A stretch of DNA of 38,437 nucleotides. It comes from Symbiotaphrina buchneri. Its lineage: Eukaryota > Ascomycota > Symbiotaphrinales > Symbiotaphrinaceae. Positions within the stretch are counted from its first letter, which is position 1; every line of letters begins with the position of its first letter. Location of the stretch: assembly GCA_001599915.1 (NCBI GenBank), contig BCIG01000043.1, positions 1 to 38,437 of the forward strand, read 5' to 3'. Shown piece after piece: positions 1 through 38,437 of this stretch. The notes below the pieces were generated by a model. It did not search any database, was not told where the DNA came from, and was given only the letters and a program-made list of their open reading frames with translations. Both the position numbers and the translations under genes were made by a program.

Positions 1-201
1 ACGCCTTACTCACCTAGTGGCATCAGACCGAGAGGAGAGGTAAGGGGCTGGGCAAGGCAGGTTGGCCCGAAGGTGGTACATTTCGCTGAGTTGAAGCGAT
101 ATGTCTTTGTCCAGGACTATGTGCCTCACAAGGGGAATCGTGGGGAACCTGAGATACGATTCGAGAGAACTGGAGGTAATCATCCTGGACTTGATATTCA
201 A
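1..201 (-). CDS. Possible first exon of a minus-strand gene running off the left edge
   Basis: A minus-strand reading frame opens at 201 and runs 63 codons towards the left edge. It ends at a sequence that reads AG then GTGAGT on the minus strand, a good fungal splice donor, at about position 14. The encoded peptide is mixed, neither low-complexity nor membrane-like, and I recognise no domain in its 63 residues. The open frame plus the donor are the only support. The rest of the gene would lie outside the window. It could equally be chance. Confidence 0.22.
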
Positions 202-1383
202 TGACCAGTCTCTAGTTTTTGACTGATATGTTACTGGATGGTATTGACTGCTTTCTAGACGCAGAGAGCTTTATGAGGGTCATTTCGGGTCTGAGCCGAC
301 CACGATGATCTTCTCTCTTGGATAGGTCTGTCAGAATCTTCGCGGCCGAGGGCAGAGGGAAAGGAAGTACTCATTCAGATGGGCAGCAGAGGCGTGGACT
401 ACAGCACACGTCACTGAGAAGACAAGTTGATCCGCCCAAAGATTACAGTTTACAAAATTTCCACAAGGTTTATTGGTCTATGCTGCTTAAAACCCATTCA
501 TGACCATCAGATATGGAATGCCTAGCAAAGCCTCCAATCATATGAACGACGACAGGAACCGACAGCGACCTGTTGTTTACTCCTGTTTAAGCAGGAGGCT
601 GTAAATTAAGGTTGGAATCGTCTGACCCCTCTCGTGGACACCCCACGTCCGGCTATAGGATTCCCCGCGTTTCATTTCGGGGACCTCCCCTGCCTTTCCG
701 AAGGTTTAGGTTAATGTGAAGCAAAAGGAGTATCCCGCCGATCAAAGAATCACTGTATGTATGGATAAATGTGACGTACAAGCCACTGGAGAGACAACAG
801 TAAAAATTCTCGAGCAATGACATGTTCCCTAATGCAGAAGAATACAGGCAAACAGTAGCCAGCCTAAAAAATCTTGTTATTGGTGGCAAGGCTGAGGAAA
901 AGGTTCCCGTTTGCGAATGATCGCATTCGGTGGACTGCACGAGTTGATTCGGTAGAGACGGAAAGAACCGGAGATGCCCCATATTTAAGACCGGCTGACA
1001 TCACAGTGGAGCTTGCCCCCTTCTGGTGACAACATAGCCGTTCAATCTCTTCAACTTGCGGTCTCAACGTTAAATATTCTTGATCTTTCACTGATCGTCA
1101 CAAATCCATACTTCGACATCGACATTCAATCCACCAAAATTACTACTATATACCCCGTGAAAAGCGTCTCGTCTCTGCGGTTACACGAATCTGTGAGTGC
1201 TTCTCTCTTTCTCGGCGTCGCTGGTTGGTTGCTCTGCCCCACCTCTAGCGTTGTCGCACAAAAGCCCTCCGCCAAGCTCTTCCTTTTCTTCCTCTCGACG
1301 ACCTTCGAAGCAAACACCGTTCAAGCCAACTACAGCATCTTACTGACTCTCCACAAGTCTTCATCTCCTAGAATCTTTACATA
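202..1383. promoter_or_regulatory. Upstream region of the aldolase gene, with pyrimidine-rich leader
   Basis: I see no convincing gene here; the short ORFs on both strands lack family resemblance. From about 1,190 to 1,300 the plus strand is strongly C/T-rich, as is usual before the start of highly expressed glycolytic genes in filamentous fungi. A GTGAGT at about 1,193 and a CTGAC followed by CTAG ending at about 1,371 would make a plausible 5'-UTR intron ending about a dozen bases before the start codon. This is an inference from splice consensus only. Confidence 0.4.
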
Positions 1384-2727
1384 ATGGGTGTCACAGACGT
1401 TCTCAGCCGGAAGAGTGGTGTCATCGTCGGGGATGATGTCCTCAAGGTGGGTTCCGCTACTCCGACGTGGTGCCCATCCAACAAACGAATGGGCTCCCAC
1501 TTGCCGTGGTTGGCAGGATACTGATCATCTTGGAATAGCTCTTCAACTATGCTCAGGAGCACAACTTTGCCATTCCCGCCATCGTAAGTCTTTTCACGTT
1601 TCCCCCTCGTTCGTCATCAATCTAACGAGCCGCCAGAACGTCACCTCCTCATCTACCGTGGTCGCCTCACTAGAAGCTGCCCGGGATAAAAAATCCCCCG
1701 TCATCCTCCAGATGTCTCAGGGAGGTGCAGCCTACTTTGCCGGAAAGGTGGGTACTCACTCGTTGGTTTTGAGAACCAGAAATTGACTCGAGAAGGGCGT
1801 TCCAAATGACAAGCAACAAGCCTCAATTGCCGGTGCTGTCGCCGGTGCTCACTACATCAGATCCGTTGCCCCTTCATACGGTATCCCAGTCGTGCTCCAC
1901 ACCGACCACTGTGCGAAGAAGCTTCTGCCATGGTTGGATGGTATGCTCGAAGAGGATGAGGCTTACTTCAAGCTTCACGGCGAGCCCCTCTTCTCTTCCC
2001 ACATGATCGATCTGTCCGAAGAGGAGAAGGAGTGGAACATTGAGACCACCGCCAAGTACCTGAAGCGGGCTGCCCCAATGAAGCAATGGCTCGAGATGGT
2101 AAGTTAAGACTGCGCATTGCCCGTGCTAGAGCCTCTATCGAGAAATGGCTGCTAATTGGTCAACAGGAAATCGGTATCACCGGTGGCGAGGAGGATGGTG
2201 TGAACAACGAGAACGTTGACAACAACTCGCTTTACACTCAACCCGAAGACATCTACGACATCTACAAGACCTTGTCGGCCATCTCACCCTACTTCTCCAT
2301 CGCCGCTGGTTTCGGTAACGTGCACGGCGTGTACAAGCCCGGAAACGTCAAGCTTCACCCTGAGCTACTGGCCAAGCACCAGAAATATGTCAAGGAAAAG
2401 ATCGGCGCAAAGGAGGACAAGCCCGTTTTCCTCGTCTTCCACGGCGGCTCTGGATCGTCGAAGAAGGAATACACCGATGCCATCAGCTATGGTGTGGTCA
2501 AGGTCAACTTGGACACCGACCTGCAATACGCCTACCTGACCGGTATCCGTGACTACGTCTTGAAGAAGAAGGACTACATCATGAGCCAGGTCGGTAACCC
2601 CGAGGGTGAGGACAAGCCCAACAAGAAGTACTTTGACCCTCGTGTGTGGGTTCGTGAGGGTGAGAAGACCATGTCGGCTCGTGTGCAGGAGGCTCTGGTC
2701 GACTTCAACACTGCTGGTCAATTGTAA
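1384..2727 (+). CDS. fbaA: Class II fructose-bisphosphate aldolase
   Basis: It catalyses the reversible cleavage of fructose-1,6-bisphosphate to dihydroxyacetone phosphate and glyceraldehyde-3-phosphate, a cytosolic step of glycolysis and gluconeogenesis, using a zinc ion. Five exons are inferred: 1384-1446, 1539-1583, 1637-1747, about 1796-2098 and 2167-2727. They give 360 residues, the usual fungal length. Visible active-site features are LHTDHCAKK (catalytic Asp110, zinc ligand His111), GGEED near 180-184 (zinc-site Glu), GFGNVHG (His227), VFHGGSGS (His266) and VNLDTD for phosphate/Schiff-free substrate binding. The start MGVTDVLSRKSGV is the family's usual N-terminus. The third intron's acceptor could be at 1792 or 1795; 1795 restores the family sequence AGKGV. 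Most of the gene's introns lie near the 5' end, common for fungal glycolytic genes. Confidence 0.95.
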
Positions 2728-4339
2728 GACCATGGAAAATTGGGAGACACCCGTCTGGTAATCGACGGTGATGACGATGGGTTCAGAATGCGAGCACGTG
2801 CCACTTTCTGTACATTGATTGTCCGTTGAGTTGGTAGTTGTGGCTAGTCTAAATGAACCAATTCCAAAGAAGAAAATTTGCATCTTGCATGTGATTGTTT
2901 TATGCCGTAAATTGTCGTGAGATTGTCAATTGCTTATTCCTATGGTGCTACATACTGCTATTCACAGGTTTGGGCCCTGGCGGTCGAGCAGCAACCAATT
3001 GACTACCTGCATATTAGGTCATGAAAAATTCAAGAAACACATATGTGATATTATTCACAGGCACTGCTCGAGCTCTAGACCGCCTCATACTACTGAGCAT
3101 CACCCGGAAGCCAGTGGCAACGGACACATGTCAAGATTTGCACGATTGCAATCCGAGCGGACTGGGCGCGCGCCTACCGATACGCGAAGCGCATGGACTT
3201 TCGTTTGGTTGGGCTGGTGGGCCGTGGGCCGTGGTGGGTGACAGGTGAGTTGGGCGGGTTGTGGTGTCGGTGGTTGGAAGGAATGGAGGCTTTGCAGTGG
3301 GAGAAGAAGTTTCTAGTCCGGTTATGACGATGGGGTTGCGAGATGTGGGAAAGAAGCGGGAGTTTGCTGCTGTTCTGATAACTTTCGTGCTTCCTGAGAT
3401 TTGGATTTGGCTGGAGTGAATGCAGGTGAAAAGAATTTGCATAAGCGTGGGATTTACTTATGCGAGGTATCATTGTGAGCAGAGCAGTGACTTCCCAAAG
3501 GATTATTCTTGTCATCATCATTGAGTGATACTATTGTGGAGCAAACATTCTTTTGATACCATGCAGAGCCATTTTTAGAACAGCAAGCCAGGCGAGTCAG
3601 AACACCCGCCAGAAGAAGCCGTGGAATGTAGCGCAAAAGTCCCGTGTATGGCCTGGCGCCCGGTTCTCTCTTCGCCAAGGAGCGCTTGGTCAACTGTCCC
3701 CTCTCACGAGTCTGACCCCCTTATTATTGAAGTAAAGTTGCTGCGTGTCGGGAATATCCGAGGCGGTGATTGGCTGCTAGGGCGCCACCAGGCACCAAGC
3801 TGGGAAAACGGTCAAGTGAAACAAGCAGTTTAGCTTAGCCCAAGCAGTTTGTTAGGCAAAAGATTGCCCAGCCCCGTTCCTTAGTGTTCACGCACCCGCA
3901 TCCCCTTCCCCATTGCTGGACCAAAGGGGGACCAACGAACAGCAGAGGGCCCAGGCGAACGAAACAAGGGCTGGCCCATCATCTACGAGCATCGGTATCA
4001 GATCTGACCGGCCTCTAACACTCCCTGATTTTCCAGAATTCTCTTTGACGCCCTCGTCTTACTCGACTCTCTTGAGCTTCTCTTTGTTTGAACAATCTCG
4101 GTCTTTTTTCTTTCTTGCACTCCTATTGTGCTGCCATTGACGACCAAGGACTTCAGGACGGAAATCCTTCCTATTCAGCTACCACACCCCTGATGATGAT
4201 GGCGTAAACCGCGTCCACCCTTTCAATATACCATCCTCCCCCGCTCGTTTCACCTGGTTTGTTTGAACGGCTTTCCGCAGCGTCGATACCGGCGATACTC
4301 GTACAATATCCTCACTCCCTCGAACGGGTTCAGGTCACG
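2728..4339. other. Intergenic: aldolase 3' region and CSC1 promoter
   Basis: No gene is supported in these 1.6 kb. The right part (about 4,020-4,140) is a C/T-rich tract with a long T-run, typical of a fungal core promoter or leader. A ten-base direct repeat CAAGCAGTTT occurs twice near 3,822 and 3,842. Short ORFs on both strands overlap each other and have no recognisable domains. Confidence 0.5.
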
Positions 4340-7300
4340 ATGGCCGAGGGAACTTCAATCGTTAACATGCATCTTACGCCTACTCGGACACTCTCTGCGC
4401 GGGAAACGTCGGGAACCAGTGGTATTGATCAATTTCTCAATCTAATCCAGAATCCTTTCAAGAGTACTGTATGTAGGACCTTGTCGGCGACTTCACCCCC
4501 TGATTCCAAGCTCACAACTCGTTGCAGTTTACAGAAAATGCCTTTTACGCCTCATTGGCTACCTCGCTCGCTGTTACGGCCCTCATCGCTCTTTTATTCT
4601 CCTTCCTCCGGCCATACAATAATATCGTCTACGCTCCAAAGGTCAAGCACGCCGATTCCAAACATGCCCCTCCCCCGGTGGGAAAAGGCGTGTTCGCCTG
4701 GGTGGTGCCGCTCATGAAGACAAAGGAAGCCGATCTAGTCGAGAAGGCCGGACTCGATGCGACGGTCTTCCTTCGGTTTACCCGCATGTGTCGAAACCTT
4801 TTCCTCGTCATGGGCGTGATTGGATGTGGCGTGATAATACCGATCAATGTCATGGGCAGCACGAAAATGAGTAACCAGGGAGCCTTTTACCTCATGACAC
4901 CACTCTATGTCTGGGGAGATGTCCTTTGGGGTCACGTTGCTTGTTCGTGGGCCTTTACGGTTCTCACCTACTATTCCTTATGGTACAATTACAAGGCCGT
5001 GACAAGATTGAGACGCCAGTATTTCGAAAGTCCCGAGTACCAGAAAAGCTTACATGCTAGGACACTTCTGGTAAGAGAAGATTGCAATCTCTAAAGGAAG
5101 AACATAGCTGACGTATGGATAGTTGACGGACATACCATCTTCGAAACGAAACGATGAAGGTATTCTCGACATCATGTACACTGCCGCTCCTGCAGGAACA
5201 AGCCTTCCAAGTTGTGCCATTGGGCGAAACGTGAAGGAACTTCCCATCTTGATCAAAGAGCACGACGAGACGGTGAAGCAATTGGAGTCTTACCTTGCAA
5301 AATACCTCAAGAACCCAAACAATCTTCCGACCAAGAGGCCCATGTGCCGCGTGTCAAAGTACGATACTCATTACAAGCGTGGCGAGAAACGGGATGCTAT
5401 CGACTACTTGACAGGCCGGATCAGGGATCTGCAACTGCGTATCAAAGAGGTCAGGGATTCGATTGATAAGAGGAACGCCATGCCCTACGGATTTGCCAGT
5501 TATGAAGGCATATCAGAGGCTCACAATATCGCTTATAATGTTCGCAACAAACATCCTCAAGGCACGACCGTTCGACTGGCTCCAAGACCGAATGACATCA
5601 TATGGGACAATCTCCCCCTCTCCAAAGCGGCCAGGAAGTGGAAGAGATTCACGGCTGATCTCTGGGTTGCTCTTCTGACTGTGCTTTATATCGCACCCAA
5701 CGCTATGATCTCCATCTTCCTTTCGGATCTGTCGAATCTTGGTCTCGTATGGCCGGCCTTCCAGACACAACTCGAAGCGCATCCGACATTGTGGGCTGTA
5801 GTACAGGGTGTTGCTTCTCCCGCCTTGACTTCTATCATCTACCTACTCCTTCCGATCTTCTTCCGCCGACTTTCCATAAGATCGGGAGATGTTACAAAGA
5901 CTTCCCGGGAGAAACACGTCACACACAAGCTTTATGCATTCTTCGTCTTCAACAACTTGATTGTCTTCTCCTTGTTCTCTGCTGTATGGCAATATGTTAC
6001 CGCTGTCATTAATGCCCGCCAGGAAAACGAGACCATCATCCATGCCATCAAGGACGGTCAGATCTTCGTCAAGGTCATGACATCTCTGTGTACCGTTTCT
6101 CCTTTCTGGGTGACATGGCTTCTTCAGAGAAACCTTGGAGCAGCGGCAGATCTTGCGCAGATGTGGACTCTCCTCTGGACCTCTTTCGCCAAGCATCTTA
6201 TGAGTCCTACACCCCGTCAATTGATCGAGTGGACTGCACCTATGGCTTTTGATTACGCCAGCTATTACAACTATGTAGGTACCCTCAAAGCTATCCAGAA
6301 GACAGACGCTGACTTGTGATAGTTCTTGTTCTATGTCACAGTAGCTTTATGCTTTGCTACATTGCAACCTCTTGTATTACCAGTTACGGCGCTTTACTTT
6401 GGTATTGATGCATGGCTGAAAAAGTACTTGTTGATGTAAGTATCTATCCCTTGGAAAGCTCAGACATACGCTAATCTTCGATGCAGGTACGTTTTTATCA
6501 CCAAAACCGAATCTGGAGGGAGCTTTTGGAGAATTGTCTTCAACCGTATGCTCTTTGCTACGGTGCTGTCAAACTGTATCGTTGCTTTGATTCTCCTCGC
6601 TCGGGGGTCATGGGCTATGGTCATTGCCATGGCGCCTCTGCCGATTGTCACCCTGTGCTTCAAGTTCATGTGCAGTCGCCTGTATGACGATCAAATCAAG
6701 TATTACAGCAAGTCGACCTTGAAGGATCCAGAGGCTCTTCCAGACAAGAAGCATCAACAACGGAATGACCGGCTTCGACGACGTTTCGGGCATCCGGCGT
6801 TGTACAAGCCTCTCATCACACCCATGGTGCACAAGAAAGCTCAGCATATCCTCGAGAGTCTGATAGGCGATCGTCTTGATCCGGGGATTGCCGTTTCCAA
6901 TGCTGGCTACAGCGATATCCACCTCGATCCAATGTCAGAGCAACAACCCGGCAAGAAATCCGTCAAGGTGGAAGGCCCCAACCATGCACCTTTTGAGCTT
7001 GTCGACGAAAACCACCTAGATTTCGAGTACTTTAAGAATCGCTCCGATTTCCGGGAAGAGGGCGGTGAAATTTATGGTCGACCATTTGATATGATGACGG
7101 ATCGACCTGATACTCCAAGCACTTTTGCAGGAGGTCGTGGATCACCAGGAACATCCCGATCGACCTCGCCGGCACCGAGCGCCTTCTCTCGCCGTCCAAC
7201 CTTCCCCATGGTTGCCGACAATGCTTACCGACCTCCTACAGCAATGTCCAACAGGAACCAATACCAACCTTACCGATCTCTGACCCCTCAAGCCCAACGG

Positions 7301-7633
7301 CAACAGCACCCGCTCGCTGACTCCAGGGATCTCAGTGCTCCTAGCCTCTACCAGCATGATAACGGCAGTGCATCCCGTCTCCTAAATTCTGGGGCGCCGA
7401 TGGGTGTCAATGCAGGCTCCCGCGAGCCCAGCCTCGAGCGAACCGTCAGCTATGAGCAACATCCTTACGGTGGCGATGCAGGCTATGGGAACCCATACCC
7501 ACCACTGCATCAACCCATAGCAGGGCGACCCGGTCACGCCCCTTGGGGTGGAGCACCAGGCTATGGCAACGTACCGCAGGATCCCATGGACGAATCGCAC
7601 GGGAGTTATGACTATTACCGCGGTCGTCGGTAG
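4340..7633 (+). CDS. CSC1/OSCA/TMEM63-family calcium-permeable channel-like protein (DUF221)
   Basis: A multi-pass membrane protein of the family of yeast Csc1, Rsn1 and Phm7, which in characterised members form osmosensitive or mechanosensitive cation channels. Five exons are inferred: 4340-4468, 4528-5070, 5123-6274, 6323-6435 and 6487-7633, giving 1,027 residues with all junctions in frame. Domains in order: a first membrane helix (about 47-67) and two more near 140 and 190 (RSN1_TM region); a soluble loop with KRPMCRVS and the charged stretch before it (PHM7_cyt region, about 250-380); then about seven hydrophobic segments from 415 to 720 (RSN1_7TM region). The last 300 residues are Pro/Ser/Gly/Tyr-rich and look disordered, as in Rsn1/Phm7-type fungal members. 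The start is the first ATG giving this frame after the pyrimidine-rich leader. Which paralogue type it is cannot be settled by eye. Confidence 0.92.
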
Positions 7634-8070
7634 ATGAGATATTTCATGATCTGCTAATTGGAGGCGCATTGCATTCAGGAATGTCGAGGTTTGGATGGAG
7701 CGGATGGGATATTGCATTGACCGGCACGGAGTTGGGGAATGGAATGCCTTTCCCATGAGGGTTCAAGGATATCAACATTACTACATTACAACTTTTCTAG
7801 AGCTTTCCGCTTCAATGCGATGGGCTTTGAAAATTTTGGTGCGCTTCTTCTGCTGGCGGGAGAGTGTGAACCTCGTTGGAAGGACGATTTGGCCAGCAAA
7901 AATTGAGCAGACGGAAGTTGTCTGTTGTGCGGCTGTACATGGACAGAGCATTTGAACAGCACATTAGATCGAAATACCCTTGCATGAAGATTGTTTTTGG
8001 AAGCTTCTATCTGCCCCTCTTATGTGACCTTGATGCTGCTATACCAGATTGACTGCCATGATGTCTTTTC
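7634..8070. other. Shared 3' region between convergent genes
   Basis: The channel gene (plus) and the bL9m gene (minus) end towards each other across 437 bases. I see no gene or repeat here, only the expected terminator/polyadenylation sequence for both. Confidence 0.5.
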
Positions 8071-9029
8071 TCATTTCTCTTCTGCCTCGACCTTTACGAC
8101 TCTCTTCACCCCTTGCCTTGCACCCCTTATCGTAATCTCGACCTCAAACTCGCCCAATGTCTTCACCCGATCGACAGCGTCCGACCCAGAGCCATCCCCG
8201 TCGATATGGTCAACGCCAATGAACCGAACTTCATCGTGGCCCAGGACCACACGCTTTCCCTCTTCGTTGGCCGCAAGGATATCCTTGACCATCGCCGCGA
8301 CGTCGGCCGTTGTAACACTGCCGTAGATGGGTGTACCGGACTCTGCTGTGTTTGAAGAATTGCTGGGTGAAGAGCCGAGGAAGGCGGCGGACAGTTCGGA
8401 CGCGGCGCTGTGGATTGCGCCTGTGCGTGGTGGGGGAGTAGGAGGAGCAGCAGGTGTAGAGGGTGCGATGGGTTGGCGGTGGAAGATAAGTTCCGGTGGG
8501 AGAAGGGTGCTGAGGAGGGTATTTGCTTGTTGGGGCTGGAAAAGCGTATGTTAGTCGATCATTCCAGAGTCCGAATAGAGCCAGCACTTACACTCAATAA
8601 AGCCTCTTTCACATCAACCTCTACCCTCTCGTGCTCTCCGAATATCCCCGCATCAACACCGCTGCCAATGCCCACTCCAGACCCAACCCCACCGCTCTGT
8701 CTCGGCCTGAACATGAAATCCCGCTCCACCGGCGCCGTCGAGTCCTTGAGCTCGGCGAAGGTCATATACTCCGCCATGCGGCGGGGGTAGAACTCATTGC
8801 GCATACGCCCCGCCGTGACGGGCACGATGGATCCCTTTCGCTCGAAGCGTGGCACGTCCTTGAGTAGCCGCACGGTCACGGTGTCGCTGATGGCCTGCTT
8901 TTTCTTGCCCCGTGTTTGCTGCCGCAGGGAAGAGGGTAATGCGGTGTCTTTGGTGCTGGCTCGGAGGATGTGTCGAATGCAGGATGTGCAGTAGGGGGCT
9001 TGGAAGGGCGAGAGGCGTGCGGTCGCCAT
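8071..9029 (-). CDS. MRPL50: Mitochondrial large-subunit ribosomal protein bL9m (MRPL50-like)
   Basis: A component of the mitochondrial large ribosomal subunit, in the matrix. Two exons are inferred on the minus strand: 9029-8592 and 8535-8071, with a 56-nt intron (GTAAGT donor, CTAAC branch, CAG acceptor). The product is 300 residues. The N-terminus is Arg/Ser-rich without acidic residues, as expected of a mitochondrial presequence, and contains a CTSCIRH motif. Residues about 50-95 match the bacterial L9 N-terminal RNA-binding domain, with VRLLKDVPRFERKGSIVPV followed by GRMRNEFYPRRMA. The Pro/Ser-rich middle and the C-terminal part beyond residue 200 are much less conserved than in bacteria, as in other fungal members. 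The gene is divergent from the Ubp16-like gene, sharing about 500 bp of upstream sequence. Confidence 0.88.
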
Positions 9030-9535
9030 GTTGCGGCAATGGGAAGAGGGATTGGGAGGCCTGGAGCTGCGAGGAGCTCTACTACTCTCCTGAGTGAGAA
9101 TTGAAGGTTTGGTGTCTGGAGATTTGTACGGCGAGGGAAGAGGAGTAGTTGTGCAGTCACGTGGAGAGAGTATGGAAAGCGGGAGAGGACAGTGGTGAAA
9201 GGAATATCCGCAGACAGCCGTAAGCCGACTCGCCGAAATTTGGAATAAATCATCCGAATTACCCCACCACGATTGTGGCCGCCTAACTATTCCGTCTGCC
9301 TGGAGCGACGTCCACTGAGGGCAGAATTGGCTGCCTTGCATTTTGGATACACTGTTTATCCACAGCGGGCATTCCGGATCCTCCGGGCTGGAAAGACTCT
9401 TGAACGTTGGTGGAACTCGACATATTATGCTCCGTTCACGAAGACGATAATAACGCCGGGAAACTCCAAGAAGAGAAGGGTCTCACAGGCATTGAGCTAC
9501 ATGGACTCTGCTAGGATCGTCATCGACCCGTCAGT
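9030..9535. promoter_or_regulatory. Bidirectional promoter region, bL9m / Ubp16-like
   Basis: Start codons of the minus-strand bL9m gene and the plus-strand deubiquitinase gene face away from each other across 506 bases, so both promoters must lie here. Both proteins are probably mitochondrial. No operator-like motif stands out. Confidence 0.6.
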
Positions 9536-11443
9536 ATGCCCGATAAGCCGCTCACCATCGCCACCTACGCCGCCGGCGCATCTCTGGCCGCCATAACGCT
9601 CGTCTACGTCTTCGGGCCGACCTTCTTCATCGACGGCGACGAGTCCACCTCGTCCAGCAGTACCCGTAAGAAAGGCATCGTCGGGCTCATCAACCCAGCC
9701 AATGACTGTTTCATTAATTCCGTTCTGCAAGCGCTCGCGGGCCTGGGCGACTTGCGCGTCTACCTGATCCGCGAACTCCACCGCCGCAGCTTGGATGATT
9801 TGGAGTCGTATATAGCTCGCCAGGAGTATGGCCCGGAAGTTAAAGCCATTGAGCGTTTCAAGCGTGAAGGACTACAGAGAGGATATGTGACGCAGGCTCT
9901 GAAGGATATATTAGACGCCTTGAATGAACGGCCGATTTATAAGAAAACAATCAGCGCGAGGGGATTCTTGGATGCAGTGGAGCATGCCTTTCAGACACGG
10001 ATTAGTCGCCAGCAGCAGGATGCTCAGGAGTTCTTGCAGGTGGTGACGGAGAGGTTGTGTGATGAATACCATGCGAGAAGGAAGCTGCAGAAGGCCATCC
10101 AGGAAGAAGCACCTGTCGAAAATGCTGGTGTCATTCCGGCCACCGATCAAGCAATCGAACAAGCCAAAGCAGCATCAGAAGTCAGTCACGTCGAAGATAC
10201 TACTGTTGTGGACACCAACAAGGCAGATCCAGGGCAGGATTTGTCGGAAGACGAGGGCTTTCCGCTTGAGGGACGTTTGGAATCACAGATTGAATGTCTC
10301 ACCTGCCACTTCAAGCCCAAACCTAGCGTATCATCTTTCGTCACCCTGACCCTGCATGTTCCAGTTCAGAACAACACAACATTGGACAAATGCTTCGACG
10401 GGCTATTCAAAGTCGAACATATCGATGATTTCAAATGCGACAAATGCAGGCTTGAACATGCCTTGGAAGTGAAAAGGCAACAGCTGTCACAAGCAAAGGA
10501 AGAGCAAGAAACGAGGCAGTTGCAGGATGATATATCGAAGCTTGAACAAGCTATAGCAGAAGATCCTGAAAAGGAACCGAAGGATGTCCAATTACCCGAC
10601 ATCAAGACGGCCCCGAAGCGTCGCATAGCGAGACATACAAGAATTGTTTCCTTTCCCAAGATCATGGCCATACATCTGTCACGTTCCATCTACGATCCGA
10701 GAAGTCAGACCACGAAGAATGCCGCAAAGGTCGCATTCCCCGAAACGCTTCCGCTCGGCGGCATCATGGACCGTAAGAACTACCGACTCCTGGGAGTTGT
10801 CACGCATAAAGGAAGTCATCATAGTGGCCATTATGAAACATTCAGACGGCAAAACCTCTATCCGGCTTTCTCAACTCCGCATACGCTGAGAACGAACCAT
10901 TCCACCGCCACATCGACTGTTACTAGCGGTTACTCGACGCCTGTCCGGAATCCATCCAGACCTACGCCTCCTTCCATTTCTGTCACGACCGTGGCAAGTG
11001 GGAGCACTTCCTCTTCTCGCCGCAAGCCAGGACTCTCCGACTCACCTTCTACCTCCTCACCCTCTTACTCGTCGTCCTCTCTCTCCCTGGGCTCCCCCGC
11101 AATGACTTCCGAACGGGCTTCGACTGACATACCACGGTCGTCTCCTCGGATTCCTTCCTCTAGAGACGCCGACTCGTCCAGCCTCAAGTCTAGCAAGACA
11201 TCACATTCGAACATCCTCTCCAAATCGCAATCTCGCTCTGCGGCGTCCCTCAAAGAAGCCACGGCGTCTCTGAAAGATGCGGCCCGGGGCATGAAGAGGA
11301 AGGGCAAAGGTGACATGAGTAACCGGTGGTGGAGGATCAGTGATGAGAAGATCAAGGAGAGCAAGACTAGTGAGGTGCTGGGGATGCAGAAGGAGGTTTA
11401 TTTGCTGTTTTATGAGATGGAGAGGGAGAGGGGAGGCCCTTGA
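9536..11443 (+). CDS. UBP16: Ubiquitin carboxyl-terminal hydrolase, membrane-anchored Ubp16/USP30 type
   Basis: A USP-family cysteine protease that removes ubiquitin from proteins. A single exon encodes 635 residues. Residues about 8-28 form a hydrophobic N-terminal anchor; yeast Ubp16 and animal USP30 have the same layout and sit on the mitochondrial outer membrane. The Cys box is GLINPANDCFINS with the nucleophile at Cys58; the usual Thr before Cys is Asp here, as I recall for Ubp16. QQDAQEF lies near 160, CLTC and CDKC pairs near 262 and 302 form the USP zinc-binding site, and the His box HHSGHYETF has the catalytic His near 432. WWRISDEKI near 600 carries the usual Asp after the box. Ser-rich low-complexity sequence (about 455-580) is inserted between the His box and the final segment. 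There is a coiled-coil-like Glu/Gln-rich stretch at 310-350. Confidence 0.9.
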   Translation: MPDKPLTIATYAAGASLAAITLVYVFGPTFFIDGDESTSSSSTRKKGIVGLINPANDCFINSVLQALAGLGDLRVYLIRELHRRSLDDLESYIARQEYGPEVKAIERFKREGLQRGYVTQALKDILDALNERPIYKKTISARGFLDAVEHAFQTRISRQQQDAQEFLQVVTERLCDEYHARRKLQKAIQEEAPVENAGVIPATDQAIEQAKAASEVSHVEDTTVVDTNKADPGQDLSEDEGFPLEGRLESQIECLTCHFKPKPSVSSFVTLTLHVPVQNNTTLDKCFDGLFKVEHIDDFKCDKCRLEHALEVKRQQLSQAKEEQETRQLQDDISKLEQAIAEDPEKEPKDVQLPDIKTAPKRRIARHTRIVSFPKIMAIHLSRSIYDPRSQTTKNAAKVAFPETLPLGGIMDRKNYRLLGVVTHKGSHHSGHYETFRRQNLYPAFSTPHTLRTNHSTATSTVTSGYSTPVRNPSRPTPPSISVTTVASGSTSSSRRKPGLSDSPSTSSPSYSSSSLSLGSPAMTSERASTDIPRSSPRIPSSRDADSSSLKSSKTSHSNILSKSQSRSAASLKEATASLKDAARGMKRKGKGDMSNRWWRISDEKIKESKTSEVLGMQKEVYLLFYEMERERGGP

Positions 11444-12198
11444 TTATGAGATGGCCTACCGAGGAAGATAGACTTGTATAGAGTCTCCTGCTTTTCTTTC
11501 CTGGATATATGGCATCTCGCTTTTGGCGTATGGGCTTTTGGTTGCATTGGGACGCATTGGGTACATGGGCATAGCACAAAAGATGGAGACGCAAGGGTCG
11601 GTAGGGATCCGCCGTTATCCACAAAACGCAGACGTGCACAATCCGACCTTGTCGACTACGGCCACCGTGTCACCGTACCGAATTGAATCAAATACTGCTG
11701 AAAGAAAATATCCGATCTGACACCGCCCCTCAAAAAAGATCAGAACCGATGTATGAAGCTATCAAGACGTCTTTTTTCGATCTCCCGCTGTGCCGCCAAG
11801 GCCCACGCCCAGCAGGCCGGCACGCTAACGCAGGAGAGCTCTTTCGTTCTCGGTTGCGGCCCGCCGATCGATCGCGTCGCAGCAGGAACAACTTGCATGA
11901 CGCCATACCGCATACGGCCGAGCTGTGCATGCCAAGCCTGGGGAACACAGGGTCATGATGTCGTTGGATTCCTTGTGACGACGCTTGGTTACTGCGTCGT
12001 GCGCGGAAGGGTGGATTATTTGAAAGCACATCATGCGACAGAGGCAGAGCCATTGAACACTTCAGGGCACGGCAGGCAATATTACATCGCACGTCTTTTT
12101 GCCGGCAAATTTCGTAGATAAGCTCTGCGACCGCTTTATGGGCGACTCAAGCTTCAGCAATCGTAACGACATCTGGATCTTTCTGAGAATAGCAAGTC
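11444..12198. other. Intergenic region upstream of the Hva1_TUDOR gene
   Basis: No gene is supported in these 755 bases. A 122-codon plus-strand ORF (11,753-12,121) and an overlapping 120-codon minus-strand ORF are open at once in a GC-rich stretch, which argues that neither is real. Promoter and leader of the following small gene must lie in the right part. Confidence 0.45.
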
Positions 12199-12771
12199 AT
12201 GGCCGACAAGAACATCAAAGAAGGCGACAAAGGTATTCGATGAGACGCGCATCTGCAATTCCTTGTCTTCTCTACGCTCGGCGCTCACATGACACGCACA
12301 GTCTCCTGGTCTTGGGGCTCTGGACAGCCCGGCGGCAAAGCATCCAAGATCGCCAAAGAAGGCGAGCTCTCGGTCAACACCAAGCGCGGCAACACGGTCA
12401 AGAAGAACGCCAGCCCGGATAACCCCGCGGTCAAAGTGAGTCGCAGTGGGCAGGATGTGGTGAAGAGGATGAGCGAGTTGAAGAAAGAGGGCGGCGGTGG
12501 TGGTGGTGGGAAGAAGAAGGACGAGGAAGAGGATGGAAAGGAAAGCGCAAAAGAAGAGGAGCCCAAAGCGAAGAAACAGAAGACTGAGAAAGCGGATACT
12601 GGCGGGAAGAAAGATGAAGAGAAGGAGGGAGCCAAAGGAAAAGCAGAGACGACTGGAAGCGCAAAGGCGGGCACGACAAAGAAGACGAGCAGTAAGCCGA
12701 AGAAAACACCTGCACAACCAAAGGAAGGCGATCATGTGGCTAGCCGGACGAGGAGTCGGAACAAGGCTTGA
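12199..12771 (+). CDS. Small basic protein with Hva1/TUDOR domain
   Basis: Two exons are inferred: 12199-12232 and 12302-12771, joined within the Val codon of GDKVSWSWG, giving 167 residues. The first 70 residues match the fungal 'hypervirulence-associated protein' TUDOR family (Hva1_TUDOR, formerly DUF2945): a GDKVSWSWGSGQPGG start, then KRGNTVKKNASPDNPAV and SGQDVVKRMSEL. The remaining 95 residues are a Lys/Glu/Ala-rich low-complexity tail with a six-Gly run, ending RTRSRNKA, and look disordered and nuclear or nucleic-acid-associated. The molecular role of the family is not established. Without the 69-nt intron the frame would start at an unsupported ATG inside the intron, so the split N-terminus is well supported. 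Confidence 0.85.
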
Positions 12772-12951
12772 TGGAACGCATCTTTCTTTCAGGAATGTTC
12801 TTCAACAGTGTTCAGTCCGCTATCAGTGGAACTGCTTGGAGATGTATATGTCATTGCGCTATTGGGTCATTAGGGAGTACTCTGCCAACTGGTTGGATAA
12901 AGAAGTTCTCGACTGGTATCGCTAAAGAAGTCCACAATTGGTGTCCGTTTG

Positions 12952-14382
12952 TTAGGAGGCTGGACGAATGCTCAAGCCTTCTAACAGCTGCAGATGAACC
13001 TCCTCCTGCTCCTTTCCGTCGATGAATTTTGGGTTTCCACCCAATCCCAACTGCTCCAACTTTCTCAAATCAGAGTCTTCTTCATGCTTCATATCAACGT
13101 CGACATTCACGGGGTCAGTTGTTCTCTGTGCGCCAAGCCCCAGCTCCTTAGAAAAGTATCGTTGCATGATCTCCATTATCCATGCAGCATCGGAACGGTT
13201 GTCTTGTTCCAAGAGAAGTCTGGCTGTCTCCAAGCCAAGATGTATAATTCGATTCGTATTCTTGCGTGACTGAGTCATCAGTCTGAATGGATCCAATTCG
13301 GCTAATTCCTGATGGAACCAATTCAGGCTTGATGCCGCGCTCGGCTCACTTGGATGATGCAGACGAAGTCGGGCTTGTAAATAGCGCTCGTTCGCTTTGT
13401 CATTCCAGGACGGAATTGAGCGGACGAATTTGTCAAAGGTCCTGATGATGCATTGCTCGTTCGATAGAAGCGGGTCAGTCCACAGAACTTTCGCTAAGCA
13501 GTGGCCAGCCGGACAAAAGGCCAAGCTCCAATCTGTGAAGCCGAATCTCATCCTTGAATCTGAATAGTGACGTCTATGCGTTCCAAACAAGCCCAAGAAT
13601 TCGTCCAATATTCTTTCGATGGCCTCTCCCTTCTTTAGTTGAGCTTTAACATAGGCCTCGAGAACTGTCCCCTGCTTTTCACGGGTGCGTTGCAGAACCT
13701 TTAGGGGCGGTTCCGTCTTCATAAAGTTCGCCAGATTCATCCGTGGGTCGAGGAGCTTCTTAATCGTACCCAGTTCCCCTTCAGCAACCAAGAAAGGGAC
13801 GACGGCCCGCACAAATATTTCATCCATCAGGAAGCGTTCAGCATCGAGTACCCCGCTCGATGAAAGCCAGCGGACAGTCTTAGATCCTGCCTGAGTTCTC
13901 TTCAAGGCATCCATTACCGACAATTCTGCCTCTGTGATACATTTGGCGCGGCATGCATTCAAGCAGATGGTGGCTAGCTTCAATGTCGCTGTTCCCGCGG
14001 CCACCTGTTCTTCAAGTAAGCCTATTGGATCAGCCCGAAGCCTCAAGGATACTGCGTCATGGCCTCGTATGTTTCTGTGGGCTTGCCCAGTCTTTCTCAC
14101 TGGTGTTATCGCGAACAAGGGGTTCTTGAGGATGGAGCTGAGGTGATGATCGGCCAACGTGGAGCTGGAATGAACTTCTTGCGGATTTGAAGGCGTTCGT
14201 AGCGAGTTTCTCACGGAATGAGCAATTTCTTTTGGTAGGAGATGCTGTTCCCGGTCAAGTTGGTGTCGAAACGAAGTGGTCAGGAGCTGGAGGAGTTGTT
14301 CACTTTCTCGAGCAGAGAGTGGTACGTGTTGGTGCAGCTTGGAGATGAGGGACCGCCCTCGGAGGATCAAAGTTGGCCTCAT
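12952..14382 (-). CDS. Unrecognised conserved-looking protein, possibly mitochondrial
   Basis: An intron-less minus-strand frame of 476 codons from the ATG at 14382 (MRPTLILRGRSLISKLH). An in-frame ATG 73 codons upstream exists, but the extra sequence looks like leader, so I chose the internal start. The first 60 residues are rich in Arg, Leu and Ser with few acids, compatible with a mitochondrial presequence. The rest is helical and Leu-rich, with no membrane segment and no catalytic motif I recognise. Features include SGVLDAERFLMDE, HRRHYSDSRMRFGFTDWSLAF and an acidic patch DVDMKHEEDSD near the C-terminus. The length of clean open frame, the codon bias and a divergent promoter with the Def1 gene support a real gene. 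Function unknown. Confidence 0.78.
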   Translation of the reverse strand: MRPTLILRGRSLISKLHQHVPLSARESEQLLQLLTTSFRHQLDREQHLLPKEIAHSVRNSLRTPSNPQEVHSSSTLADHHLSSILKNPLFAITPVRKTGQAHRNIRGHDAVSLRLRADPIGLLEEQVAAGTATLKLATICLNACRAKCITEAELSVMDALKRTQAGSKTVRWLSSSGVLDAERFLMDEIFVRAVVPFLVAEGELGTIKKLLDPRMNLANFMKTEPPLKVLQRTREKQGTVLEAYVKAQLKKGEAIERILDEFLGLFGTHRRHYSDSRMRFGFTDWSLAFCPAGHCLAKVLWTDPLLSNEQCIIRTFDKFVRSIPSWNDKANERYLQARLRLHHPSEPSAASSLNWFHQELAELDPFRLMTQSRKNTNRIIHLGLETARLLLEQDNRSDAAWIMEIMQRYFSKELGLGAQRTTDPVNVDVDMKHEEDSDLRKLEQLGLGGNPKFIDGKEQEEVHLQLLEGLSIRPAS

Positions 14383-14996
14383 CTTTGCCGTCGTTGTCAG
14401 ATCCACTATTATATCATATAGAATATATGAAGTCACATTATCAGAGATCTGGCATAAGGTGGTGCACAGCTGGCTGGCCCCGCCCAGATGGAACCGGATC
14501 GTGTGGTGGTGATGAACTGCTCCGCCCGCAATGGGGATGGGCGGTGGCAGATAGGTAGCATGACTGGCATGACAGAACGGGTGACTAAGCAGGCTCTCCA
14601 ACCTACGCGCGTCATCATTGGCTGCTCGTCTGCTGCCCAGCCGCCCAGTGAAGGTTTAGCGAGAATCTCACAGGTCACCACACACCCTTTGCTGTTCCTG
14701 TCCCTGCCACAGCTGCAAAGGTCTTCCTCTACTTGAAACAGTTCAACTTCTTCAATCCTGGCTTCACACATCTCTTACCTACGCCTTCTCGCCGCAGACT
14801 GAACGACGAGGAGGTTCATCGCCCGTTACGTTCCAAAAGGAGCCTCCAAGCTTCCTTTCGTCGGGGAACGTACGGCCCTTTCATCAACCCTCACCTCCGA
14901 CGTCAATAGCTCCGTCATCCGTTCCTCACGCGACTACTCACCTACCTCAACCACCACCAGCCTTTTCCTCATTTCTACATCCTCACATACCTACCA
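14383..14996. promoter_or_regulatory. Divergent promoter and long pyrimidine-rich Def1 leader
   Basis: This separates the minus-strand 476-residue gene from the plus-strand Def1 gene. From about 14,870 the plus strand is very rich in C and T with CCACCACC and CCTCA repeats, and there is no ATG between about 14,760 and the Def1 start. That makes 14,997 the first start codon in the leader. Confidence 0.55.
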
Positions 14997-17900
14997 ATGT
15001 CTGAAGTACAATCAAGGCCATCCGCCTCTCGCGGGAGAGGCGCATCTCGAGGTGGACGTGGAGGGTATGGGTCCCGTGGTGGAGCTCGTGGAGGCAATCG
15101 CTCTTTTACCAACGGAGACAAACATGAAACTATTTCCACCAACACAGTTGAGGAGGATGGGGAAATCGGTCAGCTAAAGAAGCAATACGGCGACAAAGTT
15201 CCCACCATCAAGGAGATGTTCCCGGATTGGACGGATGAGGATATTGTGTTTGCTTTACAGGAGACTGATGGTGACCTTCAGGATACGATTGAACGGATCA
15301 CAGAAGGTACTTTTCACACTCAAAGGAGATGGCTTGAGCTTCTCAAGCTTCCAAGTACATGTTTGAAGCTAACTACTGGTTAGGGACGGTTTCTCAATGG
15401 GGTGAAGTCAAGAAGAAAAAGACTGATCGTTCCCGTTCGAAGGTGGCTGAATCTTCTGGTCCTGAATCCACTAATGTATCATCCCGCGGCGAACGTGGCA
15501 GAGGTGGATTTGAAGGTGGTCGTGGAGGTCGTGGACGTGGGTGGGACCGTGGTCGCAGTCTGAGACGTGGTACCAGAGGTGGATCCGCTGCACCTGGGGG
15601 ACGTGGTCTATCTACGACAAAGGAGCATGACATCACCGATTCCACGAAAACTTCGGTCCCTACGGAGGAAGCCTGGGATGTGAAACCGAATACAGAAGTC
15701 ACAAGCACTTGGGAACAACCAGCGACCACTGATGGTGAGCTGGAGAATGGAGGAGCTTCTCATGCAGTCCCGGAGAAAGCCCAAGAGAAGGGTTCAGAGA
15801 CTCAGAAGAGTAGCATAATTCCTAATGGAGCGAAGAAGACCTGGGCTAGTATGTTTGCGAAGCCTGCTCCTGTACCGGTTAGCAAGCCGACTCCAGCTGC
15901 TACGAAGCAACAAGAACCCAACGCGCCTGAGCCTCTGGAAGACAAGGCAAATCTTTCGGAACAGGTTGCTGCTCCAAAGGGCGCGACTGTATTTGAGGAA
16001 CAGTTGGTTCAGGAAGCTCCGACAGTGGTTCCCGCCGAAGAGAATCTTCCGCCTCCCAAAGATGAATTGACGGAGGAAAATCTTGAACATCTCCCAGATA
16101 CTTCCGTTTCTGTTCCTACAGCGACTGCGGCGAGCACAGTTGCAACTTCAAGGGATCCACACAGTGCCGCTACTAGTGTCGACCCTTTTTCTGCTTCTCA
16201 ACATGCTTCTCAGCAGTCTCGGCCCTCTGGCGGGTTTGCGACAACTGCTTACAAGGCTACCGGTGGTACACCTGGCCGAGCTTCGAGCTATCAACGTCGT
16301 GTCCTTGATCAGCAAGAGGCAGTGGTCATGCCTGGAAAGCATGCTGTAGACCGTGCTGCTGTTCAGTTTGGTAGCCTTGGATTGAACGGTGAAGGAGATG
16401 GGCTGGATGTTGACGAAGATCGTGAAGAAGCTGAGACACGTGCTCAGCCTCCTCTTCACTCGCCTGTGGCGCATCCAGTAGCAGCGCTTCCACCTGCGCC
16501 ACTGCAGCAATCTCAGGAACAGTCGCAAGAGCATGTTCCTACCCCTCGTCAAGCGCCGGGTCTGCTAAGCCTTCCCAGCCAATCATATAATCAGCCACCC
16601 ACTGGGCCGCAGTCAATGTCTCAACAGGGACCTCCAGGAAACCTTCCGTACGGTCAGTTTGGGCGATATGGACAGCCGTCTACACAACAAGAACAGACCA
16701 CCAGTGGGCAGAAGCCTTACGATCCGTTTGGTCAACAAACTGGCCAATCCCAAAATCAATTCGATGGATATTCCTCTCAATCTCAACCTCAACCCCAAAG
16801 CCAACAACAAACTGGTCAATCTCACCTTGGCAGCTTCTCAACCGGTCAGAATGAATATTCTTCATACTATTCATCTGGAGAGCATCGCAATGCTTATCCG
16901 AGTTACTATGGTTCATATGGTCAGCAAAGCCAACAGAACCAACAAGAGGCCGGTGCTGGGCAACAGCGGGCTACTAGTGGATTCGGAAATGCCCCGAGTG
17001 ATTATTCTAGCAGCCAAGGCCAACAGCCTCCGTCACGTTATGGCCAGGCTGGAGAAGCCCAAACCAGTGGTCATACTACACCCAATCCTTCGATCCCTGG
17101 TCAACCACAGCCAGGTCAGAATGGTCAACCGCAGCATGCGCAGCATCTCCAACAACAGCATCAAGGTCAAGCTAGTGGACAAGGCTACCCATATGGTGGA
17201 TATCCTCACTATGGACAGCCTTACTATTCCGCCTACCTTCAACAAGTAAGTCCACAATTACAACAACGCGGCAGTCAACAACCAGTGCCACAGAACGTTC
17301 CTTATCTAACATACAATAACCAGTACGGCTATGGAGGTCAAGGATATGGTGCTCCTTTTGGTGGCAAAGGTGGCATGTACGGTCAACCTCATCAAGGCTA
17401 TGGCATGTCTCCACAATCTTCCTTTGATCACTCTTCCTCTCCTGCGAACATCGGCGGCTTCGGACATGGATCGATTCATGGTCGCGACAGTGCTCTTGGC
17501 GGTGGCTTAAGCGATTATGGTCGTTCAGGATCCACTCAACCCTCGCAGACTCCTTCTCATGCGGGTGCAGGTGGATTCGGTGGCATGGGTGAAGTCTTTG
17601 GACGATCGGCATCTGGGATTTCTGGGCAGACTCCTCAGTATGGTCAGCCACAGAGTAGTCAACCCGACGAATCATTGAAGCCTTTCGGTGAATCAAAGAC
17701 TGGTCCTGGTGTTGGCCCTAGTCCTTCAGCGCTTAACCAACCCGGTCGCCCTGGTTCTGCGGCAAATACGCCTGGTCAGCCTGGCCAAGGTCTTCCCCCT
17801 CCACAGTCTCAACATGGACAACAAGGATTTGGTGGATATCCCAGCCACATGAATCACAGTTATGGTAGCCAAGGAGGCCAGTATGGCGGACTTGGTTCCT

Positions 17901-18034
17901 TTGGTGGTCATGGCGCTCAAAGTCAAGGTCAACAGTCAAGTGGGTATGGTAATTATGGTGGCAGCTTTGGCAGTCAAAACTATTACGGTAGTGGCGGACG
18001 TGGTGGATGGGGAGGCAATTACACCGGTCATTAA
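14997..18034 (+). CDS. DEF1: Def1-like CUE-domain RNA polymerase II degradation factor
   Basis: Def1 recruits the elongin-cullin ligase to stalled, ubiquitylated RNA polymerase II so that Rpb1 can be degraded; it also acts in DNA damage responses. Two exons are inferred: 14997-15306 and 15384-18034, a 77-nt intron with a CTAAC branch, splitting the Gly codon of ITEG-TVSQWG. The product is 986 residues. N-terminal RGG repeats (about 10-35) precede a CUE domain at about 67-104 with VPTIKEMFPDW and the dileucine-like VFALQETDGDL. A second RGG block lies near 140-180. The middle is acidic and Pro-rich, and the last 500 residues are Gln/Gly/Tyr/Ser/Pro-rich prion-like sequence, the hallmark of Def1 outside the CUE domain. 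In yeast the C-terminal part is cut off by the proteasome so the rest enters the nucleus; the same processing here is an inference. Confidence 0.9.
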
Positions 18035-19753
18035 ATGACCTGTTGATGGTCTCCAAAGTCCGACTCCACTCTCCAACACATGAAGAAAACGGAAATTGCT
18101 TAGGTCTTTTCTCTTCTTTGTGACTTATGGGAAATGGGGGCAGACATGACCTTCTTGTCTTTCTGTTTCTACTTTTGCTCTCAGACTCAAGTTTCTCTCT
18201 GCTCTCTTCAATACGTCAGTCAACTCGGGTGGGTGGATTTGCAATCGACTGTGGGCCGTCTTGCGCAGGCATTCGAACGAAAAAGCCATCCATGTGTTTG
18301 TTGTTGATTTTCCTATCCCATCTCATGTCAAAACTGTACTCTAGGATGATCAGCACAAGTATGTGCAAGTAGCGAAGGAAGTCTGCTCCAAATGGGGAGA
18401 AGATTCACGAATGGAGAATATGGCGGACAAAGATCCTCCTGTTGACTTGCTACATGGATGATCAGAGAATTTGACCCACGTAGACAGTTCATTCTAGACT
18501 ATATCTGGAGTGATAAGTGTAGCTTCCCGTCTGCCGTGTTACTATCCTTTTCTCCGTACAATGCTTAGAATCCTTCTCATCCACTGGTTCATGGATGTCT
18601 CCGCGTCTTCCGAACCTTCCCATGCCTCTCGATGACACATCGACATATTGGCATATCAACACATTGACATGGTCTGTACATCGTGTCACTGCAAGCGGCC
18701 GCTCAAATGGCCGGTTTTGATGATGATCGCGATGACTCAATATCTGAAACGCTCCATGGGTCTTTTGTGTGTTGTTGGGTCGGCCAATCAGAAGCGTGAG
18801 ACGCAGAACAGCCACACAAAAGTCTATGCATAGAATCATTGGCGATCTCACTCATCGCAATGTCTTCCCTTCTGTTAGCCTATCAAGCGTCAACTTGAAG
18901 CAGGCGCTATGCTCAGCATACGGCTACCGATGAACCAATCAATCCATCCAAACAACCCTGATACCATAACCGCGCAGCCGGCGACGCGCTGTACGAGAAC
19001 AACCTTCGCGCCGACGACGTGAGTTACGGTTATTTACAGATAACTCATGTTTACCGCCTGAGGCTCCAAGTTGACGCCAGGCCAAAAATATTCCAGCGGC
19101 TGCAATCTGAAACGCCAGGCTTGAACGTCAGATCATCCTTAGGAGACCCATCGCACAGACCTTCCGCCTAGAGATGCTCTTTCTGCTTCACCGCGTCCAT
19201 CGACCTCCCAAATTGGCTGTGTTTTCTTTGCCGATGATGACCAGGACGAGTCAACTTCCAGAAGTGGCTGATGCAATACCCCAGTTGGCGTGCGACATCC
19301 TAAACTGTTCCACAGATAATTCCCCGGATGGATCCCCTGCTTGCTTCATATCCTGCACTATCTTTTCATATCTTTCTTAGCAGCGTGGATGCTGTGTTGT
19401 TTTTGACATAGCCTACTTGCAGCCGCCTACCCATCTCTCCATGGCGCGTGCCCATGTGGAGGATAAATACCTCGCATGGCCACGATGCATTATTTCAAAG
19501 GCTGTGCATTTCTTCCCCATCTTTCAGAACAAGCAGGACTTGTTGTTACGAATTTCCTTGGCTCACGTTTCTCCTTTGTTCAAACAATCTCTATCTGGTA
19601 TAGAGAGGCTTAGACCTAGAAGATCCGCAAAAGAAGCTGGTCTTCTGATATTAATTGGTAGTGATAATTCACTACCTGAGGCGGCATCACAACATGTAAT
19701 GTTTGTCCAATTTGTTGCTGGCGCAATGACTGATCTCTTTCATCCTAGACATC
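18035..19753. other. 1.7 kb intergenic region
   Basis: No gene is supported. A 120-codon minus-strand ORF at 18,489-18,851 and a 138-codon plus-strand ORF at 19,417-19,833 have no recognisable features, and the latter overlaps the next gene in another frame. A short inverted repeat TGAGTTA...TAACTCA lies at about 19,020-19,046. CCTAGAC just before the next start codon could be the end of a leader intron. Confidence 0.45.
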
Positions 19754-21451
19754 ATGGAGTTTTTCGAACAGATGTTCCGACCAATCACCCCTCCTTATAC
19801 CGATCATCTGCAAGTATTGGGCAGTGCCCATAGCAGGTCAACCTCGGGGTCATCCTTGTACTCCATGGATTCTTCGCCGGAATCTGTGGATACGGCTTTG
19901 ACAACTCCTATCAAGTCTCCTATAATCCGGCAAGGTGCTCAGATTCTGTTGCCTAAGGTCAGATCCCAGGATCGAATCATGGAAACTACGACTTTTAAAG
20001 GCCATAGGAAGGCATTATCTAGTGCACCAAATCCTGCAGAATTCTCCTCGGCTTCAAAAAGACCTCGAATCCAGCGCAGCGTTACAAGTCCGCCTGAAAG
20101 TCGAGCAAATTCAGTATCTGAAGATCAGCTGACTCCCAACTGCAATACGAGCCCAGCAGCGCAACTTCCAATCACTGTTACCTTGTCTCAATCGAGAAAG
20201 GCTCTTGGAGCTCACGTCAGGTCTGCCTCTACTTCGAACATTGAAGTCTTGGGTCGATTTGGATACCCTTACAGACAACTTCCTATCTATATGCCGTCGG
20301 GCAATGGAGGGTTGTCTACCTTTGTCTCGCCATCAGTTCCAGTTTCCCAACCCCGTGGACAAACGTTGGTACCGGAGCTTCAATATCCAGCTGAATGTCT
20401 CAATGCGCCTACATTGACTCTTTTGAACTATCTCACGGGACCAAACCCCACGCCAAGGCTCATTCCTCCTGATGAGAATAGTTATCCTACTCCTCGTTTC
20501 GGAGAGGCAATGCATTGTTGGTGGGATGTTCGAAATTTGAGGACCTGGGACAGATTCTCCTTCGATTCCCTGGCAAGAGTTCCCAACCTCGTCGAGCTTC
20601 TTACGACTGAAGTGCCTGCTTCGGCTCTTCCAGCTCCTACACATGAACGCAACGCACTTCGACCTTCTGGTGAACCGGCTCTTCATTCTCTCCTGAACAA
20701 CTTTTACGCCAAAAAAGTCAATGCGGCCCTACGTCTCGCTCTTGGCCAGCCACACCTCTACATGTATCCAGGAGATCATTCTGTGCATGGTGCTCGAGCG
20801 CCTGACTTTCTCGCAAACTACCGGGATGATGCAACGGCGACTCTTCTCTCGGGACCTCGTCAAGCTCGTGTTGTAGGTCTGGTCATGGCTTATGAGCGTT
20901 GGCATACCACCATGCGCAGTGGTCCTGGTACGGAAAAGGTCAAATACCTTGCAGGGCTGGCACATTTGCATTGGTGCATGCGAGAACACGGCTGCCGATA
21001 TGGCTTCATCATTACGGAAACGGAGCTGCTTTGCGTACGAGCTGGCACAGAGAGGATCCCCTACTTTGGACTATTGGACCTTGCTCCGGTTGTGGAAGTC
21101 AAAACGAGCTACGCTGATCCTTCTGTCCTGCTCAACGCCTGTAACGCGGCCTCGCTTGCCAGTCCAGTCGACGGTTCTAATTCTTCGCCGAGATCGCCGC
21201 CTTTGACTGTTCCCCTGGCTCTTTGGTACCTGCATATGCTGGCAAAGGAACATCCTTTCCCTGGTGAGCCATCTTACAGACTTGAGGTTGGTGGGCCACA
21301 AGCGGTTACCAGACAGAACGCACTTCCTGAAAGGGACAACTGGATGCCTATGCCACAGAATGCGGAGTTGAGGCGTGCGAAGATTGCTAGGGGATGGAAG
21401 TGGCCAGGAGATAAGATTAGTCCGAGGGAGAGAAAGAGGAAGAGGGATTGA
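19754..21451 (+). CDS. Unrecognised 565-residue fungal protein with possible nuclease-like C-terminal fold
   Basis: A single exon encodes 565 residues. Residues 1-200 are Ser/Thr/Pro-rich and probably disordered, with KRPRIQRS as a possible nuclear signal. From about 210 it is compact: LNYLTGPNPTPRL, then AMHCWWDVRNLRTWDRF, and later APDFLAN, GLVMAYERWHTTM, KVKYLAGLAHLHWCM and RYGFIITETELLCVR. The order 'acidic residue, long helix, strand with GFIITETEL' reminds me of PD-(D/E)XK-like fungal domains, but no catalytic Lys motif is clear, so this is only a hint. The end is strongly basic (KISPRERKRKRD), a likely nuclear localisation signal. I cannot assign a function. Codon use and length make it a confident gene. 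Confidence 0.82.
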   Translation: MEFFEQMFRPITPPYTDHLQVLGSAHSRSTSGSSLYSMDSSPESVDTALTTPIKSPIIRQGAQILLPKVRSQDRIMETTTFKGHRKALSSAPNPAEFSSASKRPRIQRSVTSPPESRANSVSEDQLTPNCNTSPAAQLPITVTLSQSRKALGAHVRSASTSNIEVLGRFGYPYRQLPIYMPSGNGGLSTFVSPSVPVSQPRGQTLVPELQYPAECLNAPTLTLLNYLTGPNPTPRLIPPDENSYPTPRFGEAMHCWWDVRNLRTWDRFSFDSLARVPNLVELLTTEVPASALPAPTHERNALRPSGEPALHSLLNNFYAKKVNAALRLALGQPHLYMYPGDHSVHGARAPDFLANYRDDATATLLSGPRQARVVGLVMAYERWHTTMRSGPGTEKVKYLAGLAHLHWCMREHGCRYGFIITETELLCVRAGTERIPYFGLLDLAPVVEVKTSYADPSVLLNACNAASLASPVDGSNSSPRSPPLTVPLALWYLHMLAKEHPFPGEPSYRLEVGGPQAVTRQNALPERDNWMPMPQNAELRRAKIARGWKWPGDKISPRERKRKRD

Positions 21452-21952
21452 GGAATCTCGTGCTACAAGATCTGTTGCTGGGAAGGCTGTCGTTTGATCC
21501 ACCTGGTCCAAACTGATCTAACTCTGTCGGATAAGATGGCTGGTGTATTGGCTCTTTTTGATGTATGAATTTCTTTTGTCGTGCTGGTGCCGCCTCAGGT
21601 AGTTGTAGATTAGAGGGGAGTTCTATGCATTCTGCGATTTCTTTATTCTATCACCAAGGTACTAATATGCTATTATGCTACCGTCTGTATCTACCTTGAA
21701 TTGACCCCTGTTGGTGATCATTCTCATGACAGGAACGGTAGGCATTAAAACTGGCAAATGTGGTGGGTGCAATTAGGGTACTCACTATGCCGTATTTAAT
21801 GCGGCTGGCCGCGCAACTGCGTCATCAAAAGGAGGCGAGGCTAGAGGCAGGGTCACAAGCGCCAGCGTCGCATTTGACCCCATCCTGCCTGCCTTCATCT
21901 ACAATCCACTCAGCGTCCTATCATCAGGGTATTCGTCAACGATCTAGCAATC
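21452..21952. other. Intergenic region before the Osh4-like gene
   Basis: No gene is supported in these 501 bases. The right end is C/T-rich (about 21,870-21,950), consistent with a leader; the left holds the 3' region of the preceding gene. Confidence 0.45.
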
Positions 21953-23297
21953 ATGTCGTCTTCAGTGACTGATGCCACCGCTGTTCCACCGCAAAACAGA
22001 GGATCCTGGACGTCCTTCCTGAAGGTGGGTCGCGTCTTCTCCGCAACATTTGACAATGAGCGACATTAACCTCCCAACAGTCCATCGCCTCCTTCAATGG
22101 CGATCTCTCAGCGCTCACCGCACCTCCATTCATCCTTAGCACTACCTCACTCGTCGAATACAGTGCCTACTGGGCTGAACACCCGTCGCTCCTGGTTGCG
22201 CCCGCTAGCGAGCCAGACCCGGAGAAGCGAATGGTGTTGGTGCTGAAGTGGTTCTTGAGTACGCTCAAAAGCCAATATAGCAGTCGTAATGAGAAGCTGG
22301 GAAGCGAGAAGAAGCCATTGAATCCTTTTCTTGGAGAGCTGTTTTTGGGATCGTGGACAGAACAAGATGCTGGGAGTGAAGTGGGGGAGACGACGCTCGT
22401 TAGTGAGCAGGTCAGGTATGTGCCAGTCACTCGATTGTGTAGTTGTCGGGAGATATATTTCGATCACAGCAGAGCTCAAGGAAGGAGATAAATGCTAATG
22501 CACTGTTTTATAGCCACCACCCGCCAGTCACTGCCTACTGTATCACCAATCCGAAACATAAAGTCCGTCTTCAAGGTTACAATGGCCAGAAAGCGTCTTT
22601 CAGCAGCACTATCCATGTCAAGCAGGTGGGACACGCCATCCTGACTCTGTTCACTGGAACGCCGTCCCAAGAAACTTACCTCATCACTCTTCCGTCCTTA
22701 CACATCGAAGGCCTGATATATGGCGCCCCCTATGTTGAGCTGTCCAAGAGCACCTACATTACGTCTTCTACCGGATATACTGCAAAGATTGATTATTCCG
22801 GCAAGGGATGGTTGTCAGGGAAGAAGAATAGTGTGACTGCGACCATTTATCCTTCTGGCAGGGAAAAGGACACACTGTATGCGGCGGAGGGCCAATGGAC
22901 GGATGCTTTCTCCATCAAACATGCCAAAGGAAAGAGTGATGTCGCCTCATTCGCTGCCAAGAAGGAGCCTGTGGTTCCTCTGACCGTTGCCCCTATTGAG
23001 AAGCAAGGGCCATTGGAATCTCGCCGGGCATGGCAGAAGGTTGCAGAGGCAATTAAAAGGGGGGATATGGAGACGACGAGCAACGAGAAGAGCAAGATTG
23101 AGAATGAACAACGAGAAATGAGAAAGAAAGAGCAGAGTGAAGGCAAGGAATGGGAGAGGAGATACTTTTCCAGACGGGATGCAGTGGAGGATGAAGTGCA
23201 GACTCTTGTGAAGGCTGTTCCTGGATGGGAAGTCGAGCCGGATAAGACGGGAGGGGTATGGAGATATGACGAAGCAAAAGCTCAGAAGGTTGCCTAG
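21953..23297 (+). CDS. KES1: Oxysterol-binding-protein homologue, Osh4/Kes1 type
   Basis: A cytosolic lipid-transfer protein that exchanges sterol for phosphatidylinositol-4-phosphate between ER and Golgi/plasma membranes. Three exons are inferred: 21953-22024, 22081-22415 and 22514-23297, giving 396 residues, the usual length of short Osh4-like members made of the ORD domain alone. The family fingerprint EQVSHHPP spans the second intron, with His137-His138 that bind the PI4P phosphate. [13 protein letters not shown] precedes it. The N-terminal 25 residues before [10 protein letters not shown] would form the lid. The C-terminus has a Lys/Glu-rich helix and the terminal [12 protein letters not shown]. 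No PH domain or FFAT motif precedes the ORD, which supports Osh4 rather than long OSBP. Confidence 0.94.
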
Positions 23298-23895
23298 GGG
23301 TCGTAATCCACGGCGAGTGATGGGTTGAATGGGGGATAACACCAAGGTCATTGGATTGACGGGCGCTTGGTGATCCGAAAGAATCTCGAGAATACAATGA
23401 TGCAGGCGCGATGGGCGTATTGCTGCGACGATGGCGGCGTTGTATTAATAGTTTCTTCAAGGGTTTAGATACAATCACATGGGGATAATCTACGAGATGC
23501 TCCTCGCTATTGAGCTCGAAGCCAGTTACTAGATCTCGCCGATCAAGCTTGCAGCCAGATCCCAGTAACCATTTGACATTGATGCAGATACATCCTGGAA
23601 CACTCGTCAATGTCAATTATTGCTATTCCTCGAAAAGAAAGGTCGACTGGCTCATTACAGGGCTCGGGTAAAGCGACGCTTAAGTTCCCTGACAGTTGAG
23701 ACGAGATTGGAGCCAGTCTTGGCAGCCACCTTCTCCCGCCAAGCAGCGTCATTGGTCCGTTGCCGGTGACGTTGTTTGACCGCCACGGCTTTCCTCCACC
23801 TTCCGTCTCCTCATCACACCACTCAATTCTCCTACTCATATCCTGTGCTACCATCTCACTTTCATTAAACTCGCACAGGAACCTTGACAATCATC
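23298..23895. promoter_or_regulatory. Intergenic region with phosphoglucomutase promoter
   Basis: No gene is supported. The right half (about 23,785-23,890) is pyrimidine-rich with CTCCTCATC-type runs and ends with ATCATCATG at the start codon, typical of a fungal housekeeping leader. Confidence 0.45.
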
Positions 23896-25691
23896 ATGAG
23901 CATCGAAACGGTTTCCTTCAAACCCTTCACCGACCAGAAGCCTGGAACGTAAGTTGCATTGCCCCGCACCACCCCGCACTTGAAGCTTCTTCCAAGCCAG
24001 CTTGAACCATGACTGATCGTCCATTAGGTCTGGGCTTCGTAAAAAGGTCGTCGTCTTCCAACAACCTCATTATAGCGAGTCCTTTATCACCTCGATCCTC
24101 TTATCGATCCCTGAAGGAGCCGCGGGCAGTACCTTGGTCATTGCCGGAGATGGTCGATTTTACAACCCGGAATTGGTGCAATTGATCGCCCGGATCTCTG
24201 TTGCGTACGGAGTCAAGAAGTTGATCATTGGTCATGATGGAATTCTCAGCACACCAGCTGCTAGCCATGTTATTCGGAAGAGAAAGGCTACTGGTGGTAT
24301 TCTATTGACTGCCAGCCACAACCCTGGAGGTAGGTCTTCTGCTTTTCTCCCATTTCGTCGCTGCTCATCCGCTGACTTTTCCAGGCCCAAAGAACGATAC
24401 CGGCATCAAGTATAACCTGTCCAATGGAGCTCCTGCACCTGAATCCGTCACCAACAAGATCTTCGAAGTCTCCAAGTCGCTTACTTCATACAAGATTGCC
24501 GACATTCCCAAGGTTGACCTCTCGACCATAGGGACCAAAACCTACGGCAACCTAGAGGTGGAGATTATCGATTCCATCCAAGATTACGTCGACTTTCTCA
24601 AGGAAATCTTCGACTTTGACCTTATCCGATCTTTCCTACGTTCGCACCCTGACTTTAAGGTTCTCTTCGACGGTCTTCACGGTGTCACTGGACCATACGG
24701 TATTCAAATCTTCGAAAAGGAGCTGGGATTGCCTGCAGGATCTACACAGAATTGCATCCCTCTTCCCGACTTTGGCGGCGGTCATCCAGATCCTAACCTG
24801 ACCTACGCTCACTCCCTGGTTGAAGCCGTCGACAAGAATGGTATTCACTTTGGCGCTGCTTCCGATGGTGATGGTGACAGAAACATGATCTATGGAGCAA
24901 ACACTTTTGTCTCGCCGGGAGACTCGCTTGCTATCATCGCTCACCATGCCCATCTCATCCCATGGTTCAAGAAGCAAGGAGTTTATGGTCTCGCCCGTTC
25001 TATGCCTACTTCGGGAGCCGTTGATCTGGTCGCCAAGAAGCAGGGTCTCAAGAGCTATGAAGTTCCTACTGGATGGAAATTCTTCTGTGCATTGTTCGAT
25101 ACGAATAAGATCTCTATCTGCGGGGAGGAATCCTTCGGAACTGGTTCCAACCATGTCAGAGAGAAGGATGGTGTTTGGGCTGTTGTTGCTTGGTTGAACA
25201 TCATTGCTGGTGTAGGCCAAGCTACTAACTCCACCCCATCAATTGCCAGCATTCAACATGATTTCTGGAACACATATGGCCGTACTTTCTTCACACGGTA
25301 CGACTACGAAGGTGTCGACTCGGACGCTGCTGCCAAGGTCATCAAACACATCACAGAGCTGTACCAATCCTCGGACTTTGTTGGTAGTGAGATCAAGGGC
25401 CGTAAAGTGACTCAGGCCGATGATTTCAGCTACACTGACCTGGACGGAAGTGTAAGCAAGAACCAGGGTATCTTTGTCAAATTCGACGATGGAAGCAGAA
25501 TCGTCGTGCGTCTGTCAGGTACAGGTAGCAGCGGGGCAACCATTCGACTATATATCGAGAAGCATGAGGATGACAAGAGCAAGTTTGGTCTGGACGCCCA
25601 GGATTATCTCAAGGATAACATCAACCTTGCTGTTGAGCTGTTGAAGTTGCAAGAGTATATTGGACGGACGGATCCTGATGTCAAGACATGA
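23896..25691 (+). CDS. pgmB: Phosphoglucomutase
   Basis: It interconverts glucose-1-phosphate and glucose-6-phosphate in the cytosol, linking glycolysis with UDP-glucose, glycogen, trehalose and cell-wall synthesis. Three exons are inferred: 23896-23948, 24028-24329 and 24385-25691, giving 553 residues, the usual size. The phosphoserine loop TASHNPGGPKND (Ser114) lies across the second intron, the magnesium loop is DGDGDRN, the sugar-binding loop is GEESFGTGS, and the phosphate-binding loop near the C-terminus is RLSGTGSSGATIR. All four active-site elements are intact. The start MSIETVSFKPFTDQKPGTSGLR is the conserved N-terminus of the eukaryotic enzyme, quoted here in two parts as MSIETVSFKPF and TDQKPGTSGLR. 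It ends towards the minus-strand oligoribonuclease gene. Confidence 0.96.
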
Positions 25692-26035
25692 GAGCAGGAG
25701 AAGATTGCAATGATGGGCCGCTCGTGTTGAAATGCTGTTATTCCTCAGCCGTTCGTGTCGCATAGATTATCAATGATCGTCAAATCGAAGTTAACGTCGT
25801 GAGCCGGTTTATTTTACCAGTCAGTGGTCAACAACGCTTCGCAGCCATGTGCGGAGCTGTTCATCTCAGTTTTCCTACGGCACTTGGTAGTTACCGCATA
25901 CCGTAGTACTTCCAGCGCCGTGCAAAACAGTACCAAGTCGGCTAGAATGCCAATGACGCCGCGATCCAAGTCGAATGGTACTGTCACCGATGCTGATACC
26001 GTCAACGCCATCCCCCATGCTTTGGACCCGCTGGA
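25692..26035. other. Shared 3' region between convergent genes
   Basis: Phosphoglucomutase (plus) and oligoribonuclease (minus) end towards each other across 344 bases. Two overlapping short ORFs on opposite strands are present, without features. I see nothing else. Confidence 0.45.
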
Positions 26036-26644
26036 CTATGCTTTCTCGAATATCCTCTCTTTATAAAACTTGGCCTCCCTTATACTTTCGAGAATATCGT
26101 CCCTTGCTTCGTGAACGTTTCTCTTGACCGGAACATCCTTCAACAAGGCCTCACCACACCACCTCTTTGCAGCCTCCTTGATCGCACTGACATCCAGAGT
26201 TCTATAATGCAAATGCTTCATAACCGTATCATATGGCTTCTTGACCAAGAACGCCTTATCCGCATGCACGCTATTCCCAGCCAACAGTGCCGTGCGGGGC
26301 TCCGGGACGTAACGCTTGATATAAGCCAATAATCCCTCCGCCGCCTCTTCCGCAGTCGTCGTCGAAGCCAGCACTGCAGCCGTCAAGCCTGTGGATGCGT
26401 GCGTGCGTGTACACCATTCGTCCATGGCGTCGAGAGCGGCCTTGGGATGTGAAATTATAGCTCCCCATCCCTCTGGCTCCAAGAGGTTAAGGGCGCTGTC
26501 GGTGATGAAGCAGGAGATTTGAAGGATGCTGTCAGTGGTGGGATCGAGACCGGTCATCTAGAGGGTCAGTGGTGAGGAAATCGAGGGGCAATTGATACAT
26601 ACCTCGCAGTCGACCCAGACGAGAGGATCGGAAGAGCGCTCCAT
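26036..26644 (-). CDS. REX2: Oligoribonuclease (REXO2/Orn family 3'-5' exonuclease)
   Basis: It degrades very short RNA oligonucleotides (nanoRNA), in eukaryotes in mitochondria and cytosol or nucleus. Two minus-strand exons are inferred: 26644-26603 and 26557-26036, with a 45-nt intron (GTATGT donor, TAG acceptor), giving 187 residues, the normal size of the catalytic domain. All DEDDh residues are visible: Asp12 and Glu14 in VWVDCEMTGLD, Asp114 in AGNSVHADKAFL, and His163 with Asp167 in HEARDDI. The first exon supplies Asp12 and Glu14, so the intron is needed for activity. No mitochondrial presequence is visible in this model; an upstream exon adding one cannot be excluded. The gene is divergent from the oxidoreductase gene with fewer than 200 bp between starts. 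Confidence 0.93.
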
Positions 26645-26823
26645 GCTGTACGGTGTTGCTATCGTTTGTTGTTGAGAATCTGACGAATTGTCGTGAACGT
26701 AGAGTTAGCCTTTCGCTAGCGAGGGAGTGGCTTTGGGCCGGAGCTTCCCCGCTTAGGTCCGTGTTACCCACCAATGACAACCCGCCAATTGATAACGGGA
26801 TCTCATGTCTTATCATCCCACGT
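26645..26823. promoter_or_regulatory. Short bidirectional promoter, oligoribonuclease / oxidoreductase
   Basis: The two start codons are only 179 bp apart (234 if the oxidoreductase starts at 26,879), so the promoters must overlap. No specific regulator site is recognised. Confidence 0.5.
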
Positions 26824-28545
26824 ATGAATACTCCGTACTTCAACAGTTCCTCTCCTCGAGATACCCTGCAGCTTCAAGATGAGTCCGCTTCTCACAGATG
26901 TAGTAGAGGGTATCCTCGGCCTTTGAAAGGCCACGCCTTGAACGGCCACCATGACGTGTCCGCCTCCCCCGCAACTTCCAAACCCGAAGCCAAATCAGCA
27001 TCCACACCCCGCTTTATCGTCATCGGCGCTGGATCCAGAGGAAATGCATACAGTACGGCCGTCAACTCTTCGACATCAGGAGTTATTGCCGCCGTGGCGG
27101 AACCCATCGCCTTCAAACGACGTGAACTGGGTCGGAAATACATCTGGGGGACCAATAACCCGAGCGAAGGACAGGAATTCGTCGACTGGCGGGACTTTGT
27201 CGCATATGAGACGGACCGGCGAGAGCGCGCTGCTCGAGGAGAAGCTGTGCCGCCTGGCGTAGACGGAGCTTTCATCTGTACCCTGGATGAGACGCATCTT
27301 GAGGTTATCCTCGCTCTGGCGCCGCTGGGTCTGCATATCCTGTGCGAAAAGCCACTGGCGACACGGTTGGAAGATTGTCTGCAGATATACGACGCTCTGA
27401 AGGAGTCTTATAAGACAAAGCCGGCGGTGTTTGCTATTGGGCATGTGTTGAGATACAGCCCGCATAACATGCTCATGCGGAAGCTGTTGCTTGAGGAGGT
27501 CGTCGGGGATATCATCAGCGTGGAACATACCGAACCCGTGGGATGGTTTCATTTTCCGCATAGCTATGTCAGGTATGTATAGCCCTGGTATTCTGGTATT
27601 AGCTGATGGAATAGGGGCAATTGGCGCAAGGAATCCACCACAGCGCCGTCATTGCTCACGAAATCCTGTCATGACATTGATCTCCTGCTCTGGCTTCTGT
27701 CCTATACCTCGACGAAGCCTCATTTGCCCAATACGGTCACCTCATCCGGTTCTATTGCGTACTTTAAACGGAACCGCAAACCCCCTCAAGCCGGAAGTGC
27801 GACCAATTGCTTGTCATGTCCTCACGAACGTGACTGCACTTACTCGGCCAAGAATATCTACTTGGATAAACACCTCGCCAAAGGCAAGTCAAAGTGGCCA
27901 GTCCATATCGTCGTTCCAGAGATAGAGGATTACGTCTCCACAAAAGGGCAACCAGCCGCCGAGGAGTTGCTCCTCTCGAAATTGCGCGAAGACTATGACG
28001 ATTCCACACCGGCGGATGAAGTTGCCAAAAGGCCTTGGTTCGGCCGCTGCGTATGGGAAAGTGACAATGATGTCTGCGACAACCAGGCCGTGACTATCAC
28101 ATGGGATGAAGAGGACTCACGGGGCACGAAAACCGCCATCTTCAATATGATCGCCTATACCGAAGCCATCTGCGAGCGTCGGACACGCATCTATGGCTCA
28201 GCCGGGGAATTATCAGCGGACTGCTCGACCAATACCATCAAAGTGTATTCGTTCGCGACGGGTGAGACCAAGACGTATACTCCGCCCATTGCCGCCGAGG
28301 GAGGCCATGGTGGCGGTGACCATGGGCTTGCGGGCAGGTTTGTAGAGGCCGTGCAGAGTGTTCTTGGCGGAGGAACTGTGGACGCGGCGCAGAGGGACAT
28401 TCTGGGCGTCACGCTGGCAGAAGCCGTCACGAGCCATATGGCTGTTTTTGCGGCGGAGGAGGCCAGGACGCAGAGGAAGGTCGTGGATTGGAGGGAGTGG
28501 TTGGACCGAAAGGGATTGGGGCGCCCTCCGAAGAGTGATTGCTAG
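26824..28545 (+). CDS. Gfo/Idh/MocA-family oxidoreductase
   Basis: An NAD(P)-dependent oxidoreductase of unknown substrate, probably a sugar or inositol derivative. Two exons are inferred: 26824-27572 and 27615-28545 (42-nt intron splitting the Arg codon of SYVR-GNWRK), giving 559 residues. The Rossmann motif FIVIGAGSRGNAY starts near residue 64, the family EKP motif (CEKPLA) is at about 175-177, and the second domain holds SCHDIDLLLW, with the His and Asp expected at the active site. A four-Cys cluster CLSCPHERDC occurs near 330 and may bind metal. The start is uncertain: the 60 residues before the Rossmann motif look like a linker. An alternative is ATG 26,879 with a better start context, followed by an intron from about 26,910 to 26,999, leading directly to STPRFIVIG. 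Confidence 0.86.
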
Positions 28546-28886
28546 AAAGAACAGATTAGGACGTCTCCTAGAGAGAAACGAATGAGGAAATCCACCTATT
28601 CAGTCCTGTCGTGGAGGATTCACTGCCCTTCCCTTGGACCAATCAGTAGCAACCTATAGTCCTGAATTCACCGCGTGGCTGGCACAACAGCCACACAACG
28701 TGCCATCTCACTTCCCTCCTCTTCCCTCCTCTTCCTCTCATCTCCATCGTCCCACCTCATCTCAGACCCAAGCGTTACGACAGCATTTCCTGATCGCAAA
28801 GCTTTCCTGAGAGCCCGCACAACTTTTGAACACCATTAGAGCATCTTGTGATACTCGCTTTCGTGTTCAAAAAGCTTTCCTACAAG
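28546..28886. other. Intergenic region; left border of the accessory segment
   Basis: No gene is seen. A C/T-rich tract with CTTCCCTCCTCTTCC repeated lies at about 28,710-28,750, just upstream of the Arg/Ser-rich ORF, and would suit a leader. No housekeeping gene is seen from here to the right edge. Confidence 0.45.
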
Positions 28887-29363
28887 ATGGGCAGAGCGAC
28901 GGACAGGTCGCGCGAGTTTGCGGAGCGAAGAGGGAGAGGATCGCAGCCGCCAGTAACGGGTAGACACAGAGAGCGCACGGCGCGTTGGCGCCAAAGAATG
29001 GCAGAACAGCAGAGACAGCAGGAGAGAGGAGAAGAAGCAAGAGAAGAAGAGGGCCGTGGCCGTCGTGAAAGGTCACGGTCACCCCGTCGTGTCGAAGGCC
29101 GACGAAGTCGATCGCCTCGTCGTGTCGAGCGTCGACGAAGCAGATCCCCTCGTCATGTCGAGGCAACACTAGAACGACCACAGTCAGAGTGGCGTGAAAG
29201 GTCGGCGATGCCGGCTCAGCAAAGGGGAGGGACGCGGAGGAGAGAAGTGGGAGGCCCGCAAGCAGCAGGTTCGATCTCCAACATCCAGGGAGGAGCCACC
29301 TTCAGCGGCGCTTCTCCCTTTGGGAACCTCTCTTTGGCAACGTCACCGCCGCCCAGACCTTGA
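28887..29363 (+). CDS. Arg/Ser-rich low-complexity ORF
   Basis: An open frame of 158 residues from an ATG with a good context (CAAGATGG). It is extremely Arg/Glu/Gln-rich, with three tandem SRSPRRVE-type repeats (about residues 66-95) like the RS domains of splicing factors, then EWRERSAMPAQQRGG and a Gly/Ser/Pro-rich end. No RNA-recognition motif is present, so it is not a standard SR protein. The RS-coding part is repeated in diverged form about 330 bases downstream. The stop codon overlaps the ATG of the next ORF (TGATG). It may be a real small gene, one half of a spliced gene, or a decayed repeat. I cannot choose by eye. Confidence 0.42.
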   Translation: MGRATDRSREFAERRGRGSQPPVTGRHRERTARWRQRMAEQQRQQERGEEAREEEGRGRRERSRSPRRVEGRRSRSPRRVERRRSRSPRHVEATLERPQSEWRERSAMPAQQRGGTRRREVGGPQAAGSISNIQGGATFSGASPFGNLSLATSPPPRP

Positions 29364-29525
29364 TGGGTAGCAACCAAGGCAGACATGGCCGTCTTGAAAG
29401 GCCATTGTCACCGCATCGTGTCGAGCACCAACGAATCTGGTCTCCTCACGGTGTCGAGGCAACACCAGCACGACCACAGTTAGAGTGGCGTAATAGGTCG
29501 GCAATGCCGGCTGAACAAAGGGAAG
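29055..29525 (+). repeat. Diverged direct duplication within the Arg/Ser-rich ORFs
   Basis: About 29,055-29,230 and 29,388-29,525 are related: both read GGCCGTC.TGAAAGG, then CG.GTGTCGAG repeats, GTCGAGGCAACAC, CGACCACAGT.AGAGTGGCGT and AGGTCGGC.ATGCCGGCT. The right copy lacks one SRSPRRVE unit. Spacing is about 300-330 bp. Confidence 0.75.
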
Positions 29526-29797
29526 GAGGAAGAAGAGGAAGAGGAACAGGGCCGGCATCAGAGATGGCCAGCAACCCTCGCGATCGTGGTCGTGGAACCG
29601 CGGCTCAAACGGGCAGACAAGGGGACCTTGTGATGGGCGCTTGGAGGGGATGGAGGGACTGGGGTACTGGAACAGTACAACTGCCCCTCCGACGACGACA
29701 GACACCACCGCCGCCTCCACCACCCCAACAATCTCGCCCGGGTGGTTTCTCTGGTCTTATGGAGAAGGAGGAGGAGGTCGAGGAGAAGAATGAGTAG
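29363..29797 (+). CDS. ORF derived from duplication of the Arg/Ser-rich ORF
   Basis: A 144-codon frame that begins within the stop codon of the preceding ORF. Its first 55 residues are a diverged copy of residues 55-115 of that ORF: SPHRVEHQRIWSPHGVEAT and EWRNRSAMPAEQRE match SPRRVE...SPRHVEAT and EWRERSAMPAQQRG. The rest is new: RGRGTGP, an eight-Pro run (PPPPPPPQQS) and an acidic end KEEEVEEKNE. The RS character is weaker than in the upstream copy. It could be the second exon of one gene, an independent copy or a non-functional duplicate. Confidence 0.33.
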   Translation: MGSNQGRHGRLERPLSPHRVEHQRIWSPHGVEATPARPQLEWRNRSAMPAEQREGGRRGRGTGPASEMASNPRDRGRGTAAQTGRQGDLVMGAWRGWRDWGTGTVQLPLRRRQTPPPPPPPQQSRPGGFSGLMEKEEEVEEKNE

Positions 29798-29829
29798 AGT
29801 AGGGCGGCAGCGAGTACGTCTCTCAAAAG

Positions 29830-30275
29830 CCTGGATGCCACTCTAGAGACCTAGGTATCGACTCCGATACGGGATACCCCCTATCCTATGACTGGATGCT
29901 GCTCCAGAGACTTCCAGAGACTTTGGTACGGGATAATCGTCATCCTATGCTTGGATGCCACTCCAAATGACCTCTGGGATACTTTTTATCCTATGCCTGG
30001 ATGCCGCTCCAGACGACTTCCGGGATACTGGTTATCCTATGCCTGGGTGCCGCTCCAGAGACCTCCGATACGGGATACTCGTTATCCTATGCCTGGATTG
30101 GCATTCCAGATGACCTCCGATACGGGATACTCGTTATCCTATGCCTGGATTGGCATTCCAGATGACCTCTGATACGGGATACCTGTTATCCTATGCCTGG
30201 ATTGGCACTCCAGAGACCTTCGATACGGGGTACTCGTTATCCTATGCCTGGATTGACACTCCAGAGCACCTTCGA
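29830..30275. repeat. Minisatellite, 46-59 bp units
   Basis: TATCCTATG-type cores (one CATCCTATG) start at about 29,882, 29,941, 29,987, 30,033, 30,083, 30,135, 30,187 and 30,238, so periods are 59, 46, 46, 50, 52, 52 and 51. Each core is followed by CTGGAT, a GCCxCTCCAGA or GGCAxTCCAGA segment and CGATACGGGATACTCGT. A partial unit precedes at 29,830. Units 5-8 are the most alike, so the array probably expanded at its right end. The ORFs across it on both strands are repeat by-products. Confidence 0.9.
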
Positions 30276-30978
30276 CGAGTCCGCAATTTTCAGTAGTGTT
30301 GGTGACCAGGTGCCCCGGCGTGGGTAAAGGTAAGACGGACTGCACCAACAGACCCATCCCGCATGAGCTTTAAGATAGCTAGTTTCAAATGAAAGCATCA
30401 GGCCTCCCGTCAGCTCACGCATTGACTTCACTCCTTGATCCCAAGTACCTGTAGATTGCCGAGTGATGTTAGATGCCATCCAGATATCATCTTCATGCCT
30501 GTTACCGATCTGTAGATAGATCAATCTCAGTTGCTTCTGCGTCAGAGATAGATGAGTAGATGGGCAGATGTATCGCCGATGATCGTTGACATCATGAGGT
30601 GTGTGACTGAGAACTGGTACGGTACGCGGGGTTTGGCGCTAGCAGTAACTCTAAATTTAAGCTTCATCTATTGTTTTCCACCATGGAGTCAAGTCCTCTG
30701 CTGGCTAACATCAAGGAAAGCATTAATACTCAAAATTCGCTTTATGCGCGCAGGTATTCTTTATTCATAAATGTTTTCACGGGTTCCATCACAAGGGGGA
30801 AGTTTCTTTAGCAGCAAAACACAGTATTTTTGCCGTACAGCATAATGTTAGAATTTCCCCGAAACTGCGGGAGCCCTATCTACTGTATGGTCATATCCGT
30901 ATGAAATGACCAAACCTTTATGATGGTCTTCGTCACGCATCCGAAAACATCCGAACCGATCTTCATTACCGGACTTTA
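30276..30978. other. Spacer and 3' flank of array copy 1
   Basis: No gene is seen from 30,276 to about 30,780. From about 30,785 the sequence resembles the 3' flanks of the other array copies: CCATCAC, then ACAGTATTTT, then ATAATGT and, nearer the gene, ATGGTCTTCG. The repeat unit therefore seems to begin here. Confidence 0.4.
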
Positions 30979-31497
30979 CTACTTCCAGATCCTTTCCTCC
31001 TTCTCTGACAGCAAGTTCACCCACAAGCCCACCGTGGGCTTGGTATCTCCGGATGGCGTTTTATGGGTGGGCTTGTTGCCCTCAGTGTCCTCCTGAAGAA
31101 TGGTCTCCGCCATGTCTGATGTAAGTTTGTCCAATCTGACGTCTGTTCTTGATGTTAGACCTCTGCTTAGAAACGAGGAAATGCAGACGCACTCATTCTG
31201 GTCTTCTTGTTCTTGCGCTTAGGCTTCTTCTTCTGCTTTGGCGCAACTTCCACTCCCTTGACGAGCGCTGAAATCTCATCTGCCGCGAGACCTTTCTCTG
31301 TTAGGTCCCTAGACGACCCGTCTGGTGAGTGGAACAATACCTCTTGGTCTAATGTCTTTAGGCCCGATCACCGTGGCCTTGAGACCAGCTGGGCTACCCG
31401 ACGGATCCCAATCCAAGACGGGATGGTAGTAGAGAGGATTCGTCCCAGAGAAATTTGCGTTCTTATTGTTCTGGATGCTGTTGAAGGAAGACATCAT
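30979..31497 (-). CDS. Array copy 1: small basic protein of an unrecognised family
   Basis: Minus-strand exons are inferred at 31497-31341, 31297-31193 and 31142-30979, giving 141 residues. Order of features: MMSSF start, LYYHPVLDWDP motif, EISALVKG, a basic block KRKNKKTRM, then VRLDKLTSDMAETIL, KTPSGDTKP and VGLWVNLLSEKEERIWK at the end. The second intron (50 nt; GTGCGT donor, CTAAC branch, CAG acceptor) sits at the same phase-1 position in all four copies and is convincing. The first (43 nt; GTATTG donor) is weaker: its CTAAC is only three bases from the acceptor used here, and a second acceptor at GGCAG keeps the same frame. If that intron is not real, this copy is frameshifted. The frame is open upstream to an ATG at 31590. 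I recognise no domain; the basic block suggests a nuclear location. Confidence 0.5.
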
Positions 31498-31975
31498 GGA
31501 GGATCCGTCCTGAGGACACCAGAATTGAGAGGGTTGAGTTGTAGAAAATTCAAGGCGTAAGGTCTTCGAAGAATCGAGGTGAAGATTCAAACGGATGAGG
31601 AGACAGGAAGGGGGGAGAAGAGAAGTACGTCGATGAGATATCTGGTGTGAATGAATCTGGGACAGGTGCTAGGCAGAAAGTACGTGCTCTTCGACAACAA
31701 CTGTGGTTATGCAATGGAGATTCACTTGCAAGTTGGCCGATGGTTGGACCTCACCGGCCTGTAGTTCTGTAGATCTGATAGGATTCACTCGCAGCAGCAT
31801 TTTTATGCGTCAAACCCTGAACATGCTTGCAGGTACTGGATAGTCCAACCCCTGCAAATCCTGGGTATGATACACTGTCTGACGGAGAAAGGTGCAAAAA
31901 GGACCGCAGCTTGTGCATGTTTACGGCATGTATAAAGGAAAAACAGCTAACAAATAGTCAGTCCATGACCCTATC

Positions 31976-32080
31976 CTATGCTTCTTCCTCTGCAGTGGCG
32001 ATCATGAGTTTGCAGTGCCTGCTGAAATTGGACGACCAGACACTGATGGCATCCTCAGGGCTTGTATGAGGCATTGTCAT
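31976..32080 (-). CDS. Short ORF behind a promoter-like block shared with unit 4
   Basis: A 34-codon frame (MTMPHTSPEDAISVW start, TAEEEA end) lies on the minus strand between array copies 1 and 2. About 85 bases upstream is the TTTATATGA-containing block that is nearly identical in unit 4, where the aligned position also has an ATG (ATGACAACATC versus ATGACAATGCC, both after AAAT or similar). The two peptides differ after a few codons, so protein-level conservation is weak. It may be a leader of a non-coding transcript. Confidence 0.2.
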   Translation of the reverse strand: MTMPHTSPEDAISVWSSNFSRHCKLMIATAEEEA

Positions 32081-32158
32081 ATTTTCTGGTCACAACCCGC
32101 GCACTGGAGGCCTCGAAATCCTGTAGTAGAATCATTTTCATTGTCGTAGTATCGTTGC

Positions 32159-32217
32159 TAGTCATATAAACCCAGAGAATGCCTTTGTTTGCACATGTTC
32201 TGGACAACCACTGCACA
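32159..32217 (-). promoter_or_regulatory. Conserved block with TATA-like sequence, unit 1
   Basis: On the minus strand it reads AAAGGCATTCTCTGGG followed by TTTATATGAC. It is almost unchanged in unit 4 (about 35,850-35,908), although surrounding sequence has diverged more. A TATA-like core promoter for a minus-strand transcript is the simplest reading. Confidence 0.4.
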
Positions 32218-32421
32218 AATTAGCACCATCACGAAATCGCAAGTCACTTGTGGAAACATGGTACAGTAGTTTCACCGTGTGACAAAGCCATTTGATTCCT
32301 TGGAATCCATAAGCTGCCGGTGGCCTAACTACTTCCTGGTCAGACTTTTAGAGAATAACCGTATCCTGCACCGTCTTGGCCGATCTTCTGCAGACTTCTC
32401 CGGATTGTTCCAAGCCACACT

Positions 32422-32946
32422 TTACTCCCTCCAGGTCTTTTCTTCCTCCTGGGACAACAAGTTGACCCAGGAGGCCACCGCCGGCTTGGTTCTGCCGGAC
32501 GGCGCCATTTCCCTTGGCCTGTTACCCCCTTCTCCTTCTTCCTGTAGGACAGCCTGTGCTGCCGCTGTGGCGAGCTTCTCTAGACGAATGTCTGCTTTCG
32601 ATGTTAGCCCTCTAGCCAGAAATGATGGTAATGCAGACTTACACATCCTAGTCTTCTTATTTTTGCGTTTGGACCTTTTCTTTGGACCCCCTTCTGCTCC
32701 TGCATCACCCTTTGGTACCTCATCTGCTCCAAATAATGCCTCTGTTAGATCATGAACTGGCCCATACTATGGACGGAACCAACCTGCTGTTGTGGCTCCT
32801 TTGTGCCCAACCGCCGTGTCCTTGAAACCGCACCTGCCACCCGACGGTTCAGCCCTCATCAACGAGGAGTGCTCCGCCGGGTATCAGTCCATGGTGGGAT
32901 GGCAGCACAACGCACTTGATGCTGAGAAGCTCCTCTTGTGCTCCAT
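32422..32946 (-). pseudogene. Array copy 2: same family, one nonsense codon in the first exon
   Basis: Minus-strand exons correspond to 32946-32784, 32741-32643 and 32591-32422 (432 nt in frame). The order matches copy 1: MEHKRSFSASSAL, CCHPTMD, GADEVPKGDAG, KRKNKKTRM, IRLEKLATAAAQAVL, APSGRTKPAVASWVNLLS, EEEKTWRE. The codon for the conserved Trp of HPTMDW is TGA at 32,886-32,884; everything after stays open under this splicing. The second intron is textbook (GTAAGT, GCTAAC, CAG, 51 nt). The first (42 nt, GTTGGT donor) is doubtful, and read through it contains a further stop. Downstream initiation could give a truncated product containing the basic block and the C-terminal motif. I call it a probable pseudogene of the host's own family. 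Confidence 0.5.
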
Positions 32947-33451
32947 CTCGTGAGCAGAAGACGGCTTGGAAGGAGGACCGGTCTGGAATTTATGATTCTT
33001 GAGGGGCGGGAGAGAGGAACAGGAGGTTTGAAACCTGGACTTAGACGCTTGAGAGTATGTCAGGCGTAGAAGTTCGCTTTTGACACAAGAAGAGAGAGAC
33101 AGAGATGAGAAGTGCCATGTCGAAGAAGTGGACAGGACTGGGACAAGATCGGACTTCACTTTCTTCAGTAACCTTTGCGCTTGTTGCCCCTGGTACAATA
33201 GCAATTCACTGCCAGATGGGTGATATACGGGCCTGCGGTCTCTCCTCAATCCATTGGTACCATCACGAAATCGAAAGTCATTTTTGGAAATATGGTCCAG
33301 TGTTTTCACCAGATAATGTCGAATTTTCTGTAACCGCCACAGCCCTACCTAGCTTGCCTGGTCAAACCCCTGGTGCAGCTGACAAACTTTGTTGATGGTC
33401 TACGCCGATTCTTCTATTCCACTCGACCCATATCATGACCACGGTCAAGGC

Positions 33452-33914
33452 TTAGTTGAACCTCCAAACTTTTTCCTCCTTAGGAGACATCAAGTTGACC
33501 CATGAAGCGACTACGGCCTTGGTACTGCCCCTTCCTGGCCGCGTCTTTTCCACAGGCTTGCTGTGTCCTTCTTCTTCCTGCGACTCCGGATGCGAGTATA
33601 TTAAGACGGTTATCTATCCTTGATGTCAGTCCTTAGCTTAGAAGCAATAGGAACGCATACGGACTCATTCTCGTCTTTTTGTTCTTTCGAAAACACTTCT
33701 TCTTCTTCGGAAGCTCGCCCCATTCCCTCGAGACATCATCGGCCTCCTCCCTGACTAGATCTTGTGAGTCTTTGGTCAACCATTCATCCAGCTGGAATTT
33801 ACCTGCTGGTTGAACCTTTTGGTCAGCGGCAGTAGTTGTGCCCGCCGGCTGCCAATCCATTGTAGGGTGGTAAAGCAACGTCCTCGACGCTGAGTAGCTC
33901 CTCTTATGGTCCAT
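33452..33914 (-). pseudogene. Array copy 3: same family, altered C-terminus
   Basis: Start MDHKRSYSASRTLLYHPTMDW at 33914, quoted in parts: MDHKRSYSAS and LLYHPTMDWQP. The frame continues through KFQLDEWLTKD and LPKKKKCFRKNKKTRM to the conserved second intron (33664-33614, 51 nt; donor GTCCGT, CTGAC branch). The last exon begins NNRLNILASGVA, then shifts frame relative to copies 1, 2 and 4: the expected KAVVASWVNLMSPKEEKVW is present but in the +1 frame, ending at 33,452, while the frame in use ends at 33,480. The product would be about 111 residues if the first intron (33802-33755) is spliced, or 127 if read through. Read-through aligns with copy 4 (xFxxxEWL), so I favour no first intron here. 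Confidence 0.48.
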
Positions 33915-34591
33915 CTCGTTAGCGGAGGATATTTTCCAAGGATTCATGCTGAGTATGACACGAGCGGCGAGAAAGACAAAGAGGACTTCCTAAAGGTGGA
34001 GGAAGACTCCCCCAGGAGGATGTTAGGATCTCAGGAAGATCCCAGGAGCAGAAGTGATGCTTTAGCAAGAGGGCAAGACAGAGGAGGAGTGCCGTGTAGG
34101 AGGTGTGGACAGGGCGTAGAAACAAGTTCACGACAGATAAGAGACAAGATCGGACTTCACTTTCTTCAGGAACCATCGTGCTTGTTGCAATAGCAATTCA
34201 CTGCCAGATGTGTAATTTACGGGCATCGCTGGCTCTCAGTTGTTCAGATCGTACAATTCGCGCACCAGTAACATTTTATACGCGAAGGTTCCAGGTATGG
34301 CGGCCTGTGATAGATCCTTTCCTTTGCGTTTATAATCAGCATCCATCCTCCATGTCCCAGCTATATCTGCGGTCTGTCCTCGATTGATTAGTACCATCAC
34401 GAAATCGCAAGTCACTTGTGGAAACCTGATACAGTATTTTCACCGAAATAACATAATTGTCGATTCCTTTGAAAGGTCGTCGCAACCCTATCGATTTCTT
34501 CTAGTTGGCTCGTAATGGGTTGACCACGTCATGGGAAGGTCTCCGCCGGCCCATCTGTCTTCACAGGCCATATCCTCTGCGCGGTCCAAGC

Positions 34592-35071
34592 TTATTTAGA
34601 CCTCCATTTTTCCTCCACCTCAGGCGACAAAAGATTTACCCAGGAGGCCACCGCCGGCTTGGTATTGCCGGACGGCGCCTTTCGTGCGGGTCCATTATCC
34701 CCTTCTTCGTTCCTTAGGACCATCTCCGCAACTTCAGATGCAAGCTTCTCAAGACGGACAACTAGTCTAGATGTTAGGCCTCTTCTGCTTAGAATCGATG
34801 GGAATGCAGACGCACACATCCTGGTCTTTTTGTTCTTGCGTGAGTTTTTCTTCAGCACTTTCATTCCCTCTCTGCCTTCTTTCGAAGCTTCGTCTATCTC
34901 GAAGAGTAAGCCTTGATTCAACCATTCTGGTACGTGGAACTGACATTCTGGTTGGTTCTCTTTATGGACCCCCAAGGTCGGGCGCCACTCCATCGTGGGA
35001 TGGTAATAGAGTCTATTTGGCTGTCCGGAGCTCACAGTGTTCGTGTGTTTTCTTGGGTCTGAGAAGGACAT
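34592..35071 (-). CDS. Array copy 4: the best-preserved member of the family
   Basis: From the ATG at 35071 (MSFSDPRKHTNTV) the frame is open without interruption to the stop at 34592: 159 residues unspliced, or 141 with the conserved second intron (34815-34762, 54 nt; GTGCGT donor, CTAAC branch, TAG acceptor) removed. The spliced length equals that of copy 1. Motifs: LYYHPTMEWRP, CQFHVPEWLNQGLLF, KKNSRKNKKTRM, VRLEKLASEVAEMVL, APSGNTKPAVASWVNLLS and EVEEKWRSK. The stretch corresponding to the doubtful first intron is coding here. The frame is open for 44 further codons upstream of the chosen start; the start is set by alignment with the other copies. No known domain; no signal peptide or membrane segment; probably nuclear from the basic block. 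Confidence 0.58.
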   Translation of the reverse strand: MSFSDPRKHTNTVSSGQPNRLYYHPTMEWRPTLGVHKENQPECQFHVPEWLNQGLLFEIDEASKEGREGMKVLKKNSRKNKKTRMCASAFPSILSRRGLTSRLVVRLEKLASEVAEMVLRNEEGDNGPARKAPSGNTKPAVASWVNLLSPEVEEKWRSK

Positions 35072-35562
35072 CCTTGTGTGTTCTGCCTTCCAGGAGATAT
35101 TGTCAGAGCAACAGGATGGAAAATGACGAGTTGGTCGAGGTGGCTGAGATGGAGAGAGATGGCTATCGTAGACGGTCCCCTCAAGAGAGGAAGAAGCCAG
35201 CAAGTGGAGTGCGACTCATCAGGTACAGTGATGTAGATAAGCCTGGGATAAGTGCAAGAGAGATCAGAGAAAGCTCGAGGACAACTTCGTACTGCAGCAG
35301 TGAATGGCTGCGGTGCAATTGTAATTCACTTGCAAAGTTGGACAATGGCTGGACATCACCAGCTTTTGATCCTGCAGATCTGACAAGATCCAATCATCAA
35401 GAGCATTCTATACACGGAAGTTCAAGGCTGCCGGGGGCAAGGTTCAAATTGACCCGATAAGGCATTATTAAAGCAGTAAATTCCTGTTTGCACACGCATT
35501 CTGTTCATGACTGGACGAACAAAGGGGAAATTGTCAGTTCAGGGGTCTATCATATGCTCCCC

Positions 35563-35667
35563 CTACACTTCTCCTGCTCTGCGGTCTGCTGTTCGAGCCT
35601 TCTCGACGATCTTAGCAACTTCCTGAATTATTGAAGTGTCTGCTCCTGAGTGTAGGGTTGAAGACAT
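35563..35667 (-). CDS. Short ORF in unit 4, speculative
   Basis: A 34-codon minus-strand frame, MSSTLHSGADTS then IIQEVAKIVEKARTAD, predicted to be one amphipathic helix. It overlaps the 3' part of the next ORF in another frame. Support is only the open frame and helical character. Confidence 0.15.
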   Translation of the reverse strand: MSSTLHSGADTSIIQEVAKIVEKARTADRRAGEV

Positions 35668-35758
35668 GATGGTGCAGTGCATGTTGAATGGGAAACCAGA
35701 AGCCGGTGCCGTCGGGTAGCACATGGGCCTCCTCGTGATCTGTCAGAGATGTTGTCAT
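35612..35758 (-). CDS. Short ORF behind the promoter-like block in unit 4
   Basis: A 48-codon minus-strand frame (MTTSLTDHEEAHVLPDGTGF, then WFPIQHALHHHVFN). It lies about 100 bases downstream of the TTTATATGA-containing block shared with unit 1 and begins at the aligned ATG. It is longer than, and diverged from, the 34-codon counterpart in unit 1. No domain is recognised. Confidence 0.22.
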   Translation of the reverse strand: MTTSLTDHEEAHVLPDGTGFWFPIQHALHHHVFNPTLRSRHFNNSGSC

Positions 35759-35849
35759 ATTTCCTGGCCACACCCGTGAAGTGGAGGGTCCGTCAGGGTG
35801 CAGTATTTACGACCTGCAGTATGAATATCTTTCATTGTTCATCATATCG

Positions 35850-35908
35850 TTGTTCGTCATATAAACCCAGAGAATGCCTTTGTTAGCACATGTCCTGGAC
35901 AACTGCCG
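35850..35908 (-). promoter_or_regulatory. Conserved block with TATA-like sequence, unit 4
   Basis: The counterpart of the block at 32,159-32,217, with the same CATATAAACCCAGAGAATG (plus strand) and nearby CACATGTCCTGGACAAC. It marks the right end of the repeated unit; sequence similarity is lost just beyond. Confidence 0.4.
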
Positions 35909-36024
35909 CACAATAAAACCATGAGTCTATAAATGGCTGCCATGACCTGCTTGGTTCATCGTCTCCACCGAGAATAGAAAGTCCAAGATCGCGCATAGGC
36001 TTACCTCTGCTGTTTTCAAACAAA

Positions 36025-36252
36025 ATGAATCCTTCTTACGATCCCAGCTAGTTTGATGCTTGTCAAGGATGGACGAAGAAATCCGTCGACAATGCCGTTG
36101 AGCAATTCAAGAGCGGCAACTATGACCAATGGGCCTACAAGCACGTCAACAATTTTGCTAAGAAGAGGGAACAGGTGACAAAGGCCGATGTTGCGGCTTT
36201 GAGAAAACATTGGGAGAACATGGGTTCTCCTTCCAATTCGAAGGATCTTTAG
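36025..36252 (+). pseudogene. 76-codon ORF interrupted by one TAG
   Basis: From ATG 36,025 the frame reads MNPSYDPS, one TAG at 36,049-36,051, then 66 uninterrupted codons: FDACQGWTKKSVDNAVEQF, KSGNYDQWAYKHVNNFAKK, REQVTKADVAALRKHWENM, GSPSNSKDL. The part after the stop has clear coding character (charged, balanced, helical, C- or G-ending codons). A CAG-to-TAG change (Gln) is the simplest origin and would be a CpA-to-TpA change of the RIP type. Other possibilities are stop-codon read-through or a missed intron. I do not recognise the family. Confidence 0.45.
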
Positions 36253-36466
36253 ACCGTTAGCGCTTACTTTCATCAGGGGCCCCGGGTTTGCTGAACATTA
36301 GAAATCCAACTATTTTCGCTCTTTAATTAATTGACCCATGTATTAATTATAATGTGATGTGATGCGGTAACTGATAGTCCCACTGCATAAAGGTTTGGAG
36401 CTGACCCACCATGAGTATCCGCATCGTAAGGCATAGGAGCTACACAGATTGTTAGCTTTCAGAAAT
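36253..36466. other. A/T-rich spacer
   Basis: No gene is seen. It includes AATTAATTGACCCATGTATTAATTAT, in parts AATTAATTGA and ATTAATTAT, an imperfect inverted arrangement at about 36,325-36,350. Confidence 0.35.
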
Positions 36467-36908
36467 ATGAAATTGTGGCATTGCGGACCTATTATATTCT
36501 TGACGCTCTTCTCCTTTTCAAAGAACCGATGGGTAGTATCCACGCTAGCCGGCTTTGTGTCTTCTGACTGTCATCTTCCAGCTTTCATTTGCCGAGAAGA
36601 GTGGAGGTGCAGATCTTCCGTACTCCCATTATGGCGCTTTTCATGTTCTCAGCCTGTATTCCTCAGCACATGGTCATGCACGCGACTCCGGTAGGGAAGG
36701 TCTCTCAGGTTGCCAGGCAAATGATTATTATTCCGCCGATGAAGGGCTGCACAAAGACCTTCTGGTGTCAGTAGCAGATCCCAGTCGTGAGCATATTGGT
36801 CCAACGATCATGGGACAGGACCATGCAACAGCTTTGCCAAAGGCCATCAAAGGCCATATAAGAAGCATCATAGCCATTTGCCTCTTGGGTAGGGAGACCA
36901 TGCGATAA
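36467..36908 (+). CDS. Possible two-exon small secreted protein
   Basis: Exon 36467-36532 encodes MKLWHCGPIIFLTLFSFS and four more residues, a signal-peptide-like start. A 49-nt intron (36533-36581) has a GTAGTA donor, a CTGAC branch site and a TTCCAG acceptor. The second exon (36582-36908) adds 108 residues, LSFAEKSGGADLPYSHYG onward, with GCQANDYYSADEGLHK and VADPSREHIGP, for 130 in total. The junction keeps frame. Against it: the hydrophobic core is short and ends in a basic KNRW, there are few cysteines for a secreted effector, and a 143-codon frame is open on the opposite strand. A tentative model. Confidence 0.3.
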
Positions 36909-38210
36909 GACGCCACGAAACCATTGGGAGCAACCCATGAGCAGGGTCGATCGGCGCATGCCGCCTGACATATATATCATTTTATATATCAGTCGTGGGT
37001 ACAGATTCTCAGGAGATGGGGATTGGACTAGAAAACTTCCGCCCCAATAAATCTGGAAGCATATATATGGAAAAGACACGCTGGGGAACAATGAATTAAA
37101 AGGGACAAAGACCAAACAAAAAAAGGGGAAATGCCCCTTTTTATGTCCCCATACGATGGAAAATGATGGATCACAATTCCTGAAGGATCGCAGTAGCAAA
37201 CGGACAATTGATCCTGTGAATCAGTACAGTCACATATGACTGACGAGCAACGGGAAAAGCGTTGCTGCATCGATCGTATGGGTATAGTGCATCAGGCAAT
37301 AAGCGCAATAGCTTTGGACTGTTGCTGGTATGTAAACGATAGACGACAGCCTCTCTTGGAGGGATAGAAAAGCATGACTATAAGAAGTGAGCTTGGATGC
37401 GAGGCAATGATAGAGTGCCTCGCTAGCATGATATGATATCACAGCCTCTCCAGCTCCCACGTGCCTATGTCTCCTCAAAGATACACAACACCTGCACGGC
37501 TCTGACTGCACAGAGAAATCCGCAGATATTTGCGCCACGTCACACGCACCTGCTGATGGCGCCTGCAAGTGCCCAATGGATACTAGTATGGTCGTCTACC
37601 TTGAAATGCATGCAGCTTGGTGCGAGCAAACACTAAATGCAGGGTACCAACAGGAATTACCACCCGCCAGGACTCATTTGAAGTGATTAACGGCGCTTTC
37701 TGCGCTATAAAACAGTCTGTCAGCATACTCTAGGTCACGTTATATGGTAAGGTATGACTCCACTTGCTTGCTTGCGCTTGCATTGACTGATCCAGGCGAA
37801 CGATGCAGCACTGCCCTACCACAGATGTTTTCTGGCGAGACGGGGCCAGAATGGGAGACTTCGTGCATCCCTTATCTGGAGATGACTCTTATCCCCTGCC
37901 AGGTGACATTGACACGAAGCGAACGATCTTGATGAGTAGCCGCTGTGGATAACGGGTTCGGACAACGACGTCAGGAGCATCTTCCGGCCTCTGAAGTTAG
38001 ATGGCAAGCAATGATTTGTATGGCGAACCTTCCAAACATTTTTGGATCCACCTAGGTGCTAGGTGGGAGGCAAAAGAATTGAAATGCTGAAGAGCTGTAC
38101 GATCGGTCAATCACGACGCGGAATCCTAATATTAATGGTAGGCCAATCAGATTCTGGTATGGCCAGGGATTTCAACGTTTGATATCACCATGTCCATATC
38201 CTTCGTCTAC
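36909..38210. other. Gene-poor right-hand region
   Basis: I find no supportable gene in these 1.3 kb. Minus-strand ORFs at 36,768-37,199 and 37,230-37,568 show no domain or codon signal. There are A/T-rich stretches (TATATATCATTTTATATAT near 36,970) and one strong hairpin near 37,120-37,142. Confidence 0.4.
37102..37150. repeat. Hairpin-forming inverted repeat
   Basis: AAAAAGGGG (37,120-37,128) and CCCCTTTTT (37,134-37,142) can pair around a five-base loop, and an outer GGGACA / TGTCCC pair flanks it. It could form a cruciform in DNA or a stem in a transcript. No flanking target-site duplication was seen. Confidence 0.6.
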
Positions 38211-38212
38211 TT

Positions 38213-38437
38213 CCCTCGCTATCATCATCGTAATCGGAGCGGCTATCGCAATCGTTGATATCTGAATCGCAATCGCTATCGGGTCCGCAATGGATATTGC
38301 AATCGATATCAGGTTCACAATCGAGATCAGGTACGCCATATTAGATCAGGTTCGCCATCTTAGATCAAGGTTCGCCATCTTAAATCAAGGTTCGCCATTG
38401 AGATCAGGTTCGCCATCTCAGATCAGGTTCGCCATCT
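38213..38437. repeat. Degenerate short tandem repeat running off the right edge
   Basis: From about 38,221 to 38,320 variants of ATCGCAATCG and TATCGGGTC alternate. From about 38,325 the unit becomes AGATCAGGTTCGCCATCT (17-20 bp), repeated about six times with small changes (AAGG for AGG, TACG for TTCG) up to the edge. On the minus strand the left part reads as an Asp/Ser/Cys-rich peptide (DSDCDSDINDCDS), but stops in the right part make coding across the block unlikely. Confidence 0.85.

What the first reader, a model, noticed from the sequence alone, without database searches (positions are those of the whole stretch)
30785..35905. Tandem array of an unrecognised small-protein gene family
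Four minus-strand copies share a 5' HPTMDWxP motif, a KNKKTRM basic block, a phase-1 intron and a C-terminal KPAVASWVNLLS motif, none of which I can tie to a known family. Two copies can each be read as 141 residues; the other two carry disruptions. The array sits next to a core gene block and among repeats, which suggests a lineage-restricted family in birth-and-death turnover. The conservation of motif positions despite substantial divergence suggests past selection on the protein.
Basis: partly seen in the sequence, partly recalled or inferred. Interest (0 to 1): 0.75.

Follow-up and report, generated by a model that had tools for sequence, protein, structure and literature searches.

The report
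Decaying tandem array of fungal genes
A fungal chromosome carries four side-by-side copies of a small protein gene that matched no family in the libraries searched, was kept by natural selection for a long time, and now has at most two readable copies, which makes it a real but fairly ordinary case of gene-family turnover.

Summary
The observation largely holds. Four head-to-tail minus-strand copies lie at 31497-30979, 32946-32422, 33947-33452 and 35071-34592; all six pairs match at E<=2e-11. The shared frame was selected as protein: omega 0.11-0.20, neutrality rejected (2dlnL 92-121), and a frame-blind alignment shows third-position excess in the gene but not in the flanks. Pfam and NCBIfam give nothing, PDB sequences only chance-level hits. 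No fungal proteome was available, so 'lineage-restricted' is untested. Corrections: only copy 4 is readable by the simple model (141 aa spliced, 159 aa unspliced). Copy 1 reaches 141 aa only with a second, 43-nt intron of its own. Copies 2 and 3 are broken, and the motifs are less uniform than stated. Extra: the 50-54-nt intron is about as conserved as the best coding blocks, not codon-wise, although synonymous sites are near saturation. Most likely a small, basic, mostly disordered intracellular protein family in birth-and-death turnover.

The parts
34387..35913 (-). repeat unit 4 (longest, with far-upstream segment A and downstream element D)
34592..35071 (-). copy 4: only copy readable by the simple model; 141 aa with the 34815-34762 intron, 159 aa unspliced
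34762..34815 (-). copy 4 phase-1 intron (54 nt, GTGCGT..CTAAC..TAG), conserved at nucleotide level
33452..33947 (-). copy 3: disrupted (frameshift in the last exon; stop if the intron is retained)
33614..33664 (-). copy 3 intron candidate (51 nt, donor GTCCGT does not meet the strict consensus)
32422..32946 (-). copy 2: disrupted (in-frame stops before the basic block)
32592..32642 (-). copy 2 intron (51 nt, GTAAGT..CTAAC..CAG)
30979..31497 (-). copy 1: readable (135 or 141 aa) only with a second intron of its own; otherwise frameshifted between the N-terminal and the basic blocks
31143..31192 (-). copy 1 intron (50 nt, GTGCGT..CTAAC..CAG)
34387..34445 (-). element D downstream of copy 4; 93% identical to 32219-32277 and 84% to 33253-33310
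33253..33310 (-). element D downstream of copy 3
32219..32277 (-). element D downstream of copy 2; abuts the 5' end of unit 1 at 32218/32219 (tandem junction)
35314..35329 (-). upstream motif GTGAATTNCWATTGCA of copy 4, 243 bp before the ATG
   Evidence: pattern derived from these copies
34186..34201 (-). upstream motif of copy 3
33194..33209 (-). upstream motif of copy 2 (1 mismatch)
31710..31725 (-). upstream motif of copy 1 (2 mismatches)

Best explanation
This is a tandem family of small fungal protein genes made by successive head-to-tail duplication of a 1.0-1.5 kb unit (upstream motif, gene, downstream element D), followed by deep divergence and loss. Shown: the repeats, the tandem junction, purifying selection on the shared frame, and the disruptions. 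Inferred: unequal crossing-over as the duplication mechanism; copy 4 as the surviving gene and copies 2 and 3 (possibly 1) as pseudogenes. The protein is probably a small, basic, mostly disordered intracellular protein: an N-terminal YYHPTMDW-like motif, a Lys/Arg block (RKNKKTRM) that could serve as a nuclear-localisation or nucleic-acid-binding patch, a helix (VRLEKLASEVAEMVL), and a C-terminal WVNLLS..EEEKxWR-like helix that could dock a partner. That functional part is a guess from composition (about 0.25 likely).
For: Four copies, 6 of 6 pairs E<=2e-11. One-ratio codon model omega 0.20 on 156 of 179 columns (2dlnL 92-94 against omega=1 in three of three topologies) and 0.11 on the 111 columns complete in all four (2dlnL 118-121). 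Frame-blind DNA alignment: mismatch fractions 0.29/0.27/0.53 by codon position in the last exon, against 0.47/0.45/0.43 and 0.49/0.48/0.42 in the 3' and 5' flanks. Disruptions in copies 2 and 3. One upstream motif per copy, 213-248 bp before the ATG, and no other match in the window at up to 2 mismatches. RIP indices not RIP-like, so decay is probably not by that route. Structure model mostly unstructured, with helices at residues 49-52, 102-122 and 150-157.
Against: No transcript evidence. No homologue outside the window could be sought where it matters (fungal genomes). Four sequences with near-saturated synonymous sites give imprecise omega: NG86 gave a ratio for 5 of 6 pairs, YN00 for only 2 of 6. 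The branch model does not distinguish intact from broken copies (lnL -1851.0 against -1853.0 with 4 more parameters). Copy 1's status depends on an unproven extra intron. The structure model is weak (mean pLDDT 59.9, pTM 0.23).
Confidence: 0.72

Rival explanations
1. The copies are pieces of a mobile element (its small ORF), inserted or duplicated locally.
For: Repeated noncoding elements (D, segment A) travel with the gene and are in part better conserved than the gene (93% and 84%); the array lies in a repeat-rich end of the window.
Against: The copies are head-to-tail in one place, with no further significant hit in the window; one weak inverted repeat of 30 nt or more in 30000-38437 (shorter terminal repeats were not searched); no Pfam match for the copy 1 and copy 4 proteins. 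Genome copy number could not be tested.
Confidence: 0.1
2. The genes have no intron: the 50-54-nt interval is coding, copy 4 is a 159-aa protein and copies 1-3 are all broken.
For: The interval is open in copies 2 and 4 and its read-through peptides align (SASAFPSFLSRGLTSR-like). It is far more conserved than neutral (lnL -212.9 as coding against -255.3 as neutral).
Against: Rare intron consensus at the same place in 3 of 4 copies. Conservation is not codon-wise: a uniform slow-down (lnL -203.7) beats the coding model (-212.9), adding omega gains only 1.2 units, and the two shifted frames show the same constraint; third-position excess p=0.14. Copies 1 and 3 are closed by read-through.
Confidence: 0.2
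3. All four copies are dead relics and the omega signal is ancestral only.
For: Copies 2 and 3 are broken and copy 1 needs an extra intron; start codons of the four copies do not all align.
Against: Copy 4 is free of disruptions, and its own branch has omega 0.185 in the free-ratio fit (that fit is not significantly better than one ratio).
Confidence: 0.18

Closest known systems
Lineage-specific or orphan gene families of filamentous ascomycetes (e.g. the Neurospora set described in PMC10684091; search listing and start of abstract seen)
   Same: Small genes without recognised domains, here in an ascomycete-like genome.
   Different: Here a four-copy tandem array beside core genes; lineage restriction not tested; no HET domain among the 10 ORFs scanned with Pfam, but the window was not scanned exhaustively.
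Tandem birth-and-death gene families in general (recalled)
   Same: Head-to-tail copies, old divergence, mixture of intact and disrupted copies, purifying selection on the frame.
   Different: The family itself has no match in Pfam, NCBIfam or PHROGs and only chance-level PDB hits.
Exitrons / retained coding introns (PMC4484396, PMC10985678; search listing and start of abstract seen)
   Same: Intron with good splice signals that is open in frame in copies 2 and 4.
   Different: Closed in copies 1 and 3; no transcript data; conservation is not codon-wise.

Membership tests
Tandem birth-and-death protein gene family | several homologous head-to-tail copies | tested here: met
   4 copies, 6 of 6 pairs significant
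Tandem birth-and-death protein gene family | shared frame under purifying selection | tested here: met
Tandem birth-and-death protein gene family | mixture of intact and disrupted copies | tested here: met
   copy 4 intact, copies 2 and 3 disrupted, copy 1 conditional
Lineage-restricted (orphan) family | no homologue outside a narrow clade | not testable with these tools
   no fungal genomes held; own genome not held; Pfam, NCBIfam empty, PDB chance level
Transposable element | transposase or reverse transcriptase homology | tested here: not met
   no Pfam match for copy 1 and copy 4 proteins or the unspliced copy 4 frame; other frames of the array were not scanned
Transposable element | terminal repeats and dispersed copies | tested here: inconclusive
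   one weak inverted repeat of 30 nt or more (shorter ones not searched) and no copy elsewhere in the window; genome copy number not testable
Exitron | retained intron keeps the frame | tested here: inconclusive
   open in copies 2 and 4, closed in 1 and 3; no RNA data

The most novel reading that the evidence does not exclude
The short intron is itself a selected element: it is about as conserved among the copies as the best coding blocks, without codon periodicity, while synonymous sites are near saturation. In the intact copy it can be retained in frame, giving 141- and 159-residue forms. An uncatalogued fungal protein family would then carry a regulated, dual-purpose intron kept through repeated duplication.
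Probability: 0.15. Interest if true: 0.5.

Novelty: new member of a known kind. Interest (0 to 1): 0.33.

Why it matters
It adds one apparently uncatalogued, formerly selected small-protein family to the many fungal genes without recognised domains, with stages of copy loss visible side by side. The unusual conservation of a 50-nt intron among otherwise deeply diverged copies is the one feature that a specialist might want to follow.

Tried and rejected
Own-genome search: none held. Searches of viral and prokaryotic contigs with the copy 4 protein found pattern matches (1 and 38) but no relative; these collections are the wrong place for a fungal gene, so this says little. The same searches with the alignment could not be run. 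A DNA scan of viral contigs for part of element D: 0. Rfam on the window at gathering scores: 0; on 30500-36000 at E<=1: 0, so no catalogued RNA in the intron or element D. Folding of element D (4 folds) and the intron (2 folds) as RNA: lowest z-score -1.06. RIP: indices not RIP-like, thresholds recalled. PDB: best E 0.36 by sequence and 0.76 by profile, both chance level. The fold search was not run because the model has mean pLDDT 59.9. PHROGs: none at E<=1 for 2 pieces. A bacterial promoter/terminator scan was run; it is not meaningful for a fungus and its counts were at chance. A text search for four motif strings found 0 papers; searches on orphan families, exitrons and fungal introns gave background only (listings and abstract starts seen, no paper opened). 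Gene conversion: patches of high identity exist, but the patch at the basic block plus intron is among the two best segments in 5 of 6 pairs (not in copies 2-3), which fits constraint better than a single conversion event; conversion is not excluded.

Full report
What is there. The window looks like an ascomycete contig (inference): its aldolase fragment matches 7rgn_A (organism not shown) and a Candida albicans chain best in the PDB list, and aldolase, RSN1/PHM7 transporter, ubiquitin hydrolase, Hva1-TUDOR, oxysterol-binding and exonuclease domains were found in its left part (10 ORFs given, 6 with a match). No whole genome is held for it. From 30.8 to 35.9 kb four minus-strand copies of one gene lie head to tail. 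BLASTN of the window against itself gives significant matches for 6 of 6 pairs of copies (best E per pair from 2.6e-28 to 1.7e-11 within the genes), and TBLASTN with the copy 4 protein finds copies 2, 1 and 3 at 1.3e-20, 1e-17 and 6e-16, with the next hit in the window at 0.12.

Unit structure. Each copy belongs to a unit of about 1.0-1.5 kb. One upstream motif (GTGAATTNCWATTGCA, derived from these copies, so its match to them is by construction) occurs 4 times in the window at up to 2 mismatches, once per copy, 213-248 bp before the ATG. A 58-59-bp element D lies downstream of copies 2, 3 and 4 (84-93% identical among them) and is much weaker after copy 1 (about 0.5). Copies 1 and 4 share a far-upstream segment (32218-32120 and 35913-35813, 84%); copies 2 and 3 share another. 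Element D of unit 2 abuts the start of unit 1 at 32219/32218, as a tandem junction would. Unequal crossing-over is inferred from this.

Gene models. Copy 4 reads without disruption, 141 aa with one phase-1 intron (34815-34762) or 159 aa unspliced. Copy 2 has in-frame stops before the basic block; copy 3 has a frameshift in the last exon. The region of that optional first intron shows no codon signal (mismatch 0.54/0.50/0.51 by phase) and is as diverged as the flanks, so it is either a loose linker or an intron in some copies.

Selection. Stops, gaps and masked codons were left out of the counts. NG86 gave dN/dS of 0.17-0.28 for 5 of 6 pairs and no value for one because dS was saturated; YN00 ran for 2 of 6 pairs (0.35, 0.26) and failed for 4. 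A four-taxon codon model gave omega 0.20 on the 156 of 179 columns with at least two copies and 0.11 on the 111 columns with all four; omega=1 was rejected in three of three topologies (2dlnL 92-94 and 118-121). Because that alignment was guided by protein, I repeated the count on a frame-blind DNA alignment: in the last exon the mismatch fraction is 0.29, 0.27 and 0.53 for codon positions 1, 2 and 3; in the 3' flank 0.47, 0.45, 0.43; in the 5' flank 0.49, 0.48, 0.42. So the protein was under purifying selection for much of the time since duplication. A free-ratio model did not improve the fit significantly (lnL -1851.0 against -1853.0), so relaxed selection on the broken copies is not shown.

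The intron. A strict fungal-type consensus (recalled: GTRNGT, CTRAC, YAG; 45-75 nt) has 5 hits on the minus strand of the window and 3 on the plus strand; 3 of the 5 are at this interval in copies 1, 2 and 4. Sixty simulated sequences had a mean of 0.67 and a maximum of 6 per strand. Copy 3 fails at its donor. The three are homologous, so they count as one event. The interval has a mean pairwise identity of 0.72, close to the RKNKKTRM and WVNLL blocks (0.74 each) and above the last exon (0.64) and the near flanks (0.49). With branch lengths fixed from the undisputed coding columns, neutral evolution is rejected (lnL -255.3), coding constraint does better (-212.9), and a uniform slow-down to 0.18 of the neutral rate does better still (-203.7); adding omega gains 1.2 units, and the two shifted frames show the same pattern. 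Third-position excess is not significant (p=0.14). The simplest reading is a real intron with unusual nucleotide-level conservation; an unspliced coding stretch with extra constraint is the rival. Gene conversion may contribute: one 71-column patch here is 89% identical between copies 1 and 4.

What it is not, as far as tested. No Pfam or NCBIfam family at E<=10 for the copy 4 and copy 1 proteins, no Pfam family at E<=5 for the unspliced copy 4 frame, no PHROGs family at E<=1, only chance-level PDB sequences, no Rfam family. No RIP signature: TA/AT 0.66 and (CA+TG)/(AC+GT) 1.29 over the array, and no 1-kb window (step 500) with a composite index above 0.01 (thresholds recalled). One weak inverted repeat of 30 nt or more in 30-38.4 kb. 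None of these libraries is a fungal proteome, so absence of a match does not show that the family is restricted to one lineage.

How it may work. The structure model of the unspliced copy 4 frame, with seven rows all from this window, has mean pLDDT 59.9 and pTM 0.23; it shows helices at 49-52, 102-122 and 150-157 and no confident fold. The N-terminus has no hydrophobic stretch that would suggest secretion (by eye; no program run). I commit to a small intracellular protein, mostly disordered, in which the Lys/Arg block directs it to the nucleus or to nucleic acid and the C-terminal helix docks a partner; this rests on composition alone and I give it about 0.25.

Verdict. The finding is real and mostly well read. 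It is an apparently uncatalogued family of a familiar kind: a tandem array in birth-and-death turnover, with one clearly readable copy, one conditional and two broken. The conserved short intron is the only feature that goes beyond the ordinary.

Noticed in passing
window 36025-36252 (+): A small ORF (MNPSYDPS, a stop, then FDACQGWTKKSVDNAVEQFKSGNYDQWAYKHVNNFAKKREQVTKADVAALRKHW...) next to the array, broken by an early in-frame stop; no significant Pfam match for the part after the stop (best E 0.16).
   Followed up: partly
window 29829-30275 and 38308-38437: Minisatellites with 52-nt and 19-nt units on either side of the array; the second runs to the window end.
   Followed up: no
window 28830-29797 (+): Overlapping ORFs (28830-29363, 29198-29797) rich in Arg-Ser/Pro-Arg, with a 119-bp duplication at 29112-29230 and 29408-29526 (81%); no Pfam match for the first.
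   Followed up: no
window 34387-34445, 33253-33310, 32219-32277 (-): Element D, 84-93% identical among three units whose genes match at 65-77% in the same search; no stable RNA fold and no Rfam match. Role unknown, perhaps a 3' end signal or a recombination point.
   Followed up: partly
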